From NCBI GenBank assembly GCA_017656305.1, contig JACDOG010000004.1:124001-188000 (forward strand): DNA of 64,000 bases, given 5' to 3'. Position numbers and translations under genes: made by a program. The stretch is from Thermoanaerobacteraceae bacterium. Lineage in GTDB: Bacteria > Bacillota > JADQBR01. Positions 1 through 64,000 of this stretch are shown here, in pieces; positions within the stretch are counted from its first letter, which is position 1, and every line of letters begins with the position of its first letter. Below the pieces are notes generated by a model. That model had not been told where the DNA came from, did no database searches, and worked only from the letters and a program-made list of their open reading frames with translations.

Positions 1-282
1 GGTGCGTTTTAGTTTGTTCAAAGTATAGGTCCGTGCCGCTATGGCCTGGGCTTTCAGCGCTTCCATGTGAAAATGGGCGGGCATTTCCCCCGCAACCACT
101 CCCACAAGGTATTCCTCCAAAGGCATGACCATCACCTTGCCGGTATCATGCATCTTTACCCGAATTCCCGTACCGGCGTTTTTTACTTCCACATGGGGAC
201 CCTGCAATTTCAAAACTACTGAAGGAAGCAGAACCAGTAAAATTAGTACACCGGCAAACAGCCAAAAGAGGGTTTTCTTCAA
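1..282 (-). CDS. spoIID: Stage II sporulation protein D, N-terminal part (runs off window)
   Basis: SpoIID is a membrane-anchored lytic transglycosylase of the engulfment (DMP) machinery in the sporulating mother cell. The visible N-terminus has a basic start, one hydrophobic segment and the family signature [16 protein letters not shown] followed by [18 protein letters not shown] start at 282 is chosen because GGAG lies 9 nt upstream and gives a normal MKK signal-anchor. An in-frame ATG at 297 has no good ribosome site. The gene continues beyond base 1, so the catalytic C-terminal part is not seen. It lies downstream of murA and ywmB, as in Bacillus. Confidence 0.9.
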
Positions 283-397
283 AATGCTACACTCCATTTC
301 CGGGAGTAGTATTCTATTAAAATCTATTTGAATCCGAAAGTGATTATTCGCGAAAAGACAAAATTCAGACACCGATGCCGTAATACGGTAATCCTAC

Positions 398-418
398 CTT
401 CTCAATTCTGAATTCTAG
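398..418. repeat. Short run of degenerate 7-bp repeats
   Basis: In the spoIID-murA gap there are three consecutive heptamers of the TTCTGAA type (TTCTCAA, TTCTGAA, TTCTAGC). The same motif recurs in other gaps of this window near 17.5, 18.4 and 40.1 kb. No coding potential was seen in the gap. Confidence 0.5.
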
Positions 419-510
419 CGCCAAATTCCTTTGGAGAAAATGGCATATGCTGTCGTATTATGCAGCAGGAGTGCGGTTTTTTACCCACCCCGGGGTTGGC
501 TTGAGCAATT

Positions 511-537
511 AAAAAATCCCAACCCGCCGGTTGGGAT
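511..537 (-). terminator. Rho-independent terminator of murA
   Basis: A perfect 9-bp stem (516-524 with 529-537) with a 4-nt loop is followed, on the minus strand, by a run of T (A-run 511-516 on the plus strand). It overlaps the first base of the murA stop codon and separates murA from spoIID. Confidence 0.85.
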
Positions 538-1793
538 CAATCTGCCGCACGCCTGATGTTAGCGCCAATGTTTGATAGTTTTTCCACTATATTCTCATAA
601 CCGCGGTCAATGTGATAAGTACAGCCAATAGAAGTCTCGCCTTCCGCTACCAGCCCGGCTATGATCAACGCAGCTCCGGCCCTTAAGTCCGTGGCCTTTA
701 CCGGTGCGCCGGTCAAACAGCTGCCTCCCTTGACGATGGCACTATGGCCTTCTATGGTAATATTGGCACCCATGCGTTTCAACTCGTTAACATGCATGAA
801 GCGGTTTTCAAAAACCGTCTCCGTGATGACACTGGTTCCCTGGCAGGTTGTCATTAAAGCCATGAACTGGGCCTGCATGTCAGTGGGAAAACCGGGATAG
901 GGCAGGGTCTTGATATCCACCGCATAGAGTGCACCGTTGCTTTTTACCCTAATACCGCTGCTCTCTTCAATGATTTCCGCACCAGCTTCCTTGAGTTTTG
1001 CGACCACCGGCTTTAAATGGTCCTCAATAACGTTTTCCACCAGGACATTTCCACCGGCGGCAGCAACGGCAACCATATAGGTTCCCGCTTCAATGCGGTC
1101 GGGAATTACCGTGTGCAGTGCTCCCTTGAGACCGGCCACGCCGTCAATTTTGATGATATTGGTCCCGGCGCCAGTAATTCTGCCACCCATATTATTGATG
1201 AAGTTTGCCAAATCAACAATTTCCGGTTCTTCCGCAGCGTTTTCAATTATAGTGGTTCCTTCCGCCATGGCCGCAGCCATCATGATATTTTCGGTAGCGC
1301 CGACGCTGGGAAAGTCCAGGTACACCCTGGTGCCTTTTAATTTTTTGGCCGAAACGTCGATAATACCGTGACCGATTTCTATATTGGCGCCCAGTGCTGC
1401 CAGACCCTTGAGATGCAGGTCTATGGGGCGGCTGCCGATGGCACACCCACCGGGAAGGGACATGCGCGCGTGTCCGGTACGCGCCAGTAAGGGCCCCATC
1501 ACTAAAAAGGAAGCCCGCATCTTTCTCACATATTGGTATGGAGCTTCCCAGGTCTTCAAATGCTCGGAATTTATCTTTAGGGTTTTATCCTCAAAGGTGA
1601 CTTCGGCACCCAGATGTCGCAATACTTCACAAATAATCTCAACATCAGTGAGACGCGGTACGTCATCTATGACGCTGGAGCCTTCCTCAGCCAGCAGGGA
1701 CGCTGCAATAATGGGCAGTACGGCATTTTTGGCTCCACTAACCGTAACGGTACCTTCTAATGTTTCACCACCTGTGACAATTATTTTATCCAA
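537..1793 (-). CDS. murA: UDP-N-acetylglucosamine 1-carboxyvinyltransferase
   Basis: MurA transfers enolpyruvate from PEP to UDP-GlcNAc, the first committed step of cytoplasmic peptidoglycan precursor synthesis. The 418-residue length is typical. Visible landmarks are the N-terminal SGAKNA with Lys22, Arg93 in KMRAS, and the catalytic, fosfomycin-sensitive Cys117 in PGGCAIG. The start is TTG with AGGGAGGAA just upstream. The gene sits between ywmB and spoIID as B. subtilis murAA does, and ends in its own terminator. No second murA copy is seen in the fsa-glpX interval, where Bacillus has murAB. Confidence 0.97.
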
Positions 1794-1897
1794 CCTGTCT
1801 TCCTCCCTAATACAGCGATGTCAGTTATTTCGTCAAAAAATGCCCTGTTTCCTGCTTTTTTGTGAGTTTCATTACTATTACAATTACTGCCAGGTTA

Positions 1898-2665
1898 TTA
1901 ATACTCCCCTTCTAACAGCGGCGACCCGATGTAGACGTATGTTTTTTGCTCGTTCTCATGATAACGCAGGGCGATGTTTAAGTTTACTTTTTTACCGCCT
2001 GCGACAATATAATCTTCAATGTCAGGAGTGTAACCACTGTAGCTGACCAGGTTTTCGTTATTAATCCCTTCCAGGTTTCCAGCACCTGCCGCCTCAAACA
2101 TTTTACGCAGCAGCAGATTCTTCTGCGGCTTTGCCAGTTCCCCATCTATCCTACCGGTAATGTAGGTGAAGATACTGGGCGCACTATTATAATATTCGAA
2201 AACATTCTCTATTTTCCGGCGGTAAGCCAGCATTGATTCCAGGTTTTCTGCCCGTGACAGGGTTACCACAAGGTATGTTTCCGGGTATTTCGGGTAGCCT
2301 TCTTTAGCAGCGTCCAATGATTGTACAATAATCATAGCATACTCCCGCGGCCGCAGTTCTTTAATAGCAGTGACACCCTGCATGTCTTCATATTCCTGTG
2401 TTTCCCGGGTAAAGGATTCCGTAATTCCCAGAACCATCCGTACTTCATCCACAACCTGCTGCAGCTGTTCTACGGACATGTAGTCATTATTTATTTTCGC
2501 CCAGCCCTGAACTTTTAATTCGTAAGGCGCTGCACCACTTGCCCGGAATGACCTCCAAAGAGGATTGGCAGCCATTTCCCCTTTGCTGAAGGTAGTCTCT
2601 ACAGGATTAAATAACAGGACGGACATAACACCGCAGACAATAAGTGCCAGTAAAAACTTTTTCAT
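1898..2665 (-). CDS. ywmB: YwmB-family secreted protein
   Basis: A 255-residue protein with an N-terminal signal peptide or anchor (basic MKK, then a hydrophobic stretch to about residue 20). The rest resembles the YwmB family, whose structure is TATA-box-binding-protein-like and whose biochemical role is not known. Recognisable segments include the WAKIN start of the domain and the C-terminal NIALRYHENEQKTYVYIGSP. Its place directly upstream of murA and spoIID matches Bacillus, which supports the family call. It is presumably exported and may act at the envelope, but that is inference. Confidence 0.8.
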   Translation of the reverse strand: MKKFLLALIVCGVMSVLLFNPVETTFSKGEMAANPLWRSFRASGAAPYELKVQGWAKINNDYMSVEQLQQVVDEVRMVLGITESFTRETQEYEDMQGVTAIKELRPREYAMIIVQSLDAAKEGYPKYPETYLVVTLSRAENLESMLAYRRKIENVFEYYNSAPSIFTYITGRIDGELAKPQKNLLLRKMFEAAGAGNLEGINNENLVSYSGYTPDIEDYIVAGGKKVNLNIALRYHENEQKTYVYIGSPLLEGEY

Positions 2666-2757
2666 AAAAAAACTCCCTCCTAATTAAACAGCATGGACAT
2701 AAGTATAGTTTTACCAGTTGCCTGCCGTTTAATAAGAGGGAAGAAAAAATATCTTTG

Positions 2758-3231
2758 CTACTGCATCAAGACATGCTGGTATGTAGTCACGTACCATTTC
2801 CGGTCTTCCCGGTTTTTCGCAACAAAAACCAAGTCAATTACCTGTTTTTGCTCATTGAACCCGTCTTCTTCAATATTCAGTTCATATTCCACGTTATACA
2901 GGGCACTGTCTTCATCCTTATTCTCTTCGGTTACTTTGATGTTATTTAAAATAACCTTCTTGTCCTTCAGTTCATTTCTGTCAAACAGGTATAAATCACG
3001 CTTGGCAAAACTCTGCTGCAGCTCCGGGGTCATGAGCTGATGCATCAATGCCCTGTCATTGTTTGCCTGGGCACGGATGAAAGCCTCCGCCACCGCCTTG
3101 GGATCATTTTGTTCCAGTGCCGTCCGCTGCGGTGCCTGTTCGCCGGGCAACGGGCTCCCTTTTTCAGAAAGACATCCTCCTAGAAGCAGTGTAAAAGCTA
3201 CCAGTAACAACAGCCACATGCCTTTTTTCAT
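2758..3231 (-). CDS. Small lipoprotein, NTF2/DUF4878-like
   Basis: A predicted lipoprotein of 157 residues. It has a basic N-terminus, a hydrophobic segment and the lipobox LLGG with Cys, so the mature protein would be membrane-tethered outside the cell. The body contains EAFIRAQANNDRALMHQLMTPE and a strand-rich end, a layout resembling the NTF2-like fold of DUF4878 lipoproteins; that resemblance is by eye only. The ATG at 3231 has GAGG 8 nt upstream, so the two upstream in-frame starts (3240, 3237) are rejected. A good sigma-A promoter lies upstream. Function unknown. Confidence 0.7.
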   Translation of the reverse strand: MKKGMWLLLLVAFTLLLGGCLSEKGSPLPGEQAPQRTALEQNDPKAVAEAFIRAQANNDRALMHQLMTPELQQSFAKRDLYLFDRNELKDKKVILNNIKVTEENKDEDSALYNVEYELNIEEDGFNEQKQVIDLVFVAKNREDRKWYVTTYQHVLMQ

Positions 3232-3277
3232 TGCCATCACCTCTTTTTCAGCAACCGTTTTTAATATTCCCTTAAAA

Positions 3278-3305
3278 ATTTTAATTCATGTAAGAAAAAT
3301 GTCAA
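3278..3305 (-). promoter_or_regulatory. Sigma-A-type promoter for the lipoprotein/ywmB/murA unit
   Basis: On the minus strand, TTGACA (3300-3305) and TAAAAT (3278-3283) are separated by 16 nt, about 47 nt upstream of the lipoprotein start. It probably drives the lipoprotein and perhaps ywmB and murA, since no terminator was noticed between these genes. Confidence 0.65.
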
Positions 3306-3317
3306 TAAACACACGTA

Positions 3318-3341
3318 CACCACGGCTTGCCTGCCGTGGTG
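3318..3341. other. Palindrome upstream of the lipoprotein promoter
   Basis: A perfect 9-bp inverted repeat (CACCACGGC and its complement) with a 6-nt loop lies just upstream of the predicted -35 box. There is no T-run, so it is not a typical terminator. It could be an operator or simply a hairpin in the end of the atp transcript. Confidence 0.4.
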
Positions 3342-3440
3342 CACATGCCTTTAGGTTAATTGCTTTGAATTTGAAGCAGCTACCAATACTATTCTTGCTA
3401 AGCGGACATTTTCCTGCCTAAATTTCGTGGTAATATCTGT

Positions 3441-3484
3441 ATTAAAATAAAAGGGTGTTCGAAAAGGAACCCTTTTCGAACACC
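3441..3484 (-). terminator. Terminator of the ATP synthase operon
   Basis: A perfect 14-bp stem (3454-3467 with 3471-3484), 3-nt loop, followed on the minus strand by a T-rich tract. It begins four bases after the atpC stop codon, so it ends the atp operon. Confidence 0.92.
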
Positions 3485-3487
3485 GCT

Positions 3488-3898
3488 TTATTCATCTCCG
3501 CTTACTGCCTCAATTCGTGCCAATGCCCGGCGCAGTGCAAACTCCGCCCTGGCAACGTCCAGGCCCTCCGGCCTTTCTCTCAGGCGTTTTTCCGCACGTT
3601 CTTTAGCTCTTTTTGCCCGTTCCACATCTATTTCCTCGGCCAGTTCAGCGGTATCTGCCATGATAGTGACCTTGTCGTTCATTACCTCCATGAACCCGCC
3701 GCTGATGGCCATCCTGTCTTCAGAACCACCGGTCTTCATCCTGACGACACCGGGCTGCAGTCCTGTTACCAGGGGAGCGTGTCCGGGCAAAACACCTAAA
3801 TAACCTTCACTGGCGGGAATCACCAGAGACTCGATTTCTTTTTCAATTACAGAACGCTCCGGTGTCACCACCTCAACTGTAATCCTTTTATCCGCCAT
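3488..3898 (-). CDS. atpC: ATP synthase F1 epsilon subunit
   Basis: Epsilon forms part of the central stalk of F1 and can inhibit ATP hydrolysis through its C-terminal helices. The N-terminal beta-sandwich is recognisable from VVTPERSVIEKE and the GYLGVLPGHAPLVTGLQPG stretch. The C-terminal helical part has the ERAKRAKERAEKRL segment. The ATG at 3898 is preferred to an upstream GTG, because AAGGA lies 10 nt upstream of the ATG and too close to the GTG. It is the last gene of the atp operon, 15 bp after atpD. Confidence 0.95.
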   Translation of the reverse strand: MADKRITVEVVTPERSVIEKEIESLVIPASEGYLGVLPGHAPLVTGLQPGVVRMKTGGSEDRMAISGGFMEVMNDKVTIMADTAELAEEIDVERAKRAKERAEKRLRERPEGLDVARAEFALRRALARIEAVSGDE

Positions 3899-3913
3899 TA
3901 CGACCACGTCCTT

Positions 3914-5329
<1,416 letters not shown>

Positions 5330-5386
5330 TCATTTTCCCTCCATTCGTAAGTTAGTATTTCCTGTATTGCAAAACACCTGCAAAGT

Positions 5387-6241
5387 TTATTCCAAAGCAG
5401 CAGCGCCACCGACAATTTCGGAAATCTCACGGGTAATGGCCGCCTGACGCGCCCTGTTAAATGACAGCGTCAGCTTATCAATCATTTCTTCAGCGTTGCT
5501 GGTTGCGGAATCCATAGCCGTCATCCGGGCACCATGCTCACTGGCTTTTGCTTCCAGTAACACCCGGTAAACCACGGTTTCCACATACCTGGGCAACAGC
5601 GTTCCCAGCACTTCCCTGGCACTGGGTTCGAAAAGATACTCCACCTCAGGCACCTCATCCGTTTTCGTTTCCGGATCAATCGGTAGCAGCTGTATCACCT
5701 TCGGTATCTGGCTCATGGCACTCCTGAACTCAGTGTAAACCAGGTGAATTTCATCAAATGTTCCATCCAGGTACATCCTGGTAAAGGTGCTGGCCAGCTC
5801 TCGCGCCTGGATGAAGTTTGGATTGTCACCGATGTTGATAAAATCCCGCTCAATCTCAACGTTTCTCCTGCGGAAGTAATCCCGTGCTTTGCGGCCAATC
5901 ACCACCAGGGCCACGTCTTCGTCCCTCTCACGAATGGTCCGTTCGGTAAGCTTGATCACGTTGGCATTGTAACCGCCGCATAAACCGCGGTCACCGGTGA
6001 TTACCACGTAGCCCACACGTTTCACCGGGCGCTGCTTTACCAGGTCAAAGTCCAGTTCTCCTGAAGCTTCTACAAGACGGGCCAGCACTTCCTGCAGTTT
6101 ATTGGAATACGGCCTTGCCGCAGCAACTGCTTCCTGTGCTCTGCGAAGCTTGGCTGCGGAGACCATTTTCATGGCCTTTGTAATTTGCTGGGTATTATTT
6201 ACACTGCGGATACGCCGCTTGATGTCCCGCATGCTGGGCAT
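5387..6241 (-). CDS. atpG: ATP synthase F1 gamma subunit
   Basis: Gamma is the rotor shaft that couples c-ring rotation to catalysis. The protein has 284 residues. It starts with the family signature MPSMRDIKRRIRSVNNTQQI, has GDRGLCGGYNANV in the middle, and ends with ATSNAEEMIDKL and ARQAAITREISEIVGGA, the conserved C-terminal helix that sits inside the F1 barrel. It lies between atpA and atpD in the operon. Confidence 0.98.
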   Translation of the reverse strand: MPSMRDIKRRIRSVNNTQQITKAMKMVSAAKLRRAQEAVAAARPYSNKLQEVLARLVEASGELDFDLVKQRPVKRVGYVVITGDRGLCGGYNANVIKLTERTIRERDEDVALVVIGRKARDYFRRRNVEIERDFINIGDNPNFIQARELASTFTRMYLDGTFDEIHLVYTEFRSAMSQIPKVIQLLPIDPETKTDEVPEVEYLFEPSAREVLGTLLPRYVETVVYRVLLEAKASEHGARMTAMDSATSNAEEMIDKLTLSFNRARQAAITREISEIVGGAAALE

Positions 6242-6280
6242 AACATCTTCACCACCTTTATTTAGGTGTCCTCTATGGCT

Positions 6281-8353
<2,073 letters not shown>

Positions 8354-8357
<4 letters not shown>

Positions 8358-8857
8358 TGCAGTTTGCTCACCTCGGATACAAAGTCCTCAACCAGCTTCC
8401 TCTGGTCTTCATCGGTAATGGTACGGTTTACCACTTTGCCTGCTACCAGCAGTGCCAGGTTGGCCACCTCATCGCGAATTTCAGCCAGTGCTTTTGCTTT
8501 TTCACCGGCAATTTCTTCTTTGGCCTTGGCCAGTGTTCTTACCGCCTCTTCCTGAGCTTCGGCAATAATCTGCTGTCTCATTTCCTCACCGGTCTTATTG
8601 GCCCGTTCAATGATTTCCTGAGCTTCCTTCTTGGCATTATCCAGCTTTTCCTGGTATTCGGCCAGCAATCTTTCGCTCTCTTCTTTAGCCTTAGTGGCAT
8701 CGGCAATAGACTTTTCTATTTTTTCCTCGCGTTCCCGCATGATTTTGGTTACGGGCTGGTATAATAATATATTTAAAACAGCAATCACTATCAACAAGTT
8801 GATTACCTGAAACAGGAATGTCCATACGTTGAAGTTTAGTGCCTCTAGGATTGCCAT
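8354..8857 (-). CDS. atpF: ATP synthase F0 b subunit
   Basis: The b subunit forms the peripheral stalk that holds F1 against rotation. It has one N-terminal membrane helix (about residues 10-33, FNVWTFLFQVINLLIVIAVL) followed by a long charged coiled coil rich in Ala, Glu and Lys. The length, 167 residues, is typical. The start has GGGGAGG upstream. It is separated from atpE by a strong intercistronic hairpin. Confidence 0.96.
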
Positions 8858-8893
8858 GGGTTAACCTCCCCTCTTGCCCGGTAAATAGTACAT

Positions 8894-8923
8894 GGGCGAA
8901 TAAGATGTAAGTCTTATTCGCCC
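8894..8923 (-). other. Intercistronic hairpin between atpE and atpF
   Basis: A perfect 12-bp stem (8894-8905 with 8912-8923) with a 6-nt loop lies between the atpE stop and the atpF start. There is no T-run on either side, so it is not a standard terminator. In the mRNA it would sit just 3' of the c-subunit gene, where it could protect the upstream message or reduce readthrough. This would fit the need for many c subunits per complex. Confidence 0.6.
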
Positions 8924-8942
8924 GCAACCAGTTTAGTAATGC

Positions 8943-9170
8943 TTAAGCAATCTTGGTCCACAACAGAATGGCAATAACGAATGAAAAGAGCGTGAGTGCT
9001 TCCATGAATGCCAGAGCGAGAAGTAAAGAGGTTCTAATTTCACCGGAAGCTTCCGGCTGACGGGCAATACCCTCCATTGCTCTTGCTGACGCATTACCCT
9101 GACCCAGTGCTGAACCCAAAGCTGCCAAACCAATGGCCAGGCCTACGGCAAGAAAGCTTAAACCTGACAT
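8943..9170 (-). CDS. atpE: ATP synthase F0 c subunit
   Basis: The 75-residue proteolipid that forms the rotor ring: two membrane helices joined by the polar loop ARQPE (residues 37-41). The ion-carrying carboxylate is Glu57. Gln24 is present, but the positions after the Glu are Ala58 and Leu59 rather than the Ser-Thr that completes the Na+ site of the Ilyobacter and Propionigenium rings. The AFMEALT motif looks like the H+ rings of cyanobacteria. H+ specificity is therefore inferred. The ribosome site AAAGGAGGG is the strongest in the operon. Confidence 0.97.
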
Positions 9171-9244
9171 TTAATTTCCCTCCTTTCAAAACTTAAATTT
9201 AGAAAACCCCATAAAACCCAAACAACAAAAAGTGGGTAAATTGA

Positions 9245-9934
9245 CTAGTGCCCTTTAATAAATGTTTGGATATAGGTAATGGGTAACAAAGTAAAAACAA
9301 AGGCCTGAATAAATCCCATTAGCACACCTAAAAGCATTACAGGAGTAGGAATTATTAAGGGCACCAATATGAAAAGAATGGTAACTACCATCTTCTCACC
9401 AAACATATTACCAAACAAACGCAAAGACAGCGAAACGGGCTTGACAAACTCTTCTATTATGGTTAATGGCGCCAGTACTATATTGGGCTCGATAAAGTGA
9501 CGCAGATAGCCGCCGAGCCCTTTCTTTTGAATGGCAAAAATCTGCACCAAGATGATAGTGGTAACACCAAAAGCCGCAGTGGTACTGATGTCAATAGTCG
9601 GCGGTTTGACCGTCGGAATAAACCAGGATAAATTAAGACTGAGAATAAAAATAAACAGCGTTGCAATTAAAGGAAGGTATTTCCTGCCTTCTTTGCCCAT
9701 AGCATCTTCCAACAAGCCTTCAATGAATCCCACTACCATCTCCAAGATATGCTGGACTCCCCGGGGCTTACTGCTGAGGTTCCGGGTAGCAAGAAAGACT
9801 GCCACAATCAATACTACCATAACCAGCCATGTGGTCACTACCGTTGAGGAAACGGGTATGTTACCGATATAAAATACGGTATGCGACCTTAAGTGTTCCA
9901 TAATGTGAGCTAATTCTTGCATCTTTTCCCCCAC
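9245..9934 (-). CDS. atpB: ATP synthase F0 a subunit
   Basis: The a subunit provides the ion half-channels against the c-ring. It has several membrane helices. Helix 4 carries the essential Arg in PVSLSLRLFGNMFGEK, and the C-terminus GFIQAFVFTLLPITYI is typical. A GTG at 9934 is chosen because AAGGGGTGAT lies upstream. An ATG at 9922 with GGGGGA is an alternative, and a TTG at 9955 is unlikely. The gene begins just after the atpI stop. Confidence 0.95.
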   Translation of the reverse strand: MGEKMQELAHIMEHLRSHTVFYIGNIPVSSTVVTTWLVMVVLIVAVFLATRNLSSKPRGVQHILEMVVGFIEGLLEDAMGKEGRKYLPLIATLFIFILSLNLSWFIPTVKPPTIDISTTAAFGVTTIILVQIFAIQKKGLGGYLRHFIEPNIVLAPLTIIEEFVKPVSLSLRLFGNMFGEKMVVTILFILVPLIIPTPVMLLGVLMGFIQAFVFTLLPITYIQTFIKGH

Positions 9935-9938
9935 AATA

Positions 9939-10355
9939 TCACCCCTTTCTGTCAAAGATTACTGCTCCCAGCCCCTCAATAATGTGCACAAGCACCTGCA
10001 GGGTTAAACCCGTAACCACCCCCAGCATAAACTGGACGTCCACCACCAAGGAAACAATCAGGGCCGTAAAGGAAATTATCAAACGGTAAAGAAAACGGCG
10101 CATAAAAAGAACCTGGGCTTTTCTAGCATTGTCAACATAACTGTGGATGGTACTCATTACCAAATATAGGTTGAAAATTCCCAAGGGTACGCCTGCTAGT
10201 ATTCCCACTGACAAAAATTTCATTCCTAACCAGCAGGCTATAACGGCAAATAGCAACCCCAGTACGATGATTTGCGTCATTTTCACAAGCAGTTGTTTTT
10301 GATACTGGCCCAAATCTTCATTTTTGGTTATCGTCATCATCCTCCGAAAACGCAT
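9939..10355 (-). CDS. atpI: ATP synthase subunit I (AtpI family)
   Basis: A small four-helix membrane protein of the AtpI family, which helps c-ring assembly in related species. There are four hydrophobic segments in about 138 residues, and the gene lies directly upstream of atpB. It starts inside the end of atpZ in another frame. The exact start is unclear: ATGs at 10355, 10340 and 10337 all sit very close to GAGG or GGAGG, so the N-terminus may be 5-6 residues shorter than given. Confidence 0.8.
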   Translation of the reverse strand: MRFRRMMTITKNEDLGQYQKQLLVKMTQIIVLGLLFAVIACWLGMKFLSVGILAGVPLGIFNLYLVMSTIHSYVDNARKAQVLFMRRFLYRLIISFTALIVSLVVDVQFMLGVVTGLTLQVLVHIIEGLGAVIFDRKG

Positions 10356-10575
10356 CCTCAGTTTTTTGCAGTACCTGTAATTCGGCCAGCAGGCTTTTAA
10401 AGGACACGGCCACTCCCAGCAGAATACCTACCAGCAAAAACCAGGGCTCGGTACCCAGCCTGTTATCCAGCCAGCTTCCTCCATAGTAGCCGAGAAAAAT
10501 ACTAAGAGCCATAGTTATGCCAAACGACATCGCAAAGTTGGCATAACGCGCATAGCTCCAGTATTCTTTCTTCAT
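10318..10575 (-). CDS. atpZ: AtpZ-family protein at the head of the atp operon
   Basis: An 85-residue protein with two membrane helices separated by the short motif GGSWLDNRLGTEP. This layout is characteristic of AtpZ, a partner of AtpI (a Mg2+/Ca2+ channel role has been proposed for the pair in alkaliphilic Bacillus). The C-terminus is strongly acidic (EDAFSEDDDD). It is the first gene of the atp operon and overlaps atpI by 38 bp. Confidence 0.85.
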   Translation of the reverse strand: MKKEYWSYARYANFAMSFGITMALSIFLGYYGGSWLDNRLGTEPWFLLVGILLGVAVSFKSLLAELQVLQKTEDAFSEDDDDNQK

Positions 10576-10800
10576 AAATTCACATCCTCATATTTTATTG
10601 AAAATGGCATTTAATTTCAAGCATTAACCTTCCAATTCATATTCATTTTTGTATATACCATATACCGACCTTAACACCAGCTTCTTATCCCCAACACATA
10701 GTGGGATATATTCTATCTTAAACCAAAAATCCCTTTTATATTTTTGAGATTTTTTCATGGAATAGTCGCAATTTTTAGATTTCTTTCTGCTGCAGCGGCC

Positions 10801-11946
10801 TTACGGTTGGAAATCCGCCGGTCTTTCCTGGCTCAGGCCAAAATAGTAGTCCAGAGCCCGGACTATTCTCCAGCAGGCCCTACCGTCACCGTACGGGTTG
10901 GTTGCCTGGGCCATGGACCGGTACTCCTGCTCGCTTTCCAGCAACTTCGCCGCCTGGGTCACGATTTCTTCCTCATCGGTACCGACCAGTTTTACCGTTC
11001 CTGCTGCCACCGCTTCCGGGCGTTCGGTAGTATCTCTCAACACCAGTACAGGCTTGCCCAATGAAGGAGCTTCCTCCTGCATGCCGCCGGAATCGGTCAT
11101 TACCAGATAGGACCGGTCCATTAAATTGGCAAAAGGCTCGTAATCTAGAGGCTCAATCAGTTTCACCCGCGGCACACTGCCCAGTATATCACCGGCCCAC
11201 TGCCGGATGCGGGGGTTTTTGTGGACGGGAAAGACCACAGCTATATCCGGGAACCTCTCCACCAGCCTTTTAACCGCGCGGAAAATTCTCAGCATGGGTT
11301 CACCCCAGTTCTCCCGCCGGTGAGCCGTCAGCAGAATTACCCTGCTGCTCCCGGTAAGCAGTTCATTCAGATCTGCATCCTCAAAGGTATAATGTTCGTC
11401 CACAGTATCCAGTAACGCATCAATCACTGTATTGCCAGTAATATAAATTTTTTCCCCGGGAACATTTTCCGCACGTAAGTTCTGTGCGGCCTGCCCGGTA
11501 GGCGCAAAATGCAGGTCTGCCAGCACTCCGGTGAGCTGCCGGTTCATCTCCTCGGGAAAAGGAGAGTACTTGTTGCAGGTACGCAGTCCTGCCTCCACAT
11601 GCCCTACCGGTACTTGCTGGTAAAAGCTGGCCAGGGCCCCCACAAAGGTTGTAGTGGTATCCCCGTGGACCAGGACAATGTCCGGTTGTTCCTCTATGAT
11701 AATCTTTTCCAGGCCATTAAGCACCCGGGACGTAACCTGGGTTAGCGTCTGACCGTGCTGCATGATATTCAGGTCATGATCCGGCTTAATGTTAAATAAA
11801 TCCAGCACCTGGTCCAGCATTTCCCGGTGCTGTGCCGATACGGCTACTCGAGTTTCGTAAGCCGGTGACTGCTCCAAGGCTTTTACCAGCGGTGCCATTT
11901 TAATAGCCTCCGGCCTGGTCCCAAAGATTGTCAAGACTTTTGGCAA
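10801..11946 (-). CDS. wecB: UDP-N-acetylglucosamine 2-epimerase (non-hydrolysing)
   Basis: The enzyme interconverts UDP-GlcNAc and UDP-ManNAc, supplying ManNAc for wall teichoic acid linkage units or other surface polymers. The 381 residues start with VLTIFGTRPEAIKMAPLV. They contain GHVEAGLRT, LTAHRRENWG and TDSGGMQEEAPSLGKPVLVLR, all hallmarks of the GT-B-fold epimerase. The start is TTG with a G-rich ribosome site 6 nt upstream. The gene lies next to upp and the atp operon as mnaA does in Bacillus. Confidence 0.96.
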   Translation of the reverse strand: MPKVLTIFGTRPEAIKMAPLVKALEQSPAYETRVAVSAQHREMLDQVLDLFNIKPDHDLNIMQHGQTLTQVTSRVLNGLEKIIIEEQPDIVLVHGDTTTTFVGALASFYQQVPVGHVEAGLRTCNKYSPFPEEMNRQLTGVLADLHFAPTGQAAQNLRAENVPGEKIYITGNTVIDALLDTVDEHYTFEDADLNELLTGSSRVILLTAHRRENWGEPMLRIFRAVKRLVERFPDIAVVFPVHKNPRIRQWAGDILGSVPRVKLIEPLDYEPFANLMDRSYLVMTDSGGMQEEAPSLGKPVLVLRDTTERPEAVAAGTVKLVGTDEEEIVTQAAKLLESEQEYRSMAQATNPYGDGRACWRIVRALDYYFGLSQERPADFQP

Positions 11947-11963
11947 ACCAATCCCCCCACGTG

Positions 11964-12281
11964 TTAGGCCTCTTTATCCAGATAGCCCTTTTTCACAAGC
12001 TTATTGATATGCTCTTCCAGCGCCTGTTCGATATCAATGCCGTAGGTTTCCTCCAGCACAAACATCATAGACACCGCTGTCTGCGCCACATCCAGCAGTT
12101 CCTGGGTAATCATGGCCATCACCTCTTTTTCCTCCAGCTTGGTCTGCTCACCGTTCAGGCCGCGAAACTTACCCATGGCCTGGGCCAGTTCCCCGGTCTC
12201 CTCCATCAACTTTAGCGCCGTAGATTCTAGTGAAGGTGACAGCTTGTTCAAGCGAGGCAAGGCAACAATTTTCTTCTCCAC
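11964..12281 (-). CDS. MazG-like nucleotide pyrophosphohydrolase
   Basis: A single-domain all-alpha NTP pyrophosphohydrolase of 105 residues. It shows the metal-binding pattern EETGE in the first helix pair and QELLDVAQT (ExxD) in the second. Such proteins hydrolyse dNTPs or NTPs to the monophosphate for house-cleaning; the substrate cannot be told. The GTG at 12281 has GGGGAG 7 nt upstream and follows the comEB stop immediately; the longer reading would overlap comEB. Next to a dCMP deaminase and upp, a role in pyrimidine pool control is plausible. Confidence 0.85.
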   Translation of the reverse strand: MEKKIVALPRLNKLSPSLESTALKLMEETGELAQAMGKFRGLNGEQTKLEEKEVMAMITQELLDVAQTAVSMMFVLEETYGIDIEQALEEHINKLVKKGYLDKEA

Positions 12282-12282
12282 T

Positions 12283-12756
12283 TTACTCTCCCCCGTCCCT
12301 CTCCCGAAATTTCTCCATGGTGATTCCTGCCTGGGCAAACATTTCCTCGGACAGCCTGTCAGGGTAGTCACTGAGAATCACCACCCGCTCCACACCGGCA
12401 CTGATGAGCATCTTGGCACAGACAACGCAGGGCTGGTGGGTCACATAAAAGGTGGCCCCCTTAATACTGGTACCGTACAGGGCTGCCTGAATAATACTGT
12501 TCTGCTCCGCGTGCAGCCCCCTGCAGAGTTCATGCCGCTGCCCCGGAGGTACGTTCATGTTTTTCCTGATACAGCCGGTGTCAGCACAATGGGGCAGGCC
12601 TGGCGGCGCCCCATTATAGCCCGTACTCAATATTCGTTTATCCTTAACGGCTACCGCACCTACCTGGCGCCGCAGGCAGGTGGACCTGGTAGCTACCAGT
12701 TTGGCAATCTCCATGAAATATGTATCCCAGTCGGGTCGGGCACTTTTTCCTTTCAA
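12283..12756 (-). CDS. comEB: dCMP deaminase (ComEB family)
   Basis: A zinc-dependent cytidine/deoxycytidylate deaminase. The zinc site is HAE (about residues 82-84) and PCVVC (about 109-113). The protein is about 157 residues, as usual for ComEB-type dCMP deaminases, which convert dCMP to dUMP for thymidylate synthesis. There are two adjacent TTG codons (12759 and 12756); the second has better spacing from AGAGG. It sits between upp and the MazG-like gene in a probable operon. Confidence 0.92.
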
Positions 12757-12776
12757 CAAAATCCTCTCCCGGTATC

Positions 12777-13406
12777 TTACTTAGTGCCGAACAACCGGTC
12801 GCCGGCGTCGCCTAATCCCGGTACAATGTACCCGTGGTCATTTAACCTCTCATCCACGGCAGCAGTGTAAATGTCCACGTCGGCATGGTCTTCCTGAACC
12901 TTTTTAATCCCTTCCGGAGCAGCAATGAGGCAGACCAGCTTTATTTTTTTCGCACCCCGGTCCTTCAAAAACTGGATGGCTGCCGATGCCGAACCGCCGG
13001 TTGCCAGCATGGGGTCAATAACTATCAAATCTCTTTCCGAAACGTCGGTAGGCAGCTTGCAGTAGTATTCCACCGGCTGCAGGGTCTCCGGGTCGCGGTA
13101 CAGCCCGATATGCCCGACTTTTGCCGCCGGAATCAGGCGCAACATGCCGTTAACCATACCCAGCCCGGCACGCAAGATGGGTACAATAGCCACTTTCCGC
13201 CCGGAAATCTTCTTGGCCTTGGCCAGCCCTACCGGCGTCTTAACCTCTACTTCCTGCAGCGGAAAATCTCTGGTAACTTCATAGGCCATCAACATGGCCA
13301 CCTCTTCCACCAGCTCCCGGAATTCCTTGGAGCCGGTGTTTTCATCACGAATTAGGGTCACCTTATGCTGAATCAACGGGTGGTCCAGTATATGAACTTC
13401 GGACAT
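12777..13406 (-). CDS. upp: Uracil phosphoribosyltransferase
   Basis: Salvages uracil with PRPP to give UMP. It has 209 residues and starts [18 protein letters not shown]. The PRPP-binding segment [14 protein letters not shown] is intact, and the C-terminal uracil-binding [17 protein letters not shown] is the standard ending. It follows glyA as in B. subtilis and heads the comEB-MazG-wecB series. Confidence 0.98.
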
Positions 13407-13566
13407 TATTATCTCACTCCCAAATTAACGTTTGTCTGGTCAATGTAAGGAATACTCAAAACATTTAATTTCAAGTGAGTCAGAAAGAAGTTGGAAATAC
13501 CCAAATTTTTTAGGCTTCTGGATTTACCCCATTCTTATTCTGACCTTACTTTTGCGTCCGGTAATA

Positions 13567-14817
13567 CTACAACTCCGGATAAAGGGGAAACTTCTCGCAT
13601 AATTCCTGCACTATTTCCTTAGCCTGGGACCTGGCCCTGTCATCCTCCGGATTTGTCAGTACCAGGAATATGGCTTCCGCTATCTGCTCCATGGCGGCTT
13701 CATCCAACCCGCGGGTAGTAACCGCAGGCGTACCGATACGGATGCCGCTGGTAACCGTGGGTTTTTCCGGATCAAAGGGAATGGCATTCTTATTAACGGT
13801 AATACCTATGTCCTCCAGCAGGCTCTCCGCGGCCTTGCCAGTCAGGTTTTGCTGCCTCAGGTCTACCAACATCATATGATTATCCGTACCACCCGATACC
13901 AGGCGAAATCCTCTATCCTTAAGTGCCGCGGCCAGAGCTTTGGCATTTTTGACAATACGACGCTGGTAGGCTTTAAAATCGTCAGTCAAAGCCTCTTTGA
14001 AAGATACTGCCTTGGCGGCAATCACATGCATCAGCGGCCCGCCCTGAGTACCGGGGAAAATGGCCTTATCAATGGCCTGGGCATATTGTTCCTTACAGAG
14101 AATCATGCCTCCCCTGGGTCCGCGCAAAGTTTTGTGCGTGGTAGTTGTCACAAAATCCGCCACGGGCACAGGAGACGGGTGTTCCCCGGCAGCCACCAGG
14201 CCGGCAATGTGCGCCATATCCACCATTAATTTGGCGCCCACCGCCCGGGCTATTTCATGAAAGCGCCGGAAATCAATAATTCTGGGATAAGCGCTGGCAC
14301 CCGCTACAATAAGCGCCGGTTTATGCTTTTCCGCCAGCGCATACACTTCTTCATAGTCAATCTGTTCATCTTCCTTACTGACACCATAGGATACAAAGGA
14401 ATAGTATTTTCCCGAAAGGTTGACCGGACTACCGTGTGTCAGGTGCCCGCCGTGGGCCAAATCCATGCCCAACACGGTATCCCCGGGTTTCAGCGTGGCA
14501 AAATAAACTGCCGTATTGGCTTGAGCACCGGAATGTGGTTGCACGTTTACATGGTCCGCATCAAACAATTTTTTGGCCCTTTCCCGGGCCAGTTCTTCCA
14601 CCACATCAACGTGCTGGCACCCGCCGTAGTAACGTTTTCCCGGGTAGCCTTCCGCGTATTTGTTTGTCAGCACCGTACCCATGGCCTGCAGTACGGCAGG
14701 GCTGACAAAGTTTTCCGATGCAATGAGTTCCAGACTAGTCTTTTGCCTTCTTTCCTCCGCCCCTATGGCTTCGGCAACCTCAGGGTCTATTTTATGTATA
14801 AAACCAAGATGTTCCAT
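13567..14817 (-). CDS. glyA: Serine hydroxymethyltransferase
   Basis: A PLP enzyme that converts serine and tetrahydrofolate to glycine and 5,10-methylene-THF. It has 416 residues. The PLP lysine lies in [15 protein letters not shown], and the N-terminal [19 protein letters not shown] and [11 protein letters not shown] signatures are clear. The ATG has GAGAGGAG upstream. It lies between ywlG and upp, the Bacillus order. Confidence 0.98.
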
Positions 14818-14862
14818 AATTTTTCTCCTCTCAATAAATGATACCCGCTGCTAGCCATCTCT

Positions 14863-15411
14863 TTAGCAATAAACGGCTCTCTCCCCGCCAATCAATTTGG
14901 GCCTGCTGTAGCCCATGGTTAAACTAGCGCTTCCGATACGCTGCACCGGTGGGCGAACCGGCTTTAACACCGGCTGCAGGTGCATGCCGATAAATGTATC
15001 ACCAATGTCCATCCCCAACTGGGCCTGGATCTCTTCCACCAAAACCGGATTGTTAAGTTTCGCATACGCCACGCTGGCTAGGGCACCGCCCGCCCCCGGC
15101 TTCGGCACTGCCTTGACAATATACAGGCCAAACCTTTTTGCCACTTCTTTTTCCACCACCAGTGCCCGGTTCAAGTGCTCGCAGCACTGGAATGCCATAT
15201 GTATCTCATTTTGACTGCAAATTACAGCAATGGACTCAAAGATAGCTTCAGCCACTTCCTCGTTGGAGGCAGTACCGATTTTTTTACCAACCACTTCACT
15301 AGTACTGCACCCGACGACCAAAATCATACCCGGTTCCGGTTGGGCCTGCTCCAGAAGAAACTCCAGACCCTGCGTTACCTGCCTTTTAATTTCTTGTATT
15401 AACAGAGCCAC
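14863..15411 (-). CDS. ywlG: YwlG/TIGR01440 family protein
   Basis: A conserved 182-residue protein of the UPF0340 (YwlG) family. It is recognised by its place between rpiB and glyA and by segments such as GCSTSEVVGKKIG, AFQCCEHLNRALVVE and DIGDTFIGMHLQPV. No signal or membrane segment is seen, so it is cytoplasmic. The biochemical role of the family is unknown; the conserved Cys and His residues suggest a catalytic or metal site, which is inference. Start GTG with AGGGGG close upstream. Confidence 0.85.
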   Translation of the reverse strand: MALLIQEIKRQVTQGLEFLLEQAQPEPGMILVVGCSTSEVVGKKIGTASNEEVAEAIFESIAVICSQNEIHMAFQCCEHLNRALVVEKEVAKRFGLYIVKAVPKPGAGGALASVAYAKLNNPVLVEEIQAQLGMDIGDTFIGMHLQPVLKPVRPPVQRIGSASLTMGYSRPKLIGGERAVYC

Positions 15412-15431
15412 AACCCCCTTGGCATCGAAAT

Positions 15432-15881
15432 TTATTTACTATATTTTTCTTCAATGGCTTTAATTTTATCAACACGGCGCTGGTGCCGCCCGCCTGCAAA
15501 GCCTGTGCTCAGCCACGCCTTAACTATTTCCAAAGCCAGGCCCGGACCAATCACCCGCTGTCCCAGGGACAAAATATTGGCATCGTTATGCTCGCGAGAA
15601 GCCTTGGCGGAAAATACGTCGTGGCACAGGGCAGCCCTAATTCCCAGAACCTTATTAGCGGCAATGCCAATACCAATACCGGTGCCACAAATGAGAATTC
15701 CCCGGTCATACTGCCCCCCGGCAACCGCCTCGGCAACTTTCAAGGCAAAATCAGGATAATCTACCGACTCTTCGCAGTCCGTGCCAAAATCCTTGTATTC
15801 CATACCCAGTTCATCCAGAAAAGCCTTGATAGTTTCTTTCAATTGATAACCACCGTGGTCGCTTCCCAAGGCAATTTTCAT
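15432..15881 (-). CDS. rpiB: Ribose-5-phosphate isomerase B
   Basis: Interconverts ribose 5-phosphate and ribulose 5-phosphate (or allose/galactose phosphates in relatives). It has 149 residues. The signatures [25 protein letters not shown] with the catalytic Cys, and [13 protein letters not shown] are all present. The ATG at 15881 is preferred because AGG lies 6 nt upstream. The upstream in-frame ATG at 15902 would add seven residues not found in the family. Confidence 0.95.
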
Positions 15882-15971
15882 CTTCAACCTACCCCCATTC
15901 ACGCGTTTCTTCTATGGTAAGGTTTATCCGATTGCGCAGCAACACCTCTTTGAATTTCTACACAAATTGCC

Positions 15972-16442
15972 TCATTCCCTTTTTTGGCCATTTTCCTGTT
16001 TCATCAATTTTTCTAATGCCCTGGCTACCAGTTCTTCTAACCGGTCGGCACATCGGCGGTAAACGTCCTCGGAGCCACCGATGGGATCAGCAATATCCCC
16101 TTCCAAGCCAACAAACTCCGCCAGTGTAAAAAGCTTGTCCCCGGGTATTGCCTCCTGCAGCGCAGCCTTGTGGCTCTCGGTCATAGTCAGCACAACGTCC
16201 GCTTCCTGCCAGTGCTCTTCTTTCAGCATTCGGGACCGGTGACTTCTGAGATCGATACCCCGTTCTTCCATTACTGCAACCGCCTGCGGGCTTGCCGGCA
16301 GGCCGTCTACCGCTGCGACACCAGCGGAAGCCACCGTAAGCTTGTCCCCCCAACCTTTTTCGGCAATAATTTTTTCGGCCACGGCTTCAGCCATGCTGCT
16401 GCGGCAAGTATTTCCCGTACAGACAAAGAGAACTTTCAGCAC
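15972..16442 (-). CDS. ywlE: Low-molecular-weight phosphatase, probably protein-arginine phosphatase
   Basis: An LMW-PTP-fold phosphatase of 156 residues. The P-loop is CTGNTCRS near the N-terminus and the general acid Asp lies in DPIGGS. The Thr in the P-loop is what distinguishes YwlE-type protein-arginine phosphatases from tyrosine phosphatases, which have a larger aliphatic residue. That residue and the ywl context favour arginine phosphatase. Start GTG at 16442 with GGGAGG upstream. Confidence 0.85.
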   Translation of the reverse strand: MLKVLFVCTGNTCRSSMAEAVAEKIIAEKGWGDKLTVASAGVAAVDGLPASPQAVAVMEERGIDLRSHRSRMLKEEHWQEADVVLTMTESHKAALQEAIPGDKLFTLAEFVGLEGDIADPIGGSEDVYRRCADRLEELVARALEKLMKQENGQKRE

Positions 16443-16499
16443 AATCACCTCCCGTGTACAGCACTGCCAAAATCAAGCATTCATTTCACCTATCTCAAT

Positions 16500-17081
16500 T
16501 TATGTAACAAGCAATTTAATACCGATAACCAGCAGTACAACCCCCCCAAGGGCCTGGGCCTTGGTGCCAAACCAGGAGCCCAACTGGCGCCCGAAGATAA
16601 ATCCGGCGCCGGTCATGATGCCTGCCACGGCACCCATTACCAACACAGTTGTAATCAGATTGGCCTTAAAGGTGCCCAAACTGAAGCCAACACTCAGTGC
16701 GTCCATGCTGACACTGCCGGCCAGTACCGACATAGCCCAAAAACCCGTGGCAACCTTGAGGTCGGCAGGACCATCACCGGGTTCCTCTCCCAGCCAGCCC
16801 AGTTGGACCAGCTGCGGCTTAACACTCTCCCACAGCATTTGCGCGCCAATAATGATGACAATAAGCGCTCCGATAACAGTAGCCACATTTCCCACTACCC
16901 GGCCCAGAAAAGCACCCAGCAGTAAGCCGGTAAGCGGCATAAATACGTGAAACAAGCTGACCACAGCTGATATCTCAAAAATGCGCCGCCACCGCACCCC
17001 GGCTGTTCCAATACCTAACGCCATGGAAAAAGCATCGGTGCCCAGGGCAATGGATAAGGCCATTAATGTAAAAAAACTCAT
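16500..17081 (-). CDS. mntP: Manganese efflux pump MntP
   Basis: A 193-residue inner-membrane protein of about six helices. It starts with the family motif SIALGTDAFSMALGIG and has the second Asp motif in VSMDALSVGFSLG. These paired acidic motifs in helices 1 and 4 define MntP (DUF204), which exports Mn2+. It matches the place of ywlD in Bacillus. No yybP-ykoY riboswitch core was found in the gap upstream. Confidence 0.92.
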   Translation of the reverse strand: MSFFTLMALSIALGTDAFSMALGIGTAGVRWRRIFEISAVVSLFHVFMPLTGLLLGAFLGRVVGNVATVIGALIVIIIGAQMLWESVKPQLVQLGWLGEEPGDGPADLKVATGFWAMSVLAGSVSMDALSVGFSLGTFKANLITTVLVMGAVAGIMTGAGFIFGRQLGSWFGTKAQALGGVVLLVIGIKLLVT

Positions 17082-17489
17082 ATCCGTCCCCCTCTGTCCA
17101 AAAACACTTAAAGAGCCTGTTTGGAAAAGTATATTTTGATCTTAAAATATAAATAAGAAATGCACCATCGCTGATTAAAGTATATGTTAAGCCAAACATT
17201 ACCAAAACCAAGCAAAACAAATCCAATTGTACTGTTCGTGTCAATTTTGATACACCTTAGCATAATCAACATATTTTCCGAAAACAATTTTAAGATAGCT
17301 TTTTCCAGAGGGGTAATATCAGTAAAATTAGTCCCGAATTTTACCAGATAAGTTTTTGGGACTTAAAAAACAACTTTTATTGAAAATGAATTGATTATTA
17401 ACGAGTCTAAGGTTATTTCTTCGTTAAATTTCTTGGCTTATCGAACAAGCTCTTAAACAAAAACGCACCATTTTAGTTTACCCGAATAG
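17082..17489. other. Gene-free AT-rich gap
   Basis: About 400 bases without a supportable gene. The only structure noted is an 8-bp stem with one G-T pair (17331-17338 with 17355-17362), which might be a weak terminator for the ZIP gene on the minus strand but lies far from its stop. No riboswitch consensus was recognised upstream of mntP. Confidence 0.4.
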
Positions 17490-17527
17490 TGAAGTCCATA
17501 GTCAGGAACCAGAAGTCAGAATAGTTG
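17490..17527. repeat. Degenerate 7-bp repeat run
   Basis: Five consecutive heptamers of the AGTCAGG/AGTCAGA type lie just downstream of the ZIP gene. It is a half-element of the same family seen at 18.4 and 40.1 kb. Confidence 0.55.
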
Positions 17528-17557
17528 GGATTAATTTGCTACTTTCTAGCACCTCCC

Positions 17558-18283
17558 TTAATGCCACATCGTTAACAAAATGCTAATGTTAAAACCAACA
17601 AAAATCCCCAGTAACGAGTAATTGGGATGTCTTGTCCGTGACTCCGGGATTAATTCAAAGCGCACAATATACACCATGGCTCCGGCTGCCACTGCCAGCA
17701 GCAGGGCAATCAAGCCCGGCGATATCTTTAACAGCATCATGCCCAGCAAAGCGCCTGCAGGCGTAAACAAGCTTACCAGGCCGTTGATAGCAACAATTTT
17801 TCTGCTGCTCAAGCCGCCCATAAGCAATGGCACCGCCGTGGCCATACCCTCGGGGATATTGTGCAGGGCTATGGCTATCACCAGCACCAAGCCTAAATGG
17901 TGTGCCACCGCGTACCCGGCAGTGATGGCAATGCCTTCAGGCAGGTCATGCAGGGCGATGCCAACGGCTATCAGGTAACCCATGTTTATCATGTAAAACT
18001 TATTTCTTTCCTGAGGCGATGCAGGCATAAAAAAAGAGAAAAGACGGTCCAGGCAAAACAAAAATATCACCCCGGTACAAAAACCTTCGGCAGTAGCCAA
18101 AACACCGCCCAAACGCCAGGCAGAGGGAAGCAGGTCAAACAACACCACTCCACCCATAATACCCCCGGCTCCACCCAGCAGCACAGCCAGTGAACGCTCA
18201 CTCCATCGGGGCCGGGCGACCACCATCAAACCGCCAAAGGTTGTAGCAAGACCGGCTAACAGGCTAAGTACCAGTATATACAT
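17558..18283 (-). CDS. ZIP family metal transporter
   Basis: A membrane protein of about 241 residues with eight hydrophobic segments. The metal-binding motifs of the ZIP family are present: HDLPEG in helix 4 and HNIPEG in helix 5. ZIP proteins import Zn2+ and other divalent metals; the metal cannot be told here. The ATG at 18283 is used because GGGGAAAG lies just upstream. The neighbour mntP is also a divalent-metal carrier, but the 476-bp gap argues against one operon. Confidence 0.9.
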   Translation of the reverse strand: MYILVLSLLAGLATTFGGLMVVARPRWSERSLAVLLGGAGGIMGGVVLFDLLPSAWRLGGVLATAEGFCTGVIFLFCLDRLFSFFMPASPQERNKFYMINMGYLIAVGIALHDLPEGIAITAGYAVAHHLGLVLVIAIALHNIPEGMATAVPLLMGGLSSRKIVAINGLVSLFTPAGALLGMMLLKISPGLIALLLAVAAGAMVYIVRFELIPESRTRHPNYSLLGIFVGFNISILLTMWH

Positions 18284-18354
18284 AACTTTCCCCGTTTCCT
18301 TCCACAACTAAAACCTTGCTACTAACGTATTCTTTCCGCCTGGAATATATAACT

Positions 18355-18437
18355 ATCAGTAGTTAGGAGTTAGAAGCCAGGAAGTAAAATAAATAACACC
18401 CATTCTGAATTCTGAATCATGAATCCTGATTTCTACT
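18355..18437. repeat. Large imperfect inverted repeat of degenerate heptamers
   Basis: The left half is a run of 7-mers such as AGTTAGG, AGTTAGA and AGCCAGG. The right half is ATTCTGA twice, then ATCATGA and ATCCTGA. The two halves are roughly reverse-complementary, so the element could fold into a long imperfect hairpin. It fills the gap between the Sua5 and ZIP genes. Confidence 0.65.
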
Positions 18438-18442
18438 CCTCC

Positions 18443-19492
18443 TCAAACCGTAATCTTGTGTTTGGCCGCCTTTTCCAACCGGTTCATCAGGGCCAGTCCC
18501 ACACCGCTGCGCTCAAAAGATTCGCTTAAGATCACGTCCGCTTCCTGGCGGTCACATTCCCGCAGGGCACCGTACAGTTTGTTTGCCGCCACTTCCGGCA
18601 TACTCCTGGGGCCCAATGAAATCAATACTTCCGGATTTAACTCCTGCCTGTACCGGAATACGTGTTCTTCAGTAGACAATACGGCCACCCGCAGTCCCTC
18701 CCGGCAGTACCGGTGATACAGTTCCGCAATTTTCCGTGCAATATCTTCCGGTGCACCTTCAACCAAGATCAAGTCGCCATCAGGTGCATAATGAGTGTAT
18801 TTCATGCCCGGAGCCTTAGGAGACTGATCCCCACTCAAGGCAGCATCCACTTCTACTCTGCCCAGTACCGCCCGCAACTGCTCCAGCGTTACTCCCCCCG
18901 GGCGTAAAACGGTAGGAAATTCACCGGTCAAATCAACAACGGTGGATTCCACTCCCACGTCACAGGGCCCGGCATCCAGAACAGCATCAATTTTCCCTGC
19001 CAAATCCTTCAACACGTGACTGCCGGTGGTGGGGCTGGGTTTACCGGAACGATTGGCGCTGGGAGCGGCAATGGGTACGTTTGCCACCCGAATTAAGCCC
19101 TTGGCCACCGGGTGGCTGGGCATCCTGACGGCCACCGTGGGCAGTCCTGCCGAGACAATTTGAGGCACCCGCGGGTGCCGGGGCAGTACTAAAGTAAGCG
19201 GGCCGGGCCAGAACTCTTTCATCAATTCCTTTGCCCCCACCGGAAGGTAGTTAATAAGCATCCTGACTTCTCTAACCCGGGCAATATGTACTATTAAGGG
19301 GTTGTCGGCAGGACGCCCCTTGGCAGTAAAAATCTTGGCCACGGCCTTTTCGTCCAGAGCATTGGCACCCAGTCCATAGACTGTTTCCGTAGGAAAAGCC
19401 ACCAGCCCTCCTCGCCTGATTATTTCTGCCGCTTCGTTCAGTTTGTTTATTTCCGGAATGTCAGGAAGAACTTTTAACAGTTTTGTATTCAC
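18443..19492 (-). CDS. ywlC: L-threonylcarbamoyladenylate synthase (Sua5 type)
   Basis: Makes threonylcarbamoyl-AMP for the universal t6A37 modification of tRNA. The 349-residue length and two domains mark the Sua5 form. The YrdC domain (about 18-205) has GGLVAFPTETVYGLGANA, KGRPADNPLIVH and APSANRSGKPSPT. The C-terminal Sua5 domain starts near SPKAPGMKYTHYAPDG, the linker that closes the active site. Start GTG with GGAG upstream. Confidence 0.96.
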   Translation of the reverse strand: MNTKLLKVLPDIPEINKLNEAAEIIRRGGLVAFPTETVYGLGANALDEKAVAKIFTAKGRPADNPLIVHIARVREVRMLINYLPVGAKELMKEFWPGPLTLVLPRHPRVPQIVSAGLPTVAVRMPSHPVAKGLIRVANVPIAAPSANRSGKPSPTTGSHVLKDLAGKIDAVLDAGPCDVGVESTVVDLTGEFPTVLRPGGVTLEQLRAVLGRVEVDAALSGDQSPKAPGMKYTHYAPDGDLILVEGAPEDIARKIAELYHRYCREGLRVAVLSTEEHVFRYRQELNPEVLISLGPRSMPEVAANKLYGALRECDRQEADVILSESFERSGVGLALMNRLEKAAKHKITV

Positions 19493-19564
19493 CAGCTATC
19501 ACTCCAAACCCTAGCATAAATTCAACAAAGCTAAAGAAGAAGCTGGTAGAAAACACCAGCTCCC

Positions 19565-19867
19565 TTAAAATCTATGAAATTGCTCCACGTCCAGTACAAA
19601 TACCGTTGCCCCGCACAACTCGATGGTTTCTTTCCCCTGCTGTGCACGGGCCAGCCTTTCAATTTGCCGCATTTCACAGTTGGATTTAATAGTATCCAGT
19701 AATTGGTCCACCTGCTCATCATCCACACCGATAATGATGGTACTGTTTCCCCGGCGCAAGAAACCGCCGGTAGTGGCAAATTTTGTTGCCCGGAAACCCC
19801 TTTCGGCAAGCTTCTCCAGTAAGTTTTCCGCATCAGTATCCTGAACAATGGAAACCACCAGTTTCAT
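19565..19867 (-). CDS. darA: PII-like cyclic-di-AMP receptor (DarA/PstA family)
   Basis: A 100-residue PII-like protein. The starting strand KLVVSIVQDTDAENLLEKL, the FRATKFATTGGFLRRGN loop with its ligand-contacting residues, and the TIIIGVDD strand match the DarA/PstA family (DUF970), trimers that bind cyclic-di-AMP. The downstream partner of DarA is not known. It is slightly shorter than the Bacillus protein (about 109). It stands apart from both neighbours by gaps of 70-110 bp. Confidence 0.9.
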   Translation of the reverse strand: MKLVVSIVQDTDAENLLEKLAERGFRATKFATTGGFLRRGNSTIIIGVDDEQVDQLLDTIKSNCEMRQIERLARAQQGKETIELCGATVFVLDVEQFHRF

Positions 19868-19976
19868 AACTCAACCTACTCCCCCGTCATTCAATAATTC
19901 CTCATATTATTTCCTGTCCAGCAACATAAATCCTGCTAACAATATAAAAATTCCACATTTTTTAAGGCAGGAGGTT

Positions 19977-20492
19977 TCAGTAAATAATTATTCCAATAAT
20001 ACCCGAAAGTATTATTAACGCCATGGGGTGCCAGCGGCTGCTGGCACTTAGCAGCAGTACCGTCAGGGCAATTATGGTCCCTTTGGCACTTGAGGCCGCA
20101 TTAGCAAAAATAAAGACAGCCGCCGCAAAAATAAGGGCAATGACCATGGGCTTGATACCGGCAAGTACCGCCTGCACCGGCGGCCTTTCCTGCAGAACGA
20201 GAAAAAAACGAGCCAGTACGGCTATTGCTACCGCCGTGGGCATGATCAGCCCAAGCGTAGCCACAACCGCACCCGTCAATCCAGCTGTATGATAACCCAC
20301 CAAAGTAGCCAGGTTTATGGCCACCGGGCCCGGTGTCATTTGCGACAGGGCTATGACATCCACCATTTGACCGGCAGACAGCCACCCGTGAAGTGTCACT
20401 ACTTCCCGCTGCATCAGGGGGATCACGGCATATCCTCCGCCGAAAGCAAAAACACCGATTTTGGCAAATGTGACAAACAGCTGCCAGATCAT
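19977..20492 (-). CDS. Chromate-transporter-family half protein (second gene)
   Basis: A 171-residue short-chain CHR family membrane protein. The N-terminal motif FAKIGVFAFGGGYAVIPL and the LSQMTPGPVAINLATLVGY stretch are the family signatures. Short CHR proteins work as pairs of homologues, and the other half is the overlapping upstream gene. CHR members export chromate or related oxyanions in studied cases, but the substrate here is open. The ATG at 20492 has GGGAGGG upstream and a 4-bp overlap with its partner. Confidence 0.88.
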   Translation of the reverse strand: MIWQLFVTFAKIGVFAFGGGYAVIPLMQREVVTLHGWLSAGQMVDVIALSQMTPGPVAINLATLVGYHTAGLTGAVVATLGLIMPTAVAIAVLARFFLVLQERPPVQAVLAGIKPMVIALIFAAAVFIFANAASSAKGTIIALTVLLLSASSRWHPMALIILSGIIGIIIY

Positions 20493-21067
20493 GAGCCTTC
20501 CCTCCCGGCAAACAAGAGATAGCCAAGAATTGCGGAGGTAATTACAGCCGTAGCCGGATGTACATGTAGAAATACCAGTAACAAGACGCCTATACCAAAT
20601 ATGAACCAAGCTCGCATGTTGCGAAGTATCCGGGTCCCCAGCGAGCAGGCAGCATACACCAGCAGGCCTACCACTCCCGCCCGGGCTCCGGCCAGAAAAT
20701 GGCTGACATAAATATTATTCCGAAAGCGGAAAAAATAATTAACCAGCAGCAGTATAATCATAAACGATGGAAGCCCGGCACCCAGCATGGCAGCCAAGGC
20801 CCCGGACAGCCCGTTTATGCGGTAACCGATAACTGCGGCGGTATTGATGGCAATTACGCCGGGAAAAGACTGGGCCAGAGCAATCAAGTCGAGAAATTCG
20901 TTTTTGTCCACCCAGTGTTTTTTCTCCACTATGTAGTGTTGAATCAGCGGCAGCATAGCATAGCCACCGCCGACAGTAAAGGCTCCAATGCGAAAAAAAC
21001 CGGTAAAAAGCCGCCAGGTTATAACCACCGTATTTGCCTGTCCACTGTAATTGCGCATACCAGTCAC
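20489..21067 (-). CDS. Chromate-transporter-family half protein (first gene)
   Basis: A 192-residue CHR family half protein. It shows FFRIGAFTVGGGYAMLPLI and LAQSFPGVIAINTAAVIGY, parallel to the motifs of the next gene. The two genes overlap by 4 bp (ATGA), as expected for a co-translated heterodimer. A GTG at 21067 is used because AGG lies 5 nt before it. Several hydrophobic helices fill the remainder. Confidence 0.88.
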   Translation of the reverse strand: MTGMRNYSGQANTVVITWRLFTGFFRIGAFTVGGGYAMLPLIQHYIVEKKHWVDKNEFLDLIALAQSFPGVIAINTAAVIGYRINGLSGALAAMLGAGLPSFMIILLLVNYFFRFRNNIYVSHFLAGARAGVVGLLVYAACSLGTRILRNMRAWFIFGIGVLLLVFLHVHPATAVITSAILGYLLFAGREGS

Positions 21068-21074
21068 TACTTCC

Positions 21075-21926
21075 TTAAAAACCTTTACAACTAACCTTCG
21101 CTACCCGGTGGCGACCGCCGTAATCTTTAAGAAATACGACTTTTTCAAAACCGTTTTCCCTGATGACTTGCTCCATTTCCTCGCTTTGGTTCCAGCCTAT
21201 TTCCAGCAGTAGATAGCCGCCGTCCTTCAACACCTGCCGGGCCTGCGACAACAGCCGGCGGTAAATTTCCAAACCGTCATCACCGCCATCCAAAGCCATC
21301 CTTGGCTCGTAGTTCAATTCGGGCTGCAATTTGTCAATTTCTGCGGCAGGTATATAGGGAAGGTTGGCCGCTAACAAGTCCACCTGTACTCCGGCTTTAA
21401 CCAGCGGTTCTGCTAGATCCCCCTGAAAAAATTCTATTTTATGCGCTACACCCAGTGACCGCGCATTGTCACGAGCAACTGCCAGTGCCTGCCGGGAAAT
21501 GTCGGTAGCCCACACGTTCACCCGCGTATAATATGCCAGGCTGCAGGCAATGGCTCCGCTTCCCGTTCCGATGTCGGCAGCGCTTTGGAAACCGCACCCG
21601 TCAATCAACCGCAGGGCCTCCTCCACCAAAGTTTCCGTATCCGCACGGGGAATCAATACTTGGGGAGTAACCTTAAAGGCCAGGGACATAAATTCCTGCG
21701 TACCGACGAGATACTGCAGCGGAACGCGCCGGGCCCTCCCGGCAACAAGTTCTATAAAAGCTGCCTGTTTTTGGGGTGACAGCTCCGCCTGCAGATTAGC
21801 CAGCAAGTTTACCCGGGACCAGCCCATGACGTGCCGCAGCAATACTTCAGCATCCAGGCGAGGGCTTTCCACCCCTGCCTCTTGCAATTTGGCAGCAGCC
21901 CACGCCAACGCCTCCCGGCCGGTCAC
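21075..21926 (-). CDS. prmC: Release factor glutamine methyltransferase
   Basis: Methylates the GGQ glutamine of peptide chain release factors using SAM. It has 283 residues: a helical N-terminal domain (LAWAAAKLQEAGVESPRLDAE) and a Rossmann methyltransferase domain with DIGTGSGAIACSLA. The catalytic motif reads NLPY in AANLPYIPAAE, not the usual NPPY; Asn and the Pro-Tyr pair are kept. The GTG start lies directly after the prfA stop, coupling it to its substrate gene. Confidence 0.95.
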   Translation of the reverse strand: MTGREALAWAAAKLQEAGVESPRLDAEVLLRHVMGWSRVNLLANLQAELSPQKQAAFIELVAGRARRVPLQYLVGTQEFMSLAFKVTPQVLIPRADTETLVEEALRLIDGCGFQSAADIGTGSGAIACSLAYYTRVNVWATDISRQALAVARDNARSLGVAHKIEFFQGDLAEPLVKAGVQVDLLAANLPYIPAAEIDKLQPELNYEPRMALDGGDDGLEIYRRLLSQARQVLKDGGYLLLEIGWNQSEEMEQVIRENGFEKVVFLKDYGGRHRVAKVSCKGF

Positions 21927-22997
21927 CTATTCCACCTCTTTAATTTTTTCCGCCTGGTCGGTGGTAATTAACGCTTCAATAATTTCGTCCAGTTCCCCTT
22001 CAAGAACCGATTCCAATTTGTGCAGTGTCAGCCCTATCCTGTGATCAGTTACACGGCTCTGGGGAAAATTGTACGTACGGATACGTTCACTGCGGTCACC
22101 GGTGCCTATCTGGGACTTGCGCACGGAAGCCATTTCCCCCTGCTGCTCCTGCACTGCCAGGTCAAGCAACCGGGCCCGCAACACTTTCATTGCCTTCTCT
22201 TTATTCTTATGCTGTGATTTTTCATCCTGGCAGGATACCACAATCCCCGTAGGCAGGTGTGTGATACGTACCGCTGATTGGGTGGTGTTGACCGACTGCC
22301 CCCCCGGGCCGCTGGAGCAAAAAACATCCACCCGGATATCATTGGGGTTGATTTCCACATCTACTTCCTCCGCTTCCGGCAGCACGGCGACGGTAGCAGT
22401 GGAAGTATGAATACGGCCGCCTGACTCGGTGGCAGGAATCCGCTGTACACGGTGCACGCCGCTTTCAAATTTCAGTCTGCTGTAAGCACCGTGCCCCTCA
22501 ACCAGAAAAGCTATTTCCTTGATGCCGCCTATATCCGTTTCATGTAAGCTCAGAATTTCCGTACGCCAGCCCTGTTTTTCCGCATACCGCGTGTACATCC
22601 GGAACAAATCCCCGGCAAACAAAGCCGCCTCCTCGCCACCTGCGCCTGCACGAATTTCCATAATTACGTTTTTCTCATCATTGGGGTCTTTGGGAAGCAA
22701 AAGCAGTTTCAACTGTTCTTCCAGCTTTTCCTTTTCCCCGGAAAGCTGCTCAATTTCCTGTTCTGCCATTTCCCGCAAGTCCTTGTCAATGCCTTCTTCT
22801 TTTAAAAGCGCCTTGGCCTCATCCAGGTCAGAAACCACTTTTTTGTACTTGCGGTATACCTCAACTATTTCCTGCAAGGCGGCATGGGCCTTGGCATGCT
22901 TTTGAAACTGCTTCTGATCCGCGATAACTTCCGGGTTGCTTAGCAGTTCACCTAACTCTTCATATTTTTTTTCCACTTCATTTAGCTTCTCTAACAT
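21927..22997 (-). CDS. prfA: Peptide chain release factor 1
   Basis: RF1 reads UAA and UAG stop codons and triggers release of the finished protein. The 356 residues show the peptidyl-transfer motif GGQ at 232-234 ([12 protein letters not shown]) and the stop-codon recognition PxT motif, PAT, at 188-190. The length is typical and no frameshift site is needed. It overlaps the yqhQ end by 7 bp and abuts prmC. Confidence 0.98.
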
Positions 22998-23911
22998 GTT
23001 TCTTCACCTCTGATACTAAAGGAATTGCTTTGTTCCACTGCCTCCGCCGGTTCAGCAGCCAGTACTGCTTTCAACGCATGGATAGCCACTTCAATCTGCG
23101 AATCGTCCGGCTCCCGCGTGGTCAATCGTTGCAACCACAAACCGGGGGCGGAAATTATCCTTACCCACGGCTTATTCCCATGCTTACCGGAATACTTAAT
23201 AATTTCATATGCAATACCGGCCACCAGCGGCATCAGTAAAATTCTGGATAGGATGCGCCATAACAGGTTTTCAAAACCGAGAAATGAAAACATTAAAATG
23301 GTCAGTACCATGACTATTAGCAAAAAACTGGTCCCGCAGCGCGGGTGCAGGGTGGAATACTTGCGAGCATTTTCCACCACCAGTTCTTCCCCGGCTTCAT
23401 AGGTGGAAATTACCTTGTGCTCCGCGCCGTGATATTGGAAAACTCGCTGAATATCTTTCATGCATGAAATGGCGATGATATATAAGAGAAAAACTGCAAT
23501 TCGCATCAGGCCTTCAATAAAATTTTTCCATAACTCATGCTGCCCGGCGCCCACGTACTGGGCACCCCAGGTGGGCAGCACCACAAACAAAAGTATTGCT
23601 AAGCCGAAAGCAACTATGATGGTGAAAGCAATTTCCTTGGTGGACAGCTCTTCCTCCTCTTCATCAGCCGCCTGACTGGCAGAATAACTAAGCGCCTTAA
23701 TACCCAAAACCAGCGCTTCAATTAATGCTATAAACCCGCGTAGGATAGGCTTTTTCAGCAACGGAAAACGTTTTGTCCAGGAAGGCAAACTTTGTTCATC
23801 CACAACAATTTGCCCGTTAGACTTGCGCACGGCCACCGCGATCTCCTTTGGGCCGCGCATCATAACACCTTCTATGACAGCTTGTCCCCCGTATTGAAAT
23901 TTGCTGAGCAA
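22991..23911 (-). CDS. DUF1385 membrane protein (YqhQ-like)
   Basis: A 306-residue integral membrane protein of the DUF1385 family. The N-terminus [26 protein letters not shown], the central [23 protein letters not shown] and the [13 protein letters not shown] segment are its signatures. About four to five membrane helices are visible. The function is unknown; the conserved HGAEHK motif could be catalytic or metal-binding, which is inference. Its position upstream of prfA-prmC is common in clostridia. Start TTG with GGAGAGAG upstream. Confidence 0.88.
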
Positions 23912-23989
23912 TGAATCTCTCTCCCTAATAGAAATAGTTGGTCATCACCACACCACAGTTAATTATACCACGACCTGTTGGCTTTTAAC

Positions 23990-24017
23990 AAAAAAAAAGC
24001 GAAGCCTGGAGCCTCGC
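23990..24017 (-). terminator. Terminator of rpmE
   Basis: A 7-position stem with one mismatch (23999-24005 with 24011-24017) is followed on the minus strand by a run of nine T. It overlaps the region just after the rpmE stop codon. Confidence 0.7.
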
Positions 24018-24020
24018 CTT

Positions 24021-24221
24021 TTACATACCATATTTCTTTTTAAACCGTTCAACGCGGCCACCTTTTTCAACCACGCGCTGGCGGCTCCCAGTGTAGAAAG
24101 GATGGCAAGCTGAACAAATCTCTACCCTAACATTCTCCTTCGTAGATCTAGTTTCAATGACATTACCACAAGCACAGGTAATGGTAGTTTTTTTGTATTC
24201 GGGATGGATTCCTTTCTTCAC
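24021..24221 (-). CDS. rpmE: Ribosomal protein bL31, zinc form
   Basis: A 66-residue protein of the large ribosomal subunit that bridges to the small subunit. It begins [19 protein letters not shown]. Four Cys (CAC near the start, CSAC later) form the zinc site of the C+ type, as opposed to the Cys-free paralogue made in zinc limitation. The GTG at 24221 is preferred because GAGG lies 8 nt upstream. It lies downstream of rho as in Bacillus. Confidence 0.96.
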
Positions 24222-24306
24222 GGCGATCACCTCTTTCTATACTCATTCCTGTTCTTCAAACTTCTGTCATTATAGCACAGGGATGTTCGCTTTGCAACCA
24301 TAGGAT

Positions 24307-24377
24307 AAAATTCACATCGGGGACGGTTCTCAGCTTGAATTTTTTTCACAATCAGAACCGTCCCCAATGTGAATTTT
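24307..24377. repeat. REP-like palindrome overlapping the radical SAM gene end
   Basis: Two 24-bp arms (24307-24330 and 24354-24377) are complementary except at one position and enclose a 23-nt loop. The arms carry the core GGGGACGGTTCT. A-run and T-run flanks mean it could terminate transcription from both sides. It encodes the last codons of the radical SAM gene. A shorter palindrome with the same AACCGTCC core lies at 30051-30081. Confidence 0.8.
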
Positions 24378-25625
24378 TTGTAATGGTTTGGAATAGTTTC
24401 CAATTTTTACATCAGGTAATTCCTGTCGCAGGGTGTTTATCATGGTGAGCATTCCCAGGGAGTCCTGCCGGGTGTTAACTCTGTCACAGAAAATATCGGG
24501 GTCAATGTTCAGGTTGCGTAACTGTATCATGCGTACATGAGTGCGTTTGACAAACGCGACCAGCGCCTTTATTTGCTCTTCCGTATCGCTGAAGCCCGGA
24601 AATACCAGCAGGTTTAGCGAAGTGTATACTCCTTTACTGGCAGCATACTGCAAGGATTCCTCGACGGCTTTTAAGGTGTAGCCTTTCGGACGGTAATAGG
24701 CCTGGTAGTGCTCGGCAATTGCCGACAGGATGCTAACCCGTATAGCATCCAGCCCGCTGTCGCAAAGCTTTTTAATACCTTCGGTATACCCGGCATTGGT
24801 ATTAATATTTATGGTACCGCGCAGGGTTTGACTGCGAATACTTTTTATTGCTGCTGACAGCAGGTCCGCCTGCAGCGACGGTTCCCCCTCACACCCCTGC
24901 CCGAAGCTAATAATTTCCGCGTCGGGCTGAGAAAAGAAATACAATGCCAACTCGGCTATTTCCTCCACCGAGGGTATAAATTCTATTCGTTCCTGCGGGG
25001 AGGGACAGCACTCGCTTTCCTGCAGAGAAATACAGCCCAGGCACCGGGCGTTGCAGGCCGGGGATACGGGAATACCCGCTTCCCACCTGCCGTAAAAAAG
25101 GTTTTGGGCGGTAAAGCAGCCGTATTCCAGAGCGCACCTGCTCAACTGCTTTACAATGCGGTTGTGTGCAAACCGTCGGTTTAACTTCGCAACCCTGTCT
25201 TCCAGGTCTTCGGTATTAAAATAACGCGGGTGCCACCGCCGGTGCTCGTCGGTCTGGAGAGCCGCCACGTAAAACTGCCCGTCCTTAACCCCCACGGCAG
25301 TATAGCCCAACAGGGGAAGCTGCTCACCCGTACCCACCCCTCCGGGCAAAAGCAAACGGGTAAAACCCTGGGGAAGCAGTGCTCCCACAGGGTACACCCG
25401 TTCCCTGTCATTGTACGGGTTATACTCTACCGGGACAAAATTCCCGTCTTTATCCATGCCCACAGGAATACTGTAGGGTACCAACGTTAAACTGGCACCT
25501 TCGGGCAGCGGAATCATTTCCTCCGGCAAGGGTTCCACCAGGACGCTTCCCGTCCGCCCGGTCATTTCCAGCAGGGGATAATCCATCATCTCCCCCTTTT
25601 CATTAGCAAGCAATAAGCTAAACAT
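24330..25625 (-). CDS. Radical SAM protein of unknown function
   Basis: A 431-residue radical SAM enzyme. The [4Fe-4S] cluster motif CNARCLGC (CxxxCxxC) lies at about residues 192-199. It is followed by the SAM-binding region with SFGQGCEGEPSLQ and ININTNAG. The first 180 residues form a separate domain with no motif I recognise. A second Cys group lies between the cluster motif and the barrel. The last 13 or so residues are encoded by a REP-like palindrome and probably are not part of the ancestral protein. The substrate is unknown; RNA- or peptide-modifying roles are possible. Confidence 0.85.
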   Translation of the reverse strand: MFSLLLANEKGEMMDYPLLEMTGRTGSVLVEPLPEEMIPLPEGASLTLVPYSIPVGMDKDGNFVPVEYNPYNDRERVYPVGALLPQGFTRLLLPGGVGTGEQLPLLGYTAVGVKDGQFYVAALQTDEHRRWHPRYFNTEDLEDRVAKLNRRFAHNRIVKQLSRCALEYGCFTAQNLFYGRWEAGIPVSPACNARCLGCISLQESECCPSPQERIEFIPSVEEIAELALYFFSQPDAEIISFGQGCEGEPSLQADLLSAAIKSIRSQTLRGTININTNAGYTEGIKKLCDSGLDAIRVSILSAIAEHYQAYYRPKGYTLKAVEESLQYAASKGVYTSLNLLVFPGFSDTEEQIKALVAFVKRTHVRMIQLRNLNIDPDIFCDRVNTRQDSLGMLTMINTLRQELPDVKIGNYSKPLQKIHIGDGSDCEKNSS

Positions 25626-25679
25626 TACAGAGCCTCCCTAAAGCCGTTTGCAAGGTGCCAGGTCTGCGGTACGTAGCGA

Positions 25680-26537
25680 CTAGGGAAGCAGGTTCTCGGG
25701 GTCCACAGGAGTACCGTTACGATAGATTTCAAAGTGCAAATGCGGCCCGGTTGTCTTCCCGGTCGCACCCAGCCGGGCAATAGTCTGTCCGGCATCAACC
25801 CGGTCACCTTTCTTAACCAGGTTTTGCTGGTTGTGAGCGTAAAGAGTCATGAATTTTCTGCCGTGATTGATAATTACGGTGTTACCGTAAACACTGTTTT
25901 TCCAGCCAGAAAAGACCACCTGCCCCTCTGCACTGGCCCTGATTACCTCACCCGGCTCACCGTAAATATCAATTCCATGGTGAAACCCGGTGCGTCTGAG
26001 ACCAAAACGGGATGTTATGGTGCCGGTTATCGGCCAGTTAAAATAGGGCACATCGTTTCCTCTGGAAGACAAGGTCTCAACCGCCTGATTCTGCAAAAAG
26101 GTCGGTATTACCGGCATTTGCGGGATAACCAATTTTTGACCGACAAACAGTTCATCGGGGTTTTCCAGGTCATTGACAAACACCAGCTCCTCTACCGAAA
26201 CCTCAAACCTCCGGGCTATATCCCACAAGGTATCACCGGAATTGACTACCAGCACGTCCTGCTGTGTAATGGGCACGAATAGCTCCTGACCAGCATAGAT
26301 GGTATTCGGGTCACTGAGGTTATTCATGGCAGCCACCAGCCGCCAGTCCACGCTGTATTTTTGGGCAATGGCGGTCAGGCTGTCTCCCGTTTCCACCCGG
26401 TACGTGGTGACAAAAGCGGTTTCCGGATAATCATAACTTTGTGCCGCCAGTGTATAGGGAATTTGCTCCGCAGCAGCAGATGCCACCGTACCCAACAGCA
26501 CAATCATGCTTAAGGCAAAAATCAGTGCACGCCGCAT
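25680..26537 (-). CDS. Secreted LysM / M23-family metallopeptidase
   Basis: A 285-residue exported cell-wall protein. A signal peptide (1-23, ending ASAAAEQ) is followed by two LysM peptidoglycan-binding domains (about 44-90 and 93-140). The C-terminal M23 domain (about 175-285) has the zinc ligands in HHGIDIYG (HxxxD) and HLHFE. All catalytic residues are present, so it is either an endopeptidase of peptide cross-links or a LytM-like factor. It lies between rho and the radical SAM gene, 50-100 bp from each. Confidence 0.93.
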   Translation of the reverse strand: MRRALIFALSMIVLLGTVASAAAEQIPYTLAAQSYDYPETAFVTTYRVETGDSLTAIAQKYSVDWRLVAAMNNLSDPNTIYAGQELFVPITQQDVLVVNSGDTLWDIARRFEVSVEELVFVNDLENPDELFVGQKLVIPQMPVIPTFLQNQAVETLSSRGNDVPYFNWPITGTITSRFGLRRTGFHHGIDIYGEPGEVIRASAEGQVVFSGWKNSVYGNTVIINHGRKFMTLYAHNQQNLVKKGDRVDAGQTIARLGATGKTTGPHLHFEIYRNGTPVDPENLLP

Positions 26538-26635
26538 AGTTTCTTTCCTCCTTTGGAAATTTTTTCAGCACCTGCAGCACTATTTTTGCCTAAGCCTGTC
26601 ATTTTTATGCAGAAAAAGCCTTTCCGGCGGTTGCT

Positions 26636-27886
26636 TTAGGGAAACAACTGCGGCAGGGCACGTAGCAGGTCGGCATTGGTTTTGGTCTTGTTCATGGCAT
26701 CAATAAGCATTTCGGTAACTTCATGGGAAGTCTTGTTATCGGTTATGCGGCGGAACTTCCAGGTCAGTTCTAACTCTTCCCTGGTCAGCAGCAGTTCCTC
26801 CTTCCGGGTACCCGAGCGCTTAACATCAATAGCGGGGAATATACGTCTTTCCGCCAGGCGCCGGTCCAAAATTAATTCCATATTTCCGGTGCCTTTAAAT
26901 TCCTCAAAAATCACATCATCCATCCTGCTGCCGGTCTCCACCAGCGCCGTGGCCAGTATGGTAAGGCTGCCGCCTTCCTCTATATTTCTTGCAGCCCCGA
27001 AAAAGCGTTTCGGCTTATGCAGAGCAGCCGGGTCCACACCACCCGACAAAGTGCGCCCGCTGGGGGGTATCACCAGGTTGTGCGCCCGGGCTAAACGGGT
27101 AATACTGTCCAGCAGTATCACTACATCCTTCCGGTGTTCCACCAGGCGCTTGGCCCTCTCCAGAACCATGTCGGCCACCTTCACGTGGTTCTCCGGTGGC
27201 TCATCAAAGGTGGAGCTAATCACTTCCCCCTTCACGGACCGCTGCATATCCGTAACCTCTTCCGGACGCTCATCTATCAGGAGTATCAACAGTTCCACAT
27301 CGGGGTTGTTTTTGATAATGCTGTTGGCAATTTTTTTCAGCAGGGTGGTCTTACCCGCCTTTGGCGGGGAAACGATTAAGCCCCGCTGTCCTTTTCCAAT
27401 GGGCGCAATCAAGTCAATAATGCGGGTTGCCACATCCCCTTCGCCGGTTTCCAACGTCAACCGTTTCTCTGGATAAATAGGGGTCAAGCCGTCAAAATGC
27501 AGGCGTTCCGGCGACAGTTCCGGGTCCAAATTATTGACACTTTCCACCCGTAGCAAAGCAAAATAGCGCTCGTTTTCCTTGGGCGGACGCGCCTGCCCCG
27601 CCACCAGGTCACCGGTACGCAGGTCAAAACGCCTGATCTGAGACGGAGAAACGTAAATATCATCATTGCTGGGCAGGTAAGCAAAAGGGCGTAAAAACCC
27701 GTAGCCGTCAGATAAAATTTCCAGCACACCCTGCGCAAACAGCCGCCCGTCTTTTTCCGTCTGCGCTTTCAATATTTCAAATATTAATTCTTTTTTTCGC
27801 AGTTGTGAATATCCTGATATTTCCAGCTCGCGGGCAATTTTCAACAGCTCAACCATGGTCTTGCTTTCCAGATCCGCTATATTCAT
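26636..27886 (-). CDS. rho: Transcription termination factor Rho
   Basis: A hexameric RNA helicase that ends untranslated transcripts. From the ATG at 27886 (GAGGTG upstream) it has 416 residues. The N-terminal helical and cold-shock RNA-binding domains include [12 protein letters not shown]. The ATPase domain has the P-loop [26 protein letters not shown] and the secondary RNA site [24 protein letters not shown] longer reading to 27973 runs into the glpX terminator and is rejected. Confidence 0.98.
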
Positions 27887-27956
27887 TTTTTCACCTCTGT
27901 CTACCAGTTTGTTTGGGAAAATCCTGTGAAAGCAGTTGTGGCGGGAATAGATGCAA

Positions 27957-27985
27957 AGAAAAACTTCCTTCATAGTGAAGGAAGA
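27957..27985 (-). terminator. Terminator of glpX
   Basis: A perfect 9-bp stem (27964-27972 with 27976-27984), 3-nt loop, followed on the minus strand by a T-rich tract. It lies 45 bp after the glpX stop and before rho. Confidence 0.85.
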
Positions 27986-28029
27986 CTAATAATGTTTATA
28001 GTATAACACTTCTGGCAAATTTTAGTCAA

Positions 28030-29001
28030 CTAATCATTGATTTTTTCCCAAAATGGCTTTTTGTCCAGGCGGTGCTGCGCTTTCACAAACCGCACCGTAC
28101 CAGTAGTGCCGCGAATGACCAGGGTATGTGTCGTTGCTTTTTGTCCATAGTACCGTACCCCTTGCAACAGGTCGCCATCGGTAATACCGGTTGCGACAAA
28201 AATGACATCGTCATCCTTAACCAGGTCATCCATGGTAAGTAATTTATCTACCGGTTCAATACCCATTTTTTGTGCTCTTTCCCGTTCCTCTTCCTCCATA
28301 GGGACCAGACGTCCCTGCATTTCGCCACCGAGGCACCGCAGTGCCGCTGCGGCTAGCACACCTTCCGGCGCACCGCCAATACCCATCATCACATCAACGC
28401 CGGTCTCGGGAAAAGCCGTGGCAACCGCCGGGGAAACATCACCGTCGGAAATCAATTTTATCCGCGCCCCCGCACGCCGGCAAGCTTTAATCCGTTCCTG
28501 ATGCCGCGGGCGATCCAGAATAACTACCGTTAAATCACTTACATCCTTACCCAACGCCCTGGCAACGGCCCGCAGGTTGTCCTCGACCGGCGCATCCAGG
28601 TCTATTGCTCCCTTAGCCTCGGGACCCACGGCTATCTTATCCATATACATGTCCGGCGCATGCAGCAGGCTGCCCCGCTTGGCTACGGCCATCACTGCAA
28701 TAGCACCGGTCAAACCCTTTGCCACAATATTGGTTCCTTCCAGGGGGTCCACTGCCACGTCTACCTCCGGCGGCGTCCCCTGTCCCACCTTTTCACCTAT
28801 GTACAGCATAGGCGCTTCATCCATTTCTCCTTCACCGATAACTACAGTACCGTCAATACTGATAGTATCAAACACAGCACGCATGGCCCTGACCGCCGCG
28901 TCGTCAGCAGCCTCCTTATCACCACGACCCATCCAGCGCCCTGCAGCTAAAGCAGCCAATTCTGTCACTCTGGCAAATTCCAGTGCTAGTTCGCGTTCCA
29001 T
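28030..29001 (-). CDS. glpX: Fructose-1,6-bisphosphatase, class II
   Basis: Gluconeogenic phosphatase that makes fructose 6-phosphate. The 323 residues from the ATG at 29001 (GGAGG upstream) start [22 protein letters not shown]. They contain [33 protein letters not shown] and the metal-site segment [12 protein letters not shown]. The longer reading to 29067 is rejected. It pairs functionally with the aldolase and transaldolase-like genes upstream. Confidence 0.97.
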
Positions 29002-29099
29002 AGTTACCTCCTCCAGAATTAGAAGTTTGAGGTGCAATATTGGAAATTCAAAAGGTTTATTGCCCAAACTTAATTTTAAACCAAAACTATAACTATCAA

Positions 29100-29747
29100 C
29101 TACTTGTTTTTCACCGTTTCCCAGTCCGCCAAGAATCTGTCAATGCCTATATCAGTCAGGGGATGCTTAAGCATTTGCTTGATCACCTTGTAAGGCACCG
29201 TGGCAATGTCCGCACCGCACAGTGCTGCTTCTTTCACATGGGCAGGGTGACGGATGCTGGCCGCAATGATTTCCGTATCTATGCCGTACCGAGCAAAAAT
29301 CTCCACGATATCGCTTACCACCTGCATACCGTCATGCCCAATATCATCTAATCTGCCGACAAACGGGCTCACGTAAGTGGCCCCGGCCCGTGCTGCCAGC
29401 AGGGCCTGATTGGCGGAAAACACCAGGGTAACATTGGTTTTGATGTCCTTTTCCTTCAGCTTGCTGGTAGCAATTAAACCCTGGTCCGTCATGGGGATCT
29501 TAATCACTACATTGGGATGAATTTTGGCTAGTTCTTCCGCTTCGGCTACCATTTCCTCAGCTTTGAGGCTGATAACCTCCGCACTAATGGGACCATCCAC
29601 AATCTCAGCAATTTCCCTTACTACCTGCTGGAAATTGCGTCCTTCCTTGGCTATTAGCGAAGGGTTAGTCGTTACACCGGAAATAACACCCATTTCGTTG
29701 ATTTCCCGAATGTGCTCCACGTTAGCACTGTCAATAAAAATACGCAT
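29100..29747 (-). CDS. fsa: Fructose-6-phosphate aldolase / transaldolase-like protein
   Basis: A 215-residue small TalC/FSA-type TIM barrel. It starts [15 protein letters not shown], shows [26 protein letters not shown] with the Schiff-base Lys, and [26 protein letters not shown]. Members act as transaldolase or fructose-6-phosphate aldolase; the family to which this belongs (B. subtilis YwjH-like) mostly shows transaldolase activity. The ATG at 29747 has GAGG 8 nt upstream. Confidence 0.93.
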
Positions 29748-30050
29748 CAATATCACCTCTTTGCCGTTATGCTCAAAAACTTGAGCCGGAACTTATCAAC
29801 CTTAACTCATTCGTGGTTAAACTATGAATTCCTGCTATTTTTTTCATTTAGTATAAATGGGTTATGGGAAATATCGTCAAACCTACCAGTGTTTTTGTAA
29901 AGCATTGCTGACGGAACATATCCCAGTTCCTAATAATCATTTCCAATTAGCTCACATTTATGCAGCAAAATCCAGGAAATAGTCCCAAATGCTCACTGCT
30001 CAGGTAAGCAAGTTAAAATTAATAAATATTTAGAATTAGGTAAAGGCAAA
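29748..30050. other. Gap between fba and fsa
   Basis: No gene is supported here, although Bacillus has murAB further along this interval. It contains a predicted promoter for fsa and, at its left end, short imperfect inverted repeats. The fba terminator lies beyond it. Confidence 0.4.
29850..29880 (-). promoter_or_regulatory. Possible promoter for fsa-glpX
   Basis: On the minus strand, TTGACG (29875-29880) is followed after 17 nt by TTTATA, or after 19 nt by TATACT. The spacing of the better -10 is not ideal. It lies about 105 bp upstream of fsa. Confidence 0.45.
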
Positions 30051-30081
30051 GGGAGAACCGTCCATTAAAGACGGTTCTCCC
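30051..30081 (-). terminator. fba terminator with REP-like core
   Basis: A perfect 12-bp stem (30051-30062 with 30070-30081) and 7-nt loop, 42 bp after the fba stop. The tract after it is only moderately T-rich. The arm sequence GGGAGAACCGTC shares its core with the larger palindrome at 24307-24377. Confidence 0.7.
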
Positions 30082-30122
30082 ACTTTAGATAGCTAATGAA
30101 ACTTTCGCATACTTATGTGCTT

Positions 30123-30977
30123 TTAAGCTTTCTGGCTGCTGCCGAAAAGACGAATTTTCTCTTTGATTACCTCTTTCATGGCGTCCCTGGCAGGACCCAG
30201 GATCTTGCGCGGGTCAATTTCATCAGGTTTCTCTGCCATTACTTCCCGCGCCCGGTTGACAAACGCCTCTCTTAAGTTGGTATCAATATTAATCTTACGT
30301 ACGCCCAGTTCAATGGCCTTTCTGATAGAATCTGCGGGCACTCCGGAAGAACCGTGTAGTACTATGGGAATGTCCACTAGCTCCCGTACTCTTTTCAAGC
30401 GATCAAAATCCAGCTTGGGTTCACCTTTGTACTGTCCGTGTGCCGTACCAATAGCTATGGCCAGTGCATCAACACCGGTGGCTTCCACAAAAACTTTTGC
30501 CTCTTCTGGGTCAGTCAAAGACGCTTCCCATTCACTGACACTGATGTCATCTTCCGTACCGCCAATCTTACCTAATTCTGCTTCTACGGACACCCCAACG
30601 GCTCTGGCAACTTCAACCACCTTGTTGGTGAGGGCAATATTTTCCTCCAGCGGCAGCTTTGACCCGTCTATCATCACCGACGTAAAACCCCGGCGAATAC
30701 AACGCATTACCTGCTCAAAGCTAGTACCGTGGTCAATATGTAGGGCAATAGGAATATCAGTATTTTCCGCTGCAGTTTTCACCATGGCCGTGATATAATC
30801 CAAACCAGCATACTTAATAGCACCCTGGCTGGCTTGAATTATTACAGGTGCATTCTCCTCTTCCGCAGCAGCTACAATAGCCTGGATAATCTCCATGTTA
30901 TTACAGTTAAAAGCTCCCACTGCATACTTACCGTGCTCGGCTTTTTCCAGCAGTTCGGTCATTGTTACAAGTGGCAT
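30123..30977 (-). CDS. fba: Fructose-1,6-bisphosphate aldolase, class II
   Basis: Zinc-dependent aldolase of glycolysis and gluconeogenesis, 284 residues. The active-site Asp82 and zinc ligand His83 lie in HIDHGTS. Further zinc ligands lie in AIGTAHGQYKG and LHGSSGVP, and KINIDTNLREAF closes the phosphate site. It lies downstream of spo0F and a Cys-rich unknown gene and ends in its own hairpin terminator. Confidence 0.98.
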   Translation of the reverse strand: MPLVTMTELLEKAEHGKYAVGAFNCNNMEIIQAIVAAAEEENAPVIIQASQGAIKYAGLDYITAMVKTAAENTDIPIALHIDHGTSFEQVMRCIRRGFTSVMIDGSKLPLEENIALTNKVVEVARAVGVSVEAELGKIGGTEDDISVSEWEASLTDPEEAKVFVEATGVDALAIAIGTAHGQYKGEPKLDFDRLKRVRELVDIPIVLHGSSGVPADSIRKAIELGVRKINIDTNLREAFVNRAREVMAEKPDEIDPRKILGPARDAMKEVIKEKIRLFGSSQKA

Positions 30978-31003
30978 CTTTACCGCCTCCCATGCTAAAT
31001 TTT

Positions 31004-31678
31004 TTATATGTTTTTCTTATCATGTCTCTTTTTAGATTTTATTGATACCATATTGGACAGTACAATTCCCTTTTGTGTTAGCTGCAGTTCTCCCTGCCGT
31101 TCCAGCGCGGCCACGTCTTCCTCGGTAGCCGCTTTAATTATACCGCTGGCCTGGCAGCACTGGCAGTTAAGCTCAATGCGATCGGAAAGAATTTCCAACT
31201 GCAGGTTGGTATTGCCGCATTTACAGTATAGTTTGCCCACATCTGCCATATCATAAATTACATTTAACAACTGGTACATTATCTCGGGATCTTCGAAGTA
31301 ATCATCCTGCAACTCACAATCAAGGCGAGCAATGGCTGATTCCAGCTGATCTATGGCCGTTTCGACAGCTTCCCGGCTACCAACAATTCCGGTCTCTAGC
31401 CCGGTATCCTCGCAATAAAGCTGCTCCGCACTTTCTTCCGTCCATAATTCCTTTTTGTTTAGTCGGTACCTGTGATTCCCCGTACACATGCCACAGTAAA
31501 CATCCAGCAGAAAATTACGGCAGCTATTGCTGGTCAACGTACCCAGCGGGGCCCCACAGCTACACTTTAAAGTGATGGTTTTATTTCCGGAGAACTGAAA
31601 TAAAGACACACGGGTAAATTCTATTTTACCGCAGTCCGGGCAATACAGCGCCACTGTAGCTGTCGTGGAAATAAGCAC
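31004..31678 (-). CDS. Unknown Cys-rich protein between spo0F and fba
   Basis: A 224-residue cytoplasmic protein that I do not recognise. It has several zinc-ribbon-like Cys pairs: CPDC near residue 14, CSC near 40, CGMC near 63, then CKC near 153 and CQC near 175. The middle (about 85-145) is acidic and helical. The layout suggests two pairs of zinc knuckles either side of a helical part, perhaps a nucleic-acid or scaffold protein. It starts at GTG with GGAGG 8 nt upstream and is 38 bp from spo0F and 26 bp from fba, so all three are probably co-transcribed. Confidence 0.7.
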   Translation of the reverse strand: MLISTTATVALYCPDCGKIEFTRVSLFQFSGNKTITLKCSCGAPLGTLTSNSCRNFLLDVYCGMCTGNHRYRLNKKELWTEESAEQLYCEDTGLETGIVGSREAVETAIDQLESAIARLDCELQDDYFEDPEIMYQLLNVIYDMADVGKLYCKCGNTNLQLEILSDRIELNCQCCQASGIIKAATEEDVAALERQGELQLTQKGIVLSNMVSIKSKKRHDKKNI

Positions 31679-31716
31679 TCCACGTACCTCCTCTTAAGCA
31701 GGACTCCCTGCATTTC

Positions 31717-32109
31717 CTAGCATATGTTTTCTTCGCCTGCTTTACCTTCCAATACGTTTTTGACCAATTCCCGCATCTTGTGTACATCAAAAGGCTTGTT
31801 GATATAATGCTCTACTCCAAGTTTTTTGGCTTCCGACACTATTTCCAGTTCACCATAGGCAGTCATCAGAATAATAGGGCTATGGCATTTCAATTTTTTA
31901 ACCTCGCTAATTACCTCCAACCCACTCATACCAGGCATTTTCATGTCCAGCACTATTAGTCGTGGTGGTGTTTCCCGTACAAAGTCAACGGCTTCCTCCC
32001 CGCTGCTGGCTAACTTGACCTCATAACCTAAACTACCGAGAACTTCCGCCAGCAATTTACGCACGCCTACCTGGTCGTCAACAACTAAAATAAGACCTTG
32101 ATCATGCAT
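31717..32109 (-). CDS. spo0F: Single-domain response regulator, Spo0F-like
   Basis: A 130-residue receiver domain without output domain. The acidic pocket Asp11-Asp12, the phosphoacceptor Asp55 (VLDMKMPG), Thr83 and Lys105 (INKPFD) are all present. Size and position (upstream of fba, downstream of pyrG) match Spo0F, the intermediate phosphocarrier of the sporulation phosphorelay. In clostridia lacking a full relay the protein may act differently, so the role is inferred from synteny. Confidence 0.8.
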   Translation of the reverse strand: MHDQGLILVVDDQVGVRKLLAEVLGSLGYEVKLASSGEEAVDFVRETPPRLIVLDMKMPGMSGLEVISEVKKLKCHSPIILMTAYGELEIVSEAKKLGVEHYINKPFDVHKMRELVKNVLEGKAGEENIC

Positions 32110-32293
32110 ATGGCTTTGCCGTCACCTACCTTCCGCTTTTGTCCATGAGACAAAAACGCGTTTAATCAATTACACAGTTATTTCTAAATGAGATTGCCAA
32201 AGTCCTGCTTGTGAAGAAAATTTAGAATACCGTGCTTATAGTATTCACAAAGAGCTATTTTCTATTATTACCTATTGTGCAAAATTATAGTTC

Positions 32294-32998
32294 CTACCAT
32301 ACAGGCCCCATGTTCATTAACGAGCCCATACTGCTGGCCACAACCACAACAAATACCAGAACCAAACCGAATACAACAGCACCGGGAAGCAACCTTACCA
32401 CCAGCGATTTCAAAGTGGATAAATTGTGGCTTTCCCTTACTGCCAGTACCTGCAGCACTAGAACCCAGATAAAGACCACCAGTAAAACTATCCCTTTAAG
32501 AAAACCGAGGTTTATAAACTGGCTCAGGATATTAACCATACCGCCGAAAATACCCGGTAGACGGGCAAAGGCAAAAGCAGCCAGTAAACTGATACCATCA
32601 CCTTTCCCACCGAATAACTCCGCAATTAAATTAATAATGGCTGTACTGACAAACAGCACTAGAAAACTCATCAGCAGACCCAACACCATCATGGGCGCAC
32701 CCATAAAGCGGCCAACTGCAAACGGCAAGTCAAAGTTAACACTTAACTGGTTAGTTAGCACCCGCCAGCTGAGAGCAATTTGAAATACATCCACAAATAA
32801 GTATACCAGCAGTCCCCATAGCACCGGCTTATGTTCGGCAATCACTCGCATTGCTTTCACGGGCTGGAAAAGAGTCCAGTAAGCATAATCCCAGATTTTG
32901 GGCTGCTGCGGCATTTGTTGTTCAGTATTTTCGTTTTCAAATTGCTCGGCACCACCCGTCAAATCAAGTTGGCTCTCATCATACTTATCTAAGCTCAC
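32294..32998 (-). CDS. YIP1-domain membrane protein
   Basis: A 234-residue protein. An acidic, polar N-terminus of about 35 residues leads to a YIP1-type domain that begins with the segment WTLFQPVKAMRVIAEHKP. About five hydrophobic helices follow. YIP1 domain proteins of bacteria have no firm function. It starts at GTG inside the 3' end of sppA (14-bp overlap), so both are co-translated; a link to membrane-protein turnover is only a guess. Confidence 0.8.
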   Translation of the reverse strand: MSLDKYDESQLDLTGGAEQFENENTEQQMPQQPKIWDYAYWTLFQPVKAMRVIAEHKPVLWGLLVYLFVDVFQIALSWRVLTNQLSVNFDLPFAVGRFMGAPMMVLGLLMSFLVLFVSTAIINLIAELFGGKGDGISLLAAFAFARLPGIFGGMVNILSQFINLGFLKGIVLLVVFIWVLVLQVLAVRESHNLSTLKSLVVRLLPGAVVFGLVLVFVVVVASSMGSLMNMGPVW

Positions 32999-33929
32999 TC
33001 ATTTCACCCCGCCACTCTGCCATTAACGGCAGGAATCTAAATAACCGTGCATCCAGCAAATTAAGCCCGTCGTTTCCCAGGTACTGCTTGCTGCTGCTTA
33101 AAAACAGCTCCAGTGGCGTCTGCCTGCCAAAAGTGCGTATCCGAGGTTTTCCCTCAATACCCGCTTTTCTCGCAGCAAACATGATGGCATCGTAATAATT
33201 GCCCAACTCATCCACCAACCCCAGCTCTTTAGCCTGCTTGCCGGTGTAAATCCGGCCGTCGGCCAGCCGCTCAGTCTTTTCCCTGGACAAGCCACGGCCC
33301 CGGGAAACCACTTCAACAAACTGGCGGTAAATATCATCCACCATGGCCTGTAAAATTTCTCTTTCCTGTTCCGTCAATTCCCTGGCAGAAGAACCCATAT
33401 CTTTATGAGGGCCGCTCTTGATGACATTGACATCTACACCAATTTTCTTATATAGCTCCTGCAGGTTGGTGCTCTGCATAATCACACCAATGCTGCCGGT
33501 CATGGTGCCTGCATTGGCAAAAATGTAATCGGTGGAAGCGGCAATCCAGTAACCACCCGACGCCGCCACATCTCCCATGGAAGTGACAACCAGTTTCCCC
33601 TGTTCGCGCAGTTTTTGAATCTCCCCGGCAATTTCCTGGCTGGCGGCAGCGCTGCCGCCCGGGCTGTTGATACGGATGACCACCGCCTTGATTGAACTGT
33701 CGGAAGCCGCCTCACGCAGGTGACGCATGATGGACTGGGAGCCGGCCACGCCGCCAAACACATCATCACTGCCTCCGGTAATAATGCCGTTGATAAAAAT
33801 GACCCCCACCTGGTCCCTGCCGTGCACGCCCACAGTAGTGCCAGTCCCGATGTCCGGACTGCGTAGCGCCAAAAATAACAGGACCATACTCAATACAAAG
33901 ATTGCACCCACAACAAGTTTTCGCCGCAT
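32985..33929 (-). CDS. sppA: Signal peptide peptidase SppA, short form
   Basis: A membrane-anchored serine protease that degrades cleaved signal peptides. It has 314 residues and one N-terminal anchor (about 5-23). The nucleophile Ser lies in AASGGYW and the general-base Lys in the SGPHKDMGS region. IRINSPGGSAAASQEI and TGSIGVIMQ are further signatures. Its ATG overlaps the alr stop codon by one base. Confidence 0.95.
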   Translation of the reverse strand: MRRKLVVGAIFVLSMVLLFLALRSPDIGTGTTVGVHGRDQVGVIFINGIITGGSDDVFGGVAGSQSIMRHLREAASDSSIKAVVIRINSPGGSAAASQEIAGEIQKLREQGKLVVTSMGDVAASGGYWIAASTDYIFANAGTMTGSIGVIMQSTNLQELYKKIGVDVNVIKSGPHKDMGSSARELTEQEREILQAMVDDIYRQFVEVVSRGRGLSREKTERLADGRIYTGKQAKELGLVDELGNYYDAIMFAARKAGIEGKPRIRTFGRQTPLELFLSSSKQYLGNDGLNLLDARLFRFLPLMAEWRGEMSELR

Positions 33930-35098
33930 TAAACCCCTCCATTCTCACCAACCCGTAATGACTCACAGTTCACCCACTGACCCTGAAACCAATAGCGCCG
34001 CTCCAGGTATTTGGCGGCAGTCGTACGCCGCAAAAACACCGCTACCTCATCTCCTACCGCCACTTCGGGACTGGTACCGAAATCAACCATGCTCAACTGC
34101 ATGCCGACGCGCCCCACCACCGGGTAAGACCTTTCCCCCACGGAAACTCTTAACTGCCTATCCTGCCAGCCAAAATAGGTTAGCAGTGTTTTTGCTATCA
34201 TTTTTATCAAGTCAACCGGCGACTTGGCTCTGGATACCGGAGCAACACCGTAGCCGTCGCTAAAACCTAACGGAATAATGCCTATGTACGTTTCCCGTTT
34301 TGTCACATACTCGTGCCCATAACCAATGCCAGTACCCCTAGGAACGCGGCGCAGGTAAATAACCCGAGCCCGGGCGGACCAGGGGTCCTGAAGGTCCAGC
34401 TGCCCGGAGCCGCCCCCGGGATATTGACCGTACAATATGGTGCCAACCCGTACCATGGAGCGGTGCATGTGCGGGTACATCAGAGTGGCGGTACTGTTGC
34501 AGCAGTGCACCAGAGGTATTTCATACCCCAGCTCGCATAACTCATCCACCACGCTGCTGAACACCCGGTATTGCCGTTCGGTCATTTTTTTGTCGGCCGC
34601 CCTGGGAAAATGAGTATATATTCCCTGCAGGTCAAGCCACTCGTCACCAGTCACGCGCCGCACTACACCGAGAACCAGCTCGGGAAAGACTCCCGTGCGC
34701 CCCATGCCGGTTTCCACTTTGATGTGTACTGCAGCATGAGTCTTTAACCGGCCGGCAATCCTACCCAGCAGGTCAGCGTGTTCGGGAGAGCTGACGGTTA
34801 CCGCCAAACCCGCCCGGACTGCTTCTTCCATCTGCATCTCCAGCAGCGGCGCAAACACTAAAACGGGCGTCTTGAGGCCCGCCCGGCGTAATTCCAAGCC
34901 CTCTTCCAGGCTAGTAACCCCAAACATGTCCGCTCCGGCGGTTTCCAAAGCCAGTGCCACGGGGACGGCACCCAGCCCGTAGGCATCAGCTTTTACCACA
35001 GCCATTATTTTGGTGTTTTCCTGCAGTAAACCCTTCACTTGTTTATAATTATGCACCACTTTATCCAAATCTACCTCTATCCAGCGATTTCCCTGCAT
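33929..35098 (-). CDS. alr: Alanine racemase
   Basis: A PLP-dependent racemase that makes D-alanine for the wall or, in sporeformers, for germination control. It has 389 residues with the PLP Lys36 in AVVKADAYGLG and the N-terminal barrel sequence RWIEVDLDKVVHNYKQVK. The C-terminal beta domain includes GRVGMQLSMVDFG, close to the usual GRVCMD. It is followed by sppA and preceded by femX with a 2-bp gap. Confidence 0.95.
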   Translation of the reverse strand: MQGNRWIEVDLDKVVHNYKQVKGLLQENTKIMAVVKADAYGLGAVPVALALETAGADMFGVTSLEEGLELRRAGLKTPVLVFAPLLEMQMEEAVRAGLAVTVSSPEHADLLGRIAGRLKTHAAVHIKVETGMGRTGVFPELVLGVVRRVTGDEWLDLQGIYTHFPRAADKKMTERQYRVFSSVVDELCELGYEIPLVHCCNSTATLMYPHMHRSMVRVGTILYGQYPGGGSGQLDLQDPWSARARVIYLRRVPRGTGIGYGHEYVTKRETYIGIIPLGFSDGYGVAPVSRAKSPVDLIKMIAKTLLTYFGWQDRQLRVSVGERSYPVVGRVGMQLSMVDFGTSPEVAVGDEVAVFLRRTTAAKYLERRYWFQGQWVNCESLRVGENGGV

Positions 35099-35100
35099 TT

Positions 35101-36189
35101 TTATTTCCCCCGCAGCTTTTTCCTGAGATTAATGAGCCTGCGGACGCCTTTCTGGTATACCGGCTCCCCTATATTCCACAATCGGTAATACAAGGGAGAA
35201 TAAACCAGATCGTACTCACCAATAAATTGAGTGTACTCGCCGTTAAAACCTTTCTTAAATCTGTAAAGACCGTACAAAGGGTTATCCTCAGTCAATTTAC
35301 CCGGCACGCCGCGAAAGTCATATATTTTACACCCGTTGTTCTTGGCCCATTCAATCATGGTCCACTGCAACAGGTAATTGGGCATTACATTTCGGTGCTC
35401 GTTGCTGGAAGCCCCGTAAATATACCAGGCAATGTCGCCCATGATAAAGGCTAAAGTACCGGCAATGGGCTTGCCCTGGTAATAAGCCATAAATAACTTG
35501 GCCAAACCGTTTTCCACTAGCTGGTCCCAGATAATTTTGAAGTAATCGTAGGACCGAATGAGAAACTTGTCCCTTTCCGCGGTTATTTTAAGAATTTTAT
35601 AAAAGTCCTGCAAATCCTGCAAGGTACAGTCCTGTTTTATTTCCACACCCTTGCGCCTGGCTAGCCTGACATTATAGCGAGTCTTACTATGTAAGTTCAT
35701 AAACAGCTCGTCCATTGACGGGGTAATATCCAGGCGGAACACGTACCTGGGCTGAATCCCCTCAAAACCACCCTCCTCGTCACCTGCAGGCCGAAAACCG
35801 TTCTTCTTTAGCATACTGGTAACCTTTTCGTTGGGCGCGGGAATATCCGGGTCAATTTTCAATAAAATTGCACCGTGTTCCCTGGCCACGGTAGCAATTT
35901 GGTCCAGCAAAAATTTAAACAGCTTTTCGTCTTCAAAGTCCACCACTGGACCCCGCGGGGCGTAAAAAATGGACTTGTTCATTACCGGCAGGGTACGCTT
36001 TAACAAGGACACTGCCGCTACCATCTTGTCGTCTTCTTCTATTACCAGCCGGATGGGTTCCCACCCGGTCAACGCCTTCACTTCACCCCAGTGATATGAT
36101 TGAAGAATATGGCCTTTGGGATGACCGGCAATAAAATCGTTAAACTGGTCCTTTTCCGTATCCTGAATAAGTCTCCCTCTTAAGGACAA
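35101..36189 (-). CDS. FemAB-family peptidoglycan bridge transferase
   Basis: A 362-residue member of the FemX/FemAB fold (two GNAT-like halves) that attaches amino acids from aminoacyl-tRNA to lipid II side chains. The N-terminal GHILQSYHWGEVKALTGWEPIRL, the APRGPVVDF segment and the C-terminal KIYDFRGVPG and GLYRFKKGFNGEYTQFIGEYD are the family signatures. The amino acid cannot be told. It is adjacent to alr, another wall-precursor gene. Start TTG with GGAGGGAG upstream. Confidence 0.9.
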   Translation of the reverse strand: MSLRGRLIQDTEKDQFNDFIAGHPKGHILQSYHWGEVKALTGWEPIRLVIEEDDKMVAAVSLLKRTLPVMNKSIFYAPRGPVVDFEDEKLFKFLLDQIATVAREHGAILLKIDPDIPAPNEKVTSMLKKNGFRPAGDEEGGFEGIQPRYVFRLDITPSMDELFMNLHSKTRYNVRLARRKGVEIKQDCTLQDLQDFYKILKITAERDKFLIRSYDYFKIIWDQLVENGLAKLFMAYYQGKPIAGTLAFIMGDIAWYIYGASSNEHRNVMPNYLLQWTMIEWAKNNGCKIYDFRGVPGKLTEDNPLYGLYRFKKGFNGEYTQFIGEYDLVYSPLYYRLWNIGEPVYQKGVRRLINLRKKLRGK

Positions 36190-36283
36190 GGGTCTCCCTC
36201 CTCCGTTTTGGATAATGCATGTAATTAGTTTCTTCTTTCCAGTTAGGACCTATACACTCCTGCAACGCTGCATACATTCATAT

Positions 36284-36312
36284 AAAAAAGGCTTTGGGAA
36301 CATCCAAAGCCT
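36284..36312 (-). terminator. Terminator of pyrG
   Basis: An 8-9-bp stem (36289-36297 with 36304-36312), 6-nt loop, followed on the minus strand by a run of T (A-run from 36284). It starts 10 bp after the pyrG stop. Confidence 0.88.
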
Positions 36313-36321
36313 ATCTGTCTC

Positions 36322-38007
<1,686 letters not shown>

Positions 38008-38144
38008 TCAGCTAATGGGCCTACAAGCGAACCCTTCTTTTTTTGAGTATTTGATTATCCATCAAAAAAAATCTCTTTGTATATAACTGAATGCCGGGCA
38101 GGTTCTTCCTCCAGGTGCAAGCAAAGCACAGCACATTTTACTGC

Positions 38145-38303
38145 TTACGATACCAGGCGTTTACCCAAGAAATATCCGAGAAAAATACCAACAATACCCA
38201 TCAAACCAGCCACGGTTGGCGGTGCGGGAACGGGCAGCTTGAGCACCGAAAAAAGAAAACCTACTATGATTCCGGTAATTGTAGACAACATGATCTGCCA
38301 CAT
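38145..38303 (-). CDS. XapX-domain small membrane protein
   Basis: A 52-codon gene too short for most gene callers. The translation MWQIMLSTITGIIVGFLFS, then KLPVPAPPTVAGLMGIVGI and FLGYFLGKRLVS, matches the XapX (DUF1427) domain: two hydrophobic helices joined by a Pro-rich turn. The ATG has AAGGA 9 nt upstream, inside the end of argS, and starts 3 bp after the argS stop. It is therefore probably translated from the argS mRNA. XapX proteins have no known activity. Confidence 0.85.
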   Translation of the reverse strand: MWQIMLSTITGIIVGFLFSVLKLPVPAPPTVAGLMGIVGIFLGYFLGKRLVS

Positions 38304-38306
38304 GAA

Positions 38307-39986
38307 TTACATCCTTTCCGGCGCACTGACGCCTATCAGGCGCAATACATTTTTCAGCACTATTTGCACAGCCTGCACCAACAGCAGCCGTGCTTCCGTC
38401 AGTGCCTTATCCTCGCCCAGCACCCGACAAACGGTGTAAAAACTATGAAACTGGCCGGCTAATTCGTGTGCGTAACGGGTTAAGCGGTGCGGTTCCAGTG
38501 CCTGGGCGGCACCGGCTACAACTTCAGGAAAATCAGCTAGTTTCCGCATTAACTCCAGTTCTTCCCCGGTATTTAAAAGTGTCAGCTCTACATCATCAAC
38601 GGCTGGTACAGCAATGCCTTCTTCAGCCGCCTGGCGCAAAATGCTGCAAATGCGTGCGTGGGCGTACTGAACATAGTAAACCGGGTTTTCCTGTGACTGA
38701 GACTTGGCCAGGTCCAGGTCAAAATCCAGGTGGCTGTCCGGGCTACGCATGACAAAGAAATACCGCGCGGCATCCTTACCCACTTCCTCAACCAGTTCGC
38801 TGAGGGTAATATACTTTCCGGTCCGTTTGGACATGCGCAGCACTTCGCCGCCCTGGAACAGACGCACCAGCTGCATGAGCACTACCTGCAGCCTGTCGGA
38901 GTCATATCCCAGCGCTTTCATGGCTCCTTTCATACGGGACACGTGACCATGATGGTCTGCACCCCAGAGATTGATCACCCACTGAAAACCACGCTCAAAC
39001 TTGTTACGGTGGTAGGCAATGTCCGCTGCAAAATACGTAGGAATGCCGTTGGAGCGTACCACCACTTCATCCTTTTCCTCACCAAATTCCGTGGCTTTGA
39101 ACCAGAGAGCGCCGTCCTGCTCATAGAGGTAGCCCCTTTCATTCAGAATATCGATGGTTTCCTGAACTTCACCGGAATCATGCAGTGACTGCTCGCTAAA
39201 CCAAACATCATACTCCACGCCAAAATCGCGTAGAACATTTTCAATGGCAGTCAGCTTTTCGTCAAGGGCATATTTAACCAGCATTTCCCGTCGCAACTTG
39301 CCATCCACGTTAAGGTACTTGTCACCCTCTTCTTCAATAAAACGCTTTACCGTTTCTATCAAATCCTCCCCGTGATAGCCTTCATCGGGGAACGGGACAT
39401 CCTGGCCCAGCTGCTGCAAGTAGCGGGCTTCCAGAGACCTGGCGAAATTTTCAATCTGGTTTCCCGCATCGTTAATATAAAACTCCCTAGTTACATCGTA
39501 CCCCACTTCCTCCAGCAAATTGGCAATGGAATCCCCCAGCGCTGCACCCCGGGCATTCCCCATATGCAGCAATCCGGTGGGATTGGCACTGACAAACTCC
39601 ACCTGTACTTTCTTCCCCTGGCCTAAATTGCTGGTGCCGTATTTCTCCTTTTGCCTGATTACCTGGGGAATCACCTGGTACAGCCATGAGTTGTTTAATC
39701 TAAAATTGATAAATCCCGGCCCGGCTATCTCCACATCATTAACATAAGCAGTTTCTGGAAAACATTCTACAATTGCCTGCGCAATTTCCCGCGGCGGCAT
39801 TTTGGCCTGCTTAGGTAACAGCATTGCCAAATTGGTAGCAAAATCGCCATGCTGTTTCTCTCTGGGCACTTCAACCACAAAATCAGGAATTATTTCAAAA
39901 TTAATTTTTCCCTTTTCCCGGGCAGTTACCAGAGCGGTTTTTAAATTTTCCTTAATTTCCTCCTGTATTTGCGCCACTAAGTTCAC
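38307..39986 (-). CDS. argS: Arginyl-tRNA synthetase
   Basis: A class Ia aminoacyl-tRNA synthetase for arginine. The chosen GTG at 39986 gives 559 residues starting NLVAQIQEEIKENL. The N-terminal tRNA-binding domain leads to SANPTGLLHMGNARGAALGD (HIGH-like HMGN). The C-terminal helical anticodon-binding domain ends with VLKNVLRLIGVSAPERM. A KMSKR-type element is seen as RMSKRTGKYITL. The upstream in-frame ATG at 40037 has no ribosome site. Confidence 0.97.
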   Translation of the reverse strand: MNLVAQIQEEIKENLKTALVTAREKGKINFEIIPDFVVEVPREKQHGDFATNLAMLLPKQAKMPPREIAQAIVECFPETAYVNDVEIAGPGFINFRLNNSWLYQVIPQVIRQKEKYGTSNLGQGKKVQVEFVSANPTGLLHMGNARGAALGDSIANLLEEVGYDVTREFYINDAGNQIENFARSLEARYLQQLGQDVPFPDEGYHGEDLIETVKRFIEEEGDKYLNVDGKLRREMLVKYALDEKLTAIENVLRDFGVEYDVWFSEQSLHDSGEVQETIDILNERGYLYEQDGALWFKATEFGEEKDEVVVRSNGIPTYFAADIAYHRNKFERGFQWVINLWGADHHGHVSRMKGAMKALGYDSDRLQVVLMQLVRLFQGGEVLRMSKRTGKYITLSELVEEVGKDAARYFFVMRSPDSHLDFDLDLAKSQSQENPVYYVQYAHARICSILRQAAEEGIAVPAVDDVELTLLNTGEELELMRKLADFPEVVAGAAQALEPHRLTRYAHELAGQFHSFYTVCRVLGEDKALTEARLLLVQAVQIVLKNVLRLIGVSAPERM

Positions 39987-40082
39987 CTTTATCCCGCCTT
40001 TACTGGAAATTAAAAATAAAAACGACAAAAAATTCATATTTTAGCTTAATACTTACTTCTGTCTAATGTCAAGTGAAAAGTG

Positions 40083-40160
40083 GTTCAGAATATACAGAAG
40101 ACAGAATGAGCTTTATACCAAGTTCTAATTCTGAATCCTGACTTCTGACACCTGTCTTCT
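40083..40160. repeat. Imperfect inverted array of degenerate heptamers
   Basis: The left half has heptamers of the ACAGAAG/GACAGAA kind. The right half has TTCTGAA, TCCTGAC, TTCTGAC and TTCTAAC in series. The halves are roughly complementary. It lies upstream of argS and belongs to the same family as the element at 18355-18437. Confidence 0.65.
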
Positions 40161-40221
40161 AACTAATATTATTACCAGCCAACTGCTTTTAAGTCAGCTG
40201 AGAAAGTCTCTCCATTCATGT

Positions 40222-40252
40222 GAGAAACCGCGGGATAATCCCGCGGTTTCTC
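40222..40252. other. Perfect 14-bp palindrome downstream of the anti-sigma gene
   Basis: A 14-bp stem (40222-40235 with 40239-40252) and a 3-nt loop. It lies 39 bp after the anti-sigma gene stop, but no T-run follows on either strand. It may be a terminator-like mRNA end or a protein-binding palindrome. Confidence 0.6.
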
Positions 40253-40290
40253 GTTGCGTACTTGCCAGGGAACACGGTATACCCACACCG

Positions 40291-42036
40291 TTAATTGGCT
40301 TCCGCATCAGTGTTCTCTATACTGCCTGTCCTGTCAGTTTCATGCTCTTTAGCAACGTCAGGTAGCGTCGCCCGCCAGATACCACGGGTACCGCCGGGCT
40401 TGGCCCAGTCAAACAGCAGCTGCTGGGAGTCATCCAGCCAATCTACCCAGATTTCCCCATCTGCATCAGCTTCCGGTGTAATCTGGCATATCTGGTCCAC
40501 TGTCAGGTCTTCCTTGACAAACAATACGTACAGCACACCATTCTCATCAGTAAAGGCAATTTTCGAACCATCAGGCGACCACTTAACCAGCCTGCCACCG
40601 CCCAGCGTAGTCAGCTGGACCATGCGGTTCTGCGCCAGGTCAACCAACCAGATGCCCCTATCTCTTTCCGCTTTGGGTGACATCTGACCAATATTAACCG
40701 CCAGCATATCGCCACCTGGAGCCCAGCTGGGCACCATGGACTGTGCAGCAAAACTGCGCGTCACTGCTTTCGGATCACTACCGTCCTTATTGACCACGTA
40801 AATCTGGTTAACAGTCTTCCCGTCTTCTTCACTCATGGAACGGAAGTAGGCTATTCTCTCTCCCTCGGGCGACCAGGCAGGATTGGTTTCCCGGGCCGGC
40901 GTCTTGGTAATCACCCTGTTATTGCCTTCCGCATCAATAGCCATAATATCAATATTACCTGCTCTGGTAGTCAGGTACACAATTTCGCCTTGAGAGGACC
41001 AAACCGGATTATAGGCCCACAGGTCTTCCTTATCCTGCTGCACTCTTTCCAGGGCTTTTCCGGTGGTATCCAAAGTCATATTGGTCCCGTAACCATCTTC
41101 CAAATTATTTACCCATATTTCCAGGTAGCCGTTACGTTTAGTAACATACGCTATTTGGGAATGGTCATAGGACCAAACGCCTCCGCCCTGCATCAGCGGC
41201 AGGCCATACTGCCCCGCAGCCACCATTTTGCTTTCTTTTCCGTTGAAAGTGGTCTCCCAAACAGTATACCGGTCTTCGCCTTTGCTGCGCTGGGATAGGT
41301 ACAGTATCCGGTCCTCACCATCAAAAACCGGGTGGGTACTAGCAAGCTCCCGGTCTGTCACAACCGGTGTCAGGATAACCGTAAAAATGGGTTTTACCGC
41401 GATGTTCTCGCTAATCTTTTTATTCTGCTTTTCCTGCTCATGAGTTATAGTTTTATCGATACTACCGGTTTTTTTCGGTATGCTGGGTACAGTTTCACTT
41501 TCCCGCGGCGTCTCCCGCTCCGGCTCAGATGGCTGCTCCTCACTGGTTTCCTTGGTCTCTTCCTGCCCGTCGCCTTCCTTGGTGACAATTTGCTGCTCGA
41601 TTTTCGGCTTGTTCCCCGGACTGCCGGGCACCAGTCCCTGCAGCTGGCTATTGCCATACATAAAGAGAATACCTATCACCAGAAAAACTGCTATATATGA
41701 AGCGGGCACCAAAACCCTGGTTTCCACGTCCCGCAGTGCCTCCAGCCACCGGCGCAGAGAAAACCTCTTCCGGCTCTCCGGCTCCACCTCTGTCCCGGCG
41801 GAAAAACCGGTACTGGTGTCCGGAATTTGCGCCATAACCAGCTGTGTAAAATCAGCCGGCGGTTCCACAGGAGTACACGTTTCGTCCAGCAGCTCATCCA
41901 GTTGACGGGCTATATTCAGTTCCTTCTGGCAGGAGGGGCAAACCGACAAGTGCTGGTAAAGCACTTGTTCCTGCATCTCGGTAAGCCTGCCGTCCAAATA
42001 ACTGTGGATATATTGTTTAGCTTCTTGACACTTCAC
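40291..42036 (-). CDS. Membrane anti-sigma factor with zinc-finger and beta-propeller
   Basis: A 581-residue single-pass protein. Residues 1-40 form a zf-HC2 anti-sigma zinc finger (HLSVCPSC: HxxxCxxC), cytoplasmic. One membrane helix lies at about 111-128. A low-complexity, charged linker rich in Glu, Pro and Lys (about 140-200) leads to a C-terminal TolB/PD40-type beta-propeller from about 215, with repeats such as ETNPAWSPEGERIAYF and RLVKWSPDGSKIAFTDENG. It overlaps the sigma gene by 20 bp. Presumably the propeller senses an envelope signal and the finger holds the sigma factor; the signal is unknown. Confidence 0.88.
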   Translation of the reverse strand: MKCQEAKQYIHSYLDGRLTEMQEQVLYQHLSVCPSCQKELNIARQLDELLDETCTPVEPPADFTQLVMAQIPDTSTGFSAGTEVEPESRKRFSLRRWLEALRDVETRVLVPASYIAVFLVIGILFMYGNSQLQGLVPGSPGNKPKIEQQIVTKEGDGQEETKETSEEQPSEPERETPRESETVPSIPKKTGSIDKTITHEQEKQNKKISENIAVKPIFTVILTPVVTDRELASTHPVFDGEDRILYLSQRSKGEDRYTVWETTFNGKESKMVAAGQYGLPLMQGGGVWSYDHSQIAYVTKRNGYLEIWVNNLEDGYGTNMTLDTTGKALERVQQDKEDLWAYNPVWSSQGEIVYLTTRAGNIDIMAIDAEGNNRVITKTPARETNPAWSPEGERIAYFRSMSEEDGKTVNQIYVVNKDGSDPKAVTRSFAAQSMVPSWAPGGDMLAVNIGQMSPKAERDRGIWLVDLAQNRMVQLTTLGGGRLVKWSPDGSKIAFTDENGVLYVLFVKEDLTVDQICQITPEADADGEIWVDWLDDSQQLLFDWAKPGGTRGIWRATLPDVAKEHETDRTGSIENTDAEAN

Positions 42037-42604
42037 GTTTGCCCCCCCTTTCCAGGACGAGTTTCAGTTTCTTCTGCAGTAATGCCTTGCCGCGATACAA
42101 CCTGGTCTCAACCGTGGTCACCGGTACCCCCATTGCCTCAGCAATCTGCTGGTAGCTGAATTCCTCCAGGTACCGCAGCACTATGGGAATGCGATATTTT
42201 TCCGGCAGCTGCTTGATCGCCTCCCTGACCAACCGCTGGGTTTCCCGGGCTTCACAGTGTTCTTCCGGTTCGTTGCCCGTAGCTGGTCGCAGCGGTGTAA
42301 AGTCTATAACCTTTTCCAGGGATACTTCATTGCTGGAATTTCGTTTCAGTGCCGTATAGCAGTAGTTTGTAGCTACCTTATACATCCAGGAAAAGAACTT
42401 GTACCTGCCATCAAATTTATCCAACACCTGGTACAGGTGTAAAAATACTTCCTGAGCCAGGTCCTGAGCTTCATTAAAATCATTGGTTAACCGGAACGTC
42501 AAACTGTATATTTGCTTTTGATAGCGGCGCACTATCTCGGCAAATGCTTCCCGATCACCGTCCAAACACCGCTTAACCAGTACTTCGTCTGCCAAATGTT
42601 GCAT
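42017..42604 (-). CDS. ECF RNA polymerase sigma factor
   Basis: A 195-residue ECF sigma factor. Region 2 (about 10-80) has the FAEIVRRYQKQIYSLTFRL and EAQDLAQEVFLHLYQ segments. Region 4 (about 130-180) has LPEKYRIPIVLRYLEEFSYQQIAEAM with the helix-turn-helix VPVTTVETRLYRGK. Its gene overlaps the anti-sigma gene, the usual arrangement of such pairs. A vegetative-type promoter lies upstream; no autoregulatory ECF promoter was recognised. Confidence 0.95.
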   Translation of the reverse strand: MQHLADEVLVKRCLDGDREAFAEIVRRYQKQIYSLTFRLTNDFNEAQDLAQEVFLHLYQVLDKFDGRYKFFSWMYKVATNYCYTALKRNSSNEVSLEKVIDFTPLRPATGNEPEEHCEARETQRLVREAIKQLPEKYRIPIVLRYLEEFSYQQIAEAMGVPVTTVETRLYRGKALLQKKLKLVLERGGKREVSRS

Positions 42605-42663
42605 ATGTATTCTCCTTAAGCAAGCTTTTTAAACAGCAGCTCAACAAGCTCCTTCATTCATAA

Positions 42664-42692
42664 ATACTACCTTACTCCAGAAAATCTTGCAA
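42664..42692 (-). promoter_or_regulatory. Promoter of the ECF sigma/anti-sigma operon
   Basis: TTGCAA (42687-42692) and TAGTAT (42664-42669) on the minus strand are 17 nt apart, 60 bp upstream of the sigma gene. It resembles a sigma-A promoter. Confidence 0.55.
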
Positions 42693-42746
42693 AAAAATTT
42701 TCGTTATAAATATTGGCAATAAAAAAATGACCTGGTTACCCAAGTC

Positions 42747-44432
42747 TCACCGTATTTTCCCGTCTCTTATCAGGCCGATAACCATCCACACCCCCAGAAT
42801 GGACGCAATGCTGAAGCTGATAAGGCCAAAGAGCAGGTAACCGGGCTTATCAAGCAAAATTATCAGCGCCGAGCTGATCATCATGGCCACAATAATCAAA
42901 CTTATGGCCAGGCGGCTGGAAACCACATCCAGCTTGTCGTAAAAAGGCTCCAGACCCCTGTGTACAAATATGGTCATCAGTTCCCCCCTGGCCAGGTTAG
43001 CAATGACGCGGGCCACATCCTGGGGAAACTCCATCAGCCCTTTCAAAAGATTGGCACTTCGCTTGTAAAACTGTTCCTGACTGAAGGAGGGCTGCAGGTG
43101 GTTTCTCATGTAATGTACCGCCAGGGGACGCGCTACCTCAACCACATCCAAATGGGGGTCAAACTGTCTGGCCAGGCCTTCTGCAGTCAGCATGGCCTTT
43201 CCCAGGAGAAAAAAACTACCCGGCAGCTTAATCCCGTGATTTAAAGCAATATCAATCATTCCATTTATCAGGCGACTAAAACTAATCCCGTCCCGGAGAC
43301 CGGCTGCCCGGTCCAGCATTTCTGATATATCCTGGTAAAGGTGCTCCTCGTTCACTTTCCGGGTCATCACCCCGAGTTTCTTAGTGATATTGACAACGGC
43401 ACACGTATCTCGCTCGCTAATGGCAATCATCAATTCGGCCACGGTAAACCGAAACTCTTCATTCAGCCGCCCGGTAATACCAAAATCCACCAGTCCCAGC
43501 CTGCCATCATCCAACAGGAAAATGTTCCCGGGGTGAGGGTCGCCGTGAAAAATCCCCTGCCGGAAAAACGGTACCAGAACCGTTTGGAGAACCCGTTCCG
43601 CAAACTGCCGTCCTGCTGCCTCATCGCGGTTTGCTGCCAGTACTTCTTTAGCAGGGGTCCCCTCCACCCACTCCATGGTCAACACCTGCTCAGTAGTATA
43701 ATCCCAGTAAACCCGGGGTACCTTTATTGGGGTATCGGCAAACACCTCCCGAAAGCGGTCCATATTCAGCGCTTCCACGGTAAAATCCAGTTCCCGTCTA
43801 ATCTGACGGCTAAATATTTCACGAATTTCCGCCACGTCGCATATCTGGCCAAGAATTGATCGCTGCAGTACTCCCTGCAAATCCTCCAGCACTGCCAGGT
43901 CCTTCTCCACCAGTTTTTTCAAGTGAGGTCGGCGGATTTTTACCGCCACCTGCTGCCCGCCCGGAAGCTCCGCCTTGTGTACCTGAGCAATAGAGGCACT
44001 AGCCACCGGTTGGTAATCAAAAAAAGAAAAAATTTTCTCCGGGCCGCATCCCCAGGCCTTATTAATTTGCCGGCGCACTTCCGCCGGGCTGAAGGCCCCT
44101 ACCCTGTCCTGAAGTTTTCCCAGTTCTTCAGCATATTCTTTGGGCACCAGGTCCGGCCTGGTGCTGAGCAGCTGCCCCAGTTTGATAAAAGAAGGTCCTA
44201 AATCTGCAAACAGCATCCTTACCCGCTGGGGCATGGTAAGCTCTTTCTGCCGCAGGTCCGCCGTCGCGGTGGGCTTGGGATAAGACGGTAAAATACGCTG
44301 CCGCCAGTAGGTCAAACTGCGAATCCCTCGCCTCTGAAATAAAAAACTAAAGCCATGGCGGCTTAGAATACGAAAAATTTCGCGGTAGCGTTCTCTATTT
44401 TGATATTTTCTGTATAAATTTTGAAATTGCAT
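42747..44432 (-). CDS. ABC1/UbiB-family atypical kinase
   Basis: A 561-residue protein with the UbiB (ABC1/ADCK) kinase-like fold. The KxGQ-type motif is in FIKLGQLLSTRPDLVP, the Ala-rich nucleotide loop in YQPVASASIAQVHKA, the Lys of VAVKIRRP, and the metal-binding HGDPHPGNIFLLDDGRLGLVDFG. Two hydrophobic helices at the C-terminus anchor it in the membrane. UbiB proteins support isoprenoid-quinone synthesis in other bacteria. In this organism a menaquinone or lipid role is possible but unproven. The ATG at 44432 has AGGGG upstream. Confidence 0.92.
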   Translation of the reverse strand: MQFQNLYRKYQNRERYREIFRILSRHGFSFLFQRRGIRSLTYWRQRILPSYPKPTATADLRQKELTMPQRVRMLFADLGPSFIKLGQLLSTRPDLVPKEYAEELGKLQDRVGAFSPAEVRRQINKAWGCGPEKIFSFFDYQPVASASIAQVHKAELPGGQQVAVKIRRPHLKKLVEKDLAVLEDLQGVLQRSILGQICDVAEIREIFSRQIRRELDFTVEALNMDRFREVFADTPIKVPRVYWDYTTEQVLTMEWVEGTPAKEVLAANRDEAAGRQFAERVLQTVLVPFFRQGIFHGDPHPGNIFLLDDGRLGLVDFGITGRLNEEFRFTVAELMIAISERDTCAVVNITKKLGVMTRKVNEEHLYQDISEMLDRAAGLRDGISFSRLINGMIDIALNHGIKLPGSFFLLGKAMLTAEGLARQFDPHLDVVEVARPLAVHYMRNHLQPSFSQEQFYKRSANLLKGLMEFPQDVARVIANLARGELMTIFVHRGLEPFYDKLDVVSSRLAISLIIVAMMISSALIILLDKPGYLLFGLISFSIASILGVWMVIGLIRDGKIR

Positions 44433-44596
44433 GGCCCTGCCCCTAAAAATTTTTTTCCAAATCATTGCTAGTATGGATACTTTTTTGCCTTTTTTATGCA
44501 TTGACAGCAATAATAGGCAGCCTGTCTTCGCTGAAGAATATCTCGGGATGTTCGGGGAAAATTAATGATAACACGTGTTTTATAGGAGGGATAAAG

Positions 44597-44962
44597 TTGG
44601 GTGAACAAACCATTTTAGCTACGTTTCCCAGCAGCAGTAAAGCGCTGGCAGCTCAAAAGGAATTAAAAGAACATGGCTTTAACATTACGCAAGTTGACCA
44701 TGTTGGCAAGTTTTCCAGTGAATCCAATACTGACTACAACAACCCGCTTTCCGGGCGTTCCAGTCTTTCCGGCTTAACGGAGTATTCAGGCGCCAACCTT
44801 TCCAGGGATGTGGGGCCATTACTGGCGGTAGATAATGCAGCCAGCGGTTATGCAGCAGATACAGAACTTGCTAATTTGAGTATTCTGCTTACTGCAGTGG
44901 TCCCGGAAGAAAAAACAGATGAGGCAATGGAGATTATCAAAAATCATGGTGGTACAACTTAA
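44597..44962 (+). CDS. Small conserved protein of unknown function
   Basis: A 121-residue protein read from TTG with GGAGGG upstream. It starts with a strand-helix unit (TILATFPSSSKALAAQKELKEHGFNITQVD), has a Ser/Gly/Asn-rich middle, and ends with LTAVVPEEKTDEAMEIIKNHGG. The two ends look like the halves of a small alpha/beta (ferredoxin-like) fold, as in general stress proteins of the 17M type; that likeness is by eye only. No signal peptide. It is divergent from the UbiB-type gene and convergent with trpA, with a shared bidirectional terminator. Confidence 0.65.
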   Translation: MGEQTILATFPSSSKALAAQKELKEHGFNITQVDHVGKFSSESNTDYNNPLSGRSSLSGLTEYSGANLSRDVGPLLAVDNAASGYAADTELANLSILLTAVVPEEKTDEAMEIIKNHGGTT

Positions 44963-44968
44963 AATTAA

Positions 44969-44990
44969 AGGCCCGACATTGGTTGGGCCT
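44969..44990. terminator. Bidirectional terminator between trpA and the small plus-strand gene
   Basis: A 9-bp stem with one G-T pair (44969-44977 with 44982-44990) and a 4-nt loop. On the minus strand it is followed by a T-rich tract, so it probably ends the trp operon; on the plus strand the tract is weaker. Confidence 0.75.
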
Positions 44991-45054
44991 GACTTAAATT
45001 TGCCTTAGGCTTTATGAACTCAGAACTCAAAATTGGCGAAAAAGCCACTGTTCT

Positions 45055-45873
45055 TTAGATGTTAGAAATAGCTTCCTTGATTTGTGCCACAAATTGCTCC
45101 AGCTGTTCCGGCAGTATTTCAGACGGGTACTGTTCCACCAACTTAACCAGGGCACTGCCCATGATAACACCATCGAAAATGAGTGCCGCCTGTCGGGCTT
45201 GTTCTTTATTGCCAATGCCAAACCCAATCAATACCGGCAAATCGGTAATTTTTTTTACCCGGGAAACTTCTGCAGCCAACTCATTTCTCAAACTATCTCT
45301 CACCCCGGTTACTCCGGTAACCGACGTGTAGTAAATAAAACCGGAAGCATATTTACTGATTTCTTCCAACCTTCCCGTACCGGTAGTCGGAGCTGCTATA
45401 CCGATAACATGTAAACCTAATTCGGCTGCGTACCTGCGCAAGTCTCTACCGGCTTCTAAAGGCATGTCAGGTACGACAACACCATCCACGCCACATTTAA
45501 CGGCGGCTTCCACAAACCTATCCAAACCATAGACGTAAATAGTGTTGTAATATATCAGCAGCACCACGGGAGTGTCTTTCAGAGTACCGTCACTACGCAG
45601 GCCGGAAACCAGTGTTAAGACTTTATCCAAATTCACCCGGTTATTTAAAGCGCGCACGGAGGCGCGTTGAATGACGGGACCGTCGGCAAGCGGGTCAGAA
45701 AAAGGCACTCCCAGCTCAATAATATCTGCACCGCCGCGACGCATGGCTGCCATCAATTTGGCCGTATCTTCCAACGAAGGATCTCCTGCTGTTATAAAAG
45801 GCATAAACACTTTTTGTCCCTGTCTCTTCGCTACCATAAAGGCCCGGTCAATGCGGTTGCTACTATTGTCCAT
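45055..45873 (-). CDS. trpA: Tryptophan synthase alpha subunit
   Basis: Cleaves indole-3-glycerol phosphate to indole and glyceraldehyde 3-phosphate; indole is channelled to TrpB. From the ATG at 45873 it has 272 residues. [11 protein letters not shown], the active-site Glu in [19 protein letters not shown] with the second acid Asp, and [10 protein letters not shown] are all present. It overlaps trpB by 11 bp and is the last gene of the operon. Confidence 0.97.
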
Positions 45874-47104
45874 CAGCCGTATCCCCTTCCTTACAGACAG
45901 TATCGACATCCTTATCTCCCCTACCGGAGAGGTTTACAATCACAATTACTTCCCTTGCCGCATTCTGCCGGAAGTACGGGGCCATTTTTTCCAAATACGC
46001 CAGTGCGTGTGCGCTTTCCAGTGCAGGAATAATACCCTCTATCCGGCTTAACAGGTGAAAGGCACTCAAAGCCTCTCTATCAGTTACCGCCTGGTATTCC
46101 ACCCTGCCCGTATCCTTCAGCCAAGAATGCTCGGGACCAACTCCCGGGTAGTCCAACCCTGCAGAGATGGAATGGGCTTCTTGAATTTGACCGTACTTAT
46201 CCTGAAGCTGGTAGCTCAGTGCACCGTGCAGTACACCTTTTGTTCCCTTGGATAATGGTGCGGCATGCCGCCTTGACTCCAATCCTTCTCCTGCCGCTTC
46301 TACACCGATTAACCTCACACCCTTATCTCCTATGAAGGGATAAAATATCCCCATGGCATTACTGCCGCCGCCTACACACGCAATAATATAATCGGGCAGA
46401 CGTCCTTCCTTTTCCAAAATCTGTTTTCTGGTTTCTTCACCGATTACTTTTTGAAAATCACGAACCATCGTGGGATAAGGATGAGGGCCGACAACCGATC
46501 CGATGATATAATGAGTATCTTTAACATTTGTAACCCAATCCCTGATAGCTTCATTACAGGCGTCTTTCAAAGTCTGCGAACCGGTTGTCACCGGCTTTAC
46601 TTCAGCGCCTAGAAGCTGCATGCGATAGACATTTAAAGCCTGGCGCTCAATGTCTACAGCGCCCATATAAATGCAACACTGCAGTCCCAACAAGGCGCAG
46701 GCAGTAGCCGTTGCCACCCCGTGCTGCCCGGCTCCGGTTTCGGCAATAATCCGCTTTTTACCCATTTTTTTTGCCAGCAGCGCCTGTCCCAGCGCATTGT
46801 TAATTTTGTGTGCCCCGGTATGGTTAAGGTCTTCTCTTTTTAAGTAGACTTTTACTTGATAGTTTTCCGTCGAATATTTTTCCGACAGCCTGGAAGCTAA
46901 AAATAACGGAGTGGTCCTGCCACAATAGTCGTTAAGATAATACTGCAGCTCTGCCCAGAAACTGTCCTTTGCCGTGTAATACTGATACGCTTTTTCCAGC
47001 TCTTCCAGAGCTGGCATTAACGTTTCCGGTACAAACTGCCCCCCGTAGTCACCAAAATACCCGCTTTCTTTACCTTGCTTCGCTTCCACCCGAGAAAAAA
47101 TCAT
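45863..47104 (-). CDS. trpB: Tryptophan synthase beta subunit
   Basis: PLP enzyme that joins indole to serine. It has 413 residues, starts [21 protein letters not shown] and carries the PLP Lys100 in [14 protein letters not shown]. The [14 protein letters not shown] phosphate loop and the [10 protein letters not shown] ending are typical of the TrpB1 form. Its ATG has GAGG upstream and lies inside the 3' end of trpF. Confidence 0.98.
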
Positions 47105-47792
47105 GGTTTTTCACCTCTCCCTTTACGGCTTTAATGAAGGCAGCTATCTTTTCAAAGCTTTTTTTGCCAGGGCTTACTTCTATTCCTGACGACACGTCCA
47201 TCCCCAGCGGCGTAATGCGGGTTAACAACTTGCCAACATTACCGCTGTGAAGACCCCCGGCGATAATAACGGGTTTACTGGGCCAGCGGTTGGCAAATTC
47301 TATCGCCAACTCCCAGTTAAATATTTTTCCCGTTCCCCCTAATCTTTGTGGTACATAAGCATCCAGCAACACCGCATCCACGTATGGATGATAGGCGGGT
47401 ATTTGCTCAAGTACCTCCGGCCCGGAAACGGAAAAGGCTTTTACCAGAAAGGACCAGGAACTGCCTTGATCAACCGCCAGCATATTTCTTAGTTCCCGAC
47501 AGTAAGCGGCAGTTTCCTCACCGTGCAACTGAACAGCACCCAGCGAAACCTCACGATAAATCTGTACTACCTGCTGCAACGGTTGGTTGGCAAAAACACC
47601 TACAGCACAGTGTTTTCTTGTTTTGACTACCCCGGCAATCTTTTTTGCCTGCTCCACAGACACATATCTGGGAGTATTCTTAACAAATACCAGGCCGATA
47701 GCATCTGCCCCCTGCTTTAATGCATACTCTGCCAGGCAAGCATCAGTCATCCCACAGCACTTAACCAACGGACGGGTCACAGGTTTCACCAC
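47070..47792 (-). CDS. trpF: Phosphoribosylanthranilate isomerase
   Basis: Amadori isomerase of the Trp pathway. It has about 240 residues, somewhat longer than most. [27 protein letters not shown] carries the catalytic Cys, and the Asp appears in [19 protein letters not shown]. The start is uncertain: a GTG at 47792 has AGAGG 10 nt upstream, the GTG at 47789 is close behind, and a TTG at 47828 is possible. The gene overlaps the end of trpC and of trpB. Confidence 0.93.
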
Positions 47793-48612
47793 CCGGAACC
47801 GACCTCTTACCGTTCCTGTACCTGTCAAACGTGTCCTTAAAACCTTTAATAATTGCCGCGGGTCTACTGCAGGTCATCAACACTTCACCCACCAGCACCC
47901 CATCATAACCAGCAGCGGCTATTCTTTTTATATCAGCAGAGTTTTTGACCCCGCTCTCCGCTATTGTTACTGTTTCCTCTGGCAGCCGCTTTGCCAGGCG
48001 AATACAGGTATCCAGGTCCACTGTGAAGCTGCTTAAATTGCGATTATTAACACCGACCAGCGGCGGAGAGAACTTCATCACCTTATCCAATTCCCGTTCA
48101 TCATGCACTTCTACCAAACAATCCATCCCCAATTGTTGTGCTTCATAGTACAATGCCTGCAGCTGCCTGTCGTCCAATAAAGCTGCTATCAGTAACACTG
48201 CTGAGGCGCCGGCAGCACGTCCGCGGTATATCTGCCACGGGTGAATAATAAAATCCTTTTGCAGTACAGGCAGTGTCGTCTGTTCCTTAACCTGTGCCAG
48301 CTTTTGGTAACTGCCATCGAAATAATACCGTTCAGTAAGAACAGAAATAGCAGTGGCACCTCCCCTTTCGTACTCTGACACCCTGCTTTTCAGGTCGTAA
48401 TCTGCAGTTAATCTTCCCCGAGAAGGAGAGGCATACTTAATTTCAGCAATAATTTTACAGTCCGATCCTCCTTCCATCACCTTTTGAAACCTGTTCGGAG
48501 CCGCCGCCTGACTTGCTATCTGTTTTTCCAAAATTTTTAACGGTATTGCTTCCATTCCTTCAGCTACTTCCTGCTTTTTCAATGCCAGTATTTTTCGTAG
48601 AAAACTAAACAT
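47761..48612 (-). CDS. trpC: Indole-3-glycerol phosphate synthase
   Basis: Closes the indole ring by decarboxylation. From the ATG at 48612 (CGGAGGAC upstream) the protein has 283 residues. It has IAEIKYASPSRG with the catalytic Lys, VLTERYYFDGSYQKL, VLQKDFIIHPWQI and NNRNLSSFTVDLDTC, the landmarks of this TIM barrel. The longer reading to 48729 is rejected. It overlaps trpD by 8 bp. Confidence 0.97.
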   Translation of the reverse strand: MFSFLRKILALKKQEVAEGMEAIPLKILEKQIASQAAAPNRFQKVMEGGSDCKIIAEIKYASPSRGRLTADYDLKSRVSEYERGGATAISVLTERYYFDGSYQKLAQVKEQTTLPVLQKDFIIHPWQIYRGRAAGASAVLLIAALLDDRQLQALYYEAQQLGMDCLVEVHDERELDKVMKFSPPLVGVNNRNLSSFTVDLDTCIRLAKRLPEETVTIAESGVKNSADIKRIAAAGYDGVLVGEVLMTCSRPAAIIKGFKDTFDRYRNGKRSVPGGETCDPSVG

Positions 48613-49678
48613 GAGCTGTCCTCCGTTGTATACCGAAGTTTTCCCGGTCCCTGTCAAGGCTTTTCCGGCGCAGCTCCCGGGTAACTGAAACCAACTGCTC
48701 CAACTTGCGCTCGGCCAATCCTTTGTCAATTAATTCAGTTGCAAAAGCCAGTCCCTCTTTAAGACTGCACACCTTGCCTGCAACATAAAATGCGGCAGCA
48801 GCATTTAACAGCACTACTTCTCTCCTGGGCCCCCGTTCTTCACCGGATAATATCTTTTTGGTAATTTCTGCGTTCTCCTGTGCAGTACCGCCTATTAAAT
48901 CATCTATTGTACAGCAGTTTAGACCCAATTCTCCGGGTAAAATCCGGTAGCTGGTCACCGTACCGCTGCTAATCTCACTAACATAAGTAGGCCCGGTTAA
49001 GGTAATCTCGTCCATACCGTCAGACCCGTGCACTACCATGGCACGCTCAACACCCATATTTTTCAAAGCATTAGCCAAAATACCGGTTAACCGGCGCTGG
49101 TAGACACCGACTATTTGAAACTTAGCAGCAGCAGGGTTGGTCAGGGGACCCAGTAAATTAAAGATGGACCGAAACCCCAACTCCTTTCGGGGCCCCGCCG
49201 CATACTTCATTGCTTTATGAAATGTAGGAGCAAACAAGAACCCAATTCCTACCTCCTCCAAACAAAACCGCACCAATTCAGGCGGGAGGGTAATATCTAC
49301 CCCCAGGGCTTCCAAAACGTCCGCACTGCCGCTCCGACTGGATACAGAACGGTTTCCGTGCTTTGCCACCGGCACTCCACCGGCTGCCACCACCAGTGCT
49401 ACCGTGGTGGAAATATTAAAGGTATTTAAATAGTCACCGCCGGTTCCACATGTGTCTACCACAGACTGCCTAATAAAAAAAGGAGCCGCTTTCGCCCGCA
49501 TGGCCTTGGCACAGCCGGCTATTTCTTCGGGAGTTTCTCCTTTCATTCTCAATGCTGTCATAAAAGCCGCTATTTGGGCAGGAGTAGCCTCCCCGGCCAT
49601 AATTAAACTCATGGCTTCCTGCGCTTCATTTTGGGATAAATTTTGCCCGCCAATAAGTTTATTAATAGTTGCCTGCAT
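48605..49678 (-). CDS. trpD: Anthranilate phosphoribosyltransferase
   Basis: Adds PRPP to anthranilate. It has 357 residues with the PRPP loop VDTCGTGGDYLNTFNIS, the KHGNRSVSSRSGSADVLEALG segment and GPRKELGFRSIFNLLGPLTNP. The ATG has GGAGAG upstream. It is a stand-alone enzyme here; the trpG glutaminase is a separate gene 70 bp upstream. Confidence 0.98.
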   Translation of the reverse strand: MQATINKLIGGQNLSQNEAQEAMSLIMAGEATPAQIAAFMTALRMKGETPEEIAGCAKAMRAKAAPFFIRQSVVDTCGTGGDYLNTFNISTTVALVVAAGGVPVAKHGNRSVSSRSGSADVLEALGVDITLPPELVRFCLEEVGIGFLFAPTFHKAMKYAAGPRKELGFRSIFNLLGPLTNPAAAKFQIVGVYQRRLTGILANALKNMGVERAMVVHGSDGMDEITLTGPTYVSEISSGTVTSYRILPGELGLNCCTIDDLIGGTAQENAEITKKILSGEERGPRREVVLLNAAAAFYVAGKVCSLKEGLAFATELIDKGLAERKLEQLVSVTRELRRKSLDRDRENFGIQRRTAHV

Positions 49679-49748
49679 ATTTTCTCTCCTCTCCTTTACT
49701 CTACTCAGCTATTCTCTTAAAAAAACTTTCCTCTAAACAGAAAACCGC

Positions 49749-50315
49749 CTAATGATAAAAAAAGTTACTAATCAGCCTCTTTCCTTCCCTGGTTAAAATG
49801 GATTCCGGGTGAAACTGCACACCCCATACGGGGTACTTCCGGTGTTTAACAGCCATTATCTCACCGTCCTCTGTTTCAGCCAAAACACCAAGTTCAGAAG
49901 GCAAGCCATCACGCGACGCTAGCAACGAGTGATATCTTGTGGCTGCAAAGGGATTAGTTAGCCCTTGAAAAATGCCTTCTTGGCTGTGATAAATACGTGA
50001 CACTTTACCGTGCACCGGTTTAGAAGCCTTTATCACCTTCCCGCCGTAGACCTCCACTATGCATTGATGTCCCAGGCAAACACCTAAAATGGGAACAGCC
50101 GGTCCGAAGTACTCTATGAATTCTTTAGAAATTCCAGCTTCTGCAGGGGTACCGGGGCCGGGCGAAATAACTATGTGGCTGGGCTTGATATTTACAGCTT
50201 CATGTAAAGTGACCCGGTCATTACGTTTTACCACCATGGGCAGTCCCAATTCCCCTATCATTTGTACCAGGTTATAAGTAAAGGAATCATAATTATCTAT
50301 TACCAAAACATTCAT
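49749..50315 (-). CDS. trpG: Anthranilate synthase glutaminase subunit
   Basis: Provides ammonia from glutamine to the TrpE active site. It has 188 residues. The nucleophile Cys80 lies in LGVCLGHQC and the His-Glu pair in VQFHPESIL. The ATG overlaps the stop of the aroF-trpE fusion gene by 4 bp, so the two subunits are made together. In Bacillus this subunit is also shared with folate synthesis; whether that holds here cannot be seen. Confidence 0.96.
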
Positions 50316-52702
50316 TGCTTCTCACCTCGCGCCATGGCTATTGCCTGAAACATTGCCTGGGCTTTATTCAAAGTTTCCTGATATTCCTTTTCCGGCTTTG
50401 AATCGGCCACAATCCCTGCTCCTGTTTGTACATAAGCCCGGCCCTGGTGCACTGTTACGGAACGAATATTAATACAGATATCCATTTGCCCGCTGTAAGC
50501 TAAATATCCCACCATTCCGGCATATGGTCCCCGTGGTGTTTTCTCCAGTTCCCTGATAATTTCTATGGCACGTATTTTCGGGGCACCAGATACGGTACCG
50601 GCCGGAAAAGCTGCAGCTAAAACATCCAGCGCATCCTTACCGGGCAGAACTCTTCCCGTTACACAGGAAACCAAATGCATCACATGGGAAAAATACTCCA
50701 CTTGGGAAAACTCTTCCACGGTCACTGTCCCGAACCGGCAAACCCGGCCTAAATCGTTACGACCTAAATCTACAAGCATAACATGTTCCGCCTGTTCCTT
50801 TTCATCACTTCTCAGGTCTTCAGTTAACAACAGGTCTTCCTCCCTATCACGTCCCCGTTTCCTTGTTCCGGCTATGGGACGCAACTGAGCCTGGCCGTTT
50901 TCCAAGCGAACCAGCATTTCCGGGGAAGCCCCTACCAGGCACAGGTCTTCGAGTTGTAGGTAAAACATATATGGAGAAGGATTGATAGCTTTCAGGCAGC
51001 GTAATAACGCCAGCGGGGCAAAGTCAGCCGGCAGCGAAAAACGCTGTGACAGCACGATTTGGAAGGCATCTCCACAGTCAATATATTCCTTTGCTTTTTG
51101 GACAGCGTTACAAAACTGTTCTTTGGTGAAATTACTGGTAATTTTTAATTCTGCAGGGTTACCGCCAGGTGATACCGCCGGCAGCTGTACATTCTTTTTC
51201 ATCCGGCCCAGAATGCTGCGTATCAGCAACTGTGCCCGGTGGTATTCTTTTTCCGGATTATCTCCCGGAAGTGTATTCACCACTACCTTAAGCGTACTTT
51301 TTAAATGGTCAAAGATTAACAGCGACCTGGTAAATATCATGTTAATATCAGCCAAACCCCCGGGTTCTAAGGTTTTTGCCAGTACGGGCTCAAAATAACG
51401 TACTCCTTCAAAACCGATATAACCCACGGCACCGCCGAAAAAGCGGGGCAAATTCCGGCCCGTTTCCGCCGTATATTGTTGTAGTAGTTTTCTTAACTCT
51501 GCTAAAGGTTGGTCATTGTCCCTTTCTTCCCACTGGCAAATTTTATTGGGGAAAGCGTCCTGCTCACCGGGTTTACCGAGTTTAACCTTGCTGCCCGCCG
51601 CCTGAAATACGAGATACGGGTCATTGCCAACAAAAGAGTAACGGGCAATTTGGTCATTTCCCTCGACACTTTCCAAAATAAAGGAATAAGGTGTCTGCCC
51701 CAGTTTTAACAAAGCCGAAGCAGGTGTTTCATTGCCAATCATTACCTCCGTATACACCGGAATGACTTTGTCGCCCCTGGTAACTTTCTGACAATACTGA
51801 CGGTAATCGGGAATTACTTTGACACCTTCTAAAAATTGCACAGTACCAATTGCCGGCTTGTATTTATCCCGCTTTGACGGCATTTGCCGCCCCGCCGCAT
51901 CGACAAACGGGCGCAGCTCTTCTACCAAATGCTTAAACTCTTGTATAGTCAATGATTGTTTGCCGTCACACAAAGCATTGTCAGGGGAAGGATGCACTTC
52001 AATCAACAGGCCGTCAGCCCCGGCGGCAACAGCAGCTTTCGCCATAGGTAGAACCAGGTCTGCCCGCCCGGTACCGTGACTGGGGTCCACAACCACCGGT
52101 AATTCCGTACGAGACTTGGCCAGGGGTACGGCACTTAAGTCCAAGGTAAAACGGGTAGCAGACTCATAAGTACGGATACCCCGCTCGCACAGGATAATCT
52201 GGTGATTGCCCTCCACAAGCAAGTACTCGGCTGCATATAACCACTCTTCCACAGTGGCAGACAGGCCTCTTTTAAGCAGTACGGGTTTGTTTAATTCCCC
52301 CAGTCTCCGCAACAGTTCGAAATTTTGCATGTTGCGGGCGCCTACCTGCAGTAAATCGGCATAAGCCGCTACCTGCTCCACGTGAACCGTGCTGACCACC
52401 TCGGTAACCACCGGCAGTCCGGACACCTCCTTAGCCCGCAGCAGCAGGTCCAGTCCATGTTCTCCCAATCCCTGAAAGGAATGAGGGGAACTCCGGGGTT
52501 TGTAAGCACCACCCCTCAGGACACTTGCACCCGCCTGAGCTACGGCAGCAGCTGTAGCCAACAGCTGCTGTTCGCTCTCCACGGCACAGGGCCCGGCCAT
52601 GATCTGAAATTCCTTGCCGCCAAAAAGAACATTGCCCACCTTGACAACACTGTTCTTAACACCATTCCCTGGTCCCTGGTAACCAGCCTTTTCCACGCTC
52701 AT
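50312..52702 (-). CDS. DAHP synthase - anthranilate synthase component I fusion
   Basis: One continuous 796-codon gene. Residues about 18-272 are a type I-beta DAHP synthase (AroF/AroG): AGPCAVES with metal-ligand Cys39, [26 protein letters not shown], His209 in DPSHG, Glu235 in EVHPSP and Asp246 in LCDGKQSL. After a polar linker (about 271-292), residues about 293-796 form a complete TrpE. This part has the Trp-feedback motif ILESVEG (342-348), [16 protein letters not shown] and [15 protein letters not shown]. The usual regulatory ferredoxin-like or chorismate-mutase domain of DAHP synthase is missing. An ATG at codon 274 with a weak G-rich site could allow separate TrpE initiation. Confidence 0.93.
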
Positions 52703-52750
52703 AACCGTCCCCCATTTCCGGTTTTTTCTTTCTTACCACCACGTAAATAC

Positions 52751-52787
52751 AAAAAACCGGCAGACCCGCCGAATCGAGGTCTGCCGG
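52751..52787 (-). terminator. Second leader terminator, just before aroF-trpE
   Basis: A perfect 10-bp GC-rich stem (52757-52766 with 52778-52787) with an 11-nt loop, followed on the minus strand by six T. The arm plus T-run (plus-strand 52751-52760) is an exact inverted repeat of 52718-52727, so a competing hairpin is possible after readthrough. Confidence 0.88.
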
Positions 52788-52856
52788 CAAAACGGCACAC
52801 GATAGAAATTAAACAAACGCCAAAGCCATCCTGAAAAGTAGGCACATTTTCAGAAT

Positions 52857-52880
52857 AAAAAATCCAGGCCGCAGCCTGGA
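52857..52880 (-). terminator. First leader terminator of the trp operon
   Basis: A 7-bp stem (52863-52869 with 52874-52880), 4-nt loop, then six T on the minus strand. It begins 15 nt after the TRAP-like site. An upstream GGAAAA/TTTTCC hairpin with AGCC/GGCT outside it would consume the left arm and act as antiterminator. Confidence 0.75.
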
Positions 52881-52894
52881 AAATATACTTTTCC

Positions 52895-52953
52895 CTGTGC
52901 TCGGCTTTGCTCAATCTCATCTTTTCTTAACTCGACTCAGCTAGGTCAACCTA
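52895..52953 (-). promoter_or_regulatory. Predicted TRAP-binding triplet array
   Basis: Reading the leader 5' to 3' from 52953, twelve triplets occur at a period of 5 nt (one spacer is 3 nt instead of 2). Seven are GAG or TAG, three AAG, one CAG and one TGA. This is the layout of a binding site for the 11-subunit Trp-sensing protein TRAP (MtrB), which wraps NAG repeats with 2-3-nt spacers. It overlaps the potential antiterminator. No mtrB gene lies in this window. Confidence 0.7.
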
Positions 52954-52983
52954 TAAACTAAACCAAAAACCAAATTTTGTATA

Positions 52984-53013
52984 ATTATAACAGGGTCCAA
53001 ACCAAAAAGTCAA
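52984..53013 (-). promoter_or_regulatory. Promoter of the trp operon
   Basis: On the minus strand TTGACT (53008-53013) and TATAAT (52984-52989) are 18 nt apart, and the -10 is extended by TGT. The -35 begins 13 bp after the fetB stop. Start of transcription is expected near 52977. Confidence 0.85.
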
Positions 53014-53025
53014 TACCAAGTTTTG

Positions 53026-53799
53026 TCAATTTATCAGCAGCCGGTTGTCCGCGGTAAAACAGCGGCGGCGTACCAGGTATGTAACGAGGACGCTACCCAG
53101 AGTGGTTGCTCCGATAATCATCATCATAACCATAATCTGGTACTTAATAGCCAGAATGGGATCCGCTCCCGCCAGCAGCTGCCCGGTCATCATCCCCGGG
53201 ATGAAAACAATTCCCATGCCCATTAAGGAATTGACAGCCGGTATCATTCCGGCGGAAATCGCCTGGCGTAGAATATCATCAGACGCCTCTTTGTAATCCG
53301 CACCTAGCGCCAGCTGCATTTCCACCAGCGCAGCCTTTTCCCGCAACCCGGAAAACAACCTTTCCAGGGAAATAGCTATGGCATTGGTTGAGTTGCCCAC
53401 TACCATACCACCAAGAGGAATAAAATACTGCGGCAAGTACCACGGCTGCACGTTCAACAGCAACCTGGTGGAAAAGTAAGTAATCACGGTAAAGCTCAGC
53501 AGCATGGAAATAAACACGTGAAAGATGTAAGAAACCTGCCTCTCCTTGACCCTACCCTTGATAATGTTTGCCGCAAAAGCAATCATCACCGTAAACAGGC
53601 CCATCACCAGCAGTAATGAATCCACCTGGAAAACATACTTCAGTACATAACCCATTAGAAATAACTGAGAAATCATCCGTACGGTACCCCAGAACAGGTC
53701 TTTATGGAGGCCCAGGCTGAAAGTAACCGAACTAACACCTGCCAATAAAATAAACACCAGGCCCAACAGCAGCTGAAAAAAATTTATTTCCACAATCAT
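53026..53799 (-). CDS. fetB: FetB-type ABC exporter permease (UPF0014)
   Basis: A 257-residue membrane protein of about six to seven helices in the UPF0014/FetB family. The middle segment MVVGNSTNAIAISLERLFSGL, then ALGADYKEASDDILRQAI, and GMVFIPG-like GIVFIPGMMTGQLLAGADPI are its signatures. With FetA it exports iron in E. coli; the substrate here is inferred. It starts one base into the fetA stop, so the two are co-translated. Confidence 0.92.
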   Translation of the reverse strand: MIVEINFFQLLLGLVFILLAGVSSVTFSLGLHKDLFWGTVRMISQLFLMGYVLKYVFQVDSLLLVMGLFTVMIAFAANIIKGRVKERQVSYIFHVFISMLLSFTVITYFSTRLLLNVQPWYLPQYFIPLGGMVVGNSTNAIAISLERLFSGLREKAALVEMQLALGADYKEASDDILRQAISAGMIPAVNSLMGMGIVFIPGMMTGQLLAGADPILAIKYQIMVMMMIIGATTLGSVLVTYLVRRRCFTADNRLLIN

Positions 53800-54455
53800 T
53801 ATTGCCTCTCCTCCAGTCGTCCGCCATGCAAGTAGAATTCTTTAGCAGGAACACTGCGGGGCAGGTAATCGTTATGACTGATCATAATGATACCGACACC
53901 CTTTTCCTTATTGAGTTTTTCTACAATCTGCTCCACAAGCGCTCTCGCCTCTTCATCCAGTGACGCCGTAGGCTCATCCAGCAGGAGAAATTCCGGTTTC
54001 AGCAGTAATGCACGTATCAACGCCACCCGCTGTTTTTGCCCGCCCGATAATTTGTCAGCCCTCCTTGTCAGGGGTACATCATTGAGCAGCAGGTAGTCCT
54101 TCCAGTATTCCAGGTCCTCGTCAGCAGGTAGAGGGATGCCCCGCTGCTGTTTGAAACGAAAGGGAAGCAGCAAGTTATCTTTCACGGTACCCGGCAGCAT
54201 TACAGGGGTCTGCTGCACATAACATACTTTGCTGCGGAGATAAGTACTGCTCCAGTCACTTAACGGCTTGCCCCGGAAAAAAATTACCCCCCGCTGGGGC
54301 ACTTCCAACTTGCAAAGCAGGCGCAGCAACGTAGATTTGCCCGAACCGGAAGGTCCTTTTAAAATAGTAAAACCCTTGGGAAATGTCACCGTTACATCCT
54401 GTAAAATAGGCTTGTTTTCCTCATAGGCAAAAGTAACTTTTTCCAATTTAATCAT
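53799..54455 (-). CDS. fetA: FetA-type ABC transporter ATPase
   Basis: A 218-residue ABC ATPase. Walker A is [12 protein letters not shown] (about 35-46), the signature LSGGQKQRVAL and the Walker B LLLDEPTASLD. It is the energising partner of FetB, with which it overlaps by 1 bp. The start is ATG just after a good promoter and leader. Related E. coli FetA and YbbL-like proteins help iron homeostasis and peroxide resistance. Confidence 0.92.
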   Translation of the reverse strand: MIKLEKVTFAYEENKPILQDVTVTFPKGFTILKGPSGSGKSTLLRLLCKLEVPQRGVIFFRGKPLSDWSSTYLRSKVCYVQQTPVMLPGTVKDNLLLPFRFKQQRGIPLPADEDLEYWKDYLLLNDVPLTRRADKLSGGQKQRVALIRALLLKPEFLLLDEPTASLDEEARALVEQIVEKLNKEKGVGIIMISHNDYLPRSVPAKEFYLHGGRLEERQ

Positions 54456-54496
54456 CTAGTTGTTCTCCCCTGTTTTTTCCTGTATGCTCTGTCTCG

Positions 54497-54525
54497 ATTA
54501 TACGGCAGGAAATTTTTTTCGTCAA
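54497..54525 (-). promoter_or_regulatory. Promoter of fetAB
   Basis: TTGACG (54520-54525) and TATAAT (54497-54502) on the minus strand, 17 nt apart, about 45 bp upstream of the fetA start. Confidence 0.8.
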
Positions 54526-54611
54526 AAATATTGACTAAAATGCCAATTACCATCACAATGTAGATAGTTATTATAAAAAGGTCAAAGCACATGTAAAGGA
54601 GTTAGTAGCAT

Positions 54612-55385
54612 ATGCCTTTAAAATCAGCACTTTTGGTCTTCGCAGCAGGAATTGCTGCAGGATTTTTGAATACCGTTGCCGGCGGCGGCTCACTGCTAAC
54701 CATGCCCATGTTGATTTTTTTAGGACTGCCTTCCGCGGTAGCAAACGGCACCAATCGTATTGCACTGATGGTGCAAAATATCGTCGCTGTAACCAACTTC
54801 CGCCGCAAGGGTTTCTTTGACTGGCAGTTGGGCTTGATGCTAGCCGTTCCGGCTGTGCTGGGTTCCATTGTCGGTGCCAATATAGCCATCCAACTGCCCG
54901 ACAGAATTTTTAACAAAATCCTCGCCGTAGTAATGATGGTAGTACTGACTCTGATTTTATGGCAACCACAAAAAAGGCTTTCCGCTCATGCGGAAAACCT
55001 GACTGTCAAACGAAAAATTATTGCCGTGATTACCTTTTTCTTTGTGGGAATGTACGGTGGTTTTATCCAGGCGGGAGTAGGCTTTATTATCATTGCCAGC
55101 CTGACCGTAATTACCGGCATGTCTTTAGTGAAAATCAACAGCATTAAAGTATTTGTGGTACTGATATACATGCTGTCCTCACTGGCCGTATTTATCATCA
55201 ACGGACAGATAAACTGGCTGCTTGGATTAACCCTGGCACTGGGAAACGGCACGGGAGCATGGCTGGGCAGCAATTTTGCCGTGGCCAAGGGTGATAAGTG
55301 GATACGCGTCATCCTGTTTGTAGCCGTTACCTTGATGGCCGCCAAGCTCCTCGGTCTATTTGAACTGCTGGGTCCCGGCGCCTAA
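54612..55385 (+). CDS. TSUP family (TauE/SafE) membrane permease
   Basis: A 257-residue protein with about eight hydrophobic helices. The repeated TSUP motif is seen in the N-half (AAGFLNTVAGGGSLLTMPMLIF) and C-half (GMYGGFIQAGVGFIIIASL). Members carry sulfite, taurine, sulfoacetate or related organosulfur anions; the substrate cannot be told. The ATG has GGAG upstream. It is divergent from fetAB and ends 6 bp from the convergent methyltransferase gene. Confidence 0.92.
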   Translation: MPLKSALLVFAAGIAAGFLNTVAGGGSLLTMPMLIFLGLPSAVANGTNRIALMVQNIVAVTNFRRKGFFDWQLGLMLAVPAVLGSIVGANIAIQLPDRIFNKILAVVMMVVLTLILWQPQKRLSAHAENLTVKRKIIAVITFFFVGMYGGFIQAGVGFIIIASLTVITGMSLVKINSIKVFVVLIYMLSSLAVFIINGQINWLLGLTLALGNGTGAWLGSNFAVAKGDKWIRVILFVAVTLMAAKLLGLFELLGPGA

Positions 55386-55391
55386 CAGCCG

Positions 55392-56063
55392 CTACTTTTG
55401 CCACAGGGCACATATGAAGCCTCCTCTTTCACTGGCAGCAAGTTTTTTTTCCTTTTCCATGCCGATATCTCTTTCGTCTATGTCCGGGGGAATGAACAGA
55501 CATTCTCCCGTTTTTACCAGGTTACCGCTTTTTAGCCTTTTTAAATCTTCCAGCGTCTTGAAATCCGCATATTTAAAGACGGTATTCTTCTGAAACTCCT
55601 CGCTTAAGTAAAGTTCCCCCCACCTGCTGTCTCTATTAATTGTGCCTACCAGTACAGGAGCCCCATGTTTTGCCACCCGGAACATTTCCTCAAGGGCTTT
55701 TTCCGGCTGCCTGACAAATTCAAAGGCAGCCATGGAAAAAATCGCATCAAAATGCTCATCCGGAAACTGCAGGTCGTAGACATCCATTTGGTAAAACCGG
55801 ATATCAAGCCCCTGCTGTCTCACCTTTTCCCTGGCAATATCCAGCATTTCTTCAGAGATGTCTATTCCCACAACCTTGCAGCCCTTCTTTGCCAGTTTAA
55901 TGCTAAAATTACCGGTGCCGCAGCCCACGTCCAGCACCATCATTCCAGGCTTTGCCGGAAACAGGTCAAATGCCAGGTCAGTCTCCACTTTATCAATAAA
56001 TGCTCCCAGTTTCGTCCGGTACCAATCATCATAGGTACTTGCTTCCCTATCAAATATAGCCAT
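55392..56063 (-). CDS. Class I SAM-dependent methyltransferase
   Basis: A 223-residue small-molecule-type methyltransferase. Motif I is LDVGCGTGNFSIKLAKKGC (about 44-62), then the acidic loop VVGIDISEEML and IFSMAAFEFVRQPEKALEEMFRV. The N-terminal FDREASTYDDWYRTKLG resembles the UbiE/BioC-like group. The substrate is unknown. The gene stands alone between the convergent TSUP gene and the thiamine operon. Confidence 0.88.
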   Translation of the reverse strand: MAIFDREASTYDDWYRTKLGAFIDKVETDLAFDLFPAKPGMMVLDVGCGTGNFSIKLAKKGCKVVGIDISEEMLDIAREKVRQQGLDIRFYQMDVYDLQFPDEHFDAIFSMAAFEFVRQPEKALEEMFRVAKHGAPVLVGTINRDSRWGELYLSEEFQKNTVFKYADFKTLEDLKRLKSGNLVKTGECLFIPPDIDERDIGMEKEKKLAASERGGFICALWQK

Positions 56064-56117
56064 CCTATCACCCTTCTTTTACTTGATTTTACGGTACCAC
56101 AGATACACCCTCACGCG

Positions 56118-56140
56118 GGCCGTCGGCAAAAACGACGGCC
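56118..56140. other. Hairpin downstream of the thiamine-transport operon
   Basis: A perfect 8-bp stem (56118-56125 with 56133-56140) and 7-nt loop, 46 bp after the ATPase gene stop. It has no clear T-run, so it may be a weak terminator. Confidence 0.5.
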
Positions 56141-56185
56141 ATAACGGTGCAGCCGGCGGTAGCATCAGCTCCACAACCCCTATGC

Positions 56186-56941
56186 CTAAAGAATATCCAG
56201 GATATATCTTTTAATCGCATTAAATTCTCTGGAGGTAATCAAGTCCTTGGTACGCGGTTTGGGTAAATCTATTATCACTTCATCCTTGACGCTTGCCGGG
56301 CGCCCGGACAGCACATAGATTCTGTCGGAGAGAAAAATGGCCTCTTCAATATCATGGGTAATAAACAGGATGGACGCCTGCAGCTTGTTTAAAACCTCCA
56401 GCAGCCAGTCCTGCATTTTTGACTTGGTGATGGCATCCAGCCCACCAAAGGGCTCATCCAGAAGAATTATATCGGAAGAAAACATGTAAGTCCGCATCAG
56501 CGCAGCCCGCTGTCTCATCCCCCCGGAGAGCTGGAACGGGTACCTGTCTTCAAAGCCTTCCAGGCCAAATAGAGGAAAGTATTTCTGTACCTGCCGCCGC
56601 GCCTCGGGCCAGGACCGGCCGCTGATAACCAGCGGCAGGCACACGTTATCAATAACCTTCTTCCAGGGAAGCAGCAGGTCCTTTTGGTACATGTAGCTGA
56701 CCCGCCCCGTTCTGCCGGTATAATCCTCACCTTCAATAATTACTTTACCGTCATCGGGAGACAGCAGGCCGGCTATAATGTTGAAAATGGTACTTTTCCC
56801 GCTGCCGCTGGGGCCAATTAAGGACACGAACTCGTGTTCCCCGAGCTTGAGGCTGACGCCGTCCACAACCAACAGGTCGTCAAAGGACTTTCTTAAATCT
56901 TTGACAACCAATTTCTCCCTATTCTTCCGGTAGGAACTCAT
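56186..56941 (-). CDS. ABC transporter ATPase for thiamine precursor
   Basis: A 251-residue ABC ATPase of the SsuB/TauB/ThiZ group. Walker A is [13 protein letters not shown] (about 43-55), the signature [14 protein letters not shown] and Walker [17 protein letters not shown]. It ends the operon behind the TPP riboswitch, so it most likely drives import of a thiamine pyrimidine precursor (ThiZ role). Its ATG overlaps the lipoprotein gene by 23 bp, with GAGG 9 nt upstream. Confidence 0.9.
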
Positions 56942-57923
56942 TGGTGAAAGCCTCTTTTACATCCAGCTTTTTGTCGATAAGGTCATGTTCATACAACCAT
57001 TCCGCATAGTTTTTCCAGATTTCTTCCTTCATTTCACCCCACCTGTCAGCATCGGCTTGATACTGCTCCGCCAGGTACTTTTGACTGGCAACCGCTATCT
57101 CCCGATCAATTTCCGGGGCAAATTTCAACAGGGATACTACCGCATCTTCCGGATGCTCTATGGCATACTCATAACCCTTGGTAGTAGCCCGCAAAAACTT
57201 TTTCACCAGCTCCGGCTGTTCTTGCAACAAATCTTCCTTGGCTATAATAACCGGGGTGTAAAAATCCAGTCTGGGGTCAACATCCTGCAATTTGATAAAG
57301 TTAATGGGAAAGTCCTTTACTTCCGCAGCCACCCCGTCCCAGCCGTAATAAATCCAGGTAAAGTCCACTTCGTTCTGCACGGCGGCAAAAAAGTCAGTAG
57401 CGCCGATATCCACCATTTCCAGCTCGGAAAAATCCGCTCCCTCTTTTTCCATCAGGGCCTTTAGCATGGCCTTTTCCACGGGTGAACCCCAGCCACCGTA
57501 TTTTTTACCTTCAAAATCTTTGGGACTGGTGATATTTTTTTCCACCGGAGAAGCAAATCCGGAGGTATTGTGCTGGATAATGGCAGCAATGGCTTTAATT
57601 GGCAGGGAGGGTTCCGCAGTCCGGGCAAAAGTGACCTGTTCCTGGTAGCTGATCCCAAATTCACCCTGACCGGCAGCAATTAAGTCAGCACTTCCCCCGG
57701 CAGAGGGCTGAATTATCTCAACATCCAGTCCTTCTTCCTCGTAGTACCCCTTGTCTTTAGCAACGTACAGTCCCGTGTGATTGGTATTGGGCACCCAGTC
57801 AAGCAGCACCCTTACTTTTTGCAGTTCCTGTTTTGCCTCGGGAGTCGCGTCGTTTTTTGCACATCCCGCCAAGGTAAACACCAGTACAACCACTATGAAA
57901 CCAGCTAGCAGTTTTTTAAACAC
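56919..57923 (-). CDS. Thiamine-precursor-binding lipoprotein (NMT1/ThiY-like)
   Basis: A 334-residue lipoprotein: signal ending in the lipobox LAGC (Cys near residue 20). The body has [29 protein letters not shown] and [13 protein letters not shown], characteristic of the NMT1/ThiY family that binds HMP or formyl-aminopyrimidines. It is placed in a TPP-riboswitch operon, which supports the call. The start GTG at 57923 has AAGGAGGAG upstream; the longer reading is rejected. The ligand is inferred. Confidence 0.9.
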
Positions 57924-57947
57924 GTGTATCTCCTCCTTACACAAATT

Positions 57948-58721
57948 TTACTTATCATTCTGCATCTTGCGCTGCCAGGGCATTAATAAGTACTGCATGA
58001 GAGATATAACCTGAAACACGGCCATGCTGAAAAGCACAATTACCAAAATGGTGGCAAACACCCGGTCCAGAGCATAAGAGTGCTTGGCCCGCAGCATGTA
58101 AAGTCCCAGACCGGCAGTGCCGCCCAGCCACTCACCGATAACCGCACCCATGATGCTGTATGTGGCGGCAATACGCAGTCCGGAAAAGAAGTTAACCATG
58201 GAAGCGGGAAATTTCACCAGGCGAAATACCTGGAGCCGCGATGCTCCCATGGATTTCAGCAGGTTTAACATATCCTTGTCCGCAGACCCCAGGCCATGCA
58301 GTAAGCTGATAACGATGGGAAAGAAACAGACCAGTACTACCACGATGATTTTAGGCAGCATGTAATACCCAAACCACATACCAAACAAGGGAGCCAGGGC
58401 AATGATGGGAACTGTTTGAGATATAATAATCAGGGGATACAGGGCTTTTTTCACCAGCGGCACGTTGTCCATCACCACCGCCAGCACTATGGCCAGTAAA
58501 ATGGCTATCCCGAATCCGGCAAGGGCCTCCTGCAGTGTGACCATGATGTGCCCTTTTAACACCGGTAAAATTTCGACCAGTGCGATCACAACATCCTGAG
58601 GAGAGGGAAGGATATACCTTGCAATTAAACCGCTTTCTACCACTGCCTGCCATACCAGAAGTAAGGCCGCCAGAAAGAGGCACGGCACCAGCCTATGTTC
58701 GATATTTGCCCACTTTTTCAA
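57948..58721 (-). CDS. ABC transporter permease for thiamine precursor
   Basis: A 257-residue inner-membrane permease of the SsuC/ThiX group with about six helices. LPSPQDVVIALVEIL near the N-terminus and the ATPase-contact loop MGASRLQVFRLVKFPASMVNFFSGLRIA (EAA-type) identify it. It overlaps the 3' end of the MTH1187-like gene and precedes the lipoprotein gene by 24 bp. Confidence 0.92.
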   Translation of the reverse strand: MKKWANIEHRLVPCLFLAALLLVWQAVVESGLIARYILPSPQDVVIALVEILPVLKGHIMVTLQEALAGFGIAILLAIVLAVVMDNVPLVKKALYPLIIISQTVPIIALAPLFGMWFGYYMLPKIIVVVLVCFFPIVISLLHGLGSADKDMLNLLKSMGASRLQVFRLVKFPASMVNFFSGLRIAATYSIMGAVIGEWLGGTAGLGLYMLRAKHSYALDRVFATILVIVLFSMAVFQVISLMQYLLMPWQRKMQNDK

Positions 58722-58983
58722 GCATCGTCACACCTTCTGGTTTGTAATCTATTTTCACCACAGACAGCACCCTGGAGGCGCCTTCCGCCACACAGATTTC
58801 CTGTGCCTTTTTCACTATCTCCAGCAGCTCGTCCAACTCACCCTCCATGGTAGTCTCCATGGGACCCACTTCATACTTTACGTTGCAGGAATCTATATAG
58901 GCAATAACCTTATCCACTACGTCATACAGTTTTTCATCAGCCACTTTCGGTATTACCTGCAGGCTTACATTGACGCTTGGCAC
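58693..58983 (-). CDS. Thiamine-binding protein, MTH1187/YkoF-like
   Basis: A 96-residue protein of the MTH1187 (DUF77) family. A ferredoxin-like fold is suggested by VNVSLQVIPKV, VGPMETTMEGELDELLEIVKKAQE and RVLSVVKIDYKPE. Such proteins bind thiamine or a precursor in the cytoplasm. From GTG at 58983, GGAGG lies 9 nt upstream; longer ATG starts (59004, 59043) begin inside or upstream of the riboswitch terminator and are rejected. First gene of the operon. Confidence 0.88.
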   Translation of the reverse strand: MPSVNVSLQVIPKVADEKLYDVVDKVIAYIDSCNVKYEVGPMETTMEGELDELLEIVKKAQEICVAEGASRVLSVVKIDYKPEGVTMLEKVGKYRT

Positions 58984-59002
58984 TATCGTTTCCCTCCTCT
59001 CC

Positions 59003-59041
59003 ATAATAATAAAGCCCTTTATCCTCCACCGAATAAAGGGC
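59003..59041 (-). terminator. Riboswitch-controlled terminator of the thiamine operon
   Basis: A perfect 9-bp stem (59014-59022 with 59033-59041), 10-nt loop, followed on the minus strand by a T-rich tract. It lies between the TPP aptamer and the first gene, so TPP-bound RNA would end here. Confidence 0.88.
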
Positions 59042-59068
59042 ATAGCATACCTTGCCTGACAAACTATC

Positions 59069-59163
59069 TCCTCCCTCCGCTGGCATTACCCAGTTCAGGT
59101 TATTTGGGTCGGAACAATACAGTTCCCTCTCAGCCGGATTTACTCCAGCTCCCCAGGTTTGTA
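59069..59163 (-). promoter_or_regulatory. TPP riboswitch (THI element)
   Basis: On the minus strand the THI-box core is clear: CTGAGAGGGA in the pyrimidine-sensing arm, then CCGACCC and ACCTGAACTGGGTAATGCCA with GCGGAGGGA. The paired outer stem starts near 59160. It senses thiamine pyrophosphate and, with the terminator downstream, should switch off the transporter operon when thiamine is plentiful. Confidence 0.95.
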
Positions 59164-59171
59164 TTACTTAT

Positions 59172-59200
59172 ATTCTAATACCATCACCAACTGCCGTCAA
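59172..59200 (-). promoter_or_regulatory. Promoter of the thiamine operon
   Basis: TTGACG (59195-59200) and TAGAAT (59172-59177) on the minus strand, 17 nt apart, place the start at the 5' edge of the TPP aptamer. Confidence 0.8.
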
Positions 59201-59209
59201 TACACATCA

Positions 59210-59240
59210 GGGAGCTATTGAAGGTTTTTCAATAGCTCCC
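59210..59240. other. Perfect 13-bp hairpin upstream of the thiamine promoter
   Basis: A 13-bp stem (59210-59222 with 59228-59240) with a 5-nt loop, and no good T-run on either side. It lies directly after a possible decayed coding fragment on the minus strand and could have been its terminator. Confidence 0.5.
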
Positions 59241-59248
59241 CTCTGGGT

Positions 59249-59341
59249 CTACCTGACTTTTTTATTCCCGCCGCCGGGCACCTTGGTAAGTTTCGCACCT
59301 TCAACGGCATACTTCAGGCCTATATACAGGAAATGGTTCTC
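59249..59341 (-). pseudogene. Possible decayed coding fragment
   Basis: Thirty sense codons end in a stop and are followed by a terminator-like hairpin, but there is no start codon and an in-frame stop lies just before. The translation NHFLYIGLKYAVEGAKLTKV, then a PGGGNKKVR tail, looks protein-like but I cannot name it. It may be chance. Confidence 0.25.
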
Positions 59342-59528
59342 TTATTTGTTTGCGTTCGACACTTTTTGCGAAAAACCTTCCTGGAAAGTTTGCTAATATT
59401 ACCTGATGCAAAAAACTACTGCCTTGTTTTTTCCGGTAGACGACTGCAAAACATTGGTGTAAGCTTAATATAAAAGTTCTTATTGTACCAGTCCCTTGTC
59501 AGTAGGTTTATGAAAGGTGGTGCTCCTT

Positions 59529-60638
59529 GTGCCCGATTTGGAAAGACTGGCTAACACGGTATCAACTCACCTGGGAAATTTGACCGTGGACTCTTCCCGG
59601 TGCACGCGTGTCAGGTCACCTTTGAGTAAATGCCGAGCCTGTCTGGAGGTTTGCCCTACGGGCGGTATTAGCTGGAACAAAAATGAACTGCAGGTTGGCA
59701 AATGCATTGAATGCGGCCTGTGCGCCACCGCCTGCCCCTCCGGTGCGCTGGAATGGAAATATCCTTCACCGGAACAGCTGATTAATAAGCTCAAAGAGTT
59801 GGTAAGCCTCTATCAAGAAGCATATATCTACTGCTCCCAGCATACACCCAAAAGAAATGTTCCATGGGGCACAGAAGTATCCTGTTTCGGCAGTATCCCC
59901 TGGGAGTGCTGGTTAGCTATATTACAACTAGACGATAAGTTTAAACTGGCGCACCCGGAAAACAGCTGTCATACCTGCCGGGTTACCAACGGTGAAAAGC
60001 TCTGGCAGCAACAGCTGCAAAAAGCAGAGAACCTGGCGGGTAAAAAAATAAATGTCATTGAAGAAATAAAACCCAAACGTCTCAAGAAAAAACCGCAAAA
60101 AATCAACAGGGAGCGCAGGCAGCTGTTTGCGTTATTTGTTAGCAGTTTGGGTAAAATTCCTGAAAACATGGTTAATAGTATCGCAGGCGGCAAGAAAGAA
60201 ACAGAACGCATTGTTCCCGTAAGCGGCACGGCTGCACCCAGGCGCAAGGTATTACTACATGTGCTGCAAAATAAGCCGCACCTTGCAGAAAGGATAACCA
60301 TTTCCCTGCCCGTAATCAATGAAAAATGCCAGTTTTGTAAAGCCTGCAGTATTTTGTGCCCACGGGGCGCCCTGCAGCAGACTGAGTCCGGCGGGATGTT
60401 TGAGCTGCGCCTGGACAAGACGCTCTGCAGCGGCTGCGGTCTGTGCACGGAAGTCTGTTATCATAACGCGGTGGAACTAACCAAATACCCGGCGGCAACC
60501 CTAACCAAACCCGGGCAGTTGTTAATTTCCGGCGGAGAAATTTCCTGCCCCAATTGCGGCTTTACTTACGCCTCCGCTGATACCAAGGCAACATGCCCTA
60601 AGTGTAAAAACAGAGGAAATAACTATTTTCTCTCCTAA
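59529..60638 (+). CDS. Multi-cluster ferredoxin-domain protein with C-terminal zinc ribbon
   Basis: A soluble 369-residue iron-sulfur protein. The N-terminal dicluster part has Cys25, 35, 38 and 42 (CRACLEVCP) and Cys59, 62, 65, 69 (CIECGLCATACP). The middle has a Cys group (YCSQ, SCFGSIPWECW, SCHTC) and then a basic stretch (about 185-205). A second dicluster part near residue 275-325 has CQFCKACSILCP and CSGCGLCTEVC. The end is a zinc ribbon CPNC...CPKC. It should pass electrons, perhaps to a molybdo-enzyme partner, but no partner gene is near. Start GTG with AGGTGG upstream. Function unassigned. Confidence 0.85.
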   Translation: MPDLERLANTVSTHLGNLTVDSSRCTRVRSPLSKCRACLEVCPTGGISWNKNELQVGKCIECGLCATACPSGALEWKYPSPEQLINKLKELVSLYQEAYIYCSQHTPKRNVPWGTEVSCFGSIPWECWLAILQLDDKFKLAHPENSCHTCRVTNGEKLWQQQLQKAENLAGKKINVIEEIKPKRLKKKPQKINRERRQLFALFVSSLGKIPENMVNSIAGGKKETERIVPVSGTAAPRRKVLLHVLQNKPHLAERITISLPVINEKCQFCKACSILCPRGALQQTESGGMFELRLDKTLCSGCGLCTEVCYHNAVELTKYPAATLTKPGQLLISGGEISCPNCGFTYASADTKATCPKCKNRGNNYFLS

Positions 60639-60660
60639 AAACTTTCAGGAGTTTGCCAGA

Positions 60661-60703
60661 AAATCCCCGGGGTCTACTGTCAGCTCAACCCGGGAATTTT
60701 TCT
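60661..60703 (+). terminator. Terminator of the ferredoxin-like gene
   Basis: An 11-position stem with one mismatch (60661-60671 with 60689-60699), followed by T-rich sequence on the plus strand, 22 bp after the stop codon. Confidence 0.75.
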
Positions 60704-60835
60704 GTTATCAACAAGCATTTAAAACGTGTCAATATGAACAATCTCCCCCGGTCCTTTACAGGCTACTCGACCAAAAACTGTATATCCGGCTTCATCAGTA
60801 CCGGCAACTTCGCCAACTCTTTATCTCATTTAAGG

Positions 60836-60880
60836 GCAAAAGGAAACCTCCTCGCATTTTTTAACGAAGAGGTTTCTCTT
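60836..60880. terminator. Hairpin downstream of glnS
   Basis: An 8-bp stem (60843-60850 with 60869-60876) with an 18-nt loop. On the minus strand it is followed by a short T-run after the glnS stop; on the plus strand TCTTTTG follows. It could end both transcripts. Confidence 0.55.
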
Positions 60881-60883
60881 TTG

Positions 60884-62572
60884 TTACTTGTTCTGCTGTT
60901 TTTTCTGTATCTTAGCCCAGGTATCTTTCAATGATACAATGCGGTTGAATACCAGCCTGTCACCGGTGGTATCCGGGTCAACACAAAAATACCCCTTGCG
61001 TAAAAACTGGTATCTATTGCCGGGTTCGGCACTGGCCAAACTAGGTTCTACCTTACAGGCAGTCAATACCTGCAAAGAATTCGGGTTCAAATGATCTTTA
61101 AAATCTGCGCCATCTTCTTCCGGATTTTCCTTGGTAAACAGGTGATCATACAACCGTACTTCCGCATCCAAGGCATGCTTAGCAGATACCCAGTGCAGCG
61201 TTCCTTTTACCTTGCGTACGTTAGTGGCGGAACCGCTCTTGGTTTCGGGATCGTAAGTACAGCGCACTTCCACTATTTCACCTGTTTTTTCGTCCTTAAT
61301 TACTTTTTCGCATTTGATAATATAAGCATGCTTTAACCGCACCTCGCGACAGGGAGCCAGACGGAAAAATTTCTTTGGCGGGTCTTCTTGGAAATCGTCC
61401 CGTTCAATATAAATTTCCCGGGAAAACGGTACTTTCCGTGTTCCCATTTCCGGTTTACCCGGGTTATTTTCTGCCTCCAGGTACTCCACCCTATCTTCAG
61501 GGTAATTTTCAATGACAACCTTTAACGGGTTCAGCACCGCCATGACACGCGGTGCCCGCTCATTTAGGTCTTCGCGCACACAGTGCTCCAGCAGCGCTAT
61601 ATCCACCATGCTATTGCTTTTTGCCACACCAATACGATCACAAAAATCACGAATTGATTCCGGCGTATAGCCACGCCGCCGCAGGCCGGATATGGTGGGC
61701 ATGCGCGGGTCGTCCCAGCCGCTGACGTGGCCCTCTTCAACCAGCTGTCGCAGCTTGCGCTTGCTCATCACGGTGTGGCTGAGGTTCAAACGGGCAAACT
61801 CTATCTGCTTGGGCCTAGTTTCGGTGTCAAGCTTGACATTTTCAACCACCCAGTTGTACAGCGGGCGGTGATCTTCAAACTCCAGCGTACAAATGGAGTG
61901 AGTAATTCCCTCCAGTGCGTCAGATATGGGGTGTGCAAAGTCATACATGGGATAAATGCACCATTTATCGCCGGTACGGTGGTGTGTCCCCCGCTGGATA
62001 CGGTAAAGTACCGGGTCGCGCATATTTAAATTCCCCGACCGCATATCAATTTTGGCACGCAGCACGCGCGAGCCGTCCTCAAACTCGCCATTTTTCATGC
62101 GTTCAAATAGGTCCAGGTTTTCTTCAACCGACCTGTTGCGATAAGGGCTTTCTTTGCCAGGCTCGGTCAGGGTGCCGCGGTATTCTCTAATTTCTTCTGG
62201 GCTTAAATCATCAACATATGCCTTGCCGTCTTTAATCAACTGGACAGCCAGCTCGTACATCTTGTCAAAGTAGTCGGAAGCATAGTACTCCCGGTCTTCC
62301 CAGTCAAAGCCCAACCAGCGAACATCTTCTTTGATGGCTTCCACGTATTCTACATCTTCTTTACTGGGATTGGTATCGTCAAATCTCAGGTTACAAAGAC
62401 CGCCGTACTGTTCGGCAATGCCGAAATTCAGACAAATGGACTTGGCATGTCCGATATGTAAGTAGCCATTTGGCTCAGGAGGAAACCTGGTATGGATTTT
62501 TTCATACTTTTTTTCGGCCAAATCTGCATTAATGATGTGTTCAATAAAATTTGAAGGTTTATTCTCAGACAT
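60884..62572 (-). CDS. glnS: Glutaminyl-tRNA synthetase
   Basis: Charges tRNA-Gln directly. The 562 residues begin with the GlnRS signature [23 protein letters not shown] (HIGH). The KMSKS-like loop is VMSKRKL. The C-terminal beta-barrel anticodon domain includes [25 protein letters not shown] and [14 protein letters not shown]. Most Firmicutes lack GlnRS and use GatCAB, so this gene is likely a lateral acquisition or a retained minority enzyme. The promoter upstream is strong and the gene stands alone. Confidence 0.95.
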
Positions 62573-62669
62573 CTTTCCGCCTCCTTAGCAAAATAAACTC
62601 TGAAGAGCAATTACTTATCCAGGCCTAAACCATCTCGTGAATTTTCATGCTGATAAATTATATATCACA

Positions 62670-62698
62670 TATATACCTTTTTTAGCAAATGTTATCAA
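62670..62698 (-). promoter_or_regulatory. Promoter of glnS
   Basis: TTGATA (62693-62698) and TATATA (62670-62675) on the minus strand, 17 nt apart, about 98 bp upstream of glnS. A T-box or other known leader was not recognised in between. Confidence 0.6.
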
Positions 62699-62843
62699 AA
62701 AAAATGTTCTACTATATCGGCGTAATTACTCTATTTCCATATATTTTCCAAAATACCTCCCGAATATGTGAATTTAAATATTCCTCTTTCTCCTCAACTC
62801 CGGCGGTATTCACATTTATTTTTCTGACAGCACCTATTTATGT

Positions 62844-62849
62844 TATAAT
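62844..62849 (+). promoter_or_regulatory. Extended -10 of the polysaccharide deacetylase gene
   Basis: TATAAT at 62844-62849 is preceded by TGT (extended -10). No good -35 is seen at normal spacing. It lies 23 bp upstream of the GTG start, giving a very short leader that still carries AAGGAGG. Confidence 0.5.
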
Positions 62850-62872
62850 TTAATGAAAAGGAGGGCAGGCAG

Positions 62873-63817
62873 GTGCACTCTAAGAAGTTGCTCATAGGGG
62901 GCTTAATCATTCTGGCAATAAGCTTTGTCTCTTACTATTTTGTCATGCAATCCGGCCTTGCGGCAGGCGGCCAGCTTACAGATAAAGCCACACCCCCAGA
63001 ACTTCCCATACTCATGTACCACCACCTTTCAGAGAAACCGTCTTTATGGAACTCCATTATAGTCTCGCCAAAAAAGTTTAAAGAAGATATGCTTTATCTG
63101 AAAGTCATGGGATACAATACCATTCATTTCAAAGATTACCTGGATTATGTCAATAACAGGAAAGAGCTGCCTGACAATCCCATTATCATCACTCTTGATG
63201 ACGGCTATAAAAGCAACTACACACATGCCTATCCGATCCTAAAAAAGTTAAACATGAAAGCCATGATCTCGGTTATCGGCAATTTGGTCGGTGTTGAAGG
63301 CGGGACACCGCTGGCGTATTCGCACTTTGACTGGGAAGAAGCCAGGGAAATGTACAACAGCGGTGTGATAGACATCCAGCCCCATTCCTTCGCTTTGCAC
63401 CATCCCGGTGATGCCACTCATGGCAAAGGAGTGCTGCCCAGGCCAGGCGAAGACCAGGAAAGCCATGAAAGAAGATTTAGACAGGATACGGTAAGAATAA
63501 AAAAATTGATAGAATCCAACGTGGGCAATGAGGTAATCGTGTACACCTACCCCTATGGTGTCTATAACAATACAACCGAGAAAATATTGAAAGATTTGGG
63601 TTTTAAGTTTACCCTTACCGTAAATCACGGCCTGGCAGATTTGAGCAACGGGTACACCTTAAATAGGATTAATGTTCCGGCAGATATGTCAAGTGCTGAA
63701 TTGGTAAGGTTACTTTTAAAGTTACAGGGAAAGAAAGCCAAAATTCCCTTTGAAAATATTGCAGACCAGGACGAACGAATTGCCAAATTGACAGAACTGG
63801 TGCAGAAAGGCCAGTAA
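62873..63817 (+). CDS. Polysaccharide deacetylase (NodB-homology) protein
   Basis: A 314-residue exported protein with an N-terminal anchor (about 5-24). The NodB domain (about 45-230) has LPILMYHHLSE, the metal and catalytic Asp pair in ITLDDGYKSNY, and IQPHSFALHHP with the metal His. The later YPYG motif is present (VYTYPYGVYN). It probably removes acetyl groups from wall or capsule sugars. It starts at GTG with GGAGG upstream and stands alone. Confidence 0.9.
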   Translation: MHSKKLLIGGLIILAISFVSYYFVMQSGLAAGGQLTDKATPPELPILMYHHLSEKPSLWNSIIVSPKKFKEDMLYLKVMGYNTIHFKDYLDYVNNRKELPDNPIIITLDDGYKSNYTHAYPILKKLNMKAMISVIGNLVGVEGGTPLAYSHFDWEEAREMYNSGVIDIQPHSFALHHPGDATHGKGVLPRPGEDQESHERRFRQDTVRIKKLIESNVGNEVIVYTYPYGVYNNTTEKILKDLGFKFTLTVNHGLADLSNGYTLNRINVPADMSSAELVRLLLKLQGKKAKIPFENIADQDERIAKLTELVQKGQ

Positions 63818-63843
63818 TGGGCTTTATCTTATGCGCTCCATTT

Positions 63844-63886
63844 AAAAAAAAAAAAACAGGCCCCTTGTCTAACCACCAGGGGGCTT
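63844..63886 (-). terminator. Minus-strand terminator at the right end
   Basis: A 10-bp stem with two G-T pairs (63858-63867 with 63877-63886), 9-nt loop, followed on the minus strand by thirteen T. Its orientation suggests it ends a minus-strand transcript from beyond 63.9 kb, opposing the deacetylase gene. Confidence 0.8.
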
Positions 63887-64000
63887 GCGCTATCATTGAG
63901 TTTGCCAAAAAGGTGAATCTATATATATTTTAGCAGTTTATCCTCTATCTGACTAAATAGGAGCTGATTTGACTTAATGAAAAAAATTTTGGCTCTATTC

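Follow-up and report, generated by a model that had tools for sequence, protein, structure and literature searches.

DAHP synthases are a model of allostery that arises through the attachment of domains. DAHP synthase can be regulated by an attached chorismate mutase (CM) domain (PMC12202928). On the other hand, control of the unregulated, operon-borne DAHP synthase encoded by phzC of P. aeruginosa is thought to be at the genetic level (PMC6435475). A recurrent natural fusion of a DAHP synthase to an enzyme that binds an end product provides a clean test of whether an enzyme of the pathway can come to regulate another one.

The window, i.e. the whole 64,000-nucleotide stretch of Thermoanaerobacteraceae DNA analysed here, has such a fusion. 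A search of the full text of open-licence PMC articles turned up no description of DAHP synthase naturally fused to TrpE, and neither the join nor its recurrence nor its control by TRAP appears to have been described in this searchable literature. As a whole, the locus is probably best explained as encoding a bifunctional enzyme dedicated to Trp synthesis, whose operon is attenuated by TRAP and which originated by loss of a stop codon.

The fusion gene

The aroF and trpE sequences form one open frame of 796 codons on the minus strand, from the ATG at window position 52702 to the stop at 50312. Both enzymes are recognized in the product, as the original prediction of a one-gene fusion had it. 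Pfam matches are DAHP_synth_1 at residues 26-264 (E 2e-81), Anth_synt_I_N at residues 325-472 (E 2e-30) and Chorismate_bind at residues 527-780 (E 2e-92). With NCBIfam models, the fusion scores 387.5 bits for the type Ib DAHP synthase TIGR01361 (cut-off 267.75) and 520.3 bits for the TrpE model TIGR00564, just over the cut-off of 517.7. The barrel and TrpE are connected by roughly 25–35 linker residues.

The two domains had also been proposed to be complete, and the motifs bear this out. All four metal ligands of DAHP synthase are present (C39, H209, E235 and D246), and the stretch of the barrel that holds them aligns without gaps to 3pg8, the solved truncated core of the T. maritima enzyme. 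Their spacing is that of the T. maritima ligands C102, H272, E298 and D309. In the TrpE part the Trp-site motifs FILES (341-345) and NPSPYMFY (574-581) are intact, as are the chorismate motifs, one of which is at 699. Because the barrel begins after a stretch of about 15 residues, the fusion has neither a ferredoxin-like N-terminal domain (about 75 residues) nor the CM domain of CM-DAHP synthase (PRK12595), and Pfam and NCBIfam searches gave no CM match. Thus the DAHP synthase was correctly described as lacking a regulatory domain. By these sequence comparisons the fusion is a genuine new architecture of known enzymes, with each half ordinary for its family.

AlphaFold modelling of the full fusion gives a confident TrpE part and a poor barrel, the latter covered by 3 of 40 rows, and therefore contact between barrel and TrpE is not readable in the model. 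Residues 271-290 of the linker have a pLDDT below 50.

Table 1. Features of the fusion gene, its leader and the trp operon (window coordinates)
Feature	Position	Strand	Basis
Strong promoter-like site TTGACT-18-TATAAT, TG ahead of second hexamer	52984..53013	-	11/12 consensus matches
TRAP-binding-like site, 12 NAG triplets (8 GAG/UAG, 3 AAG, 1 CAG)	52895..52960	-	score 8.45
Terminator-like hairpin T1	52863..52880	-	predicted to fold with or without TRAP site masked
Predicted TRAP-dependent terminator T2	52757..52787	-	stem probability, folding
aroF-trpE fusion gene, 796 aa	50312..52702	-	one uninterrupted frame; both enzymes matched in Pfam and NCBIfam
Type I-beta DAHP synthase barrel, residues 16-264, without N-terminal regulatory domain	51911..52657	-	TIGR01361, 3pg8 alignment, metal ligands
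Interdomain linker, about residues 273-305	51788..51886	-	gap between domain matches; pLDDT <50 over 271-290
TrpE: Anth_synt_I_N (325-472) and Chorismate_bind (527-780)	50363..51730	-	domain matches
trpG, glutamine amidotransferase partner; start overlaps fusion stop	49749..50315	-	Pfam and NCBIfam
Second TRAP-binding-like site, 7 triplets, over trpD ribosome-binding region	49684..49716	-	second best of window
trpD	48605..49678	-	Glycos_transf_3
trpC (true start probably within frame)	47761..48729	-	IGPS, residues 44-295
trpF	47070..47828	-	PRAI
trpB	45863..47104	-	PALP; homologous to trpB in related operons
trpA	45055..45909	-	Trp_syntA

The trp operon and the second DAHP synthase

The fusion heads a complete trp operon in the order aroF-trpE, trpG, D, C, F, B and A (Table 1). 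The source genome (2.7 Mb, 99.95% complete) was scanned for another aroF, a check named in the original prediction, and one was found. It encodes a stand-alone DAHP synthase of 343 aa between aroH and pheA, with an N-terminal extension that is of the right length for a ferredoxin-like domain. The genome has one other TrpE-like protein, which is in a pabA-pabB-pabC-type cluster. In view of these other copies, the fusion holds the sole trpE found, and its DAHP synthase part is a second isozyme.

This bears on the proposal that Trp would block entry into the whole pathway. A Trp-controlled entry step is supported, but the words ‘whole pathway’ are an overstatement, since the stand-alone pheA-linked DAHP synthase exists and has no TRAP-like leader (its leader scores 1.7, with no site).

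Several other elements were observed around these genes. A conserved open reading frame of 167-170 residues, which resembles a portion of a TrpF, is found upstream of pheA-linked aroF (L002:516-1028, L111:2785-3288 and L113:3053-3556). The leaders of pheA-linked aroF in three genera share repeats of the GGTAGGATGGTAGGACGGTAGG type (L002 upstream of 1264; L111; L113), and these leader repeats match no Rfam family. In the related genome G001, a T-box leader (L112:1233-1577), whose specifier may be UUC (Phe), is ahead of a second aroF that encodes an N-terminal extension; this T-box-led gene is missing from the source genome. Within the window, a TPP riboswitch at 59055-59165 on the minus strand (65.5 bits, gathering threshold 54.3) precedes an ABC transporter cluster on the same strand at 56186-59043.

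The leader and predicted TRAP control

A TRAP site has about 11 (G/U)AG repeats with spacers of 2-3 bases, and the NAG run in the leader of the fusion gene conforms to this, with two wider gaps among its triplets. Its score of 8.45 compares with a maximum of 3.70 in 300 shuffles and is the best of the whole window. By folding, the predicted probability of the T2 stem rises from 0.004 in the unmasked leader to 0.998 once the TRAP site is masked, where the TRAP-bound state is modelled only as an unpaired site and the start of transcription is guessed. The terminator and a structure that uses the TRAP site are accordingly predicted to exclude each other. No T-box or other Rfam leader was found upstream of the trp operon.

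The source genome also encodes TRAP. The mtrB gene (G000:C7:93333-93533) scores 137.9 bits with PF02081 (cut-off 21.3), and its 76 aa product clearly matches solved TRAPs over residues 9-74. All 21 genomes tested have mtrB. In six genomes with a fusion (G312, G355, G407, G409, G412 and G217) it is upstream of the fused gene, at a distance of no more than a few hundred bases. It should be pointed out that in some fused relatives (G312, G355, G407 and G409) the NAG run is not above the shuffle maximum.

From the leader elements and the predicted switch we infer that TRAP binds the leader in a Trp-dependent manner and causes termination. As the operon carries a TRAP-type attenuator, control by Trp at the level of transcription is to be expected with or without allostery, a route that the original prediction did not include. 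NAG runs at trpD, like the second site of Table 1, are also present in G001, G002, G217 and G382 and suggest TRAP control of trpD translation. A further TRAP-like run, of 10 triplets with a score of 6.5, is in the leader of pabA in the source genome (L003 upstream of 3511, minus strand), with a hairpin and a T run behind it.

Distribution of the fusion

The fusion was surveyed for within Bacillota, in 399 genomes and with additional class-level searches. The 399 genomes yielded full-length, unbroken fusions in the source genome and in G312, G355, G141 and G217, and the class-level searches added G407, G409 and G412. Thus the fusion recurs in seven other genomes as an open gene, which together with the source represent four families and three classes, and all seven further genes head trp operons. 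One family, f97, has kept the fusion across five genera. G411 has a seemingly broken copy.

The nearest relatives, G001 and G002, have TrpEs that are 67% and 60% identical to that of the source, and there is no aroF in their operons. The source groups with these two in the TrpE tree with a support of 100, and the TrpE phylogeny rejects a single clade of all eight fused TrpEs (p-AU 3e-6). For the DAHP synthase halves, a single clade is not rejected (p-AU 0.53), nor is grouping of the source domain with the family's second aroF (p-AU 0.38) or with pheA-linked aroF (p-AU 0.23). Two histories fit these trees: at least two separate fusion events, or a DAHP synthase half that spread while TrpE was replaced. 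One ancestral fusion would require repeated loss.

The original prediction had allowed that the gene might be an artefact if close relatives carried two genes. A stop or frameshift between aroF and trpE would then have been missed in sequencing or assembly. The genus is represented by one genome, and the two relatives of the same family indeed have a separate trpE. However, the artefact does not follow: the same unbroken order is present in seven other, more distant genomes, and a single base error could not create the fusion from an operon of the G001/G002 type, where no aroF is beside trpE. An artefact is therefore very improbable.

Unfused neighbours

Eight genomes have a bare aroF directly upstream of trpE and not fused to it (G382, G049, G122, G087, G014, G299, G321 and G317). 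In G049 the pair shares a reading frame, with 21 bases in between. Four of these (G382, G049, G122 and G087) had looked like fusions by scores or open-frame lengths and proved to be two adjacent genes. In further genomes a bare aroF is found within the trp operon or at its end. The unfused bare aroF upstream of trpE is, by gene order, the likely precursor of the fusion.

Other joins were noted near bare aroF genes. In G017 (L107:1718-4765) a bare aroF is followed by a 734-residue TrpE-TrpG fusion, behind trpB and trpA. In G317 (L148:3125-5803) an 892-residue frame that matches TrpE and TrpD is downstream of the bare aroF.

Across the loci read, trp-embedded DAHP synthases are bare without exception (24 of 24), and pheA-linked ones have an N-terminal extension in all but one case (16 of 17). 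These counts are a guide, because the loci were picked partly for nearness to trpE, with related genomes counted separately. Bare, trp-embedded DAHP synthases are a repeated class in Bacillota.

Proposed origin and function

The first product of the operon would combine a bare type I-beta DAHP synthase barrel with anthranilate synthase component I. A DAHP synthase without a regulatory domain would have become the neighbour of trpE within the trp operon, and the stop codon between them would then have been lost, as the unfused pairs in other families suggest. Sequence and folding predict that Trp-loaded TRAP occupies the NAG run of the leader, that T2 is thereby freed and that transcription halts. 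When Trp is short, the alternative fold of the leader would let DAHP synthase and TrpE be made one-to-one. TRAP control is thus predicted to reach the entry to the shikimate pathway. The fused DAHP synthase would be free of any control that the N-terminal domain exerts on the other isozyme, and the second enzyme, adjacent to pheA, would supply the remaining pathway. Trp bound at TrpE may also inhibit the attached DAHP synthase.

This last step raises the question of what the join itself does. It might be neutral, or merely stoichiometric, a union of operon neighbours in which the DAHP synthase has no regulation at the protein level and TRAP is the sole control. This is a serious contender, and we put it slightly below an even chance. 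The many genomes where bare aroF and trpE are unfused neighbours, one pair being in frame and 21 bases apart, agree with it, as do linkers that are short and varied in sequence; its difficulty is that the fusion was kept in five genera of f97 and is found in two further classes. Alternatively, Trp in the N-terminal TrpE site may alter contact with the barrel and inhibit DAHP formation, in place of the lost regulatory domain. Such allostery is compatible with TRAP control and would be an addition to the favoured explanation. The DAHP synthase without a regulatory domain of its own and the intact FILES and NPSPYMF motifs point in this direction, and the join recurs across lineages with TrpEs that do not form a single clade. 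A DAHP synthase chimera of the T. maritima and P. furiosus enzymes also counts in its favour. Yet bare DAHP synthases are also unfused in trp operons, which shows that the join is not required for the arrangement to work; moreover, the linker showed no conservation and is modelled at low confidence, and TRAP already provides Trp control. The CM-DAHP synthases are precedents that make allostery plausible (PMC12202928), but it is not necessary, given the unjoined operon enzymes and the genetically controlled enzyme of the phenazine operon (PMC6435475). On balance, allostery is a tentative proposal and somewhat doubtful.

The enzymes might still be made as two products, by translation of TrpE from the internal ATG at 51883 as well, or by cutting of the chain in the linker. 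Separate TrpE from this ATG had been named as a finding that would count against the fusion. The ATG does exist, at codon 274 just past the barrel, with a moderate upstream pairing of -6.4 kcal/mol, and the linker is a low-confidence region of the model. But there is no stop between the halves, the Shine-Dalgarno sequences at the annotated start (-8.4 kcal/mol) and at trpG (-11.8 kcal/mol) are better, and the internal start is conserved in none of the five fused genes compared. Two products are therefore unlikely, and the single bifunctional chain is the preferred reading.

Comparison with known systems

The fusion shares its barrel and metal ligands with the T. maritima enzyme (1rzm), which has an N-terminal ferredoxin-like domain and is a separate protein. 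The bare enzymes of P. furiosus (1zco) and A. pernix (1vs1) match it in barrel, ligands and bare length. All three are separate proteins, and the fusion alone has TrpE at the C-terminus of the barrel. In its role the fused enzyme resembles AroH of E. coli, a Trp-inhibited isozyme that is dedicated to Trp and is present beside others; however, AroH is of type I-alpha, has a built-in site, is unfused and is regulated by TrpR.

CM-DAHP synthase and DAHP synthase-CM proteins (B. subtilis, Listeria, Porphyromonas, Prevotella) likewise have a chorismate-using partner that is able to regulate (PMC12202928). There, the partner is chorismate mutase, of the Phe/Tyr branch, whereas here it is TrpE, of the Trp branch. 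The operon is like the trp operon of B. subtilis in its NAG-repeat leader, in the predicted exposure of a terminator by binding and in the presence of mtrB in the genome (PMC4027176). The B. subtilis trpEDCFBA operon as described has no DAHP synthase gene, whereas DAHP synthase is the first coding part of the operon described here, which also differs in having a second TRAP-like site over the start of trpD.

Follow-up and report, generated by a model that had tools for sequence, protein, structure and literature searches.

In the window (the whole 64,000-nucleotide stretch of DNA analysed here), a trp operon is very probably under the control of TRAP, the Trp-activated, RNA-binding ring protein encoded by mtrB. 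Control would be exerted at two sites of a single transcript: a predicted array of NAG triplets in the leader and a second predicted array laid over the Shine-Dalgarno sequence of trpD. To our knowledge, TRAP has been studied almost only in Bacillus. The operon, read entirely from the minus strand, opens with a DAHP synthase-TrpE fusion of 796 aa (50312..52702), which is followed by trpG (49749..50315, also used as a query), trpD, and then trpC, trpF, trpB and trpA (45055..48612). The genes trpC, trpB and trpA each begin before the gene in front of them has ended, with overlaps that range from a few bases to some tens.

The triplet array of the trp leader

The predicted TRAP-binding array of the leader lies at 52888..52943 (minus strand), behind a sigma-70 promoter of the operon (52984..53013, minus strand; TTGACT-18-TATAAT with a TG extension, 11/12 matches). 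With the start of the RNA assumed at 52976, the array corresponds to nt 34-89. It consists of 11 triplets, in the order UAG GAG GAG AAG AAG GAG GAG AAG GAG CAG AAG, with steps of 5, 5, 5, 5, 5, 6, 5, 5, 5 and 7. This array is genuine and far above chance: in a chain scan of the window it scored 7.5, whereas no chain in 60 simulated strands of 64 kb scored above 4.5. Moreover, a genome-wide search for five exact DAG triplets at 5-nt spacing returned a single weak match besides the arrays of the leader and of trpD, and the reversed-pattern control of the same search gave no match in the whole genome. A sequence-only reading of this DNA had placed twelve NAG triplets with a 5-nt period at 52895-52953. 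The array itself stands, but its chain holds 11 triplets, the twelfth being an isolated UAG at 52953, and its coordinates are here corrected to 52943-52888. Not all triplets are GAG or UAG, four being AAG and one CAG, which are weaker than GAG/UAG. Apart from these five and a final step of 7, the array has the 9-11 NAG triplets, mainly GAG/UAG, and the 2-3 nt spacers by which TRAP-controlled trp attenuators are recognized.

The same genome carries mtrB (C7:93333-93533, 138 bits), the gene on which the sequence-only reading had made its proposal depend. The product scored 142 bits with the NCBIfam TRAP equivalog (cut-off 117) and aligned over nearly its full length with solved TRAP chains. The residues that we take to contact Trp or RNA in B. 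subtilis (T25, T30, K37, Q47, T49, K56 and R58) are all kept in the alignment. The gene sits between coaD and a DUF2007-like gene, which is followed by pfkA (coaD and pfkA were named from their sequences). The idea that TRAP is uncommon in clostridia does not hold for this group, in which mtrB was found in 55 of the 101 relatives searched; a follow-up search for the protein disclosed no convincing mtrB in 12 mtrB-negative genomes. No match to the anti-TRAP gene rtpA (PF15777) was obtained in the own genome. Weak anti-TRAP matches in relatives were discarded, most of them falling in frames of about 380 aa that are probably DnaJ zinc fingers.

For 51 genomes, we scored the 500 nt that lie ahead of the first trp gene, counting as an array any chain with a score of at least 4. 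Leader arrays were present at 35 of the 40 mtrB-positive loci and at none of the 11 mtrB-negative ones (Fisher 9e-8, a value that overstates independence, as do the other Fisher values, because the genomes are related). The array statistics were compiled after some of these loci had already shown the pattern. At this threshold, five mtrB-positive genomes lacked a leader array and 15 a trpD array. No chain occurred on the antisense strands of the loci that were displayed. The triplet periodicity is thus retained in related leaders, and the presence of mtrB in the genome together with its co-occurrence with the arrays supports the reading of the leader as a site of TRAP attenuation. On these grounds we regard control of the leader by TRAP as highly likely, and the leader taken by itself is, to judge from its sequence, a known kind of TRAP attenuator. 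The TRAP regulon becomes readable in the sequences of dozens of families, for which the mtrB-less relatives serve as a natural control. One mtrB-negative genome, G083, displayed several strong arrays; its assembly is fragmented (450 contigs) and may simply be missing the gene.

A different explanation would be that the triplets are incidental and that attenuation depends on a T-box or on a leader peptide with ribosome stalling. T-box leaders do occupy the trp locus in six mtrB-negative relatives, and also in three mtrB-positive genomes that lack an array in the leader (G008, G044 and G063), and like the array described here they control trp operons by a choice between terminator and antiterminator. 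The T-box senses uncharged tRNA and occurs at the trp locus mainly in mtrB-negative relatives. It was rejected for this leader because Rfam gave no match (RF00230) in the window. As to a leader peptide, a frame of 73 codons (52920-52699, minus strand) shares sequence with the leader and runs up to the start codon of the fusion, on which it ends, but it was rejected too, since it contains a single Trp codon; nor has it an obvious Shine-Dalgarno sequence. With the arrays co-occurring with mtrB and no T-box found by Rfam, this explanation is largely refuted and we consider it very improbable. The stop of the 73-codon frame overlaps the start of the fusion as ATGA, probably by chance.

A second array at trpD

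The window scan that scored the leader chain also found a second predicted TRAP-binding array at 49684..49716 (minus strand), directly before trpD (48605..49678, minus strand), which makes this gene a predicted target of translational repression. Its seven triplets (GAG UAG GAG GAG AAG GAG GAG) are separated by exact 2-nt spacers, and it ends on the Shine-Dalgarno sequence, 5 nt before the ATG. It is known that TRAP represses the translation of trpG and trpP in B. subtilis (PMC4347634), and the trpD array is of the same type, with triplets that overlap the Shine-Dalgarno sequence and a predicted ribosome block. The difference is that the target here would be trpD within the trp operon, so that one transcript would carry both a transcriptional and a translational site.

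The site is conserved in relatives. When the region from 100 nt upstream to 25 nt inside the gene was scored, trpD arrays were present in 24 of 39 mtrB-positive and in none of nine mtrB-negative relatives (Fisher p 0.0016, again overstated by relatedness). The other internal trp gene starts of mtrB-positive genomes (trpG, trpC, trpF, trpB and trpA) gave no array in 127 cases (p 5e-19 versus trpD). These figures bear on the simpler view that the array is a purine-rich, repeated Shine-Dalgarno region and no TRAP site, a view favored by the fact that the last two triplets are the Shine-Dalgarno sequence itself (GGAGAGGAGAG). The absence of arrays at the other trp starts argues against a mere Shine-Dalgarno effect, as does their absence at trpD in mtrB-negative relatives, and only two of the seven triplets reach the Shine-Dalgarno core, the five that precede it following one another at exactly 5 nt. 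We therefore judge the purine-rich repeat improbable and a real TRAP site at trpD, as predicted, very likely. If so, the early step (DAHP synthase and anthranilate synthase) would be controlled through transcription, and translational control would be added for the later steps, with one sensor for both.

In one relative (G008, locus L215) a T-box leader before trpE accompanies a TRAP-like array at trpD, and its trp operon possibly has two sensors of Trp status.

Terminators and RNA folding

The sequence-only reading had placed an intrinsic terminator straight behind the triplets, and one is indeed found there: T1 (52863..52880, minus strand), with a 7-bp stem and U6, at nt 98-113 of the leader (start at 52976). 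This position is common among mtrB-positive relatives, most of whose leaders have a terminator behind the array, usually at a distance of 5-32 nt. A second terminator, T2 (52757..52787, minus strand; nt 190-220, 54 nt 5' of the start codon), which is stronger than T1 and was absent from the earlier reading, is predicted to be an attenuator switched by TRAP. Folding of the 227-nt RNA gave T2 a predicted probability of 0.004 when the RNA was free and of 0.997 when the array was blocked. The low value in free RNA arises because the array pairs both with the spacer between T1 and T2 and with the hairpin of T2, and the predicted long-range pairing is GACCUAGCUGAGUCGAG / CUCGAUUCGGCGGGUC. When the spacer, the array, all the upstream RNA or the inter-triplet letters were shuffled, T2 fell below 0.05 in 0, 0, 1 and 0 of 100 shuffles, respectively. 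Folding of four relatives (G001, G002, G027 and G014) disclosed no switch of this type at their second terminators, and the T2 switch is therefore a prediction for the leader of the window alone.

T1 behaved differently. At equilibrium it is predicted to form with or without TRAP, and only while the 3' end of the RNA stands at nt 104-110 is its 5' arm paired upstream with a probability of 0.6-0.78 in free RNA and below 0.1 in bound RNA. The pairing that would act as its antiterminator reached 0.58, compared with 0.55 for shuffled arrays. Thus, of the proposal that a likely antiterminator overlaps the array, what remains at T1 is a weak one that does no better than shuffled arrays, T2 being the better predicted switch. 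Across 22 leaders, in which pairing was computed on the terminator 5' arm before the 3' arm emerges, this arm paired with the array region with a mean probability of 0.70 in free RNA. Blocking the array lowered this mean to 0.38, and shuffled arrays gave 0.58; the signal of free over shuffled arrays is modest (p = 5e-4).

These results can be read in two ways. The folding predictions give T2 an even chance of being the main TRAP switch of the leader, and the two tandem terminators may both be switched by the one leader array, with T2 depending on long-range pairing. On the other hand, TRAP could follow the plain B. subtilis route and control T1 only, through an antiterminator/attenuator pair or TRAP-assisted termination, T2 being a hairpin for backup or processing. 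The layout that most relatives share and the pairing of the T1 5' arm at nt 104-110 speak for this route, and so does the resemblance to the B. subtilis leader, in which the attenuator lies at +108 to +133 and TRAP terminates in vivo even without the attenuator hairpin (PMC3913778). Against it, the T2 switch is specific to this array, whereas the pairing at T1 is not. We consider control through T1 only a serious possibility, if short of an even one.

Compared with the trpEDCFBA leader of B. subtilis (PMC3913778), the leader described here shares mtrB, 11 triplets with mostly 2-nt spacers lying early in the RNA, and a terminator right behind them. It differs in that the first gene is the DAHP synthase-TrpE fusion and trpG lies inside the operon, in the second terminator with its predicted long-range antiterminator, in a higher number of AAG and CAG triplets, and in that no anti-TRAP was found in the genome.

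Taking as computed the arrays, mtrB, their conservation and co-occurrence, and the terminators, we infer binding, the response to Trp, RBS occlusion, coupling and the choice of the working terminator, and propose the following mechanism. With Trp in excess, TRAP would wrap the 11 leader triplets and keep them from pairing with the downstream RNA, so that transcription would end at T1 and/or T2, before the fusion gene. On transcripts that escape, TRAP would wrap the 7-triplet array on the trpD Shine-Dalgarno sequence and block translation of trpD, and probably also that of trpCFBA by coupling to trpD. When Trp is scarce, the free triplets would pair downstream, T2 could not form and both blocks would be lifted.

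The DAHP synthase-TrpE fusion

The fusion frame matches DAHP synthase over residues 26-264 and TrpE over 325-780. No aroF-trpE fusion was detected in any other of the 101 genomes searched, and among the best 80 loci of the genome collection none matches across both parts. Frame lengths had suggested fusions in G049 and G087, and these were rejected, aroF and trpE being separate frames there. The unfused aroF-trpE order behind an array recurs in G014, G049, G071, G078 and G087. The fusion is real, as had been proposed together with Trp control of the shikimate entry step, and is predicted to subject one isozyme of DAHP synthase directly to control by Trp. The control would extend to that isozyme only, since a second, separate DAHP synthase is present in the own genome. 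The TrpE part keeps an ILES motif, which resembles the LLES feedback motif, and feedback at the enzyme level is possible for the fusion. Elsewhere in the window, a TPP riboswitch (59055-59165, minus strand) precedes the gene of a small thiamine-binding-type protein and ABC transporter genes.

The wider TRAP regulon

In the own genome, two TRAP-like arrays lie upstream of the trpP transporter gene (G000:C27:448-912, minus strand), and one of them covers the Shine-Dalgarno sequence and the start codon. In relatives, trpP arrays were found in 19 of 21 mtrB-positive and one of nine mtrB-negative genomes, the single exception being G083. The own genome also displays an array followed by a terminator before pabA-pabB (G000:C7 near 112081; L227, reverse strand, ~2920-2964), which suggests Trp control of folate genes. 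Arrays at iorA were present in 11 of 24 mtrB-positive versus none of six mtrB-negative relatives (p 0.06; loci L259-L270), and the in-gene control windows of this comparison never scored above 3.0. If TRAP represses iorA at high Trp, a role in synthesis of Trp would be more likely than one in its breakdown, and indolepyruvate ferredoxin oxidoreductase would be biosynthetic in these bacteria, leading from indoleacetate to Trp. In the own genome, neither iorA nor the second DAHP synthase nor mtrB has a TRAP array.

Taken across the branch, the chances are evenly balanced that TRAP is a broad Trp regulator, with a conserved dual-site operon (leader plus trpD) and pabA-pabB and iorA as added targets. 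Neither of these two is listed as a TRAP target in the openly accessible TRAP papers covered by our search, which found nothing useful on TRAP outside Bacillus. As predicted from the sequences, the trpD site, together with the tandem terminators and the wider regulon, makes up a variant that is undescribed in those papers.

Other arrays were seen in single relatives. In G075, iorA follows closely on mtrB, and the interval that separates them holds an array. TRAP-like arrays also precede a trpB gene in G093 (L050) and, in G055 (L051), an aminotransferase gene that resembles serine-pyruvate aminotransferase.
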